From assembly GCF_031450785.1 (NCBI RefSeq), contig NZ_JARTWB010000001.1, forward strand, positions 1,252,195 through 1,316,194: a stretch of 64,000 nt of DNA, given 5' to 3'. Made by a program: the position numbers and the translations under genes. Below, one piece after another: positions 1 through 64,000 of this stretch. Each line of letters opens with the position of its first letter. The first letter of the stretch is position 1. Under the pieces are notes generated by a model. It did not search any database. It worked only from the letters and a program-made list of their open reading frames with translations, and was not told where the DNA came from. Origin of the DNA: Caballeronia sp. LZ062. Its GTDB lineage: Bacteria; Pseudomonadota; Gammaproteobacteria; Burkholderiales; Burkholderiaceae.

Positions 1-433
1 TGAATGCTGGCATCATTACGGCGGAGACGGCGGCAGCCATTGTGACTAACTCGGTTGCTCCGAGCGTTGCAGTAGAAGGGGCAGCGGCAAGAGCAGGCAG
101 TGCCGCCGACATGCGCACGGGTACGCAGTTGCGCAATCGATTGGCTTTTCAGGACGCTGGGCTGCTGGATTGAAGCGGGGAACTGACCGAAGCGGCGATT
201 CAAAATTCTCGGAGGATCAATTCGTCTGGTTCCGGCACGATCAACAATCCGTCTATCGTTCAAGAACTGACGAAAGATGGTTCTAATATTGCTGATTGGG
301 GAAAGTACACAACGCAATCAGTGACTGCGCCCAATGGACAATCATTGCAGATTGACTACTATATGAATTCGAAATCTGAAAAATTGATTACGCCACGCCT
401 GATTACAAGGTGAAGGGAGTTGTTCTACCATGA
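1..433 (+). pseudogene. cdiA: CdiA/BcpA C-terminal toxin tail, partial and doubly broken
   Basis: This is the 3' end of a large CDI exoprotein whose 5' part lies outside the window. Reading from base 3 gives a pretoxin-like segment (ETAAAIVTNS, TGTQLRNRLAFQDAGLLD), then an in-frame TGA at 171-173. The same frame continues with SGELTEAAIQNSRRI and DGSNIADWGKYTTQSV, which resembles toxin tails I know from filamentous hemagglutinin/CdiA proteins. A second lesion lies in the A-run near 380-384. Adding one A there restores DYATPDYKVKGVVLP and a stop at 431-433 that overlaps the immunity start by ATGA. What I see is one stop and one frame slip; the ancestral reading is inferred. Sequencing error is the alternative explanation, most likely for the homopolymer slip. 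Confidence 0.7.
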
Positions 434-858
434 TGGTTCGTTATGCTAGGGAACGCGGTTTTAAGGGACAAGGGTGTGATCCGCTGCTTACCCTTGGACG
501 GATATATCTTGTGATGGGTGTTGTGATAAGGCCTGCGCCGTATCAAGTGCAAGTATGCATTCTCACAGATACCGATCCGGGAGACCACCGAGATGGTAAG
601 CCATACTCGGATGGCGGGCCTGGCTTGTTCGATATGAACTTTTTTGACATCGCAGATGTGGATGTGCCACCGGACTGGTCGATGATTGATCAAGGGAAAG
701 GTTATTACACCTTGAGCCCAAAAGAATTCGGCGGTGACTTCTGGGATCGCTTTCACGATGGGGATTCTCGGGCGGAGACGACCTTTGAACAAGTGTTAAA
801 AAGACTAGAAGTCTTCCACTCTGGGGAAAATCCTTCAGACCACTGTGATCATGTTTAA
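430..858 (+). CDS. Probable CDI immunity protein (CdiI-like)
   Basis: A 142-residue, acidic, soluble protein without signal peptide or membrane segment. Its ATG at 430 overlaps the restored toxin stop (ATGA), the usual spacing of a cdiA/cdiI pair, so position argues for an immunity role against the toxin just upstream. The frame is uninterrupted, unlike the toxin. The middle is rich in Asp and Gly (DGGPGLFDMNFFDIADVDVP) and the C-terminal part has FWDRFHDGDSRA. I do not recognise the immunity family. A second ATG at 433 could also be used. If it is expressed, the cell would keep protection while having lost the toxin. Confidence 0.6.
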   Translation: MMVRYARERGFKGQGCDPLLTLGRIYLVMGVVIRPAPYQVQVCILTDTDPGDHRDGKPYSDGGPGLFDMNFFDIADVDVPPDWSMIDQGKGYYTLSPKEFGGDFWDRFHDGDSRAETTFEQVLKRLEVFHSGENPSDHCDHV

Positions 859-1207
859 CAAGACCCAGCAAATGAAGTAGTCGAAGGCTTGCGAGCCACG
901 GCGCGAGCAACTACGTAACAAGGGCGGAAGCAGCGGCAGAGGGGCAGCCCGGCAAACCGATGAATAATAGCGTTCCCGGTGGGAAAATGGGCGCCGATGT
1001 GTTCAAAACACGACCATTGTCTCACCTTCAACCACCAGTTGAGTTTTGTATGAAGCCGATATTGGGCTCAGCGGCAACATGTCTCGTAGTAATCAAACCG
1101 GCACAGGTGTTGTATTCGAGTGACGGATTGCTGTACGACCGATCATTACAAGACAGCAACTTCTATTGGAAATCGAGGCTAGAGCTAGGGTTCAAGAGGA
1201 AGTAACG
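859..1207 (+). other. Degenerate region between two immunity genes
   Basis: No continuous reading frame. Short coding-like stretches appear in different frames: VVEGLRATARA, then REQLRNKGGSSGRGAARQTDE about one frame away, then GGKMGADVFK, then DGLLYDRSLQDSNFYWK. This suggests a second toxin tail that has collected several frameshifts, as expected upstream of the immunity-like pseudogene at 1208. The toxin family is not recognisable and this reading is an inference. Confidence 0.35.
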
Positions 1208-1698
1208 ATGCTGTGTGGCGATCCCAGTACGCTCGCGATTTGGCGCGATCCAATTGCGTCTTGGTCGGACGAGAGGGTTGAGAATGGTTGTTTCGGTTAC
1301 TTTGTAGGGAGTCGTTTGTTTCTTTTGTTCTTCTTTGTCCACGCTTGGCGTAGACCTGGATCTGTCGAGTACAGTCAACAGCATGAAGAATGGTGTAGAA
1401 GACAAACGATTGTTCTCTGCAGCAGTCGTTGATGTCTATGAGGAGCTTTGCGATAGGGCCTTTCCCCCTGTCGATTCATGCGCGAAAGAAAGTGACTTCA
1501 AACATCTCGTCTCCGTTGGAAGTCTGTTAGATGAAGGTCACAATGTCTTTCTAATCGAGTGGAAAAGATCGGGCAAGGATCATTTACGGTTGTAACGAAG
1601 ACGTTGATAGCGTGATGGATGTTATGCTTGATCGCGATAGTTTCCAGTCAGTGGTTCGAGAAGTCGTTGAGGAGTACAAAAACCTACCACATAATTGA
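1208..1698 (+). pseudogene. Immunity protein pseudogene, Imm42-like, frameshifted twice
   Basis: Starts at ATG 1208 behind an AGAGGA ribosome site. The first frame reads MLCGDPSTLAIWRDPIASW and NGCFGYFVGSRLF, the GDP-xx-AI-W/F start typical of Imm42-type proteins. Near 1315-1335 the frame shifts to LSTLGVDLDLSSTVNSM and VVDVYEELCDRAFPPVDS. Near 1575 it shifts again to IIYGCNEDVDSVMDVMLD and REVVEEYKNLPHN, stopping at 1696-1698. The three pieces join into one protein of about 160 residues, normal for the family. The family name rests on remembered resemblance. As it stands the gene cannot make the full protein. Confidence 0.5.
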
Positions 1699-1720
1699 TG
1701 TGAAACAATGTGCCCGCGGT

Positions 1721-2196
1721 CACGACACCGACCACTACGACTCCAAGCAGCAGGGCGCCGGAGTAGGTGTGAGTATCCCGGTGTCGGGCGTGGGCAAGCC
1801 GAGCGTGTCGGCCAGTGTGAGCCAGCAGCAGATGAACTCGGACTACGCGAGCGTGAGCGAGCAGTCAGGGATCAAGGCAGGCTCGGGCGGGTTCGATATC
1901 GACGTGAAGGGCAATACTGACCTCAAAGGCGGCGTCATTGCGAGCGAAGCGGACGCGTCGAAGAACAGTCTGAACACGGCAACGCTGACGTACAGCGACA
2001 TCGAGAATCACGCGAACTACGATGCGTCGTCGTTTGCGGCGAGCGGTGGCTATAGCTTCGGCGGTGGCGACGGTGACAAGAGCGGGATCGGCAAGGATCA
2101 AAAGGGTGTGGCGAACAACACCAATCCAGTGCCAGGCACGGATCTGCCGAAGAACGACAGCGGAGTAACGGTTGCGCCGCCTGTGGCGATGGCAGC
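1721..2196 (+). pseudogene. Stranded CdiA/FhaB repeat fragment
   Basis: An open stretch of about 158 codons reads GVGVSIPVSGVGKPSVSASV, then QQQMNSDYASVSEQSGI, KAGSGGFDIDVKGNTDLKGG and ATLTYSDIENHANYDASS. This is the hemagglutinin-repeat sequence found shortly before the toxin part of CdiA/BcpA proteins. It has no signal peptide or secretion domain, and around 2196 the frame loses resemblance to the family. Such a piece downstream of an immunity gene is the usual footprint of an orphan cdiA-CT module formed by recombination through the conserved repeat. It cannot be exported on its own. Confidence 0.65.
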
Positions 2197-2709
2197 GTCG
2201 TCGCGGTCTTCAAGCTGCGTGGCGATCCCGCCTGGGCATTTCACGCAGCGCCAATGCCCGCATGAACTCTGCTTCCCGTCCACGGCTCGAGTACCGCTTC
2301 GGGCTGTCACTCCTTGCTGCTCTCTTGGGGGGCTCGGTGGAAAATTTAGGAATGCGACGACTTGCAGTATTCGGCGTCGGACGATTAAGGTACAGACCAC
2401 AGCTCGCGTGAAACGCGGATGGGGGAGACTTGCAATCGCGATTGGCAGGAGAATCTCACCGGCCTCCGAAACAGGCTTTTGACTTTCATCTTGTGATTCA
2501 GTTCGTTCACTTTTCTCCGGTCGATCGAAAATAAGACGGGGTGTTAGCCAATTTCACGCGCGAATGAGACTGCTTCGTCAGTCTCGTCGACGACAAACAA
2601 CGTTCCTTTTATGGTACGCACGAGTGATTCTGACTATCGATAAGGCAATTCGTACACCTAAGGTACACAGTACGTTAGCGAGACATTTCGCCCTAAACCC
2701 TAGAAATCT
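2197..2709. other. Gene-free stretch before the acyltransferase
   Basis: The frame of the repeat fragment stays open to 2482, but its composition (Arg, Ser and Thr rich) no longer resembles a CdiA protein. From 2483 to 2709 the sequence is relatively AT-rich and must hold the promoter for the acyltransferase and cdiB pair. A short hairpin lies at 2566-2585 (GAGACTG / CAGTCTC, 6-base loop) without a T-run. Nothing else is identifiable. Confidence 0.4.
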
Positions 2710-4737
2710 ATGAATGTCCTCGTTTCGCCGGGGGCTGTTCGCCCCGCATCTGAAAAATACCGGCCCGAAATTGACGGTCTGCGGGCAGTAGCGGTATTGG
2801 CAGTGGTCATGTTCCACGCCTTTCCGACCCTCGTCCCGGGCGGCTATGTCGGTGTCGATATATTCTTCGTCATTTCAGGTTTTCTGATCACCGGGATCCT
2901 GCTTTCAGAATTGGACGAGGAACGCTTCAGTGTTACTCGCTTCTATGGACGCCGCGTCAGGCGAATCTTTCCGGCGTTTGTTTTGGTGTTGGGCTTCGTT
3001 TTTTCGCTCGGCTGGTTCTCGCTGTTCAAGACCGAATACAGAGATCTAGGCAAACAGATCGTGTCCGGCGCCGCGTTCGTGGCGAACCTCGCTTTCTGGA
3101 AAGAGGCCGGCTATTTTGACAGCGCCGCCGACACCAAACCTTTACTGCACCTGTGGTCGCTCGGCGTTGAAGAACAGTTCTACATTCTCTGGCCGCTGCT
3201 GCTGGCATTCGCACGGCGGCGCCAAATCGGCCTCGCGAGACTGATGCTCGGAATATCCGTGGTCTCCTTTGGTGTCAACGTGCTGCTAATCAATCACCAT
3301 CCGGCGGCCGCATTTTATTCACCCTTTAGCCGCTTCTGGGAGCTCCTTGCCGGCGCGATGCTCGCCTACGTGATGCGGTCATCGCTCGATCGAAATGCGG
3401 CTGCCCCGCGCCGACTGCCGATGCTCGGCGCAATGCTATGCGTCGCGGCCATGTTCGCGCTAAACCGGAACTCGGCGTTTCCCGGATGGTGGGCGCTGCT
3501 GCCTGTTGCCGGGGCTTCCCTGTGCATCTACGGCAACGGCGCGGATCCCGTGGCGCGTCACGTACTGAGCCGACCGGTGATGGTGTGGATCGGCAAGATC
3601 AGCTATCCACTTTACCTCTGGCATTGGCCGTTGCTGTCGTTTGCGACCGTCCTCGCTGGTGCGCAGCCAGCCGCCCAGGTGCGCGCCGTCCTCGTCGGGA
3701 TTAGCGTCGTGCTCGCGTGGGCCACCTGCGCGGTGATCGAGAAGCCCATCCGTTTCGGCCCGAGCCGTCGCATGAAGGTAGTCATCCCGTGCGTGCTGGT
3801 CGTGCTCATGGCCTTCCTAGGTGGCATGGCCTGGATGCGCGACGGATTCGGGTTTCGTAAAGGCTATAGCCTAGGTGCCGACGTGAACACCGCATCGCTG
3901 GGGGCAGGGCGCGAATACACGGAACGCAATTGCGGTGTTTCCTCGCGGGACGAGCATCTTTTCCAGTTTTGCGCACAGGACAGCAGGGAACCGCCGCGTG
4001 CCGTCGTATGGGGCGACAGCAAGGCTGACGCCACGTATTGGGGCCTCGTGCGGCAGTCGGCACAGGGGCTTCGCTGGCGCCTGATCGGGCGTGCGAGCTG
4101 CGCGCCCATGGTCGGCGCTGCCCGGCTGTCGTCTTACGCGAATGACAATCCAGACGAATGCGAACGGTCCAACCGGATCGCCGCGCAGGCGATCGCTTCC
4201 GATCCGCACATCGAACTCGTCCTGCTGACGGGAGCCGCCCGCGTGCTGGTCGGGCCTCAATACGGCAATGCCGTGACCCGCAAGCCGGATGTGAACGGCG
4301 CGCTCGACGGTCTCGATGCCGCGATTACTTCCTTACAGCGTGCTGGCAAGAAGGTCGCGCTGCTGATGGATAACCCGACCTTACCCGATCCGCGTGAATG
4401 CATGGATCGCAGGTTGATGGCGTCTAGCGCAGTCCGGAAGTCCCTCGGCGTCGACCGAGCCGGCTCTTCGGCACCTCGGTGCACGGTTTCCTATGACGCG
4501 CACCTGGCAGCCACGGCCGCGTATCGCTCGATCATGACCATCCTGCACGACAGGCACCCGGAGGTTTCCTTTTTCGACCCGGCAACAGTTTTGTGCGATC
4601 GGCGAAAAAATGCCTGTTCGATTACGAAGGACGGCGCATTCCTCTACAGCTATGGCGATCACGTATCAGATGCCGGCAACAAGCTGATCGCCGATTACAT
4701 CCTGCCTGAACTTGAAGTCAGTTTGGCCAGCAAATAA
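2710..4737 (+). CDS. Acyltransferase-3 / SGNH fusion (OafA-like)
   Basis: A 675-residue membrane O-acyltransferase. The N-terminal acyltransferase-3 domain (about residues 15-375) has YRPEIDGLRAVAVL and FHAF with the conserved His near residue 36, GGYVGVDIFFVISGFLI, and about ten hydrophobic segments ending in an IEKPIRFG-type motif. The C-terminal periplasmic SGNH domain (about 390-670) has GDS near residue 434 and DHVSDAGN near 648. Known relatives transfer acetyl groups from the cytoplasm to surface polysaccharide or peptidoglycan. The substrate here is unknown. It ends 10 bases before the GTG of cdiB, so the two are probably one transcript. In Burkholderia CDI loci the small bcpO gene usually sits in this position. 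Confidence 0.85.
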   Translation: MNVLVSPGAVRPASEKYRPEIDGLRAVAVLAVVMFHAFPTLVPGGYVGVDIFFVISGFLITGILLSELDEERFSVTRFYGRRVRRIFPAFVLVLGFVFSLGWFSLFKTEYRDLGKQIVSGAAFVANLAFWKEAGYFDSAADTKPLLHLWSLGVEEQFYILWPLLLAFARRRQIGLARLMLGISVVSFGVNVLLINHHPAAAFYSPFSRFWELLAGAMLAYVMRSSLDRNAAAPRRLPMLGAMLCVAAMFALNRNSAFPGWWALLPVAGASLCIYGNGADPVARHVLSRPVMVWIGKISYPLYLWHWPLLSFATVLAGAQPAAQVRAVLVGISVVLAWATCAVIEKPIRFGPSRRMKVVIPCVLVVLMAFLGGMAWMRDGFGFRKGYSLGADVNTASLGAGREYTERNCGVSSRDEHLFQFCAQDSREPPRAVVWGDSKADATYWGLVRQSAQGLRWRLIGRASCAPMVGAARLSSYANDNPDECERSNRIAAQAIASDPHIELVLLTGAARVLVGPQYGNAVTRKPDVNGALDGLDAAITSLQRAGKKVALLMDNPTLPDPRECMDRRLMASSAVRKSLGVDRAGSSAPRCTVSYDAHLAATAAYRSIMTILHDRHPEVSFFDPATVLCDRRKNACSITKDGAFLYSYGDHVSDAGNKLIADYILPELEVSLASK

Positions 4738-4747
4738 GGAAATAGAT

Positions 4748-6559
4748 GTGAAGAACATGAATGCGCGCAATTGCTTGCAGATTGCGTTTGCAGGCTTGAT
4801 CGTGACGGTGGTCTCGCATAGCGCATGGGCACAGAACGTGTCGCCAGCAGACGAGGCTGCCGCGGCTCGCGCCAACGCAGAACAGAACCAGCAGGTTCAG
4901 CAGCAGCGCGCCGCTCAGGAACGCGAGAAGGCCGTCAATGCGTCGTCCGTCCGGTCGACCGCGCCAGTAGACGGTGCCCGTCCTCAACTGCCGCACGAAT
5001 CGCCCTGCTTTCGCATCGACGCGTTCGCGCTCGACGTGCCGGCAACACTGCCTGATGCTGTGCGTGCGAAGGGGGCATCCGCCCTGCCGCTCGACCCCTT
5101 TGGCTTCGCGCGTGATTGGCTGGTCCACTACGACGGCCAATGCGTCGGCAAAGACGGCGTGAACGTACTCACCAAGGGATTGCAACAGGCGATACTCAGT
5201 CGCGGCTATATTACGACTCGCGTGCTGCTGCCCGAGCAGGATCTGTCACGCGGCGTATTGAAGTTCGCGCTGGTGCCCGGCGTGATCCACGAGGTTCGGT
5301 TCGCCGGACCGATTTCTTGGGGCACATGGAAGACCGCATTCCCGACGCGCCCCGGCGACGTCCTCGACCTGCGCGACCTCGAACAAGGCGTCGAGCAGAT
5401 GAAGCGCGTCGCATCGCAAGACGTCGACATGAAGATCGAGCCGACTAACGTACCGGGCGAAAGCGACGTCGTTCTGACGCTCAAACGTGCTAAGCCGTGG
5501 TCACTCGTCGCCTCGGTCGACAATTCGGGCAGCCGCGCGACCGGCAGACTGCAAGGTAACGTGAGTCTCGGCATCGACAACCCGCTGGGACTGAACGACA
5601 TCTTCACTATCGGCGCAAATCAAGATCTTGAGTTCGGCGACAAGGGCTTGGGCTCACACGGTTTCAACGGCTCGTATTCGGTGCCGTGGGGCTATTGGAC
5701 CGCAACGCTGTTCGGCAACACGAACACGTACTACCAACAGATCGCGGGCGTGAACCAGACATTCGTGTCGAGCGGCAACGCGCAGACGGCGGGATTGAAG
5801 CTGGCACGCGTGCTCCACCGCGGCCAGAACGATGTCTTCGGCGGCTACGCGCAGTTGTCGAAGCGCTTCGGCGCGAGTTTCATCGACGACACCGAGATCG
5901 TGCTCCAGCACCGCAACAACACGTTCTTCGAAACGGGGCTGACCCACCGCCATTACTTCGGCGGGGCGCAGTTCGATGGCTCGCTCGCGTACCGGCAGGG
6001 GATCAATGATCTCGGCGCAACCGGGGACCCCTCGCAACCGGCGGATGCCAACATCGCGCCGACGCCTGCAACGAAGCCGGCAGGTCCGACCTATCTGTAC
6101 CACATGGCCGTGCTGGATGCGAACCTGTCGGTGCCATTCGCAATCGCATCGCAACCGCTTCGATACGTGACTACGTTCCACGGCCAATACACGAACGACA
6201 CGCTGTTCTACATCGACGATATAACGATCGGCAGCCGATACACCGTGCGCGGTTTCGATGGTGAGCAGATGCTAGCAGGCGAAAAGGGCTTCTATTCGCG
6301 CAACGAACTGCAAGCGCCGATCGGCAAGACCGGGCAGACGCTGTACGCGGGCATCGACTACGGCCACGTATTCGGACCGAACACGGCGTTTCTTGCAGGG
6401 ACGCAACTCGTCGGTGCGGTGATCGGTATTCGCGGCGGCGTGCCGTCGAAGTATGCAGGCTTCAGTTACGACCTGTTCGCCGGCACACCGCTCTACAAGC
6501 CGGCCACGTTGGATACGTCACGCGTGACGGTCGGTTTCCAGATGACTGCGCAGTTCTAG
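4748..6559 (+). CDS. cdiB: Two-partner secretion outer-membrane transporter (CdiB/ShlB/FhaC family)
   Basis: About 603 residues. GTG at 4748 is preferred because AAGGA lies 7 bases upstream; ATG 4757 is the alternative. A signal peptide (IAFAGLIVTVVSHSAWA) is followed by a Gln/Ala/Arg-rich helix, a POTRA domain (about 85-165, with RGYITTRVLLPEQDLSRGVL), a second POTRA-like segment, then the beta-barrel. The lid-loop motif VRGFDGEQ is present near residue 500 and the chain ends in aromatic F (MTAQF), as outer-membrane barrels do. It should export a CdiA-type exoprotein through the outer membrane. No intact partner is seen here. The gene looks undamaged, so it may serve a CdiA encoded elsewhere or one lying left of the window. 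Confidence 0.9.
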   Translation: MKNMNARNCLQIAFAGLIVTVVSHSAWAQNVSPADEAAAARANAEQNQQVQQQRAAQEREKAVNASSVRSTAPVDGARPQLPHESPCFRIDAFALDVPATLPDAVRAKGASALPLDPFGFARDWLVHYDGQCVGKDGVNVLTKGLQQAILSRGYITTRVLLPEQDLSRGVLKFALVPGVIHEVRFAGPISWGTWKTAFPTRPGDVLDLRDLEQGVEQMKRVASQDVDMKIEPTNVPGESDVVLTLKRAKPWSLVASVDNSGSRATGRLQGNVSLGIDNPLGLNDIFTIGANQDLEFGDKGLGSHGFNGSYSVPWGYWTATLFGNTNTYYQQIAGVNQTFVSSGNAQTAGLKLARVLHRGQNDVFGGYAQLSKRFGASFIDDTEIVLQHRNNTFFETGLTHRHYFGGAQFDGSLAYRQGINDLGATGDPSQPADANIAPTPATKPAGPTYLYHMAVLDANLSVPFAIASQPLRYVTTFHGQYTNDTLFYIDDITIGSRYTVRGFDGEQMLAGEKGFYSRNELQAPIGKTGQTLYAGIDYGHVFGPNTAFLAGTQLVGAVIGIRGGVPSKYAGFSYDLFAGTPLYKPATLDTSRVTVGFQMTAQF

Positions 6560-6591
6560 GGAAGCTGAGAGTTGCTCGTTCGATTGATCGC

Positions 6592-6867
6592 ATGGTGGCG
6601 GTGAACATCAACCCGGCGGTGACCTTAACCGATGTGAATGTCTCTGCCGCGAGCAACGTCCCAATCACGATCTCGCTGGACACGCAAAGCGGCTCTAGCT
6701 ATTACCGTCAGACAGAATCTGGGCTGATGAGTAACGGTAGGCATGTCGGATGCCCGAAACATTTGGTAGCATGCGCAGATGGGTTCACCATCGAAGGTAC
6801 TCGTATGACGAATAGCAAACGCTTGCATGACACAGACTGTGCGGCGTTCCCCGTCTCATTCACGTAA
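6592..6867 (+). pseudogene. Possible CdiA/FhaB repeat scrap
   Basis: Directly after cdiB an open stretch contains AASNVPITISLDTQSGSSYY and RQTESGLMSNG, which resembles the strand-turn-strand units of hemagglutinin repeats. The resemblance ends around 6750, and the rest (HVGCPKHLVACADG) looks unrelated. There is no signal peptide and no ribosome site. The most likely reading is a short leftover of a former exoprotein gene between cdiB and the next gene; chance resemblance cannot be excluded. No other gene is seen between 6560 and 6919. Confidence 0.3.
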
Positions 6868-6919
6868 CAGTTTCCCGTTCAAATTACGGCGAAGCGCAAT
6901 ACGCTCCCCGCTAACAGCA

Positions 6920-7600
6920 ATGCCCGCGCGATGCACGCCCTTGCTGACCGATGCACCCGCCGACGTGCGGCTATGGCTGATCGACATCGATCTGAACGCG
7001 CCGCTCCCGGCGTTAGATGAGGGCGTGCTGCAAGCCGACGAGCGCGAGCGTACACGGCGCTTCCTGCGGCACGGAGATGCCGCTCGCTTCGTCACGATGC
7101 GCGCCACGCTGCGCCGCCTGCTCGCTGCTGATGTCGGCATCCCTGCCGCTATGCTGCCGCTCTTTTCGGACGCGAACGGACGTCCCGTGCTCGGTATGCG
7201 CAACGGGCCCGATTTCAACGTGTCGCATTCGGGAGCGCATGGCCTGATCGCGATCTCCTTCGAGCGGCGCGTAGGCGTCGACATCGAAGAAGCGCGGCAA
7301 GCATTCGACTGGCGCGAACTGCAAGCCACCGTTCTGCATGCCGAGGATCAGCGCGTGATCGACGCCATGCCGCAAGCCGATCAGCTCGACGCATTCCTGG
7401 CATGCTGGACCGCTAAGGAGGCGGTGCTGAAAGCGCATGGCGTGGGAATCGGCAGTCACGCGCTGACGATGCCTTCTTTTTCCGTCCTGCCGCGCGACGG
7501 CATGCGCTATGCGTTGTCCATCGAAGCAGGCCGGTTTCGCGCGGAATCCGTTGCAGCGCCCAAGGGCTATGCAGCGGCGCTTGCCTGGTCGGACCAATAA
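6920..7600 (+). CDS. 4'-phosphopantetheinyl transferase superfamily protein
   Basis: A 226-residue Sfp/Gsp-type enzyme that moves the phosphopantetheine arm of CoA onto a serine of acyl- or peptidyl-carrier proteins. Visible motifs are FNVSHSG (CoA binding), GVDIE (Mg-binding Asp and Glu, about residue 120) and WTAKEAVLKA. The length fits the Sfp group rather than the short AcpS group. The frame is open further upstream to 6827, but the extra 31 residues are Arg/Ser rich and unlike the family, so ATG 6920 is chosen although no clear ribosome site precedes it. No polyketide or peptide synthase lies nearby, so the carrier is unknown. Confidence 0.88.
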   Translation: MPARCTPLLTDAPADVRLWLIDIDLNAPLPALDEGVLQADERERTRRFLRHGDAARFVTMRATLRRLLAADVGIPAAMLPLFSDANGRPVLGMRNGPDFNVSHSGAHGLIAISFERRVGVDIEEARQAFDWRELQATVLHAEDQRVIDAMPQADQLDAFLACWTAKEAVLKAHGVGIGSHALTMPSFSVLPRDGMRYALSIEAGRFRAESVAAPKGYAAALAWSDQ

Positions 7601-7603
7601 CCG

Positions 7604-8110
7604 TCAGACCGCCTGGCCGCGCAGCAAATCACGATGCGTCAGATAGAGACGCAAATCGAATTCGATCTGGTGGTAGCCCGGCTGCATCAACTCGCACAGG
7701 CGGTAAAACGCCTTGTTGTGATCGCTTTCCTTGAGGTGCGCGAGTTCGTGCACCACGATCATTCGCAGAAATTCCGGCGCCGTGTCCCTGAACAGCGACG
7801 CGATGCGAATCTCCTTCTTCGCCTTGAGCTTGCCGCCTTGCACTCGCGAGATGGCGGTATGCAGGCCGAGCACGTGGCGCAGCACATCCAGCTTGCTGTC
7901 GTAACAAACCTTGTCGATGGCCGGCGCGACGCGCAAGAACTCATTCTTCAGATCCGCGCAGTACTGATACAGCGCGCGGTCCGACTGCACGACGTGCTTG
8001 TGAGGATATCGCGCGTCGAGATACGGCCCGAGCTGTTGCTGGGCGATGAGTCGGCGCACCTTGTCCTGTAGCGTGTTGGGGTAGGCGCTCAGGTATTTCA
8101 GGTGTTGCAT
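7604..8110 (-). CDS. YgjP-type zinc metallopeptidase (DUF45)
   Basis: About 168 residues. The catalytic signature HELAHLKESDH (HExxH plus a third His) lies at about residues 125-135, followed by the family's C-terminal part (MQPGYHQIEFDLRLYL). Relatives are small cytoplasmic metal-dependent hydrolases of the WLM/SprT-like group with poorly known substrates. The start MQHLKYL at 8110 is chosen because the longer frame upstream is Arg-rich and unlike the family. It converges on the phosphopantetheinyl transferase with only 3 bases between. Confidence 0.8.
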   Translation of the reverse strand: MQHLKYLSAYPNTLQDKVRRLIAQQQLGPYLDARYPHKHVVQSDRALYQYCADLKNEFLRVAPAIDKVCYDSKLDVLRHVLGLHTAISRVQGGKLKAKKEIRIASLFRDTAPEFLRMIVVHELAHLKESDHNKAFYRLCELMQPGYHQIEFDLRLYLTHRDLLRGQAV

Positions 8111-8340
8111 GACGGCTGATGAGAGAGATGACTTTGCAGCGTGCGTCGACGCGCGGCGGCAATCGCGCGCAACGGTTCCAGGCTTCATTTTAGTCATAGA
8201 CGCGCGAGCTCGCCGACGAAGCGCGCGAAGCGTGCCCCAACGCACGCAATTGCGTAAGTTTGTGTATCGCCGCGCGCATTGAAGCATGTGCCGTGCGAAT
8301 ATGCGCGCTTTCTTAAGCACGCGGTTCAAGGCAGGTTTAC

Positions 8341-8847
8341 ATGGCATCGAGCAAGGCCCATCACGCGACGGGATGGGCAGCGGGAATCATCGCGGCGGCG
8401 CTGGTCAGCAAAGCGGCTGGCGTGAATTACCTTTCCTGCGCGTTGGCCGTTTTGGGCGGCGTGGTCGGCGCGACTGCACCGGACTGGCTCGAAGTCGCAT
8501 GGTGGACCAGGAAGCGCAAGCTATGGGTCACGCATCGCACACTCACGCACTGGGGCGTGGGCTGGGCGGCGCTTCTCGCGTTGTCGTGGCACTTGCTCGG
8601 ACGGCACCCCGCAGTGCCGTTCGCATTCGGCTTCGCGTGCGGTGGCATCATGCATCTGCTGGCCGACTGGCCAAACCCGCTCGGCGTGCCGTGGATCGGC
8701 GCACGCCATTCGCTCAGGCTATGGACGAGCGGACATTGCGACCTGATCGTCGTTGGTGCCGCCTGGCTTGCGGCACTTTATGTCGCCGATGGTGTCTGGT
8801 TTCATCATGAGTATGGGCGCATGTTGCTTGGCGTGCTGCGCGCCTGA
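8341..8847 (+). CDS. YdjM-like inner-membrane metal-dependent hydrolase (DUF457)
   Basis: A 168-residue membrane protein. It opens with SSKAHHATGW, has THRTLTHW in the middle and HLLADWPNPLGVPW later, the His/Asp set typical of the YdjM/DUF457 family of membrane-bound putative metal hydrolases. About four hydrophobic segments are visible. The length is normal for short family members. Function in the family is little known; some members are LexA-regulated. No LexA box was seen here. Confidence 0.8.
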   Translation: MASSKAHHATGWAAGIIAAALVSKAAGVNYLSCALAVLGGVVGATAPDWLEVAWWTRKRKLWVTHRTLTHWGVGWAALLALSWHLLGRHPAVPFAFGFACGGIMHLLADWPNPLGVPWIGARHSLRLWTSGHCDLIVVGAAWLAALYVADGVWFHHEYGRMLLGVLRA

Positions 8848-8881
8848 TCGTCGATTCATTCACGCTTACCGGACTTGACCC

Positions 8882-9376
8882 ATGCCAATGAAACAAGCGC
8901 GGAACCGCATTTTCCTCGTCCTTTTGGTTTTCGCCACGTTTATGCTCGGCGGATGCGCGGGCTTCCTGAACCGCGATGCGTTGCGCGTCAACGTTGCAGG
9001 AATCGAGCCGCTTGAAGGGCAGGGGCTCGAGATGCGGTTCGCCGTGAAGCTGCGCGTGCAGAATCCGAACGATACGTCCATCGATTTCGACGGCGTCGCG
9101 CTCGATCTCGATGTGAACGGCCGGGCCTTTGCCAGCGGCGTGAGCCCGCAGCGCGGGACGGTGCCGCGTTTCGGCGAAGTGGTTGTCGCTGTGCCGGTGA
9201 CGGTATCGGCGTGGTCCGTCGCGCGGCAAGCGTTGGGCTTTGCGAGCGGCGACGCCATGACCAAGGTTTCATATGTTGCGCGGGGCCGGCTCGCAGGCGG
9301 ACCGTTCGGCGGCGCGCGCTTCTCTGATCAGGGCACCATCGACTTTCCGACGGGAAGCGGCGCATTCGGCTACTGA
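8882..9376 (+). CDS. LEA14-type (late embryogenesis abundant-like) lipoprotein
   Basis: About 164 residues. The N-terminus has a lipoprotein signal ending in LGGCAGFL, so it is likely anchored to the outer or inner membrane on the periplasmic side. The rest is a single LEA14/WHy domain with the diagnostic LRVQNPNDTSIDFDGVALDL and VPVTVS strands. Such domains are linked to desiccation and stress protection in plants and some bacteria; the bacterial role is not settled. ATG 8888 is an equally possible start, as no strong ribosome site distinguishes the two. Confidence 0.82.
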   Translation: MPMKQARNRIFLVLLVFATFMLGGCAGFLNRDALRVNVAGIEPLEGQGLEMRFAVKLRVQNPNDTSIDFDGVALDLDVNGRAFASGVSPQRGTVPRFGEVVVAVPVTVSAWSVARQALGFASGDAMTKVSYVARGRLAGGPFGGARFSDQGTIDFPTGSGAFGY

Positions 9377-9390
9377 GTTCTGACGCAATG

Positions 9391-9412
9391 ACGAGCGCTG
9401 GCAGGCGCTCGT
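9391..9412. terminator. Hairpin between convergent genes
   Basis: ACGAGCGC and GCGCTCGT form an 8-bp stem with a 6-base loop between the LEA14 gene and the small convergent gene. A T-run is not obvious on either side, so termination is likely but not certain. Confidence 0.4.
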
Positions 9413-9442
9413 GTACATAAAAAGCTCGTCAATGCACGCAAC

Positions 9443-9721
9443 TTAGTGCGTGATGCGCGGGCCGTTTGCCTCGTCGTGGTGGAACTCGAAGTGCGCGTTG
9501 CCCGGCGCTGCGTCGTGATGAGCGAACTCTTCCTGACGCTTGTGTTCTTCGCGAGCCTGACGCGCTTCGCGCTCGTTACGGGCATCGCGCTCATGCGCTT
9601 CATCGACGCGCTCGCGATGCTCCTTGCGCTCGAAACGCTCGTGACGCTCGGCTTCGTGCGACTTGGCATACGCACCCGCCGACAGGCAGGCGATGAGAGC
9701 AGCAGCAAACAGCTTCTTCAT
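9443..9721 (-). CDS. Small exported charged protein
   Basis: 92 residues from MKKLFAAALIACLSAGAYA, a clean signal peptide cleaved after AYA. The mature part is almost entirely charged (Glu, Arg, His, Lys) and predicted to be one long helix. Many His residues near the end (EFAHHDAAPG, FEFHHDE) could bind metal, which is speculation. I do not recognise a family. Similar small periplasmic charged proteins are common in Burkholderiaceae. Confidence 0.65.
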   Translation of the reverse strand: MKKLFAAALIACLSAGAYAKSHEAERHERFERKEHRERVDEAHERDARNEREARQAREEHKRQEEFAHHDAAPGNAHFEFHHDEANGPRITH

Positions 9722-9899
9722 TCTAGACATCCTTCAGTTAGACATCGCAGACCGGTTGGCATGCAATGCCCAACAAAACGCCAGCGTGTGCTTCCCGTTG
9801 ACGCTTGTTGCTTTGGTGTAAGGACATTCAACAATGTTTGGCAATCAGCGATAAATAATCGGTCAAGCAGTAAGGGATCCGAAGTAACATGCGCGGCAT

Positions 9900-10270
9900 G
9901 ACGTGTATGCCGTTTCCGGAGACTATGCCGATGCAATGCTTACTGATTCGGTTCGTGCATGGCCCTCGCCGCACTGCGAGATTTCCATTGACGCCCTCGC
10001 CAGGCGAACCAACCGCGTTTCCTGCCGATGGGCTGCATACGAGAATTGCGATTAGGCGTTCGCCATCAACATACACGTCGGCTGGACCGAAGCCGAGGAT
10101 GACGACAGTTGCACGCAACATCGTCGCCGCGTTGACGCCGCATGACGGGCGATGAGGGCGATCGCGTGAAGGCGGCGCATGGACCGAACTATGAGCGGCT
10201 CAAGCAGGTGAAGCGTCGTCAAGATCCGTTGAACGTGTGCCTCGGCAACCAGAACATCCAGCCGTCGTAA
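9900..10270 (+). pseudogene. BBE-type FAD-linked oxidase remnant
   Basis: One frame reads SVRAWPSPHCEISIDALARR, TNRVS, then a TAG at 10053, then AFAINIHVGWTEAEDDDSC. After a short loss and frame change it continues as MTGDEGDRVKAAHGPNYERL and DPLNVCLGNQNIQPS, ending at 10270. This order is the C-terminal third of berberine-bridge-type (BBE) FAD oxidases, including the terminal N-L-F-x-x-N-Q-N-I motif in altered form. The FAD-binding N-terminal two thirds are absent. It is a clear decayed gene with no promoter or start. Confidence 0.7.
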
Positions 10271-10309
10271 TGCATGGCGCGCGCCGCGAATGCAGCCGGC
10301 GCTCGTCGT

Positions 10310-10642
10310 TCACGGCCGTTGCACATAACGCTGCGCGCTTCGATCGTCGTTGCTTGGTGCCTCGTAGACGAGTTCCCGTGTTTCGCTGCTCAGGCACTCA
10401 CGCAATGCGCCGAGAAACGTTGGATCCACGGCAAGGCGCAATCGGTCAAACCGATGATGTAGTCTGCTTTGCTCGAGAAACGCCGCAATGGCTTGCGCGA
10501 ATCGCTGGCGGTTCTTCTCGCTTTTGTCAGCAGCCGCGTTCCTGATGTCTTCGACCTGCTGAAGCTCGACTTTGAGTCCCCGCGTTTCGAAGATGCGGGC
10601 GCGGTTGTCGTCGGCGGCAAGAACCCACGTGATGGCGGTCAT
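10310..10642 (-). CDS. Host-attachment / baeRF-family protein, short
   Basis: 110 residues beginning MTAITWVLAADDNRARIFET, the start of the 'host attachment protein' (AtsE-like, bacterial eRF1-homologue) family. The middle (RFAQAIAAFLEQSRL, HHRFDRLRLAVDPTFLGALR) also fits. Family members are usually 140 or more residues. Here the linker after strand 2 and the C-terminus are shorter, ending YVQRP, so partial truncation is possible. Cytoplasmic; function not firmly known. Confidence 0.65.
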   Translation of the reverse strand: MTAITWVLAADDNRARIFETRGLKVELQQVEDIRNAAADKSEKNRQRFAQAIAAFLEQSRLHHRFDRLRLAVDPTFLGALRECLSSETRELVYEAPSNDDRSAQRYVQRP

Positions 10643-10706
10643 GGTGCTTCCTCCCGGTCGCTTGGCTTAAGCGACGCTCGCGCCATTGTGCTCCGATTCG
10701 CGCGAT

Positions 10707-12224
10707 TCAACAGCCCGCCACGCTGCCGCGTTGCAGCATGGAGCCCGTCTTTGCAAAGCGTTCATGCAATGCGAAAGCCCGTTCCAAGCAATGCGGCGTG
10801 TGGCCGCCGCGTCCTGTTGCGTCGCGGTAATAGTCGCGCAAAAAGTCTTGGTAGAGCGGGTGCGCGCACTTGTCGATCACCGTCAGCGCACGCTCGCGAG
10901 GCGCAAGGCCGGACAGGTTCGCAAGTCCGCGCTCGGTCACGATCACGTCCACGTCGTGTTCGTTGTGATCGCAATGCGGGACCATCGGCACAATACTCGA
11001 AATGCAGCCGTTCTTCGCGATGGATTTCGTTGCAAACACGGCATACGATGCATTGCGCGCGAAGTCGCCCGACCCGCCAATGCCGTTCATCATGTGCGTG
11101 CCGCCTACATGCGTCGAATTCACGTTGCCGTAGATGTCGGCCTCCAGCGCGGTGTTGATCGCGATAAGCCCGAGACGACGAATGACTTCCGGATGATTGC
11201 TCACTTCCTGCGGGCGCAGCACGAGCCGGTCGCGGTAGCGGTCCAGATCGTTCAGGACCTGTTCCTGGCGCTTGGCCGATAACGTCATCGACGCGCCGGA
11301 CGCGAAGGCGAGCTTGCCGGCATCGAAGAGATCGAAAGCGGAGTCTTGCAGGACCTCGGAATAGAGCGTGAGCGCTTCGAAAGGCGATGCGGCGAAGCCG
11401 GACAGAACCGCATTCGCGATAGTACCGATGCCGGCCTGCAAGGGTGGCAATGCCTTGGGCAGACGGCCGCGCGACACTTCGTGCTGGAAGAACTCGATGA
11501 GATGGCCAGCGATCATCGCTGTTTCATCATCGGCGGGCAGCACGGTCGAGGGGCTGTCGGGCTGATTTGTAACGACTATAGCCGCGATCTTTTCGAGCGG
11601 AATGTCGATACAGGTAGTCCCCACGCGATCGCGCGGGTGAACGAGCGGCAGCGGCGCGCGTGACGGGCGGGGCGCAGGCGACCAGATGTCGTGCAAGCCT
11701 TCGAGTGCGAGCGGCTGCGCGAGATTGAGCTCGACAATGACCTTCTGCGCCAACATCGGGAAAGTCGCTGAATTGCCTACGGACGTGCTCGGCACAATGG
11801 CGCCGGTTTCCGTGATCGCAACGGCTTCGATGATCGCGATATCGAGCGTGCCCAGACGATGATCGCGCAACAGCTCGACGGTCTCGGAGAGATGCTGATC
11901 GATAAACATGACTTCGCCGCGATTGATGGCGCGACGCAACGTGGTATCGACCTGGAACGGCAGGCGGCGCTCCAGCGCACCGGCTTCCGTGAGAATGCGG
12001 TCGATGTCGTTGCCAAGCGACGCGCCCGTCATGAGCGTGATACGCAGCGGATCGCGTTCCTCTCGCGCACGACGTGCTATTTCAATGGGTACCGCTTTCG
12101 CATCGCCGGCGCGGGTAAATCCGCTCGCGCCCACGCTCATGCCATTGCGTACGAGCTGCGCTGCATCGGCTGCGGAGGTGATCTTTCCGCGTAGCGCGGC
12201 ACAACGAATGCGATCTTCGAACAT
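10707..12224 (-). CDS. Acetyl-CoA hydrolase / succinyl-CoA:acetate CoA-transferase family enzyme
   Basis: About 505 residues. ATG 12224 is chosen because GGTGGAG lies 6 bases upstream. The family's catalytic Glu is likely the one in YSEVLQDSAFDLFDAGKLAF, and the CoA-site motif GIGGSGDFARNASYAVFAT is present. These enzymes move CoA between succinyl-CoA and acetate or propionate, or hydrolyse acetyl-CoA. This bypasses succinyl-CoA synthetase or recycles CoA. The sequence does not decide between hydrolase and transferase; the intact Glu fits the transferase mechanism. It stands alone, not in an operon with acetate genes. Confidence 0.85.
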   Translation of the reverse strand: MFEDRIRCAALRGKITSAADAAQLVRNGMSVGASGFTRAGDAKAVPIEIARRAREERDPLRITLMTGASLGNDIDRILTEAGALERRLPFQVDTTLRRAINRGEVMFIDQHLSETVELLRDHRLGTLDIAIIEAVAITETGAIVPSTSVGNSATFPMLAQKVIVELNLAQPLALEGLHDIWSPAPRPSRAPLPLVHPRDRVGTTCIDIPLEKIAAIVVTNQPDSPSTVLPADDETAMIAGHLIEFFQHEVSRGRLPKALPPLQAGIGTIANAVLSGFAASPFEALTLYSEVLQDSAFDLFDAGKLAFASGASMTLSAKRQEQVLNDLDRYRDRLVLRPQEVSNHPEVIRRLGLIAINTALEADIYGNVNSTHVGGTHMMNGIGGSGDFARNASYAVFATKSIAKNGCISSIVPMVPHCDHNEHDVDVIVTERGLANLSGLAPRERALTVIDKCAHPLYQDFLRDYYRDATGRGGHTPHCLERAFALHERFAKTGSMLQRGSVAGC

Positions 12225-12469
12225 CGATATCTCCACCAACACTGACTGAATCATGCGCTCGCATGCATCTCATCCTGACCGATGACTCACGTGCATTTGC
12301 TGGCGGCGCCGGCTCAATACGTTCTGGTGACTTGGGTATCGGCAGAGAGAGACTTGCGAACGACGCCGGGATTATAGGTATTGCCTGACGCTTTCATAGC
12401 CGTGCGTCGCCACACGGCAATTCAGGATGCGATTCTTTTGCGCTTTGTCTAATTTCAGCGCCGTTGCGC

Positions 12470-12664
12470 TCAACTGCCGCCGAAGAAGACCGTGCAATAA
12501 CTGGCCGGGCCGACGCATTCCTGCGACGAGTTGGACGGTTGACTCGAGGACTGAGCCGACGACTGACTGGCGTTACTGGCAGCAGCAGGCGCGGACGTTT
12601 GTGCGATCGCGAGCGATGCGCCCGACACCATGATTGCAGCGATTGCGAATTGAAGCGATTTCAT
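12470..12664 (-). CDS. Small exported Ser/Gln-rich protein
   Basis: 64 residues from MKSLQFAIAAIMVSGASLAIA, a clear signal peptide, preceded by AAGGAGA. The mature part is Ser/Ala/Gln-rich (SSAQSSSQPSNSSQ) and ends with two Cys (ECVGPASYCTVFFGGS) that could form a disulphide. No family recognised. The region 12225-12469 between it and the CoA-transferase holds no other gene. Confidence 0.6.
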   Translation of the reverse strand: MKSLQFAIAAIMVSGASLAIAQTSAPAAASNASQSSAQSSSQPSNSSQECVGPASYCTVFFGGS

Positions 12665-12790
12665 CGAACTCTCCTTGGGACCTGACCGCCGGCATGGATT
12701 GCCTCGGCACGAAGACACTATAGGCAGCGGCCTTCACGCGATAAATCGTCGTGGATGGAAGGCACATTTCCATGCAAGGGAAAGATCGGC

Positions 12791-14893
12791 TCAGCGAGAA
12801 GCATCGAAAGGCGCGTCGGTATCGATCAGCGCACTGCGGATGAAATGCAGGCACGCGAGAATGCGTTGCAGGTCGCGCATGCGTTCGCTTCGATTTGCGC
12901 TCGACGCCTTGGCAGATTCCAATAAGGCTTCTGCCGCGAATATCGACCCTACGACCGAACTGATCGCGCGCCGAAGCGATGCACTCGAGGGCATTCGAAA
13001 CAGCATGGCGACGTCGCGAAGCATGCGCGCCAGGGATGAGGCCCACGATAGACGAACGGGCGCGGGAAGCTCATCGACATCGAGCGTCGCTCTTAGCGCG
13101 CGCAGATCGATCATCGCCTGTCCCACTTCGAGCGTGACAAGCATCCACGCCAGTGCGCGACGATGTCCTCGCGAGTAGGGAGCCGAAAGGGCCAACAGTT
13201 GAGACATCAGATCATGCGTGCCTGAATGGAAGCGTTCGCTCAATCGAACGAGAGGGGCTTCGCAGGCGAGCGCGGCTTGCGCACGCAACGCGGCGAGCGT
13301 CTTGCCGACGAGCCACGGCGTGTGGGGCGGTATGAGAATCGCGCATGCCATCGATGTGACGAGCATCGAAACGAGGATAGCGATGCCGTTATTCAAGAGC
13401 ATGGCCGGGTCATAGACGATGACGTTATCGGGCGCTGCAAGCAGGCAGAAAAACACGCAGAAGCCCACGCCGTAGCCCGCCGTCGGGCGGCGCATTGCAA
13501 TGAAGGTGCCGAGCGCGAGCGGTGGCGAAAGCATCGCGCAAAGCAGCGGGAAGCCGTCTATCGCGGGATAGACGTGGCATAGAAAGAAATAGCCGATGAC
13601 CACTGCACCCGCTGTCCCCGCGGCCATCTCTGCGACGAACCGCGCCGGCCGCGCCGATGCCGACGATAGCCCGCAAGTTAGCGTCGCGCCGATGAGCGCC
13701 AGGCCGCCGCTTGGCCATGCCGTGGCGACCCAGAAGGCCGCGACGGCCGCTATCACCATCGCGGTGCGCGCGAACGTTGTGGCGACCACGAAGCCGTCGG
13801 TCTTCGCGACGTAGCGCGCGGTCGGCATGTCATCGCGGTGGCCTGCGGACAATGCGGCGCGTAACTGCGCTATGCGGTCCAGGTCGCAAATCAATCGGTC
13901 GAGAAGCTCGGCGCAAGTGACGATATCGATCTGCGATGCGTCCTCGAGCCGCGCTGATAGGGACGTCTTTAAGTTCATCAGAGCGTGCCGGTCGCAATCA
14001 GTCAAATGGAGGACGTTAGAAAATTCACTCAGGAATGCCGCAAGGGCGGGGCACGCTATATGGACGCGCAGCCGCTTGATCGACTGATCGAGCGCATGAA
14101 GACGCGAACACGCGCTCATGAACGCGTTGTTCAATTGGGAAAGCAGCATGCGTTGAGCGCGCAACGCAGGATTCTCATAAGCCGCGAGACGCCGAGTAGA
14201 TTCGAAGCCGACGATATCCGCGACCAGTTCCGTGTAACGGCGCTCGCGCACGTGTGGATCGAGCCCGCCGCACACTATCTCTGCGGCAAGCATCTTGAAC
14301 GCGGCCTCGCGTTGCGCAAGCGTCACGGTGAGCTTCGCGCTTGCATGACGCGGCAGGAGCAAGACACTGACGACGCCCGAGCACACGATGCCGATCATGA
14401 CTTCCGCGCCGCGCGTGAGCGCGGCGAGCAGAAGTTGATCGGGCGCCGCGACGAGCGGTACGCCGATGAGTGCAGCGGTATAGCCCGCCAGTACCCAGCC
14501 GTACCAGCGGTATTGCCGATATCGCACCGCAAGCGCGGTGCAGGTTGCTACCCATATCGTCAATCCGATGGCATACAACTCCGCTTGCTGTACGCATACG
14601 GCGCCCAGCACGACCGCGGCGACCATGCCGAGCATCGTACCCGCGAAGCGATAGACGCCCTTGGCGAGCACCATGCCCGAGAAGGGCTGCATCAGGACGA
14701 ACGTCGTCGTCATTGCAATGCGCGGTTGCGGCAACTCCAGACGCATGGCAAGGCCCATCGCGAGGAACGCTGCAATGAGTGTCTTGGACAGATGCAGCCA
14801 CAGCGCGCCATCCGTTGCTAGCCAGTCCTGCAAGCCGTCGATGACTTCGCCCCCGAAGGGGGCGTTCGTGCGCGGCCGATCCATCAACGACAT
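12791..14893 (-). CDS. FUSC-family aromatic acid efflux protein
   Basis: About 700 residues. Two halves each contain a bundle of hydrophobic segments (about residues 25-170 and 360-500) separated and followed by cytoplasmic helical parts, the layout of AaeB/YccS FUSC proteins that pump aromatic acids. The open frame runs upstream to 15070 and would overlap the LysR gene, so ATG 14893 (MSLMDRPRTN) is preferred; 14953 is an alternative. It is divergent from a LysR gene, the same arrangement as aaeXAB/aaeR. The small AaeX and membrane-fusion AaeA partners are missing here. Confidence 0.82.
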   Translation of the reverse strand: MSLMDRPRTNAPFGGEVIDGLQDWLATDGALWLHLSKTLIAAFLAMGLAMRLELPQPRIAMTTTFVLMQPFSGMVLAKGVYRFAGTMLGMVAAVVLGAVCVQQAELYAIGLTIWVATCTALAVRYRQYRWYGWVLAGYTAALIGVPLVAAPDQLLLAALTRGAEVMIGIVCSGVVSVLLLPRHASAKLTVTLAQREAAFKMLAAEIVCGGLDPHVRERRYTELVADIVGFESTRRLAAYENPALRAQRMLLSQLNNAFMSACSRLHALDQSIKRLRVHIACPALAAFLSEFSNVLHLTDCDRHALMNLKTSLSARLEDASQIDIVTCAELLDRLICDLDRIAQLRAALSAGHRDDMPTARYVAKTDGFVVATTFARTAMVIAAVAAFWVATAWPSGGLALIGATLTCGLSSASARPARFVAEMAAGTAGAVVIGYFFLCHVYPAIDGFPLLCAMLSPPLALGTFIAMRRPTAGYGVGFCVFFCLLAAPDNVIVYDPAMLLNNGIAILVSMLVTSMACAILIPPHTPWLVGKTLAALRAQAALACEAPLVRLSERFHSGTHDLMSQLLALSAPYSRGHRRALAWMLVTLEVGQAMIDLRALRATLDVDELPAPVRLSWASSLARMLRDVAMLFRMPSSASLRRAISSVVGSIFAAEALLESAKASSANRSERMRDLQRILACLHFIRSALIDTDAPFDASR

Positions 14894-15050
14894 GCTATTG
14901 CCCGGTGCCTTCTTCGTGAAGGCGCCGATTCTAGACAGCGTGCGCTCACTCATTAATGAGAGAATCAGGGAACATTCTTTCCAGAAACAATAACAATAGG
15001 TTGCGCTATTCAGCGGACAATATCGTTCTTCTGGTAATTGTGACGTTTTG

Positions 15051-16046
15051 ATGGACACCCTACAGAACATGCGGGTATTCGCCCGCGTGATTCAGGCCGG
15101 CAGTTTCACGGCCGCTGCACAGTCGATGAATTCGACGACTGGCGCCATGTCGCGCGCCGTATCGGAACTTGAAGCGCACTTGCGCACCCGCTTGATGAAT
15201 CGCTCGACCCGGCGGCTTGCGCTCACGTCGGCAGGCGAGCGTTATTTGAAGCGCGTCGTGCAGATTCTCGCGGACATCGACGGGGCAGAAGAAGAAGCGA
15301 GCTGCGCGCACGAGCACCCGTCGGGCACGCTACGCATGTTCAGCTTCGCGAGTGTGGGGCAGCACTATATTCTTCCCGCCATCGCGCAATACCGTGCGCT
15401 GTATCCGGACGTCAAAGTTGAATTGACGCTCTCGCAGCGCATGCCGGATCTCTTCGAAGGCAGTAGCGATGTCGCGGTCGTCTCGGCAGCCGCACTATCC
15501 GATTCGGAAGTGATTTCGCACCGGCTCGGCAGCACCTTCAGCATTCTGTGCGCATCGCCCGATTACATTCGGGCACGCGGGGCACCTGTGCAGCCCGCCG
15601 ACCTTGCGAATCACGATTGCCTCACGTTGCAGACCCCGGCATTTCCTGCGCACGAATGGACGCTCGAAGGTCCGCAAGGCCGCGAGACCTTGCAGATTAG
15701 CGGGCCGGTGCAGGTGAATATCGCGGAGTCGCTGGCGGTCGCGATACGTGAGGGCATGGGCATCGGCATGTTGCCGCTTTATGCCGCAATAGAAGGCTTG
15801 CGCAACGGTTCGCTCGTGCGCGTGCTGCCGCAGCATACGCTGCAGCCCACGAATCTCTATGCGCTCTATGCGTCGCGCAAATTCATCGATGCAAAGACGC
15901 GTACGTGGGTCGAATTTCTGCGCGCGCATCTTCCGGGTGTGATCGCCCGCGATGAAGCCGCGCTTGCCGGAATCGGACAGAGCGGCGCGTCAGGCGGCAT
16001 GGCCTTGCCGTTGACCAAGAACTACGCCGCGCACCTAAACCACTAG
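15051..16046 (+). CDS. LysR-family transcriptional regulator
   Basis: 331 residues. The N-terminal winged helix-turn-helix (MRVFARVIQAGSFTAAAQSM, MSRAVSELEAHLRTRLMNRS) is followed by a substrate-binding domain. The intergenic gap to the divergent FUSC gene (14894-15050) is AT-rich and should hold shared promoters and its operator, so it most likely controls the pump in response to an aromatic compound. ATG 15051 is chosen over the adjacent TTG. Confidence 0.88.
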   Translation: MDTLQNMRVFARVIQAGSFTAAAQSMNSTTGAMSRAVSELEAHLRTRLMNRSTRRLALTSAGERYLKRVVQILADIDGAEEEASCAHEHPSGTLRMFSFASVGQHYILPAIAQYRALYPDVKVELTLSQRMPDLFEGSSDVAVVSAAALSDSEVISHRLGSTFSILCASPDYIRARGAPVQPADLANHDCLTLQTPAFPAHEWTLEGPQGRETLQISGPVQVNIAESLAVAIREGMGIGMLPLYAAIEGLRNGSLVRVLPQHTLQPTNLYALYASRKFIDAKTRTWVEFLRAHLPGVIARDEAALAGIGQSGASGGMALPLTKNYAAHLNH

Positions 16047-16057
16047 GCGATCCGCTC

Positions 16058-16744
16058 TCACGTTTCACTCCACATGCGCAGCAGGTTGTGATAGCAGCCG
16101 ACGAGCGAGCGTTTCGCGGCTTCGTCGCCGTTCGTCGCGTTGAGACGCTGTATCGAGTTGTCGAGATCGAAAAGCAGAGCGCGTTGGGCGTCGTCGCGCA
16201 CGAGGCTTTGCGCCCAGAAGAAGCTCGACACACGTGCGCCGCGCGTGACGGGGCGCACTTGATGCAGGCTCGTCGCGGGATACACGATGGCATGTCCCGC
16301 CGGCAGCTTCACTTCCTGCACGCCGTAAGTGTCTTCGATGACGAGTTCCCCGCCGTCATACTCTTCCGGGCGCGAAAGAAAGAGCGTGATGGATACATCG
16401 GTGCGCACGCGCGCGCCATGACCAGGCACGATGCGAATGGCGCCATCGACATGGCTGCCGAAATGCATGCCGCCTTCATAGCGATTGAAAAGCGGCGGAT
16501 ACACGCGGTTGGGCAACACCGCGCTGATGAAAAGCGGATGACGTTCGAGCGCGCCGATGATCGCATCGCCCATTTCGCGCGCGATCGCGGAGCCTTCTGC
16601 AATCTGCTGATTGCGCTTGACGGGCGCGCCTTGATAGCCCGCCGTGGCGCGGCCATCGACCCATGAGTCTGTTGCGGCTTCGAGGCGCGAGCGCATCGCG
16701 GCGGCGTCTTCGGCGCTGAGCACGCCCGGTATTGAGAGAATCAT
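16058..16744 (-). CDS. piuC: Fe(II)/2-oxoglutarate PKHD-type hydroxylase PiuC
   Basis: 228 residues, the usual length of the PiuC/YbiX family. The iron ligands are visible as HFGSHVDGA (His-x-Asp near residue 98) and a distal His in [13 protein letters not shown], whose Arg binds 2-oxoglutarate. Family genes almost always accompany a Fiu/PiuA siderophore receptor, as here immediately downstream of one on the same strand (67 bases). They are iron-starvation genes with an unclear hydroxylation target. Cytoplasmic. Confidence 0.9.
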
Positions 16745-16811
16745 TGCGTGGGCTTATCGATGTGGCTCTGCGCGCCGTGCGAAGCGCGGCGCGCGCCTGA
16801 CTTACAGTGCA

Positions 16812-19076
16812 TCAACGGAAGCGATAATTCAAGGTCGCGAGGAACGTGCGGCCAAGTCCCGGCACTGCGCGTCCGCCATCGGACGGGATAAGGGCATCGT
16901 AGTACTTCTTGTCGGTCAAGTTGATCACGTTCAATTGGATATCGTAGCGTTTCTGATGATACGCGGCCATCACATCCCAGCGTGTATAACCGCCAACTTG
17001 CACGAGATCGTTGTTCGCCGCATACCGCGATGACACATACGATGGACCGCCGCCGAATTCCCAATTCGGCGTGACGTTATACGTGGACCAGAACGTCAGC
17101 ATGTTACGCGGCGTATTGGCGAGCGTGTTGCCGGTGGTGCCGTCGAGCGCCTTCTGCACGGTGCCATCCATATACGTATAACCGCCGAACACCTGCCACT
17201 TGTTCGTAATGTGACCCGCGACCCCTAGCTGATAGCCCCGCACGCGCACGTCGCCATCGAGCGTGTATTCGCCAGTTGAAACCTGCGTTCGTGCGTTAGT
17301 CTTCTCGATGTTGAAGAGCGATTGCGTGACAGACAGCCCGCCATTCAAGAGATCCCACTTGGAGCCGATCTCATATGATCGATTCTTCTCAGGCGGCGTG
17401 TTCTGCTGGTTGTTAGTGAGTGTGAGGGCTTCGAGCGACGGATTGAACGAGGTGCCATAAGAGACGTAATACGACTGCGATTCGGTCGGTTGCCATACGA
17501 TGCCGGTCCGTACGCTGGTGAAGTAATTCGTCTGCGTGGCATAGCTGGGCGCGTTGATCGAGTTATGAATCGATGCTTCATAGCGATCCCAGCGCACGCC
17601 GCCGATCCACTTCCAGTGCTCGCCTAGCGAGATGGTGTCGTTGAGATAGAGGCCGATGCCGTTCGCGCTGGACTCTGCAAGGTTGGTCGCGACCTCCCGG
17701 TAATTCGAAGGACGCGTCGTATAGGTCGGATCGACGAGCGGCACGATGGCCAGTGTGTTCGACGACAGGCCCGGCGTGGTTGCGGTGAAACTCTGGTTGC
17801 TGTAAGTCTCGTGGCTCAGGTCCACGCCCACGAGCATGTCATGCTTGAGGAAGCCTGTAGCGAACTTGCCTTCGAAATCGGTCGTGTTATAGACGGAGTG
17901 GTCGTTGATATTTCGGTCCTTGCCTTGCAGCCGCACGTATAACGACGAAAGCGGCAGCGCCGTGTAATTGCCGTTGGTCAGAGCAGTCGATGTGCCGAGC
18001 GGCCCGGTGAGCACCGCGGCCGCGTTGGTCGCGCGCGCTTCGGTGCTGTAGTGGCTGAACTGAGTCTGATTGCGCAGCGTAAAGACATCGTTGAAGCGAT
18101 GTTCAACGCGTGCATTGAGCGTCTGCACGTCCTGAATCGTACGGTCGTCGGTGAAGCCGTAGAACGTCTTTGTATCGACCGGTGCGGGATGCCCGTTAAG
18201 CGGCGGAATGCCGTAGTCCGGCTGATCGCGGTTGTGCTGGATAAGCGCCGACAGCGTCACCTGCGTCGGCGTGCCGATGCCGAACTTCACTTCCGGCGCG
18301 ACGCCATAGTCCTTGCTCTTCATCTGATCGCGGGTCGAGCCGAGGTCTTGTCCGAACGCGTTGATGCGAAACGCCGACGTGTCCGTCATTGGCTGATTGA
18401 TGTCGACCGTCGTGCGATAGCGGTCGTGCGTGCCCGCTTGCACGGAGACATCTGCGCGTGGTTTCAAGTCCGGCTGCTTGCTGACCTGATTAATGACGCC
18501 GCCCGTCGAGCCACGCCCGAAATACAGCGACGACGGCCCGTACAGCACATCGATCGATTCGAGGTTGAAGGTATCGCGATAGTACTGGCCGCGGTCCCGA
18601 AATCCATCGAGATAAATATCGGTGCGCGCGGTAAAGCCACGCAGGTTGATGTTGTTACCGATCTGGCCGCCTTCTGCTGCGCCGAGCGTGACGCCGGGCA
18701 CGTTGCGCAAGGCGTCGGAGAACGAGCTGACCGCCTGCGATTGAAGCACCGCCTTCGGCACGACGACGACGGCCTGCGGAATGTCGCGCAACGCGGTGGG
18801 CACCTTCGCGCCGACGCTCGATACTTCTGGCTGAAAGTCTCGCGCGGTGTCGCTCTGTCCGGTGACCTTGACTGCGGGCAGGGCAGCGGTTTCCGGTGCG
18901 GCCGTGGTCGACGTTGCATTGGCCCCGGCGCCGCCGTCGCCCGCCTCAGCAAACGCTCCTTGTGCGGAAGAGGCAGCTTGCGGCGCTTGCGATGTGGTTT
19001 GCGCATACAGCGGCGCGGCCATCGGGACAGCGGCAATCGTGATCAGAGCCGCAGCGAGCGGCGTTTTCTCCAGCAT
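16812..19076 (-). CDS. fiu: TonB-dependent catecholate siderophore receptor (Fiu/PiuA type)
   Basis: 754 residues. A signal peptide ends at PLYAQ. The plug domain (about 85-200) has IPQAVVVVPKAVL and VPGVTLGAAEGGQIGNNINL, and the 22-strand barrel ends in F-R (LNYRFR). It imports ferric catecholates or their breakdown products across the outer membrane with TonB energy. A Fur-like site lies about 95 bases upstream, and piuC follows in the same direction. The plug begins with an unusually long Ala/Thr-rich linker (residues 30-70). No N-terminal signalling domain is seen, so there is no sigma/anti-sigma control. Confidence 0.92.
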   Translation of the reverse strand: MLEKTPLAAALITIAAVPMAAPLYAQTTSQAPQAASSAQGAFAEAGDGGAGANATSTTAAPETAALPAVKVTGQSDTARDFQPEVSSVGAKVPTALRDIPQAVVVVPKAVLQSQAVSSFSDALRNVPGVTLGAAEGGQIGNNINLRGFTARTDIYLDGFRDRGQYYRDTFNLESIDVLYGPSSLYFGRGSTGGVINQVSKQPDLKPRADVSVQAGTHDRYRTTVDINQPMTDTSAFRINAFGQDLGSTRDQMKSKDYGVAPEVKFGIGTPTQVTLSALIQHNRDQPDYGIPPLNGHPAPVDTKTFYGFTDDRTIQDVQTLNARVEHRFNDVFTLRNQTQFSHYSTEARATNAAAVLTGPLGTSTALTNGNYTALPLSSLYVRLQGKDRNINDHSVYNTTDFEGKFATGFLKHDMLVGVDLSHETYSNQSFTATTPGLSSNTLAIVPLVDPTYTTRPSNYREVATNLAESSANGIGLYLNDTISLGEHWKWIGGVRWDRYEASIHNSINAPSYATQTNYFTSVRTGIVWQPTESQSYYVSYGTSFNPSLEALTLTNNQQNTPPEKNRSYEIGSKWDLLNGGLSVTQSLFNIEKTNARTQVSTGEYTLDGDVRVRGYQLGVAGHITNKWQVFGGYTYMDGTVQKALDGTTGNTLANTPRNMLTFWSTYNVTPNWEFGGGPSYVSSRYAANNDLVQVGGYTRWDVMAAYHQKRYDIQLNVINLTDKKYYDALIPSDGGRAVPGLGRTFLATLNYRFR

Positions 19077-19168
19077 ATCGTTCCCCGATATCTTGTTAGT
19101 GATTTCGAACGTTGGCGCGTTGGCATGCGCCGGCTGCGTCGTGCATGAAAGCTATCGACGCGTTTGTT

Positions 19169-19190
19169 AAATGCGAATCACTATCATTAC
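19169..19190 (-). promoter_or_regulatory. Probable Fur box upstream of the siderophore receptor
   Basis: On the minus strand the site reads TAATGATAGTGATTCGCATT, close to the AATGATAATNATTNTCATT pattern of beta-proteobacterial Fur boxes. It lies in the 411-base gap (19077-19487) between the receptor gene and the divergent ammonium transporter, nearer the receptor. The rest of the gap shows no gene. Confidence 0.65.
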
Positions 19191-19487
19191 ACGCCAACGC
19201 ATGGTTTTGTAAGTAACCTTGTTCAGCGGTGTAGTACGCTGCGGTCTTGTGACGTTTGTGCAACAGTTCACGAAAACGCATTTTGTGTGCGGAATGCACC
19301 ATTCAACGCATCGATGTGCACGATAAAAGTGCAAGCCGTCGACGGCGCACCAAGTTTGCCCGTGTCGAGCTTCGCGTCTGCACCGGTGGAAAGCGCACAC
19401 TTCAACAGTGCACAGTCTTGAGACCAAGATGCATCAACTTGGCCCGGAACTTGCAAAAGTCGCCGTCTTTTTGAGACGGCAGTCTAT

Positions 19488-20690
19488 ATGCAGGCCCTTC
19501 AATCCGGTACCGACACCCTGTTTCTGCTTCTGGGCGCCGCCATGGTGCTCGCGATGCACGCAGGCTTTGCGTTCCTCGAACTGGGGACAGTCAGGCGCGA
19601 GAATCAAGTGAACGCGCTCGTGAAGATTCTTGTGGACTTCGCGGTGTCCACGCTCGCGTACTTCTTCATCGGCTACAACATTGCGTATGGCGTGCAGTTC
19701 ATGCACGGAGCCGACGTCCTCGCGCAGCACAACGGCTACGGACTCGTGCGCTTCTTTTTCCTGTTGACGTTCGCGGCCGCCGTTCCGGCGATCGTGTCAG
19801 GCGGCATCGCCGAGCGGTCGAAGTTCAATCCGCAATTGTTCGCGACGTGCGTGATCGTCGGGTTCGTCTATCCGCTACTCGAAGGCATTGCGTGGAACGA
19901 GCGGTTCGGCATTCAGGCGTGGCTCGCGCAGACTTTCGGTGCGCCGTTTCACGACTTCGCCGGTTCGGTCGTAGTCCATGCGTTCGGCGGCTGGGTGGCC
20001 TTGCCGGCGGTGCTCCTTCTCGGGCCGCGCCACGGCCGCTATCACAAGGATGGCCGCATCGCCGCGCACCCGCCGTCGAGCATTCCGTTTCTGGCGCTCG
20101 GCGCGTGGGTGCTGGCGGTCGGCTGGTTCGGCTTCAACGTGATGAGCGCGCAGACTGTCGACAGAATCAGCGGTCTTGTGGCGGTGAATTCACTGATGGC
20201 GATGGTCGGCGGTACGCTCGCCGCGTGGGTCGCGGGGCGCAACGATCCCGGCTTCGTCTACAACGGTCCGCTTGCCGGACTCGTCGCAGTATGCGCCGGG
20301 TCCGACGTGATGCATCCGCTTGGCGCATTGATCGTCGGGGCGGTGGCGGGCGTCCTGTTCGTGCAGATGTTCACGTGCGTTCAGAACCGCTGGCGCATCG
20401 ACGACGTGCTCGGCGTATGGCCGTTGCATGGGCTGTGCGGCGCGTGGGGTGGCGTTGCGGCAGGCGTGTTCGGGCAGAAGGCGTTCGGCGGAATCGGTGG
20501 GGTGTCGATGTGGTCGCAATGCATCGGTACCCTCGGCGCAGTCTTGCTGGCGCTCGCGGGCGGCGGCGCGGTGTATGGCGTCATCAAGATGACGGTCGGG
20601 CTGCGGCTCGACCGCGAAGATGAATTCAACGGCGCGGACCTGGCGATCCATCGGATCTCGTCGACGCCGGACCGCGAAATGGTCGGCTGA
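19488..20690 (+). CDS. amtB: Ammonium transporter (Amt family)
   Basis: 400 residues with eleven hydrophobic segments. Family motifs include GAAMVLAMHAGFAFLELGTV, DFAGSVVVHAFGGW (first pore His) and VWPLHGLCGAWGGVAAG (second pore His). It conducts ammonium/ammonia across the inner membrane. No glnK (PII) gene precedes it, unlike the common glnK-amtB pair. The signature Cys/Trp order and short C-terminal tail suggest a second, non-PII-linked Amt copy, which is inference. Confidence 0.9.
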   Translation: MQALQSGTDTLFLLLGAAMVLAMHAGFAFLELGTVRRENQVNALVKILVDFAVSTLAYFFIGYNIAYGVQFMHGADVLAQHNGYGLVRFFFLLTFAAAVPAIVSGGIAERSKFNPQLFATCVIVGFVYPLLEGIAWNERFGIQAWLAQTFGAPFHDFAGSVVVHAFGGWVALPAVLLLGPRHGRYHKDGRIAAHPPSSIPFLALGAWVLAVGWFGFNVMSAQTVDRISGLVAVNSLMAMVGGTLAAWVAGRNDPGFVYNGPLAGLVAVCAGSDVMHPLGALIVGAVAGVLFVQMFTCVQNRWRIDDVLGVWPLHGLCGAWGGVAAGVFGQKAFGGIGGVSMWSQCIGTLGAVLLALAGGGAVYGVIKMTVGLRLDREDEFNGADLAIHRISSTPDREMVG

Positions 20691-20987
20691 TCACGCAGCC
20701 GTCGCCGACGGAAGGCGCCCGATTGCATGCAAGATGCCGCTCAATGGCATTTTGCATGCCGCCACCGGACCGGGTCCGTCGTCGCACCGTCCACTCGAAA
20801 GGGGCTGGGCATGCGCTTCGCTTCGAGTAGCGACAGCGCCGGTCACGCGAACGCCACATGTGCTTTGCCTGATTGACGTCAGATCCTCGTTTTATGAGAA
20901 TCGCGCACCGGTCACCCGTCGGCTTGCTTTGCCGATGCGTGCTCGCCGGTTACGATATACCGGCCGACTCCCACTAAGGCCGAAAGC

Positions 20988-23177
20988 TTGAACCCCACAG
21001 AGACCGGGACCTTCGATCTGCCGCTTCCGTCGCGCAACTTCTCGTTGACGCGGCGCGTGCTGCTGCTCGTTCTGGCCGCTTCAATCGTGATTCCGCTCGC
21101 CTGTCTCGGCATCTACGGGTATTACGACTATCAGCGACGCTTCGCCGATGCGGGAGAACTCACGGAGCGGCTCGCACGCGTGGCGAACGAGCATGCGCAG
21201 AAGGTGCTGGACCTCAATCAGCAGCTGGAATCGCGTGTCGTCGACATGCTCGGCGACAGTGACGACGCAGGCATCAAGAGTCGTGAAGAAGCCCTGCATC
21301 GCGCACTCGACGACATGAGCGGCACGCTCGCGCAGGTCGCGGCGATTTCGGTTTTCGGCGCGAGTGGCACGCTCCTCGTGAATAGCCGCTGGTATCCCGC
21401 GCCGCAGGTGTCGATCGCCCAGCGCGACGACTTTCTGTCGGCACGCGCGGTCGCGCCCGTCGCCTATTTCTCGTTGCCGTTGCGCGGCAAGGTCGCGCAA
21501 TCGGATGTCTTCACGACGACGATGGGCCGCATCAGCCACAACGGGCAGTTCTTAGGCGTCGTGTCGATTGCATTGAAGCGCGACTACTTCGTCGACTTCT
21601 ATCGCGAGATCGCGGCCGGCGACTCGGCCCTCGTCATCGGCCTATACCGGCGCGACGGCGGCATTCTCGTGCGCTATCCGCCAAGCCCCGACGCTTCCCA
21701 GGCCGCGAGCAACACGCCGTTCACCGACGCGTTCCGCAATAACGAATTGTTCGGCCGCGTGCGCATGACATCCACGATCGATCATGTCGAGCGCGTGCTG
21801 GCTTATCGGCGTGTCGGCGATCTGCCGCTCTACGTCGCAACCGGTTATGCAACGTCGGTCGTGCAGGCGCGCTGGCAGCAGAACCTCGCACTCGTCGCGG
21901 CCATCGCGGCGCTGCCATGCATTGCCGTATGGCTTCTTATCGGCTTCTCCATTCGCCGGCTCGATGCAGAGCGTGCCGCATGGGAACGCTGGCAGGCCGA
22001 GGTCGCGACCCGACTCTCCATCGAGGCGTCGAGCCGCCAGTTGCGGCGCATGGGTGCGCTCGGCAATCTCGTTGCAAACGTCGCGCACGATTTCAATAAC
22101 TTGTTGATGGTCGTGTCGTCGAACATGGCGCTTGCGCGGCGCAAGCATTTCAACGATGTAGAGAGCGAAGTGCTCGCGGTCGAACGCGCGACCGCGGGCG
22201 CCGAGTCGCTTGCGCGGCGCCTGATGAGCGTCGCACGCAAACATCCGCTGAAGCAGGAAGTCATCGATCCCGCCGCGTGGATCCGAAGCATGCTCGACAT
22301 CGCGAAGCGCGCGGTGCATCCGTCGGTGTCACTGACGGTCGAGTTCTCCGCGGACGTATGGCCCGTCATGGCCGATGCAGTGGAACTCGAACTTGCGCTC
22401 GTCAATCTCGTCGCGAACGCGAGCGAGGCGATGCCGCACGGCGGGCGCATCGTGATTCGCTGCCAAAACGCGCGTCTGCGTGGAGCAGAAACGGATCTCC
22501 CCGATGGCGAATATGTGCTGATCTCCGTGACGGACAACGGCGAAGGCATGAGCGAAGCGGTGCTGCGTCGCGCGTTCGAGCCGCTCTTTACGACAAAGGT
22601 CCGCGGTGCGGGCACCGGGCTAGGCCTTTCCCAAGTGCTCGCTGCATGTGAGCAGGCCGGTGGCACCGCGCGCATCACGAGTGTGCCGGGCGCGGGCACC
22701 ACTGTGCGACTCTATTTGCCGAAGCATCACGGCCCGGTGACGGCTCCTATCGTAGTTCCCGTGGCGGAGAAAGCGCCCTGCAAACCGCAGCCTGTATCGG
22801 ACGATGAACATCCGATGCAAGGCATGTCAGTGCTGCTCGTCGAAGACAATAGCGATGTCGCGGCGGGCGTCATGGCCGTGCTCGAAGTCTTCGGTTGCAC
22901 GGTTCATCATGAAGAAAGCGCGGATGCGGCATTCGCACTCATGGGCGAGGGGTATAGCTTCGATCTCGTGCTCTCAGATGTGCAGATGCCCGGCAACATG
23001 AACGGCATCGACCTTGCAGAGCAGATCATGAAGCGCCTGCCTTCGCAAAAGCTCGTGCTGATGACGGGCTATGCCGATGAAATCGAACGCGCCAGACATC
23101 TGGGCGTGCCGATCCTCGCGAAGCCTTTCGACATGGACGATCTGCGCGATGTCATTGCAGACGGCGTCCCACACTAA
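20988..23177 (+). CDS. Hybrid sensor histidine kinase with receiver domain
   Basis: 729 residues from TTG 20988. TM1 is at about residues 20-45, followed by a periplasmic Cache-like sensor (about 46-300) and TM2 (about 305-330). The kinase core has HDFNNLLMVVSSN as H-box, VNLVANASEAM (N box), DNGEGM and GAGTGLGLSQVLAA. A C-terminal receiver domain (about 610-729) has LVEDNSDV, SDVQMPG with the phospho-Asp and LAKPFD. The phosphate could pass from His to its own Asp. The HDFNN type usually works with NtrC-like or orphan regulators; none is adjacent. An unannotated 297-base gap precedes it. Confidence 0.88.
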   Translation: MNPTETGTFDLPLPSRNFSLTRRVLLLVLAASIVIPLACLGIYGYYDYQRRFADAGELTERLARVANEHAQKVLDLNQQLESRVVDMLGDSDDAGIKSREEALHRALDDMSGTLAQVAAISVFGASGTLLVNSRWYPAPQVSIAQRDDFLSARAVAPVAYFSLPLRGKVAQSDVFTTTMGRISHNGQFLGVVSIALKRDYFVDFYREIAAGDSALVIGLYRRDGGILVRYPPSPDASQAASNTPFTDAFRNNELFGRVRMTSTIDHVERVLAYRRVGDLPLYVATGYATSVVQARWQQNLALVAAIAALPCIAVWLLIGFSIRRLDAERAAWERWQAEVATRLSIEASSRQLRRMGALGNLVANVAHDFNNLLMVVSSNMALARRKHFNDVESEVLAVERATAGAESLARRLMSVARKHPLKQEVIDPAAWIRSMLDIAKRAVHPSVSLTVEFSADVWPVMADAVELELALVNLVANASEAMPHGGRIVIRCQNARLRGAETDLPDGEYVLISVTDNGEGMSEAVLRRAFEPLFTTKVRGAGTGLGLSQVLAACEQAGGTARITSVPGAGTTVRLYLPKHHGPVTAPIVVPVAEKAPCKPQPVSDDEHPMQGMSVLLVEDNSDVAAGVMAVLEVFGCTVHHEESADAAFALMGEGYSFDLVLSDVQMPGNMNGIDLAEQIMKRLPSQKLVLMTGYADEIERARHLGVPILAKPFDMDDLRDVIADGVPH

Positions 23178-23184
23178 TCGAAAC

Positions 23185-23676
23185 TTACTTATGCGTCGGC
23201 ATAGGGCGTGCGCCGACGAGCGGGTTGAACGACCGGCGTTTCTCTGCCGTGGCTTCGTCATCAGCGTCGGCTTTAGCGCGGCGTGTAGACGTACGCTTGC
23301 CGCCGAGTTGATCGAGCAATGCTTCGTCATCCGATGGTTCTTCGTCTGCATTCGAGTCGTTTTGCGCGGGCGTTTGTGCTGCGCCTGCCAGATGCTCCAT
23401 CACGGATACGAAATCTTTCTGCGCAGACCTCAACGCTCGTCCCGGCATCATGATGAGCACGACGGCTTCCTGCACTGTGTGATCATCGACGGTGTGCAGT
23501 GTGCCCGCTTCGCTCCAGTCGATGCTGCTGCCGCCATACGCCGCGATCACATGTTGAAGCACGGCGGGCGACAGCACGCCGGCATCGTACAAGCCGACGA
23601 TCTGCCGTTCCGCGAGCGCGAAAAGACTGGGCGTCGCGGCGGCATTTGCCTTGGATCTAGGCTTGCGAGCGGCCAT
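23185..23676 (-). CDS. Hypothetical hydrophilic protein
   Basis: 163 residues from MAARKPRSK. Basic N-terminus, a compact middle (LFALAERQIVGLYDAGVLS, YGGSSIDWSEAGTLHTVDD), then a low-complexity charged tail. No family recognised. Its ATG overlaps the stop of the sugar dehydrogenase by TAATG, so translation is probably coupled and both are one transcript. Possibly cytoplasmic. Confidence 0.6.
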   Translation of the reverse strand: MAARKPRSKANAAATPSLFALAERQIVGLYDAGVLSPAVLQHVIAAYGGSSIDWSEAGTLHTVDDHTVQEAVVLIMMPGRALRSAQKDFVSVMEHLAGAAQTPAQNDSNADEEPSDDEALLDQLGGKRTSTRRAKADADDEATAEKRRSFNPLVGARPMPTHK

Positions 23677-25007
23677 TATTTCGATGCGGGTGCAACCCGC
23701 CATACGGTATTGCCGACATCGTCGGCGACGAGCAAACCGCCCGAGTGATCCACGGCGACACCGACGGGACGCCCTAGCGCATGTCCATCCGACGAAAGAA
23801 ATCCCGTGAGAATATCTTCGGGCGGACCTGAAGGCTTGCCATCCTGAAACGGCACGAATATGACCTTATAGCCGCTTCTTGGCTTGCGATTCCAGGACCC
23901 GTGCTGGCCGATGAACGCGCCGTTCCAGTAGTGCTGCGGGAAGGCTTTTGCGTCGTAGAAGGCGAGACCCAGTGAGGCCGTATGCGCGCCCAGTGCATAG
24001 TCGGGGACAAGTGCTGTCTCCACGAGATCGTCGCGCTGCGGCTTGACGCGATCATCGACATGCTGGCCGTAATAGCTATAGGGCCAGCCGTAGAATGCGC
24101 CGTCCTTCACAGCCGTCATATAGTCGGGCACCAGTTCGTTGCCGAGCTCATCGCGCTCGTTCACCGCCGTCCATAGCGCACCGGTCTGCGGCTGCCATGA
24201 CATGCCGTTTGCATTGCGAAGGCCGGTTGCATAGAGACGGGTCTGTCTACTCGCGATATCCACTTCCATGATCGCCGCGCGCCCGTTCTCCGCCTCGATG
24301 CCATTCTCCGCCGCGTTGCTGTTCGACCCGACCGTCACGTAAAGCCGCTTGCCATCCGGACTGGCAATGATGTTCTTTGTCCAGTGATGATTGATCGGTC
24401 CCGCAGGGAGGTCGATGAATTTCTCTCCCGGCGATTCTACGGTCGTTTCACCGGTCTCATACTTGAAACGCAGCACCGCATCCGTATCCGCGACATAAAG
24501 GTCGTCTCCCACGAGCGCCATGCCGAATGGCGAATGAAGATGGTCGATGAATATCGTGCGCGTTTCCGCGATGCCGTCGCCGTCGGCGTCGCGCAGCAAC
24601 ACGATGCGATCCGGACTCGCCATGCCCGCGCCCGCGCGCTTCATCACCTTCTTCATGACGGCGCCTTTGATGCCCGCATTCTCGTCGTGCTCGGCGGGCG
24701 CGTTGCTTTCGGCAACGAGCACGTCTCCGTTGGGCAGCGTCGTGAGCCAGCGCGGATGGTCGAGCCCCGACGCGAAAGCCGTCACGTTGAATCCTGCCGG
24801 CGACAGGGGCTTTTGACCTTGCGCCCACTGTTTTGCAGGGGCGATGTTCACCGTCGGCAAGAGAGCACGGCGTGGAGCGGGAAGCTCGGGATCAGGCCCG
24901 AAGCCAGCGGGATAGCCGTCCGCGAGCGCGGCGCCGCACGTCGCGGTCAGCATCGCCAGAAGCGCCACGTGCGTGAATCGGCGTTTTCGCGCGTCGGGAA
25001 GGGCCAT
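23676..25007 (-). CDS. PQQ-type sugar / L-sorbosone dehydrogenase family protein
   Basis: 443 residues. A signal peptide ([10 protein letters not shown] to GAALADG) sends it to the periplasm. The rest is a six-bladed beta-propeller of the soluble glucose/sorbosone dehydrogenase family, with [27 protein letters not shown] split over blade 1, [34 protein letters not shown], and [19 protein letters not shown] with the family's conserved Arg-Asn. Relatives oxidise aldoses or sorbosone with PQQ bound in the propeller. Actual PQQ use is inference; a pqqA gene lies 1.8 kb away. Confidence 0.85.
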
Positions 25008-25010
25008 CCA

Positions 25011-25178
25011 TCAGCCTCCGCCGATTCCCTGCACGATCTTTCCTGTGCCGTCGCACGTCGGGCAATCGGAGCCGTCGCGCTTGCCTGTTCCGTTGCAGTC
25101 GGGACAGATGTCTTCACCGGTGCCTGGAGCGCCGGGTTCGGCTTCATCGCCAGGACTGAGAGGAGGTTCTTGCGCCAT
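25011..25178 (-). CDS. Small DnaJ-type zinc-finger protein
   Basis: 55 residues from MAQEPPLSPG, start set by AAGGAG 8 bases upstream. An acidic Pro/Gly-rich N-terminus is followed by CPDCNGTGKRDGSDCPTCDG, two CxxCxGxG-like repeats as in the central zinc domain of DnaJ. It should bind one zinc. Function unknown; such short proteins are common in Burkholderia. It sits 3 bases upstream of the sugar dehydrogenase, so it likely shares the transcript. Confidence 0.75.
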   Translation of the reverse strand: MAQEPPLSPGDEAEPGAPGTGEDICPDCNGTGKRDGSDCPTCDGTGKIVQGIGGG

Positions 25179-25255
25179 GACTGTCTCCTTGGTTGGTGTC
25201 AATTGGGTCAAGCAAAGACTATTCCCCACGATGCGGCTCGCTGACTCACCCTGCA

Positions 25256-25672
25256 TCAGGGCTTTCGTCCGAACGCTTCACGCAGGTGCTTCTTGGCACG
25301 CTCCAGCGTATTGCGCCGCGTTTTAGGCAGATTGCGTCCTGCACGATTGATATAGAAATTGAGCATCGACATGGCGGATTGAAACGGCGTGCCTTTGCGC
25401 CGTGTGCTTTCAGTCGAAGAGCGCTTGAGCGATTGCGCGATTTCCTCCGCATTGCCGTTCTTGAAGATATCGCGCTGTAGGTCCATTGCGTCGCTCGTTT
25501 CCATCACATGATGAGACCAGCGGTGAGTTGAGTCAGCCGAGTTTGCGGACTTGCTCTTTGTCTTCTTCTGATTGCTGGCTAACGCATGACGTTGCCGCGT
25601 GCTCGTGCTCTTGCCTGCACGCGTCTTGCCCGCGCCTGTGCCGGTCTTCTTGCTCTTGCTGTCCGTCGCCAT
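25256..25672 (-). CDS. DUF3175 protein
   Basis: 138 residues. A basic, Thr/Ser/Lys-rich N-terminal third resembles DNA-binding tails. The DUF3175 core follows (THRWSHHVMETSDAMDLQRD, IFKNGNAEEIAQSLKRSS, FQSAMSMLNFYINRAGRNLP). Function unknown. The basic tail suggests nucleic-acid association, which is inference. It is downstream of the UdgX gene on the same strand. Confidence 0.82.
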   Translation of the reverse strand: MATDSKSKKTGTGAGKTRAGKSTSTRQRHALASNQKKTKSKSANSADSTHRWSHHVMETSDAMDLQRDIFKNGNAEEIAQSLKRSSTESTRRKGTPFQSAMSMLNFYINRAGRNLPKTRRNTLERAKKHLREAFGRKP

Positions 25673-25685
25673 GACGGCTCCTCCG

Positions 25686-26303
25686 TCAACGTTTATGGTT
25701 CATGAGCCGATGCGCTTCGCGCAGCGCGTCGACGATTGCCTGATATGCGGCATGACGCGTCTCGGGGTCCGGCGCGCGCAATACATACGACGGGTGATAA
25801 GTCGCGACGATGGCGCGTCCCTCATGCTCGATGGCATGTCCCATCGACGCCTGCAATTTGGCCTTGGAATCGCGCAGCACCGACTTGAGCGCGGTTGCGC
25901 CGAGCGCGACGATTACCTTTGGGTCGATGTCGGCGGTCTCGCGGTCTATCCAGTAGTGACACGCGTCGACCTCGCGTTGCGCAGGCGTTTTATGCATGCG
26001 GCGCTTGCCTCGCGGTTCCCATTTGAAATGTTTGACCGCGTTGGTCACATAGACTTCCTTGCGCGCAACGCCGGCTTCTTCCAGCGCGCGATCCAGCATC
26101 GCGCCCGCCGGGCCGACGAAAGGCTTGCCTTGCAGATCTTCCTGATCACCCGGTTGCTCGCCGACGATCATCAACGGCGCGTGACGCGGACCGGCACCCG
26201 GAACCGCTTGTGTCGCGTCCTTGTAGAGCGCGCAGCGATGACAGGCGTCGAGCGTATCGGGCGTCTGGTCGGGTTCTACACCGGGCTGCGGGGTTGTCGC
26301 CAT
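25686..26303 (-). CDS. udgX: UdgX-type uracil-DNA binding / glycosylase protein
   Basis: 205 residues. An N-terminal Cys pair (CHRCALYKDATQAV) and two further Cys belong to the 4Fe-4S cluster site of family-4-like UDGs. The active-site motif GEQPGDQEDLQGKPFVGPAG is followed by the UdgX-specific loop GKRRMHKTP, whose His forms a covalent bond with the sugar after uracil release in studied homologues. The usual motif is KRRIH; Met replaces Ile here. HPSYVLR closes the active site. It acts on uracil-containing DNA. Confidence 0.88.
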   Translation of the reverse strand: MATTPQPGVEPDQTPDTLDACHRCALYKDATQAVPGAGPRHAPLMIVGEQPGDQEDLQGKPFVGPAGAMLDRALEEAGVARKEVYVTNAVKHFKWEPRGKRRMHKTPAQREVDACHYWIDRETADIDPKVIVALGATALKSVLRDSKAKLQASMGHAIEHEGRAIVATYHPSYVLRAPDPETRHAAYQAIVDALREAHRLMNHKR

Positions 26304-26413
26304 GCATCACGCCTGGGAGCAAATGAACATCGGAAGCCGAAGCAATCGCCGCGCCATCTCGGGCGTGGAATGTGAGTTGCTCAACACTTAGAACTCAAGC
26401 AAAGGAGCCAACG

Positions 26414-26734
26414 ATGAGTAACAACGATCGTCTTGAAGGACCCGGCAGCACGGACAAGCCGCTCGGCGACGCAGGCAGCGGAGCGAGCGGAGGCGGTTCT
26501 TTCGGTAATCAGCCGGGGCCGGGTGCGGCGACCGGCGGCGACCCGCATCAGGGCGTCCGTCAACCGAATGCTGGCGAAGTGGAACCGGAGAATCGTCGGC
26601 TGGATCAGCAACCGCATCAAACGGCCGAAGTGCCGCTCGGCTCGGGCAATCGGCCGGAGCCTGCGGGCAGGGGCGGACAAGTGAGCGACGTGGCTGCTTC
26701 ACCTGGTCAGGATGTGCCGCCGCGCGGAAACTAA
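26414..26734 (+). CDS. Small Gly/Pro/Asn-rich hydrophilic protein
   Basis: 106 residues from ATG 26414 with AAAGGAG upstream. Entirely hydrophilic and low-complexity (GSGASGGGSFGNQPGPGAAT, EPENRRLDQQPHQT), probably disordered. No signal peptide. It resembles stress-induced hydrophilins in composition only; no family is recognised. It faces away from the udgX operon and probably shares the control region 26304-26413 with it. Confidence 0.6.
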   Translation: MSNNDRLEGPGSTDKPLGDAGSGASGGGSFGNQPGPGAATGGDPHQGVRQPNAGEVEPENRRLDQQPHQTAEVPLGSGNRPEPAGRGGQVSDVAASPGQDVPPRGN

Positions 26735-26751
26735 GTCTCCAATGCTACAAA

Positions 26752-26782
26752 GCAAAACGGCCGCTCGAAGCGGCCGCTTTGC
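26752..26782 (-). terminator. Terminator between pqqA and the Gly-rich gene
   Basis: GCAAA-A-CGGCCGCT / AGCGGCCG-C-TTTGC forms an 8-bp core stem plus a 5-bp outer stem around a CGA loop. On the minus strand it is followed by TTTTGCTTT, so it should end the pqqA transcript about 20 bases after its stop, and it may also act on the plus strand. Confidence 0.65.
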
Positions 26783-26801
26783 ATTCTTGCGGACTTGCCG
26801 A

Positions 26802-26876
26802 TTAACGCGTGGCAATGTACATCGTGATTTCAAAGCCGAAACGCATATCGGTGAAGCTAGGGGTTTCCCACTTCAT
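26802..26876 (-). CDS. pqqA: PQQ precursor peptide PqqA (orphan)
   Basis: A 24-residue peptide starting MKWETPSFTDMRFGFE and ending in TMYIATR. It matches the PqqA family throughout: a KW-x-P-x-F-T-D start, RFGFEITMY with the Glu and Tyr that become the PQQ skeleton, and a basic end. The length is exactly typical. A strong AAAGGAGG ribosome site lies directly upstream (26881-26888). In most bacteria pqqB, C, D and E follow at once. Here a terminator follows and no pqq gene is nearby, so the maturation enzymes must be elsewhere. Related PqqA copies standing alone are known in organisms with several pqqA genes. Confidence 0.88.
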   Translation of the reverse strand: MKWETPSFTDMRFGFEITMYIATR

Positions 26877-26897
26877 AGAGCCTCCTTTTGCATTGAG

Positions 26898-26919
26898 CGG
26901 CCGGGCGAATGCCGGGCCG
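26898..26919 (-). promoter_or_regulatory. Hairpin in the pqqA leader
   Basis: On the minus strand CGGCC-C-GGC / GCC-C-GGCCG folds into a 5+3 bp stem with a 4-base loop, ending 12 bases before the pqqA ribosome site. It may shape mRNA stability or translation of the very short gene. No T-run follows, so it is not a simple terminator. Confidence 0.35.
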
Positions 26920-27036
26920 TTGCGCGGTGGTATGCCTGTGCGCGGTGCAACGCCACGTCCAATCGACGCTCTTTCATCCTAGCGCGACTTTGCAGTTTGT
27001 ATCATTAGAAATTGCCTCGGCGTTCATTTAATTTAT

Positions 27037-27237
27037 TTATAGCGGTCTGGGTCGACTTCCCGAATCGTCAGGGTTGGTACTGATTTTGTCAGGGTCGGTC
27101 GCTTCGTCGCGTTCCATCATTTCGCCGGGACGAGGGATTACCCTATCGACATCTTCCGGCCGGATGTTGTTCAGTTCATTTCCGCCGGGTGCGTGCGGCT
27201 TGTCGTGTGTATCGGGTGCTTCAGGGGTTTCAGCCAT
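27037..27237 (-). CDS. Small acidic hydrophilic protein
   Basis: 66 residues from MAETPEAPDTHDKPHAPGG, with AGAGG upstream of ATG 27237. Acidic, Pro/Asp-rich, probably unfolded (PDKISTNPDDSGSRPRP). No signal peptide and no recognised family. It follows the DUF2795 gene with a 20-base gap. Confidence 0.55.
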   Translation of the reverse strand: MAETPEAPDTHDKPHAPGGNELNNIRPEDVDRVIPRPGEMMERDEATDPDKISTNPDDSGSRPRPL

Positions 27238-27257
27238 TGCATTGCCTCTTTCGATAT

Positions 27258-27491
27258 TCACTCGGCACGCGCTGCTTCGCGCAGCATGGCGGCGTCACTG
27301 TCATAGTTGCGGTCGGCTAATTTCCTCAGCACGGCCAGCACTTCTCCGTCCGCGCCGTTCGTCTTCGCAAGTGCTATCAGCTTTTCCTTATGCATCGGAT
27401 ACTCCGCGCCCTTGAGCGCCTGGACGATTGCGTCCGGACCCGGCTCGTCCAGATGCCGTTGATGCTGCGACTGCGCAGGATGTTGCGACAT
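27258..27491 (-). CDS. DUF2795 small protein
   Basis: 77 residues. The DUF2795 core is clear (IVQALKGAEYPMHKEKLIAL, AKTNGADGEVLAVLRKLADR), a small three-helix fold often seen in stress-responsive proteins. Function unknown. Probably the first gene of a two-gene transcript with the acidic protein after it. Confidence 0.78.
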   Translation of the reverse strand: MSQHPAQSQHQRHLDEPGPDAIVQALKGAEYPMHKEKLIALAKTNGADGEVLAVLRKLADRNYDSDAAMLREAARAE

Positions 27492-27619
27492 AGCGCCTCC
27501 ATTTCCATTTAACGTTCAGCGTACAACCGGCAGCAACGCGCATACCCGTATGAATGTATTCGCCGGGCGCGATTGATGCTGCTTGATGTTCACTCACCGT
27601 TCGAATGGAGGACACACGC

Positions 27620-27856
27620 ATGGCCATTTCCGCGGAGCGACTCTCCGATAACGAGATCAAGGTCGACGAGACCGTCTATACGTTCGACGCAAAGGACACC
27701 GCCGATGCGTTTCAGCAGTGCCTGGGAAGCGACACGCTCGACACGTGCCGAGGCCATCATGCGCCCGTTTCGACGCGCGCCGCGACGCCGGCCACCGGCC
27801 CGGCAGAGGGCGAGCCGGGCAGCATCATTTCGCCGTCGCTGGGCGGTATGCCCTGA
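27620..27856 (+). CDS. Small hypothetical protein
   Basis: 78 residues from MAISAERLSDNEIKVDETVY, with GGAGG upstream. A short beta-like N-terminal half (VYTFDAKDTADAFQQCLGSD) is followed by a Pro/Ala/Gly-rich tail. No recognised family. It converges on the GGDEF/EAL gene with a 13-base gap. Confidence 0.6.
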   Translation: MAISAERLSDNEIKVDETVYTFDAKDTADAFQQCLGSDTLDTCRGHHAPVSTRAATPATGPAEGEPGSIISPSLGGMP

Positions 27857-27869
27857 TCGGGCGAGTGAC

Positions 27870-30749
27870 TTACAGCAGCGTATGAGTCGTGGAACGCGGC
27901 GCGAGCGATTCACGCGTCAGGGCTTCGAGCGGCAATGGCTTGTCGAACAGATAGCCCTGCGCCTGCGCCGCGCCCATGTCGCGCAGAACCGCGAGTGTCG
28001 CCGCATCTTCGACGCCCTCGGCGACGAGCGTGAGATCGAGCGATTCGGCCATGCGCACGATCGCCCGCACGATGGCGCGGCTGCGCGCACTGCGCGTGAG
28101 TTCGAGAATGAATGACTTGTCTATCTTGAGGCCGCTGAACTGATACTGATGCACATAACTGAGCGACGAAAAGCCCGAGCCGAAATCGTCGAGGACGACT
28201 GACATACCGTTATCCGCCAGCCGCTGCATCGTGCGTCGGGCAAGATCAGGCTCGGCGACAAGCGCGCCTTCGGTCAGTTCGAGGCACAAACGCGATGGCG
28301 AAACGCGATAGCGCCGCAATAGCGCGAGCACGTCGTCCGCGAATTCGGGGCGCGTCATGCTATAGCTCGAGCAGTTCACATGTACCGGCGGCCAGTGCGC
28401 GAAACGCTCGCTCGAAAGAATGGCCGCGACGCGTTCGAGCATATAAAGGTCGAGCCGGCCAATGAGTCGCAGTCCCTCCACCGCAGGCAGAAATTCCGCG
28501 GGCCCGACGATGCGCCCGTCCGCTTGCCGCCAGCGAATCAGCGCCTCCAGCGCCACCACGTCGCCGCTCTTCACATCCACGATAGGCTGGAAATAGGGCA
28601 GCAATTCGTCGTCGCGCTTCATGGCGTTGCGCAGCGCGCCTTCGCGCTCCACCTGGTCGGACACTTGCCGGCGCAATTCCTGATTGAACACGACGAAGCT
28701 GTCACGCCCCGCGTTTTTCACGCGATACATGGCAGTATCGGCGTCGCGGAGAAGATCGGCGGGCTCGGTATGGAACTGGCTGTCCGCGCTGACAATGCCG
28801 ATACTGCACGACGAAAACACCACGTGTTCTTCGATATGGAACGGCAGGTCGAAGGCCGCGAGAATGCGCTTGGCGATGGAGACCGCGTCCTGCACCACCG
28901 CCTTCGGCGAGAGAATGGCGAACTCGTCGCCGCCCAGACGCGCGAGCAAGTCGGACGCGCGCACGCAGGCACGCAAGCGCGCGGCGGCTTGCACCAGCAG
29001 CATGTCGCCGAAATGATGACCGAGGCTGTCGTTCACCACCTTGAAGCGATCCAGATCGATGAACATCACCGACAAGTCATGGCCGTGCATGCTGTAGTCG
29101 TTCCACGCGCCCTGAAGCCGCTGCATCAAATGGCTTCGGTTGGGTAGACCCGTCAGTGCGTCGTGCGAATTTTCAAACACGAGGCGCGCGTTCGCTTCAT
29201 CCAGTTCGCGTGTGCGTGCCTGCACGCGCGCTTCGAGTTCGAGATTCGCGGCGTGCAGCGCTTCGGCATCGCGACGTCGCGAAAGGGCCGTGTCGATATG
29301 GCGGGAAACGAACGTCAGCAGTTCCTGATCGCGCAGCGAATAGCGCACGAGCGGTGAATAGCTTTGCACGGCAAGCACGCCGCGCACGACGTCGCCGTCG
29401 AAGAGCGGAATGCCGAGCCACGAGCGCAGGCGCACGCAATTGTTTTCGGTTTCGATGGCGCCTTCGCTGATGAGGCGCACGGCTTCCTCATGATCGATCA
29501 AACGCGGACGACGCTCCCGGATTACATATTCCGTGAGCCCGCGCCGGCCGCGTCGCGGGCCGGGGCGTTGGGGCACGATCTCGTCCACGTAATAGGGAAA
29601 CGACACCTCGTCCGTTTCCTTTTCGTACAGCGCGATATAGAAGTTGCGTGCGTAAAGCAGTTCGCCCACGATGCCGTGCAGGCTGCGGAAGAACTCCATC
29701 GTGTCGCCCGGCCGGCTCGACAGTTCCGCGATCTGGTACAACGCGGCCTGCAAATGCTCGGACCGCTCGCGCTCCGCGATGCCATGACGCAACGCGGCAT
29801 TCAGTTGCGACAATTCGGACGTGCGGCGCGCAACCTGCTCTTCGAGATCCGCGCGATGCAGGATGCGATCGAGCGCCATCGCCACATGCCGCGCGACCAC
29901 CAGAAACAGCGCGCGCTGCTCCGCCGTATAGATGCGCGAAACGTCGTAGACCTGCATCGCGAGCATCCCGAACACTTCGTCGGACGCATTTTTCAGCGGC
30001 GCGCCCATCCAGAACTCGGGGCGGTCGCCGAGGCAAAAGAACCGGCCTTCGCGCTCCGCTGCGGTGATGTCGGCCGTCGTGACGAACAGCGGCTTGCCGC
30101 TCGTGAGCACGCGGCCGGTCATCGAGAGATGGTCAAGGTCGAGTATGTCGAAGTTGTCGGCTTCGACCACGTCTGTGTCGATCACATCCACGTAGTACGG
30201 GTACGTGATCTTGCCGGTCTTGCGGTCGTACAGCGCAAGGTAGAAGTTTTCCGCGTCGATCAGCGTGCCCAGGCGCTCGTGGACGCCGCGCAGAAAGTCG
30301 GCGCGGTCCGGCACCGAACTCGCCAGATAAGCGATTTCGTACAGCACGCGCTGCGTAAGCTGCGCGCGGGCGAGGGCATCGGCCTGCACGCGCTCGCCCA
30401 GACGCCGCGCAAGCTCGGCAAGATGCGGGTCGTCGCGTTGCGCGAGCGGCGCGAGCAGCCAGCCGAGCACGCCTTCGCCGCGGCCCGTCGGCCAGCGGTG
30501 CCAGTCATGCGCGGCGCAAAGGCCCTCCAGACGCTCCTCCGGAATGCTGCGCGGCCATACGAGCGGCGCATCGCCGCGGCGCGCGAGGTGCAACTGCTCA
30601 CCCGCGCGATACCATGCCCACGCCTGTCCGCAGCCCATCGCGGCGGCGTCCTGCAGCAACGCCTCGATGGATTGCGCATCGGTCACGTCGGTTCCGGGTG
30701 CGCCCGCCGTCGAAACGGGCGGCGCGTTGTACGCGGAAAACACACTCAT
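27870..30749 (-). CDS. GAF-GAF-GGDEF-EAL cyclic-di-GMP enzyme
   Basis: 959 residues, cytoplasmic, no membrane segments. Two GAF-type sensor domains (about 120-290 and 340-480) are each followed by coiled coil (LEEQVARRTSELSQLNAALR and a second near 495-525). The GGDEF domain has RLGGDEFAIL intact near residue 605, and the EAL domain has EALIRW near 736, ELTEGALV, DDFGSGFSSL and VAEGVED. Both active sites look complete, so it may make and degrade c-di-GMP under control of the GAF ligand. The only gene on its strand here, so no partner is indicated. Confidence 0.92.
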   Translation of the reverse strand: MSVFSAYNAPPVSTAGAPGTDVTDAQSIEALLQDAAAMGCGQAWAWYRAGEQLHLARRGDAPLVWPRSIPEERLEGLCAAHDWHRWPTGRGEGVLGWLLAPLAQRDDPHLAELARRLGERVQADALARAQLTQRVLYEIAYLASSVPDRADFLRGVHERLGTLIDAENFYLALYDRKTGKITYPYYVDVIDTDVVEADNFDILDLDHLSMTGRVLTSGKPLFVTTADITAAEREGRFFCLGDRPEFWMGAPLKNASDEVFGMLAMQVYDVSRIYTAEQRALFLVVARHVAMALDRILHRADLEEQVARRTSELSQLNAALRHGIAERERSEHLQAALYQIAELSSRPGDTMEFFRSLHGIVGELLYARNFYIALYEKETDEVSFPYYVDEIVPQRPGPRRGRRGLTEYVIRERRPRLIDHEEAVRLISEGAIETENNCVRLRSWLGIPLFDGDVVRGVLAVQSYSPLVRYSLRDQELLTFVSRHIDTALSRRRDAEALHAANLELEARVQARTRELDEANARLVFENSHDALTGLPNRSHLMQRLQGAWNDYSMHGHDLSVMFIDLDRFKVVNDSLGHHFGDMLLVQAAARLRACVRASDLLARLGGDEFAILSPKAVVQDAVSIAKRILAAFDLPFHIEEHVVFSSCSIGIVSADSQFHTEPADLLRDADTAMYRVKNAGRDSFVVFNQELRRQVSDQVEREGALRNAMKRDDELLPYFQPIVDVKSGDVVALEALIRWRQADGRIVGPAEFLPAVEGLRLIGRLDLYMLERVAAILSSERFAHWPPVHVNCSSYSMTRPEFADDVLALLRRYRVSPSRLCLELTEGALVAEPDLARRTMQRLADNGMSVVLDDFGSGFSSLSYVHQYQFSGLKIDKSFILELTRSARSRAIVRAIVRMAESLDLTLVAEGVEDAATLAVLRDMGAAQAQGYLFDKPLPLEALTRESLAPRSTTHTLL

Positions 30750-30888
30750 CGGCGCTCCAGGCCATTCGGGTCTTGTCGACCGCCTCAGCGGCGGTCCCGT
30801 TCTTTCTCAAGCAAACGCTCTTACCGGGCTAACGGCAGCCAGCATACAGGCTTGAGCGTCGCCAAAAAAAATCGCGTGGGAGAGGGTA

Positions 30889-31887
30889 TCAGGCAGCGGA
30901 CGCGCCGCTTGCCGCGAAGCGTTCGCGGTACGCCTGCGGCGACACGCCCAGCGAGCGCAGAAAGCCGCGCCGCATGGTTTCCTCCGTGCCGAAGCCGCAG
31001 CGCGCCGCCACGCGCTTCACTGGCAGCGCGGTGTCGCCGAGCAGCCGCCGCGCGGCTTCTAGCCGCATCCGCTCGATGGAGCGCGCGGGTGTCGTGCCCG
31101 TTTGCGCACGGTAATGGCGCACGAAGCTGCGTTCGCTCATTCCGACGCGCGCCGCCAGCGTCGCCACGGAGAGATCGGCGGCCAGATTTTCGGCGATCCA
31201 GGCGTGCAGTTCGCCGAAACGGTCGCCCGATTTCTGCAGCGAGAGCGCGGCGCTGAACTGCGCCTGCCCGCCGGGACGCTTCAAGAAGACGACGAGGTGG
31301 CGCGCGACATCCAGCGCGAGCGCGCGCCCGAGATCTTCCTCGACGAGCGCGAGCGCCAGGTCGATGCCCGCCGTGACGCCCGCCGACGTCCAGACTGCGC
31401 CGTCGCGAATGAAGATGGGATCGGACTCCACGCGCACCGCCGGGAAGCGTGCGGCCAGCTCGTCGCAGCGCGTCCAGTGCGTCACGGCGCGGCGCTCGTC
31501 GAGCAGGCCCGCCGCCGCGAGCAGGAACGCCCCGGTGCATACCGACGCCGTGCGGCGCGCATGGCGCGCGCGCTCGCGAAGCCAGTCGACGAGCGTTCGG
31601 TCACGCACCGCGCCGTGCACGCCCCAGCCGCCCGCGACGATCAGCGTGTCGCACGGCGCGTCCGCCGCCGGCAGCGGATGACCGAGCAGGCCTAGACCGG
31701 CGGAAGCCGTCGCGCTCGCACCCGCCATCACGACGCGGGCACGATACGGCTGCGCCATGCCCGCCGCGACGGCCAGTTCGTTCGCCGACGCGAACACTTG
31801 CAGCGGCCCGGCGACATCGAGCAATTGCACGTCGGGGAAGGCGAGGGCATCGACGTCGCGCGGCGTCGGATCGGAAGGGCGGGTCAT
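30889..31887 (-). CDS. GlxA-type regulator (DJ-1/PfpI plus AraC HTH)
   Basis: About 332 residues. The N-terminal DJ-1/PfpI domain (about 5-180) has the nucleophile-elbow Cys in ASVCTGAFLLAAAGLL. The C-terminal AraC domain (about 225-325) has VGMSERSFVRHYRAQTG and VAARCGFGTEETMRRGFLRS. The start is uncertain because the frame is open up to 31959 without a clear ribosome site. It is divergent from a DJ-1/PfpI isonitrile-hydratase-like gene, so it probably controls that gene. Confidence 0.85.
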   Translation of the reverse strand: MTRPSDPTPRDVDALAFPDVQLLDVAGPLQVFASANELAVAAGMAQPYRARVVMAGASATASAGLGLLGHPLPAADAPCDTLIVAGGWGVHGAVRDRTLVDWLRERARHARRTASVCTGAFLLAAAGLLDERRAVTHWTRCDELAARFPAVRVESDPIFIRDGAVWTSAGVTAGIDLALALVEEDLGRALALDVARHLVVFLKRPGGQAQFSAALSLQKSGDRFGELHAWIAENLAADLSVATLAARVGMSERSFVRHYRAQTGTTPARSIERMRLEAARRLLGDTALPVKRVAARCGFGTEETMRRGFLRSLGVSPQAYRERFAASGASAA

Positions 31888-31995
31888 GGTGGCGGAAACC
31901 GGGGGTGGCGGAAAACGTGGGCTGACTGTCGATTTCGCCATAGCGTAGCCGCGTAGCATGGCTTTCGTCCACTGACATCAATCAAGGAGAAAGCG

Positions 31996-32685
31996 ATGAC
32001 CTTGCACATCGGCCTCTTGCTGTTCCCGGGGGTGCAGCAACTCGACATGACCGGCCCGTACGACGTTTTCGCGAACATTCCCGGCGCGAAAGTGCATTTG
32101 ATCTGGAAGACGCGCGAGCCGGTTCTATCGACCGCTGGCATGGTTCTCACGCCCGACACGACCTTCGACGACTGCCCCGCGCTCGACGTGCTGTGCGCGC
32201 CCGGCGGCGGGGGCGTCGGCGCGCTGATGGAGGACGATGAGACGCTCGCGTTCCTGCGGCGGCAAGCGGCGGGCGCGCGCTATGTGACGTCGGTGTGCAC
32301 GGGCGCGCTGGTGCTCGGCGCGGCCGGCTTATTGCGCGGCAAGCGCGCGACGACGCACTGGGCGTATCACGCGCTTCTCGCCGATCTCGGCGCGATTCCG
32401 GTGCGCGGGCGCGTCGTGCGTGACGGCAACGTGCTGACAGGCGGCGGCATCACGGCGGGCATCGACTTCGCGCTGACGCTCGCGGCGGAACTCATCGGCG
32501 AGCAGGGCGCGCAGGCCATTCAGCTTGCGATGGAATATGCGCCCGCGCCGCCTTTCGACGCAGGCGATCCCGAACGGGCGAGCGCGGAAGTCCTGCACAT
32601 GGTGCAAGAGCACGAGGCCGCATCGCTCGAAAGGCGGCGTGAGATCATCGGCCGCGTTGCGCAGCGGCTCGCGGTGAGTGCGTGA
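31996..32685 (+). CDS. inhA: DJ-1/PfpI protein, isonitrile hydratase-like
   Basis: 229 residues. HIGLLLFPGVQQLDMTGPYD opens the DJ-1/PfpI fold. The catalytic Cys lies in SVCTGALVLGAAGLL near residue 101, with the following THWAYH and GGGITAGIDFAL typical of InhA, which turns isonitriles into N-formamides. An AAGGAGAAAGCG ribosome site precedes ATG 31996. Other members of the family are chaperones or glyoxalases, so the substrate stays open. Confidence 0.8.
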   Translation: MTLHIGLLLFPGVQQLDMTGPYDVFANIPGAKVHLIWKTREPVLSTAGMVLTPDTTFDDCPALDVLCAPGGGGVGALMEDDETLAFLRRQAAGARYVTSVCTGALVLGAAGLLRGKRATTHWAYHALLADLGAIPVRGRVVRDGNVLTGGGITAGIDFALTLAAELIGEQGAQAIQLAMEYAPAPPFDAGDPERASAEVLHMVQEHEAASLERRREIIGRVAQRLAVSA

Positions 32686-32686
32686 C

Positions 32687-33106
32687 TCAGAAGTGCTTCT
32701 GCATGAAATAGCGCGAGCGCTCGCCGTGAAAACGGGCCAGCTCGCCGAACGTCTGATAGCCGCAGCGCGCATAGAGATCGCGCGCTTGCGGGTTCAGCGT
32801 GTCGAGCCAGGCGGCGCGGCAGCCGCGCTTTCTCGCTTCCGCTTCCGCAGCCTCGAGCGCGCGTCTGGCGAGGCCGCGACCGCGCGCGTCCTCGCGTATC
32901 CACAGCCATTTGACGAAGAGCCAGTTCCACGCGGTGAAGCCCGCCAGCCCGCCGACGAAGTCGTCATCCACATAGACGGATACGGCGAGATCGCGGTGGC
33001 CGCTCGGCCCCATCTGCGTCGCGTTGAATGCGGCAAGTCCGCCCGCGACTTCGCGCTCGAACGATTCGTCGACCCAGTCGGCGACGGAAACGCTCACGTC
33101 GTTCAT
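32687..33106 (-). CDS. GNAT-family N-acetyltransferase
   Basis: 139 residues from MNDVSVSVADWV. The acetyl-CoA site is LWIREDARGRGLARRALEAA, followed by AWLDTLNPQARDLYARCGYQ. A single GNAT domain of normal size. Its start lies one base after the stop of the solute-binding gene, so the two are coupled. The substrate is unknown; small molecule more likely than protein. Confidence 0.85.
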   Translation of the reverse strand: MNDVSVSVADWVDESFEREVAGGLAAFNATQMGPSGHRDLAVSVYVDDDFVGGLAGFTAWNWLFVKWLWIREDARGRGLARRALEAAEAEARKRGCRAAWLDTLNPQARDLYARCGYQTFGELARFHGERSRYFMQKHF

Positions 33107-33107
33107 G

Positions 33108-33845
33108 TCAGACGCCCGCAGGCGGCGCGACCGATGCGCCTTTGATTCCATGCCGCGCTAGTGCTTCGGCGACGAAGCCGGACCGCTTCACGTCTTCGAC
33201 GAATTTACGCAACGCATCGGCGGCCGCTTCGCTGCGCGATTTGGGCAAGCCCATGGCCTGCTGAATGACCATGAAGCGTTCGTTCAAGAGACGCAGGCCC
33301 GGCGTGCGTGCTGCATCGGCTTCGAGTTGCTGCTTGACGCCCGCGGCCACGTCGAGGCCGTCGCGAAGAAACGTCTTCACGACTGCTTGCGACGACTCCG
33401 CCCGCACGATCTGCGCTTGCTTGATTTCGCGCGTGAGAAAGAGGTCATATGCGCTGCCTTTGCCGACCACGATCCGATTTCCCGCGCGATCCACTTCGTC
33501 GTTATGTGTGAGCGGCGAGTCGTTGCGCACGAGGTAGAAGCCTTCGATCAACACGTAAGGTGCAGTGAACGCAATGCCCGCGCCCCGCAACGGATCGATC
33601 GCGAAGAAGCCGATATCCGCCGCCTCGTTGGTCACGGTCTCCACCGATTTCGCGGCGGTATCGAACGCGGTGAACGACACGTCCACGCCGAGTCGCGACG
33701 CCAGTTCGCGCGCGAGATCCACTGACACGCCGCCGGGCTCGCCGCTCGCATCGCGGTGCGCAAGGATCGGATTGCCGAGATTGAGCGATGCGCGCAGCAC
33801 ACCTGTCGGGGCGAAGGCTTGCAGCAAGGTCGGAGAAAGAGTCAT
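33108..33845 (-). CDS. Solute-binding-like (SBP_bac_3) protein without signal peptide
   Basis: 245 residues. Two-lobe amino-acid-binding fold with GVLRASLNLGNPILAHRDAS, GVSVDLARELASRLGVDVSF, AADIGFFAIDPLRGAGIAFT and VVKTFLRDGLDVAAGVKQQL. No signal peptide or lipobox precedes it, even using the longer open frame from 33920, so it should stay in the cytoplasm unless the start is misread. No ABC permease or ATPase gene is near. With the coupled GNAT it may act as a soluble sensor or scavenger. Confidence 0.75.
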   Translation of the reverse strand: MTLSPTLLQAFAPTGVLRASLNLGNPILAHRDASGEPGGVSVDLARELASRLGVDVSFTAFDTAAKSVETVTNEAADIGFFAIDPLRGAGIAFTAPYVLIEGFYLVRNDSPLTHNDEVDRAGNRIVVGKGSAYDLFLTREIKQAQIVRAESSQAVVKTFLRDGLDVAAGVKQQLEADAARTPGLRLLNERFMVIQQAMGLPKSRSEAAADALRKFVEDVKRSGFVAEALARHGIKGASVAPPAGV

Positions 33846-33918
33846 GGCTTCGTGCGCGTATGTTGTGTGAGCATGCAGAATACGCGAACCGCGACCACGC
33901 TTGCAAAGGACAATCGCC

Positions 33919-34416
33919 ATGACCGAACCGCTCGATGCGCAAGCCCTCGTTGCGCGCCTCGACTTGCAGCCGCATCCTGAAGGAGGCTACTTTCGTGAGA
34001 CGTATCGCGCGAATCAGCGTGTGACGCGCGACAGCGAGAACGATCCGCGTTCGGCTTCGACGGCGATCTACTACTTGCTATGCGATGGCGCGCATTCGGC
34101 GTGGCACCGCATTCGCTCGGATGAAGTCTGGCACTTTCATGCGGGCGATCCGCTTTTCGTGCATGTACTGGATGCGAACGGTGCGCTGACCACGCACACG
34201 CTGGGCAATATGCTTCTGCACAAAGACGCGGTGTTTCAGGCCGTCGTACATGCAGGTCACTGGTTCGCTGCGGAATGCAGCGTGGCATCGGGCGCGTCGC
34301 TGGTTGGTTGCACCGTCGCGCCGGGTTTCGAGTTCAGCGAATTCGAGCTTGCCGATTGCGACGACTTGAAGGCGCGATATTCGCAACATCACGAGTTGAT
34401 CGAACGGCTCGCCTAG
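33919..34416 (+). CDS. Cupin-fold DUF985 protein
   Basis: 165 residues after AAAGGA. Motifs LDLQPHPEGGYFRETYRA, TAIYYLLCDG, SAWHRIRSDEVWHFHAGDPL and FEFSEFELAD identify the DUF985 single-domain cupin family, with a likely metal site from the His/Glu set in WHRIRSDEVWHFH. Proposed roles in the family include sugar or thiol handling; none is proven. Cytoplasmic. Its last four bases overlap the end of mobB. Confidence 0.85.
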   Translation: MTEPLDAQALVARLDLQPHPEGGYFRETYRANQRVTRDSENDPRSASTAIYYLLCDGAHSAWHRIRSDEVWHFHAGDPLFVHVLDANGALTTHTLGNMLLHKDAVFQAVVHAGHWFAAECSVASGASLVGCTVAPGFEFSEFELADCDDLKARYSQHHELIERLA

Positions 34417-34937
34417 CGGTGCAACGCGATACCGAGCGTCGCGCAGATGAACGCGCCAATGCGTTCTATGTCGTCGAGTGCGAGCACGGGCAAGGCCGTG
34501 TCGATAGCGGCGGCGTCGTCCGTCGCGATGGCGAGAAATCCCATGTCGCTCATATACAGTGGTTGCTTGCCTGTCGACGGTCGCACCACTTCGAGCCGTG
34601 GCATCGCTTCGCTCGCGAAGCCCTCGACTATCACGAAGTCCGCATGGGAAAGACGCGCGGCGAGCACCGCGAGCGGCGGCTCGGGTTCATCGTTCAGTTC
34701 ATGCAAGATGGCATAGCGATACGGCGACGCGATCAGCACTTCACCCGCGCCCGCGCGACGAAAGCGCGCACTGTCTTTAGCGGGCGGCTCCAGTTCGATT
34801 GAATGGTGACTGTGCTTGATGACGTTGACCGTCAGCCCTTGCGCGCGAAACCACGGCAGCAGCGCCTCGATCAGCGTGGTCTTGCCTTGGCCCGAGCGGC
34901 CCGAAATGCCGAAGAGCGGCGGGTGCGGCGAATTCAT
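34413..34937 (-). CDS. mobB: Molybdopterin-guanine dinucleotide biosynthesis adaptor MobB
   Basis: 174 residues from ATG 34937 (MNSPHPPLFGISG). P-loop GRSGQGKTT, IKHSHHSIELEPPAKDSARF and DFVIVEGFASEAMP are the MobB signature. It binds GTP and helps MobA attach GMP to molybdopterin. No mobA or moe gene lies beside it. Normal length. Confidence 0.88.
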   Translation of the reverse strand: MNSPHPPLFGISGRSGQGKTTLIEALLPWFRAQGLTVNVIKHSHHSIELEPPAKDSARFRRAGAGEVLIASPYRYAILHELNDEPEPPLAVLAARLSHADFVIVEGFASEAMPRLEVVRPSTGKQPLYMSDMGFLAIATDDAAAIDTALPVLALDDIERIGAFICATLGIALHR

Positions 34938-35084
34938 GCGATGGATGTATCGTTGTCGTGGCTGAAGAAGTCCGGCAAGTGTAGCGGCTTCGTGGCGAGC
35001 GAAGGGAAATCGCGCTATCGTCGGGCATCGTGCTTGCACTGATTGCGCCGTATTCGCATCAGCGCCTACTCACAGGATCAGGAC

Positions 35085-37610
35085 ATGGCCGAAGACAATC
35101 CCAGCACCGCGCTCGCTCCGCAGCAATTCTCCATTGACGTCATGCTGGAAAAGTACGCCAAAGGGGACGAAACGCGTGTCGACGATATCTATCGGCGCGT
35201 GGCGCGCGGTGTCGCACTCGCGGAACCTCCCGAGCAGCGCGCGAAGGCCGAAGCGGAGTTCGTCGATAACTTCAAGCGCGGCGCGCTGGGCGCGGGCCGC
35301 ATCATGAGCGCGGCGGGCGCGGGCATCGACGCCACGCTCATCAACTGCTTCGTGCAGCCGGTCGGCGATGCGATTCAAGGCGTCGACGACAACGGATTGC
35401 CCGGCATCTACGTCGCGCTGTTGCAGGCCGCCGAGACCATGCGGCGCGGCGGCGGCGTGGGGTATAACTTTTCGTCCATCCGTCCGCGCGGCGCACGCGT
35501 GCATTCGACAGGATCGGCCGCGTCCGGGCCGTGCAGCTACATGGACGTGTTCGATGCTTCATGCCGCACGGTCGAAAGCGCCGGTGCGCGGCGCGGCGCG
35601 CAAATGGGCATTCTGGACTGCACGCATCCGGATCTGCTCGAATTCATTGCGGCCAAGCATACGAAAGGGCGCTGGAACAACTTCAACGTATCGGTGGCGG
35701 TGACGGACGAATTCATGCAGGCCGTCGCCGACGACGCCACCTGGCAACTCGTGCACAACGCGGAGCCCTCGCCAGCGCAACGGGCGTCGGCGGATATTCG
35801 TCAGCGTGAAGATGGCTTATGGGTGTATCGCGAAGTGCGGGCGCGCGAGGTATGGAACACGATCATGCGTTCTACTTACGATGTCGCGGAGCCGGGCGTC
35901 GTCTTCATTTCGCGCATGAACGACGACAACAATCTGCGCGCGCTCGAAGCCATTCGCGCGACCAATCCGTGCGGCGAGCAGCCGTTGCCCGCGTATGGCT
36001 GCTGCAATCTCGGACCGCTGAATCTCACGCGCTTCGTTTCCGATCCGTTCGCGCAGATGCGGGGCGGCGCGCCGCGCTTCGACTGGGACGGACTCGCGCG
36101 CACGACACGCACGCAAGTGCGCTTTCTCGACGACGTTCTCGACGTGACCTTGTGGCCGCTGCCGGAACAGGCGCGCGAAGCACAAGCCAAGCGGCGCATC
36201 GGCGTGGGCTTCACGGGACTCGGCGACACGCTCGTCATGCTCGGCTTGCGCTATGACAGTCAGGAAGGGCGCGACTTCGCGGCGCGCATCGCACGCACCA
36301 TGCGCGACGAGGCTTATCGCGCATCCGTGGAACTGGCGCGCGAACGCGGCGCCTTTCCGCTCTTCGACGCGCGTCGCTATCTCGAACAAGGCACGTTCGC
36401 ATCCCGCTTGCCCGAGGACATCACAAGCGCCATTCGCACGCACGGCATCCGCAACAGTCATCTGCTTTCCATCGCGCCGACCGGCACGGTCAGTCTCGCG
36501 TTCGCGGACAACGCATCGAACGGCATCGAGCCCGCGTTTTCGTGGACCTATCAACGCACCAAGCGCATGGCGGACGGCTCGCGTCAGAGCTTTGCGGTGG
36601 AAGATCACGCGTATCGTCTGTATCGTGAGCTGGGCGGGGACGTGAATGCGCTGCCTGATTACTTCGTCAGCGCGTTGGACATGTCCGCGCACGATCACCT
36701 CGAAATGATGGCGGCGGTGCAGCCTTTCGTGGATACGTCCATCTCGAAGACGGTGAACGTGCCCGCGGACTATCCGTTCGACAAGTTCCAGGACCTCTAC
36801 TTCGAAGCATGGCGGCGCGGGCTCAAGGGTCTTGCCACGTATCGGCCGAACGACACGCTCGGCGCAGTGCTTTCCGTCACGCCGCAGGAAACGCCGAGCG
36901 ATTCTCCCGATCCCGAACTGGACCTCGATCCTTTGCGCATTGCAATCGACCACCGGCCGCGTGGCGAATTGCCCGCGATCATCGAGAAGGTCGAGTATCT
37001 GACGCAAGCGGGGAAGAAGTCGCTTTATCTCGCGGTGTCGTTCATCGAAGTGACGGGTCGCATCGCGGGTGAGGACGTAAGCATCGAACGTCCGATCGAA
37101 TTCTTTATTCCAACCGGACAGAGCGACGAATCGCAGCAGTGGATCACGGCGACAATGCGTTCGCTTTCGCTGGCCGCGCGGGGCGGCTTCGCGGCGCGCA
37201 CGTTGCAGGACATGCGCAAGGTGTCGTGGGACCGCGGACAGGTGCGGCTCGGCGATGTCGAGCGGCTCGACGGTCATCGCAGTCCGCGTTGGCACGACTC
37301 CGAAGTCGCGGCGCTGGCGTACGCGATCCAGCAGATTCTTCACCGGCGCGGCTTTCTGGATGCCGAAGGCAATCAGGTTCCCTCGCGCGTCCTTGCGCGC
37401 AAGCGTAGCGACGCGGCGCTGCCAGTGCGCGCCTTGCAGGTGGAAGACGAAGCGCCAGGGCAGGACGACGTGATACAGGCGCCCGTCGATCCGCATGGAC
37501 TGGCACAAATGCACGGACGGAAATGCGCGACCTGCGGCGCGAACGCCGTGATTCGCAAAGACGGCTGCGATTTCTGCACAGCGTGCGGCGAAATCGGCGC
37601 GTGCGGCTAA
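35085..37610 (+). CDS. nrdJ: Adenosylcobalamin-dependent ribonucleotide reductase (class II)
   Basis: 841 residues from MAEDNPSTALAPQQF. Ten-strand barrel motifs include INCFVQPVGDAI, NPCGEQPLPAYGCCNLGPLN (radical-site Asn-Cys-Glu and thiyl Cys) and SIAPTGTVSLAFADNASNGI. The C-terminal extension (from about 640) ends in a zinc ribbon CATCGAN and CTACGEIGACG carrying the shuttle Cys pair. It makes deoxyribonucleotides from ribonucleotides with coenzyme B12 and needs no oxygen or iron radical partner. The start was moved inward from an upstream in-frame codon lacking family sequence. Confidence 0.93.
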   Translation: MAEDNPSTALAPQQFSIDVMLEKYAKGDETRVDDIYRRVARGVALAEPPEQRAKAEAEFVDNFKRGALGAGRIMSAAGAGIDATLINCFVQPVGDAIQGVDDNGLPGIYVALLQAAETMRRGGGVGYNFSSIRPRGARVHSTGSAASGPCSYMDVFDASCRTVESAGARRGAQMGILDCTHPDLLEFIAAKHTKGRWNNFNVSVAVTDEFMQAVADDATWQLVHNAEPSPAQRASADIRQREDGLWVYREVRAREVWNTIMRSTYDVAEPGVVFISRMNDDNNLRALEAIRATNPCGEQPLPAYGCCNLGPLNLTRFVSDPFAQMRGGAPRFDWDGLARTTRTQVRFLDDVLDVTLWPLPEQAREAQAKRRIGVGFTGLGDTLVMLGLRYDSQEGRDFAARIARTMRDEAYRASVELARERGAFPLFDARRYLEQGTFASRLPEDITSAIRTHGIRNSHLLSIAPTGTVSLAFADNASNGIEPAFSWTYQRTKRMADGSRQSFAVEDHAYRLYRELGGDVNALPDYFVSALDMSAHDHLEMMAAVQPFVDTSISKTVNVPADYPFDKFQDLYFEAWRRGLKGLATYRPNDTLGAVLSVTPQETPSDSPDPELDLDPLRIAIDHRPRGELPAIIEKVEYLTQAGKKSLYLAVSFIEVTGRIAGEDVSIERPIEFFIPTGQSDESQQWITATMRSLSLAARGGFAARTLQDMRKVSWDRGQVRLGDVERLDGHRSPRWHDSEVAALAYAIQQILHRRGFLDAEGNQVPSRVLARKRSDAALPVRALQVEDEAPGQDDVIQAPVDPHGLAQMHGRKCATCGANAVIRKDGCDFCTACGEIGACG

Positions 37611-37676
37611 GGTCGATTGCATTCTGAATGCAAAGCGCCGTTCGCGCGCTGAACTTTCTTTCCACGCTTCAACAAG

Positions 37677-37708
37677 GTCAGCGGCGAGCCTTCACGGCTC
37701 GCGCTGAC
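37677..37708 (+). terminator. Terminator-like hairpin after nrdJ
   Basis: GTCAGCG-g-CGAGCC / GGCTCG-CGCTGAC gives a 7+6 bp stem with one bulged G and a 5-base loop, 66 bases after the nrdJ stop. Only a weak pyrimidine run follows. Confidence 0.5.
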
Positions 37709-38031
37709 TCCTTCCTTCGCGTTCGTCACAACGCTGCCTTCTCGCAGGCGACTCGCACCATCTAGCGCGCGGCGTCAATTAATCAAGACGACTTACGAAT
37801 TAAGAATTCTCGGGATGTCTTTTCAATGTCGATTGATTGAAAATTCCGCCCGGTGCTTTCAACTGCGCAGGCTAAAAATAAACCGAGGGCCGCAACGTCG
37901 CACTGCTCGCAGAGCGTCGGCCGTGGGCGAATGCACCTGTCCGGCGTCAAGGTGAGAGCGTGTCCCTGCCCCTTATCGCAGGGCACGCTCGAAGTTGGAA
38001 CCGATCTCTCTTACTTGCTTGGAGTTTCGAA
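37709..38031 (+). promoter_or_regulatory. Leader/promoter region of the fimbrial operon
   Basis: A gene-free stretch, locally AT-rich at 37780-37880, that must hold the promoter and leader of the fimbrial operon. No invertible repeat pair suggesting phase variation was seen. No secure -35/-10 pair can be named. Confidence 0.4.
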
Positions 38032-38577
38032 ATGAAGAAGTCCCTGATCTCGGCTGTCATTGCTGGCCTGTTGGGCGTCGCAGCGAGCGGTGCGTTCGCG
38101 TCCGATGGAACCATCACGTTCAACGGCGCGCTGACGGCCAGCACCTGCACGATCAATGGCAACGGCACGTCGTCGAAGGACTTTACCGTCACGCTGCCGA
38201 CCGTGTCTACCTCGACGCTGACGGCGTCGGGCCAGACCGCGGGCGCGACATCCTACAACATCGCGCTGAGTGCATGTGCGCCGGTGACGGCCTCGAGCAA
38301 GGCAGCGGTGTTCTATGAAGCCGGCACGACGGTCGATCCCGCAGATGGCCGCCTGATCGTCGCCGCCGGTGGCGCGAAGAACGTCAAGCTGGAACTGCTG
38401 AATCAGGACCAGACGCAAATCAAGGCCGGCTATTCGCGCGACCTGCAGAACTCGAAGCCGGCCGACATCTCGTCGGGCTCGGCCACGCTGAGCTACGAGG
38501 TCCGCTACTACGCAACCGGCGCGACGTCGGCAGGCGCGGCCAACTCGTCCGTCGTGTACAGCATCGACTACCAATAA
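38032..38577 (+). CDS. fimA: Major fimbrial subunit (type 1 pilin family)
   Basis: 181 residues from MKKSLISAVIAGLLGVAASG, signal peptide cleaved after AFA. Pilin motifs: TITFNGALTASTCTINGNG with the first disulphide Cys, SACAP with the second, and a C-terminal strand ending AANSSVVYSIDYQ, the penultimate-Tyr motif read by chaperone and usher. First gene of the chaperone-usher operon. It should form the rod outside the cell. Confidence 0.88.
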   Translation: MKKSLISAVIAGLLGVAASGAFASDGTITFNGALTASTCTINGNGTSSKDFTVTLPTVSTSTLTASGQTAGATSYNIALSACAPVTASSKAAVFYEAGTTVDPADGRLIVAAGGAKNVKLELLNQDQTQIKAGYSRDLQNSKPADISSGSATLSYEVRYYATGATSAGAANSSVVYSIDYQ

Positions 38578-38593
38578 GCGGTGTCGTGTCAGC

Positions 38594-38624
38594 GGGAATT
38601 TTGCATGCCGTACGCAGAATTCCC
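38594..38624 (+). promoter_or_regulatory. Hairpin between pilin and chaperone genes
   Basis: GGGAATT-t-TGC / GCA-g-AATTCCC forms a 7+3 bp stem. It has no T-run, so it may protect pilin mRNA or partly reduce downstream transcription, giving more pilin than chaperone. Confidence 0.4.
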
Positions 38625-38692
38625 GGTGCAAGGGCGGGCACATGCCCGCCTCTCCTGGATATCGTGCTTCGCTTGGGCGCTTCTTCGTCACT

Positions 38693-39436
38693 ATGAAACT
38701 GTTTAGCCGACTCGCATCTATTGCGATGCTTCTTGCCGTGATTCAGGGCTTTGGCCCGCAGGCTCGTGCTTCGGTGGTTATCGCCGGCACGCGCGTCGTG
38801 TACAACCAGAGCGATTCCGAAGTCACCGTCAAGCTGACCAACAACGGCAAGCTGCCCGGTCTCACGAAAGTCTGGATCGATAATGGCGATGCCGACGCCA
38901 AGCCCGATACCATCGACGTGCCCTTCACGATCACGCCGCCCATGATGCGCATCGATCCGGGCAAGTCGCAGACACTGCGCATCATGTCGACCGGGGAGCC
39001 TCTTCCGGGCAACAACGAATCCGTGCTCTACCTGAACGTGCTGGAAGTGCCGCCGAAGCCGACAGGCGACGAAGCGAGCGCCAATCAGTTGCAGCTCGCG
39101 TTTCGCACGCGCATCAAGTTCTTCTATCGGCCGGCGGGCTTGAAGGGGCAGGCGAGCGACGCGCCGCAGTCCATCGTGTGGCATCTAAAGCGCGAAGGCG
39201 GCAAGAACGCGCTGGTCGCCGATAACCCGACGCAGTATCACGTGTCGTTCGACCGTGTGGAACTGACGGATGGCGCGCACACGGCGCTATTCACGGACGG
39301 CGGCATGGTTCGGCCCGGCCAGAGCGAGACGTTCCCGCTCAAGGGCGAACTCCCCGCCGCGGGCGCAAAGGTTCGCTATACCGCGATCAACGACTATGGC
39401 GGCCCGCAGACCGGTGACGCCACGCTCGCCCCCTGA
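38693..39436 (+). CDS. fimC: Periplasmic fimbrial chaperone (PapD/FimC family)
   Basis: About 247 residues with signal peptide ending RASVVIAG. Two Ig-like domains: VIAGTRVVYNQSDSEVTVKL, FTITPPMMRIDPGKSQTLRI, SVLYLNVLEVPPKP, FRTRIKFFYRPAGLKG (conserved Arg and Lys that grip the pilin C-terminus). It carries pilins to the usher. The start at 38693 fits the signal peptide. Confidence 0.9.
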   Translation: MKLFSRLASIAMLLAVIQGFGPQARASVVIAGTRVVYNQSDSEVTVKLTNNGKLPGLTKVWIDNGDADAKPDTIDVPFTITPPMMRIDPGKSQTLRIMSTGEPLPGNNESVLYLNVLEVPPKPTGDEASANQLQLAFRTRIKFFYRPAGLKGQASDAPQSIVWHLKREGGKNALVADNPTQYHVSFDRVELTDGAHTALFTDGGMVRPGQSETFPLKGELPAAGAKVRYTAINDYGGPQTGDATLAP

Positions 39437-39579
39437 TCCGCAGCGTCGCCCACTGCCACAAGCCGGCTGCCAGACGCCCGCGCAGTTGAAAGCGCCGCAA
39501 TGACCCCGTAGAGATGCCCTTGTGTGCATGCCTTGCCGCATGCCGGGGCCGGCTTTGCTCGCACATTTCGGATAACTGA

Positions 39580-42171
39580 ATGAAAACGCACCAATGCAGC
39601 GCCCACTTGTCCGGCGCGCGATTGAGACCTGTCACGCTGTTCACGCTTCAGGCTTTGGCCGCGATGGGCGTCAGCGCGCACGCCTGGGCGGACGCTTCGC
39701 CGCAGCCCGCAGCCGTCGAATTCAACGAGCAGTTTCTGGATTCGAGCGGCGGCCTGAAGCTGGACATCTCACGTTTCAACAACGGCCAGCCGGTCCTGCC
39801 AGGCACATATCGCGCCGATACCTACGTCAACAACGTCTGGCGCGGCAAGTTTAGCGTGGAGGTGCGCGATTCCACGCAGCATCCCGGCGTGGTGCAGCCG
39901 TGCGTGACGGCGGACCTGCTTGAGAGCTTCGGTGTCGATCTGCGCAAGCTCTCGCCTGAAGCGGCCGCGAAGCTCGAATCAGCTGCTAACGCCTGCCTGA
40001 CGCTGCCGGACCTGATCCCCGGTGCCATCGCGATGTTCGACGGCGGCGAGCAGCGTCTCGACGTGAGTGTGCCGCAAATCGCAATGAACAGCCGCGCCCG
40101 CGGCTATGTCGATCCGAAATACTGGGACGACGGCATCAACGCCGGCACGCTCCAGTACAACGCGAACGTGTATCACAGTTCCGCAGGCGGATTCGACAAC
40201 GATTCGGAATACCTCGGCCTGATCGGCGGCATCAACGTCGGTCCGTGGCGTTTCCGCTATCAGGGCAACGTCACGCACAACAACGTCAGCGGCTCGCATT
40301 ATCAGAGCGTGCAGACCTATGCGCAGCGTGCGTTCAAGGACATCAAGAGTCAGTTGACGGTTGGCGACACCTTCACCGACGGCGCTCTTTTCGACAGCTT
40401 CGGCGTGCGCGGCGCCACGCTCGGCACCGATGACCGGATGTTTCCGGAGTCGCAGCGCGGCTACGCGCCGGTGGTGCACGGCATCGCCAATAGCAATGCG
40501 CGCGTGCAGGTCAGGCAGAACGGCAACATCATCTACGAGACGACGGTCGCGCCGGGCGCGTTCGAAATCGACGACCTGTATCCGACGGGTTATGGCGGCA
40601 ACCTCGACGTGATCGTCACCGAGGCCGACGGCACACAGCATATTTCGACGGTTCCGTACGCGGCTGCCGTGAACGCGCTGCGGCCGGGCGTCACGCGCTA
40701 TAGCGCGAGCATCGGGCAGTACCGTGATCCGAACGTCGATATTCATCCGTTCGTCTCGCAGTTCACGTTACAGCGCGGCATTAGCAATCTGGTGACGCTC
40801 TACGGCGGCGTGAGCGCAGCCGACTTGTATTTCTCTACGATGATCGGCACCGCGCTCAACACGAGCGTCGGCGCATTCGGTCTCGACGTCACGCAGGCGA
40901 CCGCCAGCTTCAAGGGCTACGGCACGCGCAACGGGGCGAGTGTGCGGATCAGCTATTCGCGCCTGTTCGAGCCGACAAATACTAACATCGCGATTGCTGC
41001 GTATCGCTATTCGACGAGCGGCTTCTTCTCGCTGCCCGACGCCGTGATGATGCGGCAACTGAACGAGATACATCAGCCCGGCCTCATGACCGCGCTGCAA
41101 AAGTCTCGCGTGCAGTTCACGCTGAACCAGAGCATCGGGGCGGGCGCGCAGTATGGCTCGCTCTATGCGATGGGTTCCTTCCAGACGTACTGGAATCGGT
41201 CCAACCACGATACGCAGCTGCAAATCGGCTACAGCAACAGCTGGAAGCGCATGACGTACGGCGCATCGTTCGTGCGGCAGTTCCAGGTCAACACGAACCG
41301 GTGGGACAACCGCATCATGCTGAACATGTCGATTCCGCTCGGCTTCGGCGCGCATGCGCCGCAGTCGACGACCAACTTCCAGCACGACACCGCGGACGGC
41401 AGTTCGACCATCCAGCAATCGGTCACGGGTACGCTCGGCACCGACAACGCATTCAGCTACGGCATCAACGCGACGTTGAACGATGGCGGCAGCCACAGCA
41501 GCAGTTCGGCGAGTGCGGGCGGCAACATCGGATACGCGGCTCCGTTTGCGTTGCTCACGGCAAATGCCAGTACCGGACGCAACTATTCGCAGATCGGGGC
41601 AGGCATGTCGGGCGGCCTGGTGGCGTGGCGCGACGGTGTCGCGTTTACGCCGAATATGGGCGATACCGTCGCGGTCGTCGAAGCAAGCGACGCGGCTGGC
41701 GCACGCCTCGCCAACGGCGCCGGCCTGCGCGTCGACCGGTGGGGGCACGCTGTCGTATCCGGCATGCAGCCGTATTCGAACAACGACATCGAACTGGACC
41801 CGAAAGGCTTGCCGATCAACATCGCGCTGAAGTCCACCGTGCAGCGCACCGCACCGACTGCCGGCGCCGTAGTGCGGCTCAAGTTCGAGACGGAGAACAT
41901 GGGCAAGCCTGCCGTCATGCGCGTGTCGCAAGCGGATGGACAGCCCCTGCCGTTCGGCTCGGAAGTGTTCGACGCTGACAATCGCAGCGTCGGCACGGTG
42001 GCGCAGGGCAGCCGCATCATCGCGACCGGTCTCAAGGCCGACGCCGGCACGCTGAACGTGAAATGGGGCGAAGCGCCCGAGCAGCGCTGCGCGGTGCGCT
42101 ATCAGTTGCCGGCTCTGACCGATGCGTCGAAGCCGAACTCGATCAGCATATCGGACGCCGTCTGCCAGTAA
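39580..42171 (+). CDS. fimD: Outer-membrane fimbrial usher (FimD/PapC family)
   Basis: 863 residues with a signal peptide ending AHAWA. N-terminal domain (VEFNEQFLDSSGGLKLDISR), barrel with plug (GYAPVVHGIANSNARVQVRQ, YPTGYGGNLDVIVTEADG) and C-terminal domains ending in CRYQ-like strands (QRCAVRYQLPA, ISISDAVCQ). It gathers chaperone-pilin pairs and exports the fibre. Normal length. Confidence 0.92.
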   Translation: MKTHQCSAHLSGARLRPVTLFTLQALAAMGVSAHAWADASPQPAAVEFNEQFLDSSGGLKLDISRFNNGQPVLPGTYRADTYVNNVWRGKFSVEVRDSTQHPGVVQPCVTADLLESFGVDLRKLSPEAAAKLESAANACLTLPDLIPGAIAMFDGGEQRLDVSVPQIAMNSRARGYVDPKYWDDGINAGTLQYNANVYHSSAGGFDNDSEYLGLIGGINVGPWRFRYQGNVTHNNVSGSHYQSVQTYAQRAFKDIKSQLTVGDTFTDGALFDSFGVRGATLGTDDRMFPESQRGYAPVVHGIANSNARVQVRQNGNIIYETTVAPGAFEIDDLYPTGYGGNLDVIVTEADGTQHISTVPYAAAVNALRPGVTRYSASIGQYRDPNVDIHPFVSQFTLQRGISNLVTLYGGVSAADLYFSTMIGTALNTSVGAFGLDVTQATASFKGYGTRNGASVRISYSRLFEPTNTNIAIAAYRYSTSGFFSLPDAVMMRQLNEIHQPGLMTALQKSRVQFTLNQSIGAGAQYGSLYAMGSFQTYWNRSNHDTQLQIGYSNSWKRMTYGASFVRQFQVNTNRWDNRIMLNMSIPLGFGAHAPQSTTNFQHDTADGSSTIQQSVTGTLGTDNAFSYGINATLNDGGSHSSSSASAGGNIGYAAPFALLTANASTGRNYSQIGAGMSGGLVAWRDGVAFTPNMGDTVAVVEASDAAGARLANGAGLRVDRWGHAVVSGMQPYSNNDIELDPKGLPINIALKSTVQRTAPTAGAVVRLKFETENMGKPAVMRVSQADGQPLPFGSEVFDADNRSVGTVAQGSRIIATGLKADAGTLNVKWGEAPEQRCAVRYQLPALTDASKPNSISISDAVCQ

Positions 42172-42204
42172 GCGCCAATCAACTCTAATAGTCAGGAAAC
42201 CAAA

Positions 42205-43287
42205 ATGAAACGCATGAATCGGCTCGCAGTCGGGCTGCTGCGGTGGGTGTTGTGCTGGATGGCTGCGCTGATGCTCGTGCCGTCGTCCGCATGGGCCACT
42301 GCTAGTTGCACGGTCAACTACAGTTCGTTCACGCTGACGCTGCCACCTTCGGTCGCGGTCGCGCGTGACTTGCCGAACGGATCGATACTGACGGCATGGT
42401 CGCTGTCGCCCTCGAAGAACGATTATTGGACCTGCATCGTGACGGGGCAGGTCTATACGGGCACGGACTTCGAGACGGCGGGCATCACGACGGGCGGACC
42501 GACCGTGTATACGGCCAATTACCAGGGCGTGGATTTCGAGGTATATCCGACCAATGTGCCGGGCGTGGGCATCGCCATGGGCGGTTATGTCATTCCGAAC
42601 AGCCTTCCTGCAGGGCCCCGCACGTTTTCCAAACTCGGTCGTCAATGGAATAACAATGGCACGATCTACAACGGCGGCCAGTTGATCGTCGCATTAGTCA
42701 AGATTGGAGACATCACGCCGGGCACCGCAACGGGCATGGTCGCGCAGGCGTTCTCGTGGCAGACGCTAACGCCGCCGCCGGCGGGGGACGTGCCGTCGGC
42801 TGGCGTCATCAATTTCTACATCACGCCGGTGGTCATTACCGTGCTGACCTGCCAGACGCCCGATGTCACGGTGCCGATGGGGATTCAGGGACCGGCTGAT
42901 CTTCCGAGTATCGGGCCGGCGCCGAGCAAGGTTTCATCGTTCAATCTGAGTCTGAACAATTGTCCCGGCGGAACGGCCGTGAGCGGAACATATGCAGGGC
43001 AGATTCACAGCATCCAGTACAGGATCGATCCGTCGAGCGGGCTGGTGGCCGGCTACAGCAATGTCGCCGCGTTGAGCGGGTCGCCGACTGCGGCGGGCGT
43101 GGGCATTCAGCTCTACGACCGGACCGGTGCGGTCTTCCCATACGGGACGTATATCGCGTTGAACGGCTTCGACAGCGCTAATGGCGGCAACTACACCATA
43201 CCGATGCAAGCGCGCTATTACCGCACTGGCGCGCTCGGAGCGGGTCCCGCCAACGCGACGATGACCATGACCGTGCTGTACCAGTGA
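42205..43287 (+). CDS. Fimbrial tip adhesin / minor subunit
   Basis: 360 residues, with signal peptide (LLRWVLCWMAALMLVPSSA). The N-terminal two thirds (about 30-215) form an unrecognised possible receptor-binding domain with NPAG-free, Tyr/Gly-rich sequence. The C-terminal part (about 220-360) is a pilin domain with TCQTPDVTVPMG, FNLSLNNCPGG and a terminal MTMTVLYQ donor-strand end. A two-domain layout at the operon end is typical of tip adhesins. Its ligand cannot be read from sequence. Confidence 0.8.
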   Translation: MKRMNRLAVGLLRWVLCWMAALMLVPSSAWATASCTVNYSSFTLTLPPSVAVARDLPNGSILTAWSLSPSKNDYWTCIVTGQVYTGTDFETAGITTGGPTVYTANYQGVDFEVYPTNVPGVGIAMGGYVIPNSLPAGPRTFSKLGRQWNNNGTIYNGGQLIVALVKIGDITPGTATGMVAQAFSWQTLTPPPAGDVPSAGVINFYITPVVITVLTCQTPDVTVPMGIQGPADLPSIGPAPSKVSSFNLSLNNCPGGTAVSGTYAGQIHSIQYRIDPSSGLVAGYSNVAALSGSPTAAGVGIQLYDRTGAVFPYGTYIALNGFDSANGGNYTIPMQARYYRTGALGAGPANATMTMTVLYQ

Positions 43288-43331
43288 TCCGTCCATCGGG
43301 CGGCCAGCAACATCGATTCAGGAGAACACAC

Positions 43332-43850
43332 ATGAACAGATTGAAAACCGCGCTCGTCGCAGTCGGCCTGGCGACGGCATCATCGGCCTTCGCCGCCGAC
43401 GCCACGTTGACCTTTACCGGCACCATCATCCTGCCGACCTGCACGGTGGATCCAAGCTCCGTCACGCAAACGATCCCGCTCGGGACCGCGCGAACGACGG
43501 ACTTCGCAGGCGTCGGCGACGTCAAGAACGCGACGCCCTTCAACCTCAAACTCAACAACTGTGCTGCAAATACAGCGGTCTCCATGACCATCAACGGAAC
43601 GGCCGACACGGTGCAAAGCGTGCTCAAGAATACGGGCACGGCAACGCAAGTCGGCGTGCAACTGTTGAAGGCCGTTAATGTGGGTGACACGTCCGGTTCA
43701 CCCATCACGCTGAATACGTCCGCGACGATCGGAACGGTCGACGCGACCAACGCATTGACCATTCCGATGGTCGCCCAGTTCTACCGGCTGGGCACCATGA
43801 CGGGCGGAACCGTGTCGGCGGCGGCTACCGTCAACTTCGCCTATAACTGA
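43332..43850 (+). CDS. Minor fimbrial subunit
   Basis: 172 residues from MNRLKTALVAVGLATASS, signal peptide ending SAFA. Pilin motifs: ATLTFTGTIILPTCTVDPSS, FNLKLNNCAAN and a C-terminal VSAAATVNFAYN. It has the same pilin fold as the major subunit. The gap before it is 44 bases, and the ribosome site is AGGAG at 43320-43324. Last gene of the fimbrial operon. Confidence 0.85.
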   Translation: MNRLKTALVAVGLATASSAFAADATLTFTGTIILPTCTVDPSSVTQTIPLGTARTTDFAGVGDVKNATPFNLKLNNCAANTAVSMTINGTADTVQSVLKNTGTATQVGVQLLKAVNVGDTSGSPITLNTSATIGTVDATNALTIPMVAQFYRLGTMTGGTVSAAATVNFAYN

Positions 43851-43872
43851 TAGACAGGAATGCAGAGTATTG

Positions 43873-43906
43873 GCGCAACTCCGTATAGGGACACACGGCG
43901 TTGCGC
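43873..43906 (+). terminator. Hairpin after the fimbrial operon
   Basis: GCGCAAC-t-CCGT / ACGG-c-GTTGCGC gives a 7+4 bp stem 22 bases after the last pilin gene. No T-run follows, so readthrough into the peptide gene at 43976 is possible. Confidence 0.45.
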
Positions 43907-43975
43907 GGTAAATTGGGCGAGTGGCGCTCCGACAGTGCCATGAACCCTTGTTTTTCGTAACTTAGAGACACTGAA

Positions 43976-44200
43976 ATGCAAAAAATCGACCGTAACACCT
44001 TGGCACACGCTGAACTCGCAGGCGGCACTGCCAAGGCGTCGAGCAGCTCTTCTTCAAACACGAATGTGAAGATTTCGATCGCCGGTTCGTCGAGCGCATC
44101 CGGCGGCGGGTCTGGCGGCGGGTCCGGCGGAGGGTCCGGCGGCAGCTCGAACAATTCGAACGACAAAGGCGGGTTCGCGGCCGCGCTAAGAGCGCACTGA
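43976..44200 (+). CDS. Putative secreted peptide 1 with double-glycine leader
   Basis: 74 residues. The leader MQKIDRNTLAHAELAGG ends in a GG pair, the usual cut site of C39 peptidase transporters. The core (57 residues) opens with TAKASSSSSSNTNVKISIAG and continues as a Gly-Ser-Gly repeat (residues about 42-57), then Asn/Ser and FAAALRAH. No signal peptide and no Cys. It shares leader and the core motif SSNT-x-V-x-I with the peptide encoded at 44607. The matching transporter lies 3 kb downstream. It could be a microcin-like bacteriocin, a signal or an adhesive surface peptide; sequence alone does not decide. Confidence 0.7.
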   Translation: MQKIDRNTLAHAELAGGTAKASSSSSSNTNVKISIAGSSSASGGGSGGGSGGGSGGSSNNSNDKGGFAAALRAH

Positions 44201-44218
44201 TTCGGGCTTGCGCAAAGC

Positions 44219-44249
44219 AAGGCCATCCTCTACGAGGGTGGCCTTTTTT
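44219..44249 (+). terminator. Strong intrinsic terminator after peptide 1
   Basis: AAGGCCA-T-CCTC / GAGG-G-TGGCCTT stem with a TAC loop followed at once by a T6 run. Textbook intrinsic terminator; it separates peptide 1 from the export operon. Confidence 0.85.
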
Positions 44250-44606
44250 GTTTTGTTATTGCACGTGACGTGGATTGACGTTGGTCCAGATGCGCCGAGA
44301 CCGGATCGCTTCCGTTAGGCACGTATTTGGAGATTACGTTTGCACAGTCGCACGTTTCAGGCGTCTTATTCCTACCAATGCGCTAATAAGTTGCCGTCTT
44401 CAGGCTAGTCGTCGGGCGGTATTGCTTAATGGCGCGTCTTTCGGAGTTTTCGTCGTTTACCGGCATGATCGAAATGATTAAGATCGCCCATTCAGGATAA
44501 TTAAACATTTCCTGATAACGCCCAAACAGAGTAGGGCCGACTGTCGGGATCATCCAATTTCGGTCGGCACTACTCATATTCAGAAACTTTGCAGGAGGAA
44601 ATGAAA
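44250..44606 (+). promoter_or_regulatory. Probable promoter region of the peptide export operon
   Basis: A gene-free, relatively AT-rich stretch (strongest at 44480-44520) directly before peptide 2, so the likely promoter. It holds an inverted repeat TCAGGA / TCCTGA with 13 bases between (44492-44515) that could be an operator. AGGAGG at 44593-44598 is the ribosome site of peptide 2. No gene was accepted here. Confidence 0.45.
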
Positions 44607-44723
44607 ATGCAGAAAATCGAACGCAACGCATTGGCGCAAGCTTCGCTGGCTGGTGGATGCCATAAGGCAAACAGCCAGGCATCGTCCAATACGACGGTCG
44701 TTATTTACGTGACGGGTAAGTAA
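44607..44723 (+). CDS. Putative secreted peptide 2 with double-glycine leader
   Basis: 38 residues, starting at ATG 44607 eight bases after AGGAGG (ATG 44601 in frame is too close to it). The leader MQKIERNALAQASLAGG matches that of peptide 1 at 11 of 17 places. The predicted core of 21 residues starts with the only Cys and contains ASSNTTVVIYVTGK, the same SSNT-x-V-x-I pattern. Likely cut after GG by the C39 domain of the transporter in the same operon. With a free N-terminal Cys it might dimerise or be modified; this is inference. Confidence 0.7.
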   Translation: MQKIERNALAQASLAGGCHKANSQASSNTTVVIYVTGK

Positions 44724-44778
44724 GGCGATTCGCCAATGGGCTGTCTTCTCGCCAGCGTTATCGCCTGAGAGCTAGCCA

Positions 44779-44806
44779 GCGGGGCGGGACCTCGGTCTTG
44801 CCCCGC
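44779..44806 (+). promoter_or_regulatory. Hairpin between peptide 2 and the export genes
   Basis: GCGGGGC-gg-GACC / GGTC-tt-GCCCCGC is a near-symmetrical stem of 7+4 bp. It has no T-run, so it probably lowers readthrough or protects the peptide mRNA, giving many peptides per transporter. Confidence 0.5.
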
Positions 44807-44829
44807 CGCCACTTCCGGAAGAGTTCGTC

Positions 44830-45765
44830 ATGCTTGCCTTGCGTCCCGCGCTGAAGAAATGGATCGCCGTGCGAAAGCACCGCGTTCGGCGTTGTATTGT
44901 CGGTCGTATTCCGATGGCTTCAGTGGAAAGGCTCGCGGAGTTGTCGTGGCGCGTGGTTAGCGTAGTGGACGCGAACTGTAGGGCGAATGGGCAAATCCGG
45001 GCGGAGATCGGTCGCGCCGCTCTGAATTTATCTAAGCGTCGCGCGCGTCGTGCGTGTTTCGGCGCTCAAGTCGAGAAACTGATCGACCAGCGCATCTATT
45101 ATGGCCGCGACATTCGTCAACGGGAAGCGTGGGCGGATCTGGACGAAATTGCGAACATGCTGGTGGAGGCGGTGAATAAGCTAAAACGCGAAGCGCCTGC
45201 GCGGCCGGTATTCATCTCGCCATTTCACTTCGTATCGCAATACGCGAACATTTATATCGTCGAACGCATGGCCGCGCTGCTCGGGTTGAAGTCGATGTCC
45301 GTCGTATCCGGCGTGCCACGCAATCAATACGGCGACGATCACGCGCTGATTCCCGGCATCAAGGTCCTTTACACCTATGGCGACGCGAACCGCAACGGGC
45401 TCGGCGTGCGCGTGGCGCGCTCGCTCAAGCGCGACGGCGTGGCCGTACTGTTTAGCGACGTTCCGCCGTTCACCATGCACCGCTATCCGATGGAGACGGT
45501 CGAAGTCACCATGTTCGGCAAGAGCGCCCGACTCCACAACGGCGTTTTTCGCATGGGCGACACGTTCGGTGCCGTGCTGCTGCCGTTCTATCTGCGCTTC
45601 ACGCGAGGCCGCTTCGAAGCGCGGCTCTTCGACCCGCTGCCGCTCGATAAGCCGGAATCTCCACAGCGCCTCGCCGGCTATATCGAGACCGCGCTCGGCG
45701 ACAACTATGAGCAGTGGCTTCCGGCCGGGCACCCCGCCATGTACGCGTTCGCTCCGTCACGCTAG
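44830..45765 (+). CDS. LpxL/HtrB-like acyltransferase-fold protein in the peptide operon
   Basis: 311 residues. The pattern ARPVFISPFHFVSQYANIYI, GIKVLYTYGDANRN, LKRDGVAVLFSDVPP and a terminal IETALGDNYEQWLPAGH resembles lipid A late acyltransferases of the LpxL group. The usual catalytic H-x4-D/E is not clear: HFVSQY lacks the acid at the right place. It also lacks the normal N-terminal membrane helix and starts very basic (KKWIAVRKHRVRR). It lies between the peptide and the transporter genes, so a role in peptide modification, self-protection or envelope change is possible. Called by fold resemblance only. Confidence 0.55.
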   Translation: MLALRPALKKWIAVRKHRVRRCIVGRIPMASVERLAELSWRVVSVVDANCRANGQIRAEIGRAALNLSKRRARRACFGAQVEKLIDQRIYYGRDIRQREAWADLDEIANMLVEAVNKLKREAPARPVFISPFHFVSQYANIYIVERMAALLGLKSMSVVSGVPRNQYGDDHALIPGIKVLYTYGDANRNGLGVRVARSLKRDGVAVLFSDVPPFTMHRYPMETVEVTMFGKSARLHNGVFRMGDTFGAVLLPFYLRFTRGRFEARLFDPLPLDKPESPQRLAGYIETALGDNYEQWLPAGHPAMYAFAPSR

Positions 45766-45821
45766 GAAACCACAGCGCGATCGACAGTGCGCGATGCATC
45801 GTCATTCGCAGGCAATCTCTC

Positions 45822-47051
45822 ATGCAACCGACCGATATTCCCCAATTCAAAGATGTCCCGTGGCGCTGGATCGCCTACGCGACATCGCTATTCACCGTCG
45901 CGGCAATCGCCTTCGGTTTCGTGCATGAGATCGAACTCAAGCAGGACGTCACCGGCGAAGTCGTTTCTGCATCCGAGGTCAAGGTCGAGGGGTTGGCCGG
46001 GCTCGTCTCGGCCATTTATGCGCGGCCGTCCGACCGCGTCGAGCCCGGTACGCCGCTGTTCCGTCTTCAGCGCGATTTCTCACTGACGACAGACGGGCTG
46101 CGCCGGCAGGCTTTCGACGAAAAGATGCGAGACGACCAGATTCGCTCGATCGACGAACAGTACAGCGAGCGTCGCGTTCAGTTGCAGGCGCAGCGCGACA
46201 CGGCGCGTCTCACCGAAGCTAGCAGGCGCGCGGAACTGGGTTCGCTCGATGCGCAAATCGCGCAGAACACGCAACTTGTCGGCGAATTCGAGCAGCGGCT
46301 CACGCGGCTCAACTCCGTGTCGGATTACGTGACGGCCGACAAGCTCGAACAGGCCCGCGCCGACGTTCACCAGGGCAAGGTGACGGTCGCGCAGAGCGTC
46401 GCGCGCAGGCAGCAGCTGGCGGGCGAATTGAGCGCGTCGCACAGCAGACAGACTGATCTCGATGCGCAACTGCGCGAACTCGACGCACGTCACGCCCGCG
46501 ATGTGCAGGACGTCCGCGCGCGCTTCGAGCGCGAGCGACAGGACGCGACAGTATCGGCGCCGAAAGGCGGCACCGTGACGTTCTCCGGTTTGGTCGCCGG
46601 CCGGATGCTCGCTGCGGGCGATGTGGCGATGGTGATCTCGACCAAAGACAGCGGCCCGCTGCGCGCGGCGCTGAGCATTCCTTCGCGGCGGCGCGGCTTT
46701 GTGCGCGAAGGCCAGATCGTGCGCCTAAAGTTCGACGCGTTTCCCTACGCCAAGTTCGGGACGTATGAAGCGCGCATCGATTCGATATCCGGCACGACGG
46801 TGCTGCCGGCGAGTCCGGTCGCGCCGCCCGGCACGCCCGGCGCCCCCGATCCTTCCGAGCAGACCGAGACCGCGAAGGAATCCAATGGCGATTACCTTGC
46901 GTGGGCCACGCTGCGCGGCGATACGTTCGATTTCGAAGGGCAGCACTTCAAGATTCTGCCCGGAATGCGGGCGACGGCCAGCATCGTCGTCGAGCGCCGA
47001 ACGATTGCTGAGTGGGTCCTGGCGCCGCTGTTCCGAATGTTGAGAGGTTGA
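45822..47051 (+). CDS. HlyD-family periplasmic adaptor
   Basis: 409 residues from MQPTDIPQFKDVPWRWIAY. A single inner-membrane helix (about 16-35) is followed by a lipoyl half (VTGEVVSASEVKVEGLAGLV), a long coiled coil (about 95-240, rich in Gln/Arg/Ala/Asp), the second lipoyl half (VSAPKGGTVTFSGLVAGRML) and beta-barrel parts. It joins the inner-membrane ABC transporter to the outer-membrane channel. It ends two bases before the transporter start. Confidence 0.88.
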   Translation: MQPTDIPQFKDVPWRWIAYATSLFTVAAIAFGFVHEIELKQDVTGEVVSASEVKVEGLAGLVSAIYARPSDRVEPGTPLFRLQRDFSLTTDGLRRQAFDEKMRDDQIRSIDEQYSERRVQLQAQRDTARLTEASRRAELGSLDAQIAQNTQLVGEFEQRLTRLNSVSDYVTADKLEQARADVHQGKVTVAQSVARRQQLAGELSASHSRQTDLDAQLRELDARHARDVQDVRARFERERQDATVSAPKGGTVTFSGLVAGRMLAAGDVAMVISTKDSGPLRAALSIPSRRRGFVREGQIVRLKFDAFPYAKFGTYEARIDSISGTTVLPASPVAPPGTPGAPDPSEQTETAKESNGDYLAWATLRGDTFDFEGQHFKILPGMRATASIVVERRTIAEWVLAPLFRMLRG

Positions 47052-47052
47052 T

Positions 47053-49173
47053 GTGCGCGTTATCTATCAGAACGAAGTCGCCGAATGCGGTTACGCGTGT
47101 CTCGCGATGGTGCTGTCTCATTTGGGCCGCGCGACCGAGGTGCGTGAACTGTCGGCCTACAAGCCGATTTCGGCGAATGGTCTCTCGTTGATGGACCTGT
47201 ACGACGTCGCCATCGATTTCGGGCTGGCGGTGCAAGCGTATCGTTTCGACGCGTCGGACCTTTCCGCCGTCAAGAAGGGCTCGATCCTGCATTTCGGCGG
47301 CGCACACTTCGTCGTGTTCGAGAAAGCGGGGCACGGCTACGTCCGCGTAATCGATCCGGCCACGGGTCGCCGGCGCGTGTCGATGGACACGTTTCGCTCC
47401 GCCGTTTCGGGCTTTCTGCTCGAATTCGCGCCCACGCCGCAGATGCCGCGCATCCGCGCGAAATCGCGGGTGCCCGCGGCGCTCAAGCGCGTGCGCACAC
47501 TCAGTCCGCAGATGAAGGCGCAGATCAGCAAGATTGTCTTCGTCGCGCTCGGCAGTCAGTTCGCGATTCTGGCCGCGCCATATTTTGGCAACCTCGTGCT
47601 CGACTACGTCGTGGCGGCGGACAACCGCACTCTGCTCGACGTGCTGGTCGTCACTTTCGCCAGCATCTTCATGCTTGGCGCGTTGAGTGAGTATGTCCAG
47701 AAGTACCTGACCGAGATGCTCTACAACGTCACGCAGACCAACTCCACCGAGGGCCTGCTCGGGCACTTGCTGCGCAACCCGATGCCGTGGTTCGAGAAGC
47801 GGCATGTGGGCGATGTCTTCGCGCGCGTAAAGGCGCAGGACGAAATCAGTGCGTTCACCACGCGCACGACCGTGGCGCTCATCATCGATCTGACGGTCGG
47901 TGCGCTCGCGCTCGTGCTCATGCTCATTCAGAGCCGCCAACTGGCGTGCGTGGCGTTGCTCATCTTCGCGCTTTACGTCGCGCTGGCGTTGAGCATGTTC
48001 GCCGCAATGCGCGACAACCACGCGCTGGTGCTTGAAACATCCGCCCGCTGCGACGATTCGCTCATCGAGACGATCCGCGCCGCGTCGCTGCTCAAGCTGG
48101 CGCAAGGCGAGACGCGCCGTACCGCCCTCTACATGGTCCTTTACAAGGCGTATGCCGCGGCGCTTCTTCAGAGCAGCCGTCTCGCGTGCACGCGTGATGG
48201 ATTGCTGAAGCTCGTGACTTACGCGGATACCATCGTCATCACGTGGCTTGCGGCGCGGCTGATGCTCGGCGGGAAGGTGTCGGTCGGTGTGTTCTATTCG
48301 TTTCTGATCTACAAGTCGCTGATGTCCGAGCGCCTCGCGAGCGGAATCAACGCCATGTTCCAGTACTTCATGCTGAGTGTGCCGACCGCGCGTGTCGACG
48401 ATATTGTTCAGAGCGAGAACGAACGCTACACGCCGCTCGCCGATACGCAACGCGCCACCGAAGTGCGCTCGTTCGAGCAGATCGACGTGCGCGACGTCAC
48501 GTTCAGCTACGGCATTTCCGATGAACCGGTACTCAAGAACGCCAGCTTCTGCATCCGCCGGGGCGACAAAATCGCGATCACCGGTCCGTCGGGCAGCGGC
48601 AAGTCCACGCTCTTCAAGCTGCTGTCAGCGGCCGAGCCGTTGCAGCACGGGCATATCGCGCTCAACGGCATTGCATGGCCGAATCTCACCGTCGACGAAA
48701 TCCGCCGTCATCAGGCGCATATGCGGCAGGGCGACATCATCCTGCACGGTTCCATTGCGGACAACGTCACGCTCTTCGCGGCGCAGACGGACGAAGATCG
48801 CATTCACAAGCTGCTCGCGGATGTGGGTCTTCTCGACGACATCATGCGTTTGCCGATGCGCACGCGCACTGTCATCAGCGACACCATCGCGAATATCTCA
48901 GCGGGTCAGCGCCAGCGGCTCTTGCTTGCGCGCGCGCTGTATCAGCAGCGCGAGCTATTGCTGCTCGACGAACCGACATCGAATCTCGACCCCGCGTCCG
49001 TGCAGCGCATTGCGTCGCTGCTGCGCAATCTCGATAAAACGGTGGTCGTGATCACGCATGACATGTCGCTCGCTTCGGTTTTCGAAACCCGTTACAGGTT
49101 CGACGCCGGCGCGCTGCTGCCCGAGCGCAAGGCGACGAGCCATGCCGTGCCGGACGAACCGCTCCATGTTTAA
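47053..49173 (+). CDS. C39 peptidase-containing ABC exporter (bacteriocin type)
   Basis: 706 residues from GTG 47053 with GAGAGG upstream. The C39 peptidase domain (1-130) has Q6, C12 (QNEVAECGYAC), H85 (HFVV) and D101 (IDPATG), the complete catalytic set, so it should cut double-glycine leaders. The transmembrane domain (about 155-435) is followed by the ATPase with ITGPSGSGKSTLF, ISAGQRQRLLLARAL and LLLLDEPTSNLD. It should cut and export the peptides at 43976 and 44607. Confidence 0.92.
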   Translation: MRVIYQNEVAECGYACLAMVLSHLGRATEVRELSAYKPISANGLSLMDLYDVAIDFGLAVQAYRFDASDLSAVKKGSILHFGGAHFVVFEKAGHGYVRVIDPATGRRRVSMDTFRSAVSGFLLEFAPTPQMPRIRAKSRVPAALKRVRTLSPQMKAQISKIVFVALGSQFAILAAPYFGNLVLDYVVAADNRTLLDVLVVTFASIFMLGALSEYVQKYLTEMLYNVTQTNSTEGLLGHLLRNPMPWFEKRHVGDVFARVKAQDEISAFTTRTTVALIIDLTVGALALVLMLIQSRQLACVALLIFALYVALALSMFAAMRDNHALVLETSARCDDSLIETIRAASLLKLAQGETRRTALYMVLYKAYAAALLQSSRLACTRDGLLKLVTYADTIVITWLAARLMLGGKVSVGVFYSFLIYKSLMSERLASGINAMFQYFMLSVPTARVDDIVQSENERYTPLADTQRATEVRSFEQIDVRDVTFSYGISDEPVLKNASFCIRRGDKIAITGPSGSGKSTLFKLLSAAEPLQHGHIALNGIAWPNLTVDEIRRHQAHMRQGDIILHGSIADNVTLFAAQTDEDRIHKLLADVGLLDDIMRLPMRTRTVISDTIANISAGQRQRLLLARALYQQRELLLLDEPTSNLDPASVQRIASLLRNLDKTVVVITHDMSLASVFETRYRFDAGALLPERKATSHAVPDEPLHV

Positions 49174-50497
49174 GCGACGCATTGTGCTGTGTGCGCTCGC
49201 GGGCGCGCTCGTCTTCGTTGATGCCGCACGTGCGGACGATCTCGTTGCCATCGTGCAGCAGGCGCTCGATCATGACGCCGAACTCGGTCAGGCGCGCGCC
49301 GCCTACGAAGCCGCGAAGCAGGCGGTTCCCATCGCGCGCGCTGCGCTGCTGCCGCAGATTGCGGGCGGTTGGGGACGTTCGTACAACCGCATCGACATGG
49401 ACGGCTTCCCGCGGCAGAAGTATTGGCAGAACGGCTGGATGGTGGCCGTGACGCAGCCGCTTTTCGACTGGAGCAAGTGGACCGCGTATCGGCAGGCGGA
49501 TTTCGTCGTGGCGCAAGGCGCGGTCGACTTCGCGGGCGCGCAGCAGGCGTCGATCTTGCGCGCCGTGCGCGCGTATTTCGATGAACTCGCCGCCGAAGAC
49601 GAAGTGAAGCGCGCGGCCGACTATCTCGCGGCCATTGACGCGCAATTGCAGCAGGTGCGTCGCAAACGCGCGGTGGGCGAGGTGACGCTGATCGACCAGC
49701 GGGAAGCCGACACGGCGCGCGAGCAGGCGCAGTTGCAGCAGACGGATGCGCAGGAGGAACTCAGCGTGAAGCGCCGCGCGTTGCAGCAAGTGACCGGACG
49801 GCCGTTTGCCGCGCTCGCCTCCTTGCCGCCGGGGTTTGCGTTGCCGACGCTAGCGGAAGGCGAGGAAGCGTGGGTCGAGCAGGCCAGATCGCGCGGTTAC
49901 GAGGTGCAGTCGAAGCAGCTCGGCTGGGAAATCGCCAGGTTCGATTCGACGAAGTCTCGCGCGGCAAATTACCCGGTCGTCAGTGTGACCGGGAGCTACA
50001 CGCCGGCCGGCGCGGCGTCGGGTTATGCGCGTCCCACGACCACGACAACCGGCATGCTGCAAATCCAGATTCCGCTTTTCTCGGGTGGCGAACTTCAGGC
50101 CCGCGTGAAGCAGTCGCTGGCGCTCGAAGACAAGGCCAAGGAGAGCTACGAACTGGCTTCGAATCAGGCGGAGGCATCCGCTCGCGAAAACTTTGCAAAG
50201 TACCTGCGCGAGCGTCAGCGGACGGACGCGCTCGGCCATCTCGTGCAAAGCGCGGGCGATACGTTGAGCGCCACCGAAGTCGGATTCAAGGTCGGAACGC
50301 GAACCGGCAATGACGTGCTGCGCGCCATCGACGCGCTCTACACCGCGCGCCGCGATCTGCTGCGTTCGCGCTATGCGGCCGTGGTCGCGTTCTTGCAGTT
50401 GAAGGCGGATGTCGCCACGTTGAGCACGGACGACATCGCGGACATGAACAGCAAGCTCTGCTGCACCGTGCAGACGTCGAGCGCCGACGTGCGATAG
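49166..50497 (+). CDS. TolC-family outer-membrane efflux channel
   Basis: 443 residues from [15 protein letters not shown], signal peptide ending AARA. Two outer-membrane-efflux repeats ([60 protein letters not shown] and a second helix-rich half). Its start overlaps the transporter end by 8 bases, so translation is coupled. With the HlyD and ABC proteins it completes a type 1 secretion channel. Confidence 0.9.
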
Positions 50498-50507
50498 GCG
50501 TCGCGCG

Positions 50508-51080
50508 TCAGTCGGCGTGCCGCACCGCGCGTACCAGGCGTGCGATGGCCTTCAATGCATCGGCGGGGGCGTCGGCGAACTGCGCCGCCACGATCGCACC
50601 GTCCACCGCCAATGCGAGCGCTTGCGCGTCGGCCTTCGCGGTGCGGGAGGGCGGCATCAGCGCGCGAATCGCCGCGGTCATGTCCCGCTTGTGCCGCCGC
50701 GCGATCTCGACGGCTTGCGGCAGCGTACCGCCGACTTCGACGACCGCATTGATGAATGCGCAGCCGCGATACGTCTCGCCGCCGAACCATTCGGCGAGCG
50801 CGGGGACCAGTGCGGAAAGGCTTCCGCCGTGACGCGAAATGGCATCGTGGAACCACGCCATCCAGTTCTCGTGACGGTATTCCAGGAACGCGATGATCAG
50901 ATCGTCCTTGCTCGGGAAATAGCGATAGAACGTCTTTTTCGCGACGCCCGATTCCGCAATCACACGGTCGATGCCCGTCGCGCGGATGCCGTCGCGGTAG
51001 AAGAGGTCGTGAGCCGTGCGCAAAATGCGCGCATCGGGGGAAAGCTCGGCAAAGTCAGCAGAAGAGGCGATCACGTTCAT
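50508..51080 (-). CDS. TetR-family regulator
   Basis: 190 residues. The N-terminal HTH ([39 protein letters not shown]) is followed by a ligand domain. It faces a DUF1348 gene across a 111-base gap that contains two palindromes (51092-51109 and 51129-51148) sharing the GTAGACA half-site. It therefore probably represses itself and the divergent gene. The ligand is unknown. Confidence 0.88.
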
Positions 51081-51091
51081 GCAGCCAATTG

Positions 51092-51109
51092 TAGACAGAG
51101 TTGTCTACC
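51092..51109. promoter_or_regulatory. TetR operator 1
   Basis: GTAGACAGAGTTGTCTAC, 7-bp arms around 4 bases. It starts 12 bases after the regulator start codon. Its centre is 38 bases from that of operator 2. Confidence 0.7.
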
Positions 51110-51128
51110 TGCGCTAGAGTGCAATTCA

Positions 51129-51148
51129 GGTAGACAGACCTGTCTACC
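51129..51148. promoter_or_regulatory. TetR operator 2
   Basis: GGTAGACAGACCTGTCTACC, a perfect palindrome with 9-bp arms around 2 bases and the same GTAGACA half-site as operator 1. It lies 43 bases before the DUF1348 start. Confidence 0.75.
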
Positions 51149-51191
51149 TAGTCGCCTCTGCCTACAACCCGCAGCGCAACCAGGAAACGTC

Positions 51192-51659
51192 ATGGAAACC
51201 AGACCGCCTCTTCCGCCATTCGATGCAGAAACCGCTGCGCTCAAGGTTCGTCTCGCCGAAGACGGCTGGAACACGCGAGACCCCAAGCGCGTCGCGCTGG
51301 CGTATACCGAGGACACGCGCTGGCGCAACCGCGCCGAATTCGTCAATGGACGCGCGGAAGTCGAGGCTTTCCTGCATCGCAAGTGGGCGCGCGAGCTCGA
51401 CTATCGGCTCATCAAGGAACTGTGGGCGTTCACCGGAAACCGTATTGCCGTGCGCTTCGCGTATGAATGGCATGACGACTCGGGCAACTGGCATCGGAGT
51501 TATGGGAACGAAAACTGGCTGTTCAACGAAGCGGGCCTGATGACGCATCGCCACGCGTCGATCAACGATCTCCCAATCAAGGAATCGGAGCGCAAGTATC
51601 ACTGGCCGCTCGGCCGCCGTCCCGACGATCATGCGGGACTGAGCGATCTGGGGCTGTAG
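51192..51659 (+). CDS. DUF1348 / SnoaL-like NTF2-fold protein
   Basis: 155 residues. The family pattern is complete: [60 protein letters not shown] and [19 protein letters not shown]. It has the small cone fold of NTF2/SnoaL enzymes; its true substrate is unknown. It is divergent from, and likely controlled by, the TetR protein. Confidence 0.88.
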
Positions 51660-51680
51660 CGTGCGGCCGCGTGGAGACGC

Positions 51681-52703
51681 TCACATATCGCGCCGCCGGC
51701 GGAACGCCCACCATCCGGCGAGCACGGTGAAGCTCGCGACGATCGCCACCAGCAGCCAGAAGCCGTGATGATTCTCCGCGAGTGGTATGCCGCCAACGTT
51801 CATGCCGAAAAAGCCGGCCACGATGTTGATCGGCAACGCGAGCACGGTTACGAGCGTCAGCGTGAAAAGCGTGCGGTTGCTTTGCTCGTCCATGCGCGTC
51901 GCGATTTCTTCCTGCAACAGCTTGATGCGCTCGACGAGCCCCGCGAGATCGTTCAGCACGAGCGAGAACTCTTCGGTCGCGTCGCGCAGATCCTGGATAT
52001 CCTGTGCATGCAGCCAGCGCGGCGGCCGCGCGAGCAGCCGGAAGACCGAGCCGGGTTCGGGCGCGAGAAGCCGTTGCAATCTCACGAGCACGCGCCGCTG
52101 CGCGCCGAGATCGGAGCGCGTAGTGGAAGAGTGCGTCGAGAGAAAGCGATCCTCGATGCCGTCCACTTCGGCGCTCGTCCGCCGCACGATGTGCACGAGC
52201 AGGTCCGCCTGATCGCGCAGCAGGTGCGCGAGCAGCTCGGCCGGCGAGCGGAACACTTCGCCGCGCCGCACCGACTCGCGTAGCGAATCGATGGAACGCA
52301 GCGGCTTCATGCGCGCCGTGACCAGCAGCTTCTGGTGCGTGTACACCCAGAGCGTCGCGATCTCCGAGGGCGTCAGCTCGAAATTGAACATCACGTCGTT
52401 GATGACCGCGAAAAGCGCGCCCTCCTGATGCTCGATGCGCGTCGAATGCGAGCCTTCGTGCAGCGTGTCGAAGAACGCATCGGGCAGGCCGAGCTGCGTT
52501 CGGATCCATCGCTCGCAGGCGCTGTTCGCCAGATCGAAGTGCAGCCAGAGAAACTCCTTCGTGGTGTCGTCGCGGGCGAGCCAGTCGCTTGCCGCCTCCG
52601 AATCGATCGGCTCGCCGGGCTGGTCGACGCGAAAGCGGAAGCCGCAGACGAGGCCTGTGAAGTCGGAACCGTAAAGCGGTGTTTGCGGGATGGCGGGATT
52701 CAT
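51681..52703 (-). CDS. zntB: ZntB/CorA-family metal transporter
   Basis: 340 residues. Large cytoplasmic N-terminal domain (to about 280), then two membrane helices. The pore motif is GMNVGGIP, the ZntB form. LWLHFDLANSACERWI and VDGIEDRFL are typical of ZntB. Relatives carry zinc, some by proton-coupled uptake. A single gene without neighbours of related function. Confidence 0.85.
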   Translation of the reverse strand: MNPAIPQTPLYGSDFTGLVCGFRFRVDQPGEPIDSEAASDWLARDDTTKEFLWLHFDLANSACERWIRTQLGLPDAFFDTLHEGSHSTRIEHQEGALFAVINDVMFNFELTPSEIATLWVYTHQKLLVTARMKPLRSIDSLRESVRRGEVFRSPAELLAHLLRDQADLLVHIVRRTSAEVDGIEDRFLSTHSSTTRSDLGAQRRVLVRLQRLLAPEPGSVFRLLARPPRWLHAQDIQDLRDATEEFSLVLNDLAGLVERIKLLQEEIATRMDEQSNRTLFTLTLVTVLALPINIVAGFFGMNVGGIPLAENHHGFWLLVAIVASFTVLAGWWAFRRRRDM

Positions 52704-52937
52704 GCGGTCGTTGGATGGCGGTGAAGGCTGCGGCTTGCTCGGTCAGGCGGTAGTTTGCCACCGGTCGGGGCGCGGGACGCGGGCGTTTGCGACGACTCGC
52801 GCCGAGAAACAATCGCGTCGATTGGTCATGCAAGATGTAAGAATGATTGTCATATTGACGGCGTATCATGGCCGCGTACGCGACGATGCACGCCGGTTTT
52901 CGCCGGGCGCCGTCGGAAAAAACTGGGGAGAAGTGCT

Positions 52938-53285
52938 GTGGATGACGACCGTGACGATCTGGATGGCGCGACGCAAACCACTGCGGCGGGACTGATACGC
53001 CTCGCATCGGTGATTTCCGGGCTGGTGCGCGACGGCGCGGTGGATACGCGCTTCGGCGCGAAGCTCTTCAAACGGCTCGACAAGGAAGCGCGGCGCGTGG
53101 CGGCAGGAGGGGAACTCCCGTGCGAAGAAGCCGACCGCGACTCGCTTGTCGCGGCGCTCGGCGAACTCGACGTGGCGCTGCGGCAGCGCGATGCAGCGTC
53201 TCTGGTGCAAGCGAACGCGCGCCTGCGCGAGAGCGAAGAGGGCGCCGCAAAACGACGCAAGAGCAAGCGCGAGACGAGCACCTGA
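52938..53285 (+). CDS. Hypothetical charged helical protein
   Basis: 115 residues from GTG 52938 after GGGGAGAAG. Strongly charged and helical (LIRLASVISGLVRDGAVDTR, LFKRLDKEARRVAAGG, basic tail KRRKSKRETST). No recognised family or signal peptide. It precedes a receiver-domain gene by 62 bases and might share its transcript. Confidence 0.55.
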   Translation: MDDDRDDLDGATQTTAAGLIRLASVISGLVRDGAVDTRFGAKLFKRLDKEARRVAAGGELPCEEADRDSLVAALGELDVALRQRDAASLVQANARLRESEEGAAKRRKSKRETST

Positions 53286-53347
53286 GCCGAGATCGGACCT
53301 GGCGCGAATCGTGCGTCACGGCGATCAGATGAAATTCCCGACTCGCC

Positions 53348-53779
53348 ATGCCCGTGAACTTGCATTCCCCCCGATGCGCCTTGTGGACCAATCGCAGTAT
53401 CGACGTCGATCTTCCGTGCTGGCGCATTCTCGTCGTCGATGACAACGCCTCCAGCGCCGAGGCCCTTGCCGCCGCCCTTACCGCAGACGGCTTCGAAACG
53501 CGGATCGCCCTGTCGGGCGTCGATGCGCTCCATGCGGTCGACGGCTGGGTGCCGCACATCGTCATTCTCGATATCAGCATGCCGGAACACGACGGCTTCG
53601 CGACCGCGCGCGTTTTGCGGCGCATCGCCCGGACGCGTGACGCGGGAATCATCGCGTTCACCGCGCTCGGCGAAGAACTCGTGCGCACCAAGGGTCTGCA
53701 CGCCGGCTTCGACGCCTACTGCCAAAAAGGCAATTCACCCGCGACGCTGGTTCACCTGATGCAGCGGCTCGTTCACTGA
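53348..53779 (+). CDS. Single-domain response regulator
   Basis: 143 residues. A receiver domain only, with LVVDDN, phospho-Asp in VILDISMPEHDG, Thr in IAFTALG and Lys in AYCQKG, so the phospho-site is complete. No output domain. The kinase partner is not evident nearby. A 307-base gap to the next gene (53780-54086) holds no further gene. Confidence 0.88.
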   Translation: MPVNLHSPRCALWTNRSIDVDLPCWRILVVDDNASSAEALAAALTADGFETRIALSGVDALHAVDGWVPHIVILDISMPEHDGFATARVLRRIARTRDAGIIAFTALGEELVRTKGLHAGFDAYCQKGNSPATLVHLMQRLVH

Positions 53780-54086
53780 TAACGTCCAAAAAGCCGCGCA
53801 GCAAGGACAAATCGGCCAAATAGTTGTTCTGTCCCTACCGAGCAGCGTGGGCAGACACACAGACACACTCCCTACGCGGCAGCCCTTATTCCACGCGGCT
53901 TTGGCCGTTTTCGCACGCCCGTGCTGCCAGTGATTGTTGGCCGTGGGTGAATACTGTATTGAAATATATCGGGATAAAAAACCGATAGTAGGGGTATACA
54001 CTGCATTCCATCGACGTAGCAGACAGTTTCTCGCAAGACCGCTGCGGCGCTTTCTGAATGAACGTCAACCGTCTTTGGAGCACACC

Positions 54087-54362
54087 ATGAAACGCAATCT
54101 TCTCGCTTCCCTGCTTATCGCTGCCACCGCAACCATCGCCGCGCCCGCTTTTGCAAGCGGCTACGGCCCGGCTCCGTTCTATCGCCCGGCTGCCGGCGCG
54201 CCGACGTCGCAACAAGGCCCGAGCGCACAAGCCATCGCTGCTGAAGAGCATGCACACGGCGTCGATGCAAACGCCTACGGTGGTTCGCGCGATTCGCTGG
54301 CTCAGTCCGGCGCACGCACGCAAGCAGCAAACAGCACCAACTCGGTCTTCTTCGGTCACTAA
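54087..54362 (+). CDS. Small exported protein
   Basis: 91 residues from MKRNLLASLLIAATATIAAP, signal peptide ending AFA, with GGAG upstream. The mature part is Gly/Pro/Ala/Ser/Gln-rich (YGPAPFYRPAAGAPTSQQGP, SAQAIAAEEHAHGVDANAYG) and ends SVFFGH. No recognised family; it looks like the small exported proteins common in Burkholderia. Confidence 0.6.
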   Translation: MKRNLLASLLIAATATIAAPAFASGYGPAPFYRPAAGAPTSQQGPSAQAIAAEEHAHGVDANAYGGSRDSLAQSGARTQAANSTNSVFFGH

Positions 54363-54483
54363 TCGAACCGGTCTGGCCGGCTTATCCGCCGGCCATCAAG
54401 ACTGAGGCGACCCATTCGGCGCCCGGCGCGGCAGACTCACAAGGTCTGTACGCTCCGGGCGCCGATGCGTTTGCCGCGCACGC

Positions 54484-55440
54484 TCAGGCATTGACGATCG
54501 CGCCGCGCATCACGCTCGCGAGTTCGGACGCCTCGAACTTCGACACATACGCGTTCGCGCCGACCTTGCGCACGTGCTGCTCGTTGGCCGATCCCGACAG
54601 CGACGAGTGAATCACCACCGGAATATGCTGCAAGCCGCTGTCGGCCTTGATGCGGCGCGTGAGCGTGAAGCCGTCCATCTCGGGCATTTCGAGGTCGGTG
54701 AGCACCAGCGCGATCTCGTCGGAGACTTCCGTGCCGTGCTTCTGCGCCTTGCGCAGTGCCGCTTCCAGCACGTCCCACGCTTCCTGGCCGGTCTTCGTCA
54801 TGACGAACGGCACGCCCATCGCGGTCAGGCTCTGCTCGATCAGCGCCCGCGCGACGCCAGAGTCGTCCGCTGCCAGCACGCGTGCGCCGGGCTTCAGTTG
54901 CAAGCGGCCCGTGCGCGCCTCCGTGATGTCGGATTCCTGTCCCGGCAGCACGTCCCGCACGATGCGCTCGACATCCAGCACCTGTGCGAGCCGCGATCCG
55001 TCCACGTTGCCGTCGAGGCGCGCGAAGCTCGTCACCGTGCGTCCGCTCGAATGCGATTCCGCCGACAACACCTGATTCCACTCCAGCCGCACGATATCGT
55101 CCACTTCCTCGACCGCGAAACCCTGCGTCGTGCGCGCGAACTCGGTCACGAGCAGAATTTTCGGTCCATTTTTCGGGCGGCAGCCGGTCATGCGCGCGAG
55201 GTCGATCACCGGAATGATCTGCCCGCGAATGTCCGCGACGCCGAGGATTTCATCGCTGGAACCGGCGACGGCGGTAATCGTCGGCATCGCGAGAATCTCG
55301 CGCACCTTGAAGACGTTGATGCCGTAAAGCTCGCGCTGCTCCGAGTCGGGCGCCTCGCCCAGCTTGAAGAGGAGCAACTCGAACATGTTGTTGCCCGCGA
55401 GCCGCACGCGCTGCTCGATATCCTGTTGTGAAGTGCTCAC
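54484..55440 (-). CDS. cheV: CheV-type chemotaxis coupling protein
   Basis: 318 residues. The N-terminal CheW domain (about 10-160) has ELLLFKLGEAP and ILGVADIRGQIIPVIDLARM. The C-terminal receiver domain (about 185-318) has VLAADDSGVAR, LTDLEMPEMDG with the phospho-Asp, and VSKFEASEL. CheV links chemoreceptors to CheA and tunes them by phosphorylation. No other che gene is in the window. Confidence 0.9.
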   Translation of the reverse strand: MSTSQQDIEQRVRLAGNNMFELLLFKLGEAPDSEQRELYGINVFKVREILAMPTITAVAGSSDEILGVADIRGQIIPVIDLARMTGCRPKNGPKILLVTEFARTTQGFAVEEVDDIVRLEWNQVLSAESHSSGRTVTSFARLDGNVDGSRLAQVLDVERIVRDVLPGQESDITEARTGRLQLKPGARVLAADDSGVARALIEQSLTAMGVPFVMTKTGQEAWDVLEAALRKAQKHGTEVSDEIALVLTDLEMPEMDGFTLTRRIKADSGLQHIPVVIHSSLSGSANEQHVRKVGANAYVSKFEASELASVMRGAIVNA

Positions 55441-55732
55441 ATCTTCTCCCGTGTGTTTGGCGCTCCGCGCCGCGTGGTTTGCGGACGACAGCGTTTCCCG
55501 CGCAATGCCTGATTAGCGGCACGAATCGTCGAAACTGAAGGCAGGAAAAGCACCGGTGCGCCCGCCGCGCGTCTCCTATACTCTTTCCCGAATGGTCGGG
55601 TTAATGCCGATGAAGCCATCGGACGGAAGCCTTACGCTCGATACAGCGCAGCAACGTGTTCCGGATACAACGCAGCGCGCTCGTCGCCCGGTCGCGGGCG
55701 GCAACGGCGCGCAAGTCAGACGGAGGCGGTCG

Positions 55733-56173
55733 ATGGCAACAGTCGCAAAGGTTCTGAGCTCGAAACCCGAACAGACGGTCTATACGATCGCGGACACGGC
55801 GCCGGTCTTCGACGCCATCAAGCTGATGGCCGACAAGCACATCGGCGCAGTAATCGTCACGCACGGCGACGAAATCGTCGGCATCATGACCGAGCGCGAC
55901 TACGCGCGCAAAGTCGTGCTGATGGACCGCTCGTCGAAGGACACGCCGGTGCGCGACATCATGACGTCGCACGTGCGCTACGTGCGGCCCGACCAGACCA
56001 CGGACGACTGCATGGCGCTCATGACCGACAAGCGCATGCGCCATTTGCCGGTCATCGACAACGGCAAGCTCGTCGGCATGATCTCTATCGGCGATCTGGT
56101 GAAGAACATCATCTCGGAACAGCAGTTCACCATTCAGCAGCTCGAGTACTACATTCGCGGCGAGCACACGTAA
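55733..56173 (+). CDS. CBS-domain protein
   Basis: 146 residues from ATG 55733 after GGAGG. Two CBS repeats: VFDAIKLMADKHIGAVIVTH, GIMTERDYARKVVLMDRSS, VRDIMTSHVRYVRPDQTTDD and HLPVIDNGKLVGMISIGDLV. Such stand-alone pairs bind adenine nucleotides and act as sensors. The upstream 292 bases (55441-55732) hold no other gene, only the cheV and CBS promoters. Confidence 0.88.
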   Translation: MATVAKVLSSKPEQTVYTIADTAPVFDAIKLMADKHIGAVIVTHGDEIVGIMTERDYARKVVLMDRSSKDTPVRDIMTSHVRYVRPDQTTDDCMALMTDKRMRHLPVIDNGKLVGMISIGDLVKNIISEQQFTIQQLEYYIRGEHT

Positions 56174-56300
56174 GCGTTCGCAGTCGCGTCACGCCCGGCG
56201 CACTCGCGTTGTAAGGCTTTCGTTATAATCGGCACGGCTCGCCGGCCGCGTCCCCGCGTATCGGCGCGCAACATGCGACCAACCGCGAGGAGCGCAGCCG

Positions 56301-57317
56301 ATGACCGTGTCCGCACCTTTGGCCGATGCGTCGGCCGCCGCCAGCGCGCTCGCGCCCGACGCGCCGTTTTTCATCGTGATGAATGCCGGATCGGGCCGCA
56401 GACAGGCAGACGAAACGCGCGCCGCGCTGGCGCGCGAATTCCAGGCAGCGGGGCGGCGCTTCGACTTGCGCGTGGTGGATAATCCCCGGCGCCTGTCCGC
56501 CGCCGCGCGCGAAGCGGCCGGGCAAGCGCGTGCGCAGGGCGGCGTGCTCGTCGGCGCGGGCGGCGATGGAACGCTCTGCACGGTCGCGGAAGCGGCGCTC
56601 GATGCCGGCGTGCCGTTCGGCGTGCTGCCGCGCGGCACCTTCAACTATTTCAGCCGCGATCACGGCATTCCCGCCGATCTCGACGAATCCACGAAACTGC
56701 TGCTCGACGCACGCGCGTATCCGGTTCAGGTCGGCTACGTGAACGAGCGCATGTTCATCGTCAACGCGAGCCTCGGGCTGTATCCGAAACTGCTGGAAGA
56801 CCGCGAAGCCTACAAGCGGCAATTCGGCCGCAGCCGGCTCGTCGCGCTGGGGTCGGCGCTCTTCACGCTGCTGCGGCGGCATCGGCACTTGCGCCTGCAC
56901 ATCGAACACGAAGGACGCACCCGCGAAGTGCGGTCGTCGACGCTCTTCGTCGGCAACAACCGGCTACAACTGGAGCAGGTCGGCATGGCCGAAGCCCGCG
57001 CAGTGGAACAGGGTTTGCTCGTTGCCATGGCGCCGCGGCCCGTCGGGCGGCTCGCGCATCTGCTACTGTCGCTGCGCGGCGCGGCGGGACGTCTCGCCGA
57101 TTCGGATCATGTGGAGAGCTTCACGTTCGACCGGATCACGGTCACGCGCCCATCGCGTCAATCGCGTGGCTCGCGTTCGACGGCCAGACGCCGCGTGAAA
57201 GTCGCCACCGATGGCGAGATCGCCTGGCTCGACATGCCGCTCGAATTCCGCGTGTCGGACCGGCCGCTGCTGTTGCTCAAACCGGAGCCCGCCGTGGCCG
57301 AAGCCAATCGCTCATGA
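56301..57317 (+). CDS. Diacylglycerol-kinase-family lipid kinase
   Basis: 338 residues. The nucleotide motif GAGGDGTLCTVAEA is near residue 90, with FFIVMNAGSGRRQADET at the start and PRGTFNYFSRDHGIP after it. This is the YegS/DgkB-like fold that phosphorylates lipids such as diacylglycerol or sphingosine-like molecules. The stop overlaps the next start by ATGA, so the two proteins likely work together. Confidence 0.88.
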   Translation: MTVSAPLADASAAASALAPDAPFFIVMNAGSGRRQADETRAALAREFQAAGRRFDLRVVDNPRRLSAAAREAAGQARAQGGVLVGAGGDGTLCTVAEAALDAGVPFGVLPRGTFNYFSRDHGIPADLDESTKLLLDARAYPVQVGYVNERMFIVNASLGLYPKLLEDREAYKRQFGRSRLVALGSALFTLLRRHRHLRLHIEHEGRTREVRSSTLFVGNNRLQLEQVGMAEARAVEQGLLVAMAPRPVGRLAHLLLSLRGAAGRLADSDHVESFTFDRITVTRPSRQSRGSRSTARRRVKVATDGEIAWLDMPLEFRVSDRPLLLLKPEPAVAEANRS

Positions 57318-58156
57318 CCGTATTGCTGCAGATTTCCGATCCGCATTTCGGCACCGAGCGGCCTAAGGTCGTCGCGGCGCTGCTGCGTCTGGCTGAGGCC
57401 GTGCCGCCAGACGTCGTGATTCTTTCCGGCGACATCACGCAGCGTGCGCGCCGTTATCAGTTCGACGAGGCGCGCGCCTTCCTGAACACCTTCGGCGCAA
57501 CGCCCGCCGTGGTCGTGCCGGGCAACCACGATATTCCGCTCTACGACGTGTTCACGCGGCTCGTTCGCCCTTACGCGAATCACCAGCGCGCGTTTGGCGC
57601 GGAGCTGGAGCCGTCGTTCGAATCGCCCGATGTGCTCGTGCTCGGGGTCAACACGACGCGGCCGTATCGTCACAAGGACGGCGAAGTGTCGATGGCGCAG
57701 ATCCGGCGCGTCGCTTCGCGGCTGGAGGCGGCAAGCGCCGCGCAGTTGCGCGTCGTGGTCACGCACCAGCCGGTCGCGGTCACGCGGGCGGGCGACGAGA
57801 AAAACCTGCTGCACGGCCGGGAGCGCGCGGTGCCGCGCTGGGCGCGGGCGGGCGCGGATCTGATTCTCGGCGGCCATATTCACCTTCCGTACGTGCTGCC
57901 GCTGCACGATACCTTCGCGGACTTGCCGCGCCGCGTGTGGGCGGTGCAGGCGGGCACGGCGCTGTCCTCGCGCACGCGGTCGAGCGTCGGCAATTCGGTG
58001 AACGTGATCCGCTATGCGTGCGATGCGGCCGGGCGGCGCGCGTGTGTGGAACGCTGGGATTACGCGGAGACGAGCGGTCGCTTCGAACAGGTCGCGCGTC
58101 ACGAACTCGCGCTCGACGGCGTGCCGCAGGCAGCGGCGCTGACATCGGCTGAATGA
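57314..58156 (+). CDS. Calcineurin-like metallophosphoesterase
   Basis: 280 residues. The five metal motifs are present: ISDPHFGTE, SGDITQR, GNHDIPLYD, VTHQPVAV and GGHIHLPY. It is likely a two-metal phosphatase or phosphodiesterase in the cytoplasm. ATGA overlap with the lipid kinase suggests a kinase/phosphatase pair. Confidence 0.9.
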   Translation: MTVLLQISDPHFGTERPKVVAALLRLAEAVPPDVVILSGDITQRARRYQFDEARAFLNTFGATPAVVVPGNHDIPLYDVFTRLVRPYANHQRAFGAELEPSFESPDVLVLGVNTTRPYRHKDGEVSMAQIRRVASRLEAASAAQLRVVVTHQPVAVTRAGDEKNLLHGRERAVPRWARAGADLILGGHIHLPYVLPLHDTFADLPRRVWAVQAGTALSSRTRSSVGNSVNVIRYACDAAGRRACVERWDYAETSGRFEQVARHELALDGVPQAAALTSAE

Positions 58157-58196
58157 AGCCTGCGCATGGAACAATAGACGCCCGACTGGAGACGCC

Positions 58197-58586
58197 ATGA
58201 GTTTCGAACTGACGATGCTGGCCTGGACGCTCGTGCTCGCGCTGGTGCAAGTGCTGCTGCCCGCGCTCCTGCGCAATCGCGAGACCGGAATCAAGTACAA
58301 CACCGGCCCGCGCGACGGCCCCGCGCCGCCGCCCGGCAAGCTCACCGCGCGTCTGATGCGCGCGCAGTCGAATCTCTTCGAGACGCTGCCGGTGTTCGCG
58401 GTGGCCGTGCTGATCGTGCACGTGACGGGCCGCGAGAATCCGCTCACACACTACGGCGCGCTGGCCTACTTCGTCGCGCGCGTGGTTTATGTGCCGCTCT
58501 ATGCGGCGGGCGTGCCGTTTTTGCGCTCGCTGGCGTGGCTCGTTTCCGTCGTAGGCATCGTGCAGATCCTCGTTCCCATCATCTAG
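58197..58586 (+). CDS. MAPEG-family membrane protein
   Basis: 129 residues, four hydrophobic segments. Motifs RDGPAPPPGKLTARLMRAQS and NLFETLPVFAVAVLIV fit the MAPEG family of glutathione-linked membrane enzymes. The reaction in bacteria is uncertain. It lies 40 bases after the phosphoesterase on the same strand. Confidence 0.85.
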   Translation: MSFELTMLAWTLVLALVQVLLPALLRNRETGIKYNTGPRDGPAPPPGKLTARLMRAQSNLFETLPVFAVAVLIVHVTGRENPLTHYGALAYFVARVVYVPLYAAGVPFLRSLAWLVSVVGIVQILVPII

Positions 58587-58598
58587 AGAGAAGGTCAC

Positions 58599-59276
58599 AT
58601 GAGCGATTCACCGTCGATCGTCGAGATCGAAACCGCGCCGAATCCCGAGTTCGCCGTTATCCTGATGCACGGCCTCGGCGCCGACGCCAACGACTTCGTG
58701 CCGCTCGTGCCCGAACTGCGCCTCGCGGATGCGCCCGCCGTGCGCTTCGTGTTCCCGAACGCGCCGGAGATTCCGGTCACGGCGAACAACGGCTACGTGA
58801 TGCGCGCGTGGTACGACATCCTGTCGTTCGAGGGCATCAACCGGAAGGTGGATGAAGCGGGCATCGAGGCGTCCGTCGAACGCGTGCGTGCGCTGATCGC
58901 CGAGCAGAACGCGCGCGGCATTCCGACCGAGCGGATTTTCATCGCGGGCTTTTCGCAGGGCGGCGCGATGACGTATCACGCCGGTCTCACGCATCCGGAA
59001 AAGCTCGCGGGCTTGATCGTGCTGTCGGGCTACATCCCGTCGCAAGGTCTAATCGATGCCTCCATCAGCGAAGCGAACCGCGCCGCGCCGGTGTTCGCCG
59101 CGCACGGGAGCTTCGACGACGTGCTCGACGTGCGGCTCGGCGAGGAAGCGTGCGAGTTCGCGCGCGGCCACGGTTGCGAAGTCGACTGGCACGCGTATCC
59201 GATGGCGCACACGGTCTGCATGGAAGAAGTCGAAGCGCTGCGGGCGTGGTTCGCGGCGCGGCTCACCGGCCACTGA
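58599..59276 (+). CDS. Carboxylesterase / phospholipase-like hydrolase
   Basis: 225 residues. Alpha/beta hydrolase of the EstB/phospholipase-carboxylesterase group: oxyanion LMHGLGADANDF, nucleophile GFSQGGAM, Asp in SFDDVLDV and His in MAHTVCMEE. Active site complete. It cleaves short-chain esters; no signal peptide. It starts 12 bases after the MAPEG stop. Confidence 0.9.
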   Translation: MSDSPSIVEIETAPNPEFAVILMHGLGADANDFVPLVPELRLADAPAVRFVFPNAPEIPVTANNGYVMRAWYDILSFEGINRKVDEAGIEASVERVRALIAEQNARGIPTERIFIAGFSQGGAMTYHAGLTHPEKLAGLIVLSGYIPSQGLIDASISEANRAAPVFAAHGSFDDVLDVRLGEEACEFARGHGCEVDWHAYPMAHTVCMEEVEALRAWFAARLTGH

Positions 59277-61299
59277 ACGCATTGCCCGCGATCATCGACA
59301 CCATGCCGCGACGCAACTCCGCCGGGCTCACCGGCTTGCTCAGGACGTCGTGATCGCAGGCGAGCGGCACGATGGTCGCCGCCGGCTCGCCCGTCACCAC
59401 GAGGCAAGGGCACGCGCGCCCGAGCTTGCGCGCGCCGAGCATCGCGACCTGGCGCGCGGTTTTGGCATCGCCCAGGCGGTAGTCGGTGATGACGAGATCG
59501 GGAAACCGTTCGATGGTCGCGAGAAGCGCTTCGTATTCTTCGAACGTCGCGGCGGAGTCGTAGAGCACGCCCCACTGTGAGAGCAGCGCCTCGGTGGATG
59601 CGCGCACGAGCCCGTCGTCCTCCACGAGCAGCACGTAGCGCCCGTCGAGTTGCGCCGCTTCGTCCGCTTCGGTTCGCGCCGGCACACGCGCCGACGGCTG
59701 GTCCGGCGACGGCCCGCACAGCGGAATATCCACCGAAAAGCGCGAGCCGCGTCCTTCGGTGGATTTCAGTTCGATGCGGTGTTCGTCGAGCATCGAAATC
59801 ACCGCGTTCACGATGGAAAGCCCGAGCCCCAGCCCCTTGTCGCGGTCTTGCTCCGGGTTGTCGACCTGAAAGAACGGCTGAAAAATGGCGTCGAAGTAGT
59901 CGCCCGGTATGCCGATGCCGTTGTCCAGCACGTCGATGCGCGCGCGCGTCGGCGAGCGCACCACGCCGACGATCACCGTCGGCTTCGCGCGCTTGGCGGT
60001 GTCCGCGTACTTGATGCCGTTCGACACCAGATTCGCCACGGCGCGACCGAGCCAGTGCGCGTCGCTACGCACGCACACGACGTCGTTCTTGGGCAGACGC
60101 AGACGCAAATCGACGCCGCGGCTGCGCGCGAACGGGCGCAACTGCTCGGCGGCTTCCTCGACGATCTCGCGGACATCGAACACGTGATAGCGCGGCACGA
60201 CGCGCCCCGATTCGAGCCGCGACAAATCGAGCACCGCGTTCAGGAGACGCGCGAGGATCACTGACGAGCGTCCGCATTCGTCGATAAGCCGGTGTGCCTG
60301 AGCGAATTCCTCGTTGCGAATGGCCTCGGCGGCGGCCTGCAGAAAGAGATTGAGCGCGTGCATCGGCTGCCGCAGGTCGTGCGTCGCGGCGGCGAGGAAG
60401 TTCGACTTCTCGCGGCTCGCCGTCTGCGCGGCGATCATCTGCTGTTCGCGCAGGGCGAGCAGCGCGTGAGTTTTCGTCTCCTGATCCTTTTTAGAGATCT
60501 CCAGTTCGCGGTTCTTGCGTTCCAGCGAGCCGTTGGCGGCGCGCAGTTCGTCGTTCAGCGAAGCGAGCGCGCGTTCGGCCAGATAGCGTTCGCGCGACAC
60601 GCGCTCGGCGTGCGCACAGACGCCATGCCCGACGATCACCACGTTGAACATATAGAAGAGCCCGGCGAAGAAGTCCTCGGGATTCAGCAGCCCGACCGTG
60701 ATCTGCATGAAAACGACGGCCGCCATCGTGATGACGCCGACCGTCAGCGCGACGCGCGAGCGCAGATAGAAGAAGCTGAACTGGAAGAACAGCGCCAGAT
60801 ACAGGCCGATGAAGTACTGCGTGTAGTTGTACGGCGCGGGCGTGATCGCGACCATCGTCAGGATCAGGCACAGCAAGCCGTAGATGCCGGTGAGAATGAC
60901 CCGGTGCGCCATCGCGTGAGAGCGAAACGACGGCCGCAGCACCAGAAAGCCGACGCAAATCAGCAGCGCGACGCCCGCGAACCGCAGGGTGAGGATGTCC
61001 GCGAGGCGCACGTTGAGCGCCTTGTTGCCCCGCACGAAGCTGAAGTCCCACCACAGGAAGCACGTCCAGATGACGAGCGCGAGTAGCGCCGACGCGCGCC
61101 GGAACGCGCAAAACCGCTGGCTGTGATCCTCCAGAAACTGCGCTTCGAGCGCGGCGTCGGAGAACGGGGCGGGAATCGACAGGTTGCGCACGAGGCTCGC
61201 GCCGGCTTCGCGCGCGGCGGCGGTCAGGATTCCTTGAGCGCGCACGGGGGCGGCGCGTGGCGGGACGGCCATCGTCGGGATCTCGAAAGAGCGGTGCAA
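59263..61299 (-). CDS. Membrane hybrid histidine kinase with C-terminal receiver
   Basis: 678 residues. About six N-terminal membrane helices (about 70-235) form the sensor, followed by a coiled coil, H-box ATHDLRQPMHALNLFLQA, DNGIGIPGDYF, GLGLGLSIVNAV, and a receiver (about 560-678) with LLVEDDGLVR and phospho-Asp in ITDYRLGDAKTA. The start at 61299 is tentative. Its last 14 bases overlap the convergent carboxylesterase. No adjacent regulator gene. Confidence 0.88.
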   Translation of the reverse strand: MHRSFEIPTMAVPPRAAPVRAQGILTAAAREAGASLVRNLSIPAPFSDAALEAQFLEDHSQRFCAFRRASALLALVIWTCFLWWDFSFVRGNKALNVRLADILTLRFAGVALLICVGFLVLRPSFRSHAMAHRVILTGIYGLLCLILTMVAITPAPYNYTQYFIGLYLALFFQFSFFYLRSRVALTVGVITMAAVVFMQITVGLLNPEDFFAGLFYMFNVVIVGHGVCAHAERVSRERYLAERALASLNDELRAANGSLERKNRELEISKKDQETKTHALLALREQQMIAAQTASREKSNFLAAATHDLRQPMHALNLFLQAAAEAIRNEEFAQAHRLIDECGRSSVILARLLNAVLDLSRLESGRVVPRYHVFDVREIVEEAAEQLRPFARSRGVDLRLRLPKNDVVCVRSDAHWLGRAVANLVSNGIKYADTAKRAKPTVIVGVVRSPTRARIDVLDNGIGIPGDYFDAIFQPFFQVDNPEQDRDKGLGLGLSIVNAVISMLDEHRIELKSTEGRGSRFSVDIPLCGPSPDQPSARVPARTEADEAAQLDGRYVLLVEDDGLVRASTEALLSQWGVLYDSAATFEEYEALLATIERFPDLVITDYRLGDAKTARQVAMLGARKLGRACPCLVVTGEPAATIVPLACDHDVLSKPVSPAELRRGMVSMIAGNAFSGR

Positions 61300-61527
61300 G
61301 GGAGGTTAACTACTTTAGGCTACCGCTGCCATGTGGCAACGGCTTTTTTGCGCGATGGACGGTCGGGCGCGGAAAAAAGTGCGTCTTTGGCGTATGAGTC
61401 GGCGCGGCGCATCCAGAAGCAGGAAAGCGAACGGCGAGCGGCCCGATCCTGCTCGCCGCTCGCCGTTTCGAAGGACAGCCACAACCGATCCCCGCGCGGG
61501 TGAGAGCGCGGTATCAGAGACCGCTGC

Positions 61528-61686
61528 TCACGATTTCGGTTTGGCCTTCGTGGTGCGCTTGCCGACGCTCGTTTCCTTTGCGCCGGCGGTCTTTGCGGTG
61601 GACGCCTTGGTGCCGGCGGTTTTCTTGCGGCTCGACATTTCGGTGTCGGCGGGGTGGCTCGCTTGAGCTTTACGCGGGGACGGCAT
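61528..61686 (-). CDS. Small basic Lys/Ala/Thr-rich protein
   Basis: 52 residues from MPSPRKAQASHPADTEMSSR, directly after an AAGGAGG site. The rest is Lys/Thr/Ala-rich (KKTAGTKASTAKTAG, KRTTKAKPKS), like the C-terminal tails of histone-H1-like bacterial proteins. Probably disordered and able to bind nucleic acid; no signal peptide. It is too short for ordinary gene calling, but the ribosome site and composition support it. Confidence 0.6.
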   Translation of the reverse strand: MPSPRKAQASHPADTEMSSRKKTAGTKASTAKTAGAKETSVGKRTTKAKPKS

Positions 61687-61825
61687 GATGGACCTCCTTC
61701 AGTGAGTGTCGAAGCGACACACTGATAACCATAGGTCGCACGCCGCCGCTATGCAAGCGATCACGTTCGACGCGCGGGAGAACGCTTCTGAGAGCGAAGC
61801 ATTTTATGTGGCGTGTGAGCCGGAT

Positions 61826-64000
61826 TCAGCCGATCAGCTTCAATCCCGCCGGCAGCGTTTCGCCGAACACGCGGCCTTCGTCGGCTCGATCCAGTACGAC
61901 AGTCTCGCGCACCATGGCGATCCATGATTGCGCCGCGCCCATCGTTGTAAGCCGGTCGATGACGGCGGCGCGCACGTCGTCGGCGACATCGCGCGAGCGG
62001 TCGCCGGTCATGCGCGCAATCTGCACTGCCGCGAACGCCGCAGGCTCCACCTTCTTCCAGTCGAGCGCGAGGATCGCATCGAGCCAGAGCGCGGCGACGT
62101 CCGGCGGCACGACGCCATGCGCGCTGCCGTAGAACGGCTGCCGGGCGCCGATACGCCCGACCGCCCACCAGCTTTGCAGATTCTCCGAAGGCTTCTTCAG
62201 GCGCGTGAGCAACCACTCGCCGACTTCGACCTTGCGCTCCACCGGCACGCGTTCGAGCGATGCCGCGAGCCGCACCATGTCTTCATAGCCCGCTCGTGCC
62301 GCGCCCGCCGCGCGACGATACCGGCTCGTTCCGGGCGGCTGGAGTACGAAAGCCATGTCGTCGAGCAGACGCAGTTGCGCGGCTTCGTCGAGTCCGCCCG
62401 CCGCGCGCCGCCACAGCGTCCACCATTCAGACCAGATCTGATTCTCGTTGACGTACTGGATGCCCTGATCGAAAAGCGTCCACAACTGCTCGACGCGCCA
62501 TTCATCGAGCGGATGCCCGAAGCCGGGACGCACCGCATAGCCCGCGAGATTGAGCCAGAGGCGTTCGTGGTCGGCGCTGCGCCGACGCTTCTTCGCGCGG
62601 TCCCACAGCGCGCCGAAGAGTTCACGCAAGAGCGCGATGTCCCATGTGTCGCGCGGGCCGAGCGCCTGTTCAAGCTGCGCGCGCAGCCGCTTGACTTCCT
62701 TGGGCGCGACGTCCTGCGCGCGTGTGCCGAAGGTGCGGTCGATCAAGTCGATGGCTTTCGGCAGCGCCGGATGCGTCTGCCCGACGGCCGCATCGCCTTT
62801 GGATTCTTCGCGGCGTAGCTGAAATTCGAGCAGCCAGCGTTGGGCGGAATCGTCGGTCGCGATGCAGTGCATCTCCAGCGTGCCGACTTCGGTGAGCGAT
62901 GTCGTGAGCTGCACCGGCGTCTCGCGCGGCTTGCCGGCGTTCGTCTGGCCGTGCGGATCGACGACCGTCGCGATGGGCGGCAGACGCACGAAGTCGCCCG
63001 CCGAGGCGCTCACGTCGGCGATCTCGCCTGCCCGGTACGCCGTATCCGCGACCGACGAGACGAGGTGAAAGCGCACCGGCGCGCCGAGGCGCAGCGCGAA
63101 AGTGCGGTCGGCGAGATGGATCGCCTGACCTTCTTCGGTGCCGCGCGGCAGCACGCACACGCCGCGCGAGGCGTCGCCGTCTTCGTCGAGCAGCAGGAAA
63201 TAGCTGCGCGCCGAGCCGCCGCCGATTTTCGGCGCGTGGCCCGCGCGCGCGAGCGCGTAGGCGACCGCACCACGCGCGACAGCCACGTCGGGGTTGTCGT
63301 TGGCGAGCACGTGCACCGGCTCGCCGCGCCAGTGGCCGAGCGTATCGGCGACGCGTTTCGCGAGCGGCGCCGCGCGGAAAACGCCGCCGTTTAGAAGCAG
63401 CGTGTCGGGAACGGGAAGGGCGTCGCTTCGCGCAGCTTCGCGCAACGCTTCGCGCGAAGGCGACGCGTGTTGCGCGAGGAACGCGGCGACGTGCCGCGTG
63501 ATCGCCGGATCGCTTGCATAAGGCAGCCCGAATTCCACGATGCCGGCGCGCGTGCGCCCGGGGCGCTCGTTCTCCGACACGAGCGGAAAGAAGCCCTCGA
63601 CGATGATCCGCTCGATCTCTTCGCGCGTCACCTCGGCCGAGCGCGCGCCGCCGATCAGCTTCGATCCCGCGCCGAGCAGCGTGATCGAAGCGGACGCAGG
63701 CGCGTTCTCGCCGAGCAACTGTTCCTTGGCAGCGCGGCACCGCTCGACCAGTTGCGACAGGCGCGCCGCCGACAGCCGCCCGTCGCCGCCCGCGAGCTGC
63801 TTTTCGACGAGATGCGCGAGCGCGAGGTCCATGTTGTCGCCGCCGAGCATCAGGTGATTGCCGACGCCGATGCGCGTGAGGCGCGGCTCGTCGCTGTCGC
63901 CGGCTTCGACCTGAATCAGCGTGAGATCGGTCGTGCCGCCGCCGACGTCGCAGATCAGCACGAGGCGCGTCTTGGCGAGTTCATCGCCGAGCGTTTCGCG
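61826..64000 (-). CDS. DnaK-like Hsp70-family protein, 5' end outside the window
   Basis: The open frame runs to the window edge, so the N-terminus is missing (about 724 residues visible). The ATPase part has LICDVGGGTTDLTLIQV (phosphate 2 loop), RIGVGNHLMLGGDNMDLALA and TLLLNGGVFRAAPLAKRVAD (adenosine site). A long, unusual C-terminal part (about 360-724) lacks the standard DnaK substrate domain and instead has helical repeats. It is related to the large, DnaK-divergent Hsp70 homologues of proteobacteria. The clients are unknown. No dnaJ-type gene is in the window. Confidence 0.85.
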   Translation of the reverse strand, partial: RETLGDELAKTRLVLICDVGGGTTDLTLIQVEAGDSDEPRLTRIGVGNHLMLGGDNMDLALAHLVEKQLAGGDGRLSAARLSQLVERCRAAKEQLLGENAPASASITLLGAGSKLIGGARSAEVTREEIERIIVEGFFPLVSENERPGRTRAGIVEFGLPYASDPAITRHVAAFLAQHASPSREALREAARSDALPVPDTLLLNGGVFRAAPLAKRVADTLGHWRGEPVHVLANDNPDVAVARGAVAYALARAGHAPKIGGGSARSYFLLLDEDGDASRGVCVLPRGTEEGQAIHLADRTFALRLGAPVRFHLVSSVADTAYRAGEIADVSASAGDFVRLPPIATVVDPHGQTNAGKPRETPVQLTTSLTEVGTLEMHCIATDDSAQRWLLEFQLRREESKGDAAVGQTHPALPKAIDLIDRTFGTRAQDVAPKEVKRLRAQLEQALGPRDTWDIALLRELFGALWDRAKKRRRSADHERLWLNLAGYAVRPGFGHPLDEWRVEQLWTLFDQGIQYVNENQIWSEWWTLWRRAAGGLDEAAQLRLLDDMAFVLQPPGTSRYRRAAGAARAGYEDMVRLAASLERVPVERKVEVGEWLLTRLKKPSENLQSWWAVGRIGARQPFYGSAHGVVPPDVAALWLDAILALDWKKVEPAAFAAVQIARMTGDRSRDVADDVRAAVIDRLTTMGAAQSWIAMVRETVVLDRADEGRVFGETLPAGLKLIG

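Follow-up and report, generated by a model that had tools for sequence, protein, structure and literature searches.

The window that we have analysed, a stretch of 64,000 nucleotides from the soil bacterium Caballeronia sp. LZ062, contains one syntenic unit that encodes peptides of a single leader family, a conserved enzyme with the LPLAT fold, and an export apparatus made up of adaptor, channel and intact C39 exporter (Table 1). From its sequence, an assignment as a dedicated export locus for GG-leader peptides, of a type so far undescribed, is well supported. It is best read as a system which removes the leader from acylated peptides and secretes them, and which is often coupled to pili. The complete model has a type I secretion system for a GG-leader peptide family with its own acyltransferase, in which the peptides are acylated, cut by the C39 domain and exported, and pepA is made together with a pilus; we consider it moderately probable.

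Table 1. Features of the locus and of its neighbourhood, with positions in the window
Feature	Position	Strand	Evidence and remarks
PapD-type pilus chaperone	38642..39436	+	Pfam PapD_N E 2.1e-41, PapD_C E 1.7e-17
Outer-membrane usher, chaperone-usher pilus	39580..42171	+	PF00577 E 2.3e-161 in the corresponding region of its own genome
Fimbrial tip-adhesin-like protein	42205..43287	+	Pfam Fimbrial E 1.7e-12, MrkDrd E 6.2e-7
Fimbrial subunit	43284..43850	+	Pfam Fimbrial E 1.3e-15
pepA, 74-aa precursor	43976..44200	+	leader MQKIDRNTLAHAELAGG; S/T- and G-rich core
Intrinsic terminator 3' of pepA	44219..44245	+	12-pair hairpin with T tail; folding z -4.41
pepB, 38-aa precursor	44607..44723	+	leader MQKIERNALAQASLAGG; core CHKANSQASSNTTVVIYVTGK
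G+C-rich hairpin in the pepB/acyltransferase gap	44779..44806	+	without T run; weak folding support
LPLAT-fold acyltransferase, 311 aa	44830..45765	+	fold alignments; His133 and Asp210 invariant
HlyD-type periplasmic adaptor	45822..47051	+	Pfam HlyD_3 E 1.2e-11; TIGR01843 E 1.1e-25, below its cut-off
C39 peptidase ABC exporter	47053..49173	+	GTG start; Pfam Peptidase_C39 E 8.8e-24, ABC_membrane, ABC_tran
TolC-type outer-membrane channel	49166..50497	+	TIGR01844 E 9.9e-73, above its cut-off
TetR-type regulator, convergent neighbour	50508..51080	-	Pfam TetR_N E 2.3e-14; membership of the system uncertain

Peptides, exporter and acyltransferase

An earlier note on this DNA described two small genes for leader peptides, an intact C39 peptidase and a set of HlyD adaptor, ABC exporter and TolC channel. 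All of them are recovered: both genes lie where it had placed them, the domains of the exporter are confirmed by Pfam and NCBIfam, and residues Q6, C12, H85 and D101 are all present, so that a degenerate C39 domain was rejected. The spacing of C12, H85 and D101 is that of Cys32, His105 and Asp121 in CvaB, as given in excerpts of PMC9746304. Leader and cores had seemed unrecognisable, and indeed neither peptide matches any family in Pfam (E 0.1) or NCBIfam, and a known leader family was rejected on these grounds.

The leaders of pepA and pepB differ in 4 of their 17 positions. The sequence AGGAGG is found 8 nt 5' of the pepB start; alternatively, translation may begin at an ATG six bases upstream of that start. 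A family profile of 40 rows, pepA and pepB among them, detects both in their own genome, with E 1.4e-20 for pepB and 1.2e-17 for pepA. The orthologues of pepB have a dN/dS of 0.04 in the leader and 0.26 in the core, which indicates purifying selection; together with the profile matches, it argues that these genes are more than chance. Four further peptides, all orphans, are encoded at three distant places of the same genome, thus the idea that there are only two peptides was rejected. At the place of the terminator after pepA, a hairpin is seen by eye in the 7 aligned rows. For the hairpin after pepB, the two stretches which were folded gave z values of -1.96 and -2.13.

Between pepB and hlyD there is a conserved gene which the earlier note had overlooked. 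Fold alignments indicate that its product has the LPLAT fold, with 11–13% identity to PatA and to LpxL/LpxM. To our knowledge, the known LPLAT enzymes all act on lipids or glycolipids. The enzyme of this locus differs from PatA and LpxL/LpxM by its genetic link to exported peptides and by its HX4D/E motif: His133 is kept, but the acid position (+5) is Tyr138. Asp210 is invariant in 14 rows and is a plausible counterpart of the block-3 acid of PatA, Glu200. The title of an LpxM entry names Glu127 as a catalytic residue; in PatA the acid of the motif is not used for catalysis. The acyltransferase profile gave no match at E 1 in a PDB sequence search, and no GNAT-family domain was detected among the scanned proteins of the locus with Pfam and NCBIfam.

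Distribution among relatives

Of the 398 Burkholderiaceae genomes that were sampled, 50 carry the acyltransferase, and all 31 loci that were fetched with a close homologue encode a peptide with this leader. In the genus we have surveyed 58 genomes (an inferred number), and 21 of them have a peptide match. Leader peptides without a transporter in most genomes had been named beforehand as evidence against an export locus, but this is not what is found: 15 of the 21 also have the acyltransferase locus, and in two more (G015 and G017) that locus is missing while remnants of the exporter are kept. The other four have neither; one of them, G003, is 60% complete. Among the 42 genomes of the genus which lack the acyltransferase, six have a peptide match, three of them weaker than E 1e-8. 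Weak matches occur in G072, G105 and G017; a new search recovered G072 alone, and it is doubtful. G018 has the acyltransferase in a broken locus, with no peptide match. Spread on small plasmids was rejected: in the plasmid collection the exporter of the window is found only on two large Caballeronia replicons. The type I PKS that accompanies three Paraburkholderia loci seems to be a cluster of its own and was not counted as evidence.

A divergent version, with a GG peptide, an LPLAT enzyme and a C39-ABC exporter, occurs in enterobacteria and in another genus of Burkholderiaceae. Two of its peptides were tested and match the Pfam family DUF4762 (PF15959), with E 9.6e-25 and 6.5e-9; pepA and pepB do not match it at E 0.1. 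The DUF4762 peptides share with those of the window a GG leader and the adjoining LPLAT and C39-ABC genes, although these are divergent. They differ by another leader and a Cys-rich core, and their loci by a MacA/MacB/OMF conduit, a DsbA-like gene and KS, ACP and KR genes. This fatty-acid module lies 3' in all nine chromosomal regions of the divergent version which were examined; none was found near the window locus or the other loci of the genus within the flanks examined. On plasmids, four of five loci with an LPLAT gene (L217, L219, L220 and L223) have no clear GG peptide 5' of it, and L221 has a doubtful one. A DNA search of E. coli genomes with the enterobacterial LPLAT-C39 stretch gave no match, and the annotation of NZ_CP071130 has no features in the stretch examined. 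No paper on DUF4762 was found in the open literature searched.

Possible roles of the peptides

Judged from the genes present, acylation of the peptides is likely, and the acyltransferase beside them may point to a group of peptides tagged with fatty acids that is so far undescribed. The LPLAT-fold enzyme would attach a fatty-acyl group to the core of the precursor in the cytoplasm. The Lys at core position +3, nearly invariant, is a candidate site, as is an adjacent Ser, Thr or Cys; this Lys could instead serve in recognition by the C39 domain. The latter would cleave the precursor after GG, and the HlyD/TolC conduit would then release or display the lipopeptide. The orphan precursors probably share the exporter of the locus. 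Probably the last gene of the pilus operon, pepA would be produced together with the pilus upstream, which makes a surface-associated or adhesive role likely for it. Tyr138, the lipid or glycolipid substrates of the LPLAT enzymes known to us and the lack of a fatty-acid module in the examined flanks of the loci of the genus speak against acylation. The model as a whole is weakened by the six genomes of the genus with a peptide match but no acyltransferase, by G018, by the four plasmid loci with no clear GG peptide and by the loci that have no pilus genes nearby.

A wider proposal is tentative, and we rate it as possible: a new class of ribosomal lipopeptides in Burkholderiaceae and enterobacteria, acylated by LPLAT-fold instead of GNAT enzymes and exported by C39-ABC proteins through HlyD/TolC or MacA/MacB/OMF, some with a fatty-acid module, often as pilus-linked surface lipopeptides. 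The combination of LPLAT with GG peptides was not found described in the open literature searched. Should the enzyme prove to use the peptide as its substrate, GNATs would be joined by a second enzyme superfamily in the making of ribosomal lipopeptides, for which Gram-negatives would then also offer a native secretion route. DUF4762 would obtain a testable function, and one would have to ask what brings a pilus and a secreted peptide together in one locus. With short precursors and a single enzyme, the chemistry should be easy to test.

The earlier note considered a new microcin-like, signalling or surface-peptide system plausible. The undescribed export type stands; the microcin part has become weaker. 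In a system like the class II microcins, relatives would be attacked with unmodified peptide toxins, and immunity would come from the acyltransferase, which would alter the lipids of the producer. Four of the five components of such microcins named in excerpts of PMC9746304 are present, the cores of relatives are far more variable than their leaders, and the lipid A acyltransferase LpxM has the same fold as our enzyme. However, no small conserved immunity-like gene is evident by eye between pepA, pepB and the acyltransferase, either in the open reading frames or in aligned intergenic DNA, and this weakens the case, as do the precursors at three further genome places and the acyltransferase, which the earlier note had overlooked. 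The enterobacterial KS, ACP and KR genes would be superfluous for a plain microcin, and linkage to a pilus is not expected. We regard a microcin as unlikely.

The pilus itself offers another explanation: unmodified peptides with strand-forming cores would be surface or matrix components of it, and the acyltransferase would tune envelope lipids for the pilus or the exporter. The chaperone-usher gene set, with one of the two ushers of this genome, is the immediate 5' neighbour of pepA and has the same orientation; pepA is separated from the fimbrial subunit gene by 125 bp and is closed by a terminator. A co-oriented usher is found 5' of 11 of the 16 loci of the genus and in 13 of 23 enterobacterial regions, in L087 an orphan peptide lies 3' of another usher-adhesin operon, and many cores of the genus have an alternating strand, for example TTVVIYI, at their end. 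Nevertheless such a role is rather improbable: pilus genes are absent near four loci of the genus, near all four g3 loci and near most other loci of the family (an usher in 4 of 31), where the cores are short and often Cys-rich, and the enterobacterial KS, ACP and KR genes point to an acyl product. Pheromones for cell-cell signalling would fit some mature peptides, predicted to have just 16–23 aa, the several variants per genome detected by the profile in the genus, the TetR gene retained next to most loci of the genus and the LuxR-type gene in 11 of 23 enterobacterial regions. But inspection by eye shows neither a receptor nor a two-component pair beside the window locus, TetR was not found beside L028, L031 and L032, and the pilus linkage tilts the choice from signalling toward the surface; we find signalling very improbable.

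Comparison with known systems

RTX toxin operons with HlyC are, like the window locus, type I secretion operons with their own acyltransferase. They differ in that they export large proteins bearing their signal at the C terminus; their acyltransferase is of another kind, and their C39-like domain lacks peptidase activity. Class II microcins of the microcin V type, as described in excerpts of PMC9746304, share a GG-leader precursor, a C39-ABC protein with the catalytic spacing of CvaB, a membrane-fusion protein and a TolC-type channel. The window locus, by contrast, encodes an acyltransferase and has a TolC of its own within the operon; its leader and cores are unrelated to theirs, its precursors are scattered, and no immunity gene is evident.

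Fatty-acylated RiPPs include selidamides, lipolanthines, goadvionins, lipoavitides and nostolysamides (excerpts of PMC9505594 and PMC13060382). They also combine a ribosomal precursor with an acyltransferase, in some cases with a C39-type transporter, a likeness in the way of working only. According to the same excerpts, their acyltransferases belong to the GNAT family and their precursors are lanthipeptides or proteusins. The window locus has no lanthionine synthetase; its peptides have a short GG leader, and their predicted acylation would be due to an enzyme with the LPLAT fold.

Peptide genes and exporter in the window

Two small genes with almost identical leaders, followed by an HlyD adaptor, a C39-ABC exporter and a TolC channel, had been described in the earlier note. 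Both genes and all three domains are present, the last gene ending at 50497. The C39 peptidase is intact, as had also been claimed, with Q6, C12, H85 and D101 all in place; the spacing of the last three is that of the catalytic Cys32, His105 and Asp121 given for CvaB, a class II microcin exporter, in PMC9746304. Over five orthologues, dN/dS is 0.49 in the leader and 0.14 in the core of pepA, 0.04 and 0.26 in pepB, rough values for such short genes; this purifying selection supports that both are coding. The genome has only two C39 domains, one in the window and one at C1:269 kb, the latter in a frame whose N-terminal part appears to resemble cyclic-nucleotide-binding domains.

Six peptides were matched in this genome: pepA, pepB and four orphans, which lie away from the exporter locus. 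An orphan gene on contig C2 (L081:8919-12158) is the divergently oriented neighbour of a gene for a trimeric autotransporter adhesin of YadA type (YadA_anchor E 2.8e-14).

Peptide genes and second C39-ABC of the genome (G000; contigs C1 and C2)
Feature	Position	Remark
pepA	43976-44200 (window)	small gene, GG leader common to pepB
pepB	44607-44723 (window)	small gene, GG leader common to pepA
Other C39-ABC	G000:C1:267464-269482 (L001)	inside 1,024-residue frame
Orphan peptides	C1:390 kb (two), C1:504 kb, C2:197 kb	profile search

Distribution of the acyltransferase and the peptides

The locus also codes for an LPLAT-fold acyltransferase, present in 16 of 121 near relatives, every one within the genus. 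It is found in 50 of 398 family genomes (27 in genus g65, 16 in g1, 5 in g3, 2 in g11), and in 2 of 399 sampled from the order; a wider profile detects it in 8 of 398 sampled from the phylum. The family locus set (n = 35) includes a few from genomes already sampled. Of these loci, 31 hold a close homologue, each time clustered with a same-leader peptide, HlyD, C39-ABC and TolC, some of the exporter genes being truncated or split; the same set of genes is also present in G844, a genome from a different family within the class. The closest named relatives are 13 loci in Caballeronia, Paraburkholderia and Burkholderia sp. records, two of them, both in Candidatus symbionts, broken.

In two Candidatus genomes, presumably of leaf-nodule symbionts, the locus (L029, L033, L039) appears to be decaying, because translated matches show frame breaks in the acyltransferase, HlyD, TolC and TetR genes, and in L029 also in the ABC gene. 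Genome G001 has the locus in two parts (L038/L097): the acyltransferase with residues 1-90 of HlyD at one site, and the C39-ABC, adjoining an usher fragment, about 0.7 Mb from the acyltransferase on the same contig.

A profile search at E 0.01 found family peptides in 23 of 121 genomes, 21 of them within the genus. Within the genus (58 genomes), 15 genomes carry both the peptide and the acyltransferase, one (G018) the acyltransferase alone, six the peptide alone and 36 neither (Fisher p 2.5e-8, kinship ignored). The six count against a strict coupling: G003 (60% complete), G007, the small genomes G046 and G051, and G015 and G017, where exporter remnants are retained.

Lys was scored by script at core position +3 in 91 of 99 distinct peptides; one of the eight others, from L092, is a parsing error with +3 Lys visible by eye. 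Lys is elsewhere within +1 to +5 in four, and Cys is at +1 in 47. Many genus cores are S/T-rich with an alternating C-terminal strand, such as TTVVIYI; CCK is a common beginning in g65, and one orphan subgroup has a C-terminal end like SVIIVNGQTVISQSVTF. Cores of g3 peptides (L120, L121) hold NTTIVNVYV or NTTVVNVYV, resembling, perhaps by chance, NTTVVIYV of pepB; their leaders differ.

Divergent LPLAT systems

Four genomes of g3, another genus of the family, have a divergent LPLAT homologue flanked by a different GG peptide and a C39-ABC, then MacA- and MacB-like genes. A divergent system is also found in 22 of 217 genomes of an enterobacterial family (23 regions): C39-ABC, MacA and MacB follow the LPLAT in all 23, a GG peptide precedes it in 22, and 22 have a DsbA-like gene. 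Both GG peptides tested match DUF4762. The nine regions examined, which cover 9 of the 22 genomes, all have KS, a protein without family assignment, ACP and KR downstream of the channel gene, although one of these regions, L235, is in pieces; none of the four g3 regions has this module. In five plasmid records the annotation shows KS together with a reductase gene (SDR or 3-oxoacyl-ACP reductase); ACP is annotated in four, and the fifth has a hypothetical gene of ACP size.

A DsbA/LPLAT/C39-ABC/MacA/MacB/OMF/KS/ACP/SDR cluster is present on plasmids of IncF type from E. coli and Salmonella and on one from Chimaeribacter (L217-L223), with DsbA unannotated in two and most genes labelled ABC transporter or hypothetical. 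In three Paraburkholderia loci (L028:16195-20931, L031, L032) about 340 bp separate tolC from the start of a type I PKS gene downstream; the scanned part in L028 has KS, AT and DH domains. The PKS has about 2,140 residues in the two loci followed further (L237, L238), where adjoining genes look like a separate cluster.

Possible functions and known systems

The exporter very probably exports the peptides and cleaves their leaders, since this is established for C39-ABC exporters and the C39 residues are intact. We lean slightly towards the peptide being acylated. The best pointer to an acyl chain made for it, an indirect one, is the KS, ACP and reductase genes of the enterobacterial and plasmid loci; against it, four of the five plasmid loci show no clear GG peptide before the LPLAT, and no such module was found in the flanks examined of the genus loci.

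A role of the peptides in the pilus or at the surface, acylated or not, is a tentative reading. A fimbrial subunit gene ends 125 bp before pepA, no terminator being called in the gap, and an intrinsic terminator lies 3' of pepA. Of the two ushers of the genome, one shares the strand of the acyltransferase and precedes it by 4.4 kb, measured between centres. Co-oriented upstream ushers were counted in flanks of unequal length, ignoring relatedness. Among the genus loci 11 of 16 have one, and a further locus has fimbrial genes without an usher; for the other family loci these figures are 4 of 31 and two. In the enterobacterial regions an usher lies within 7 kb in 13 of 23 and at 12 kb in another, and none of the four g3 loci has one. 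In region L087 an orphan peptide comes after another usher-adhesin operon. An antibacterial role is unlikely. These four gradings are our own judgement.

The open literature searched gave no mention of DUF4762 and no description of LPLAT combined with GG-peptide export. In anatomy the locus is similar to those of class II microcins, but it differs by having no evident immunity gene. The fatty-acylated RiPPs described in PMC9505594 and PMC13060382 use GNAT enzymes; for this reason the locus is not classed among them, yet it may work alike.
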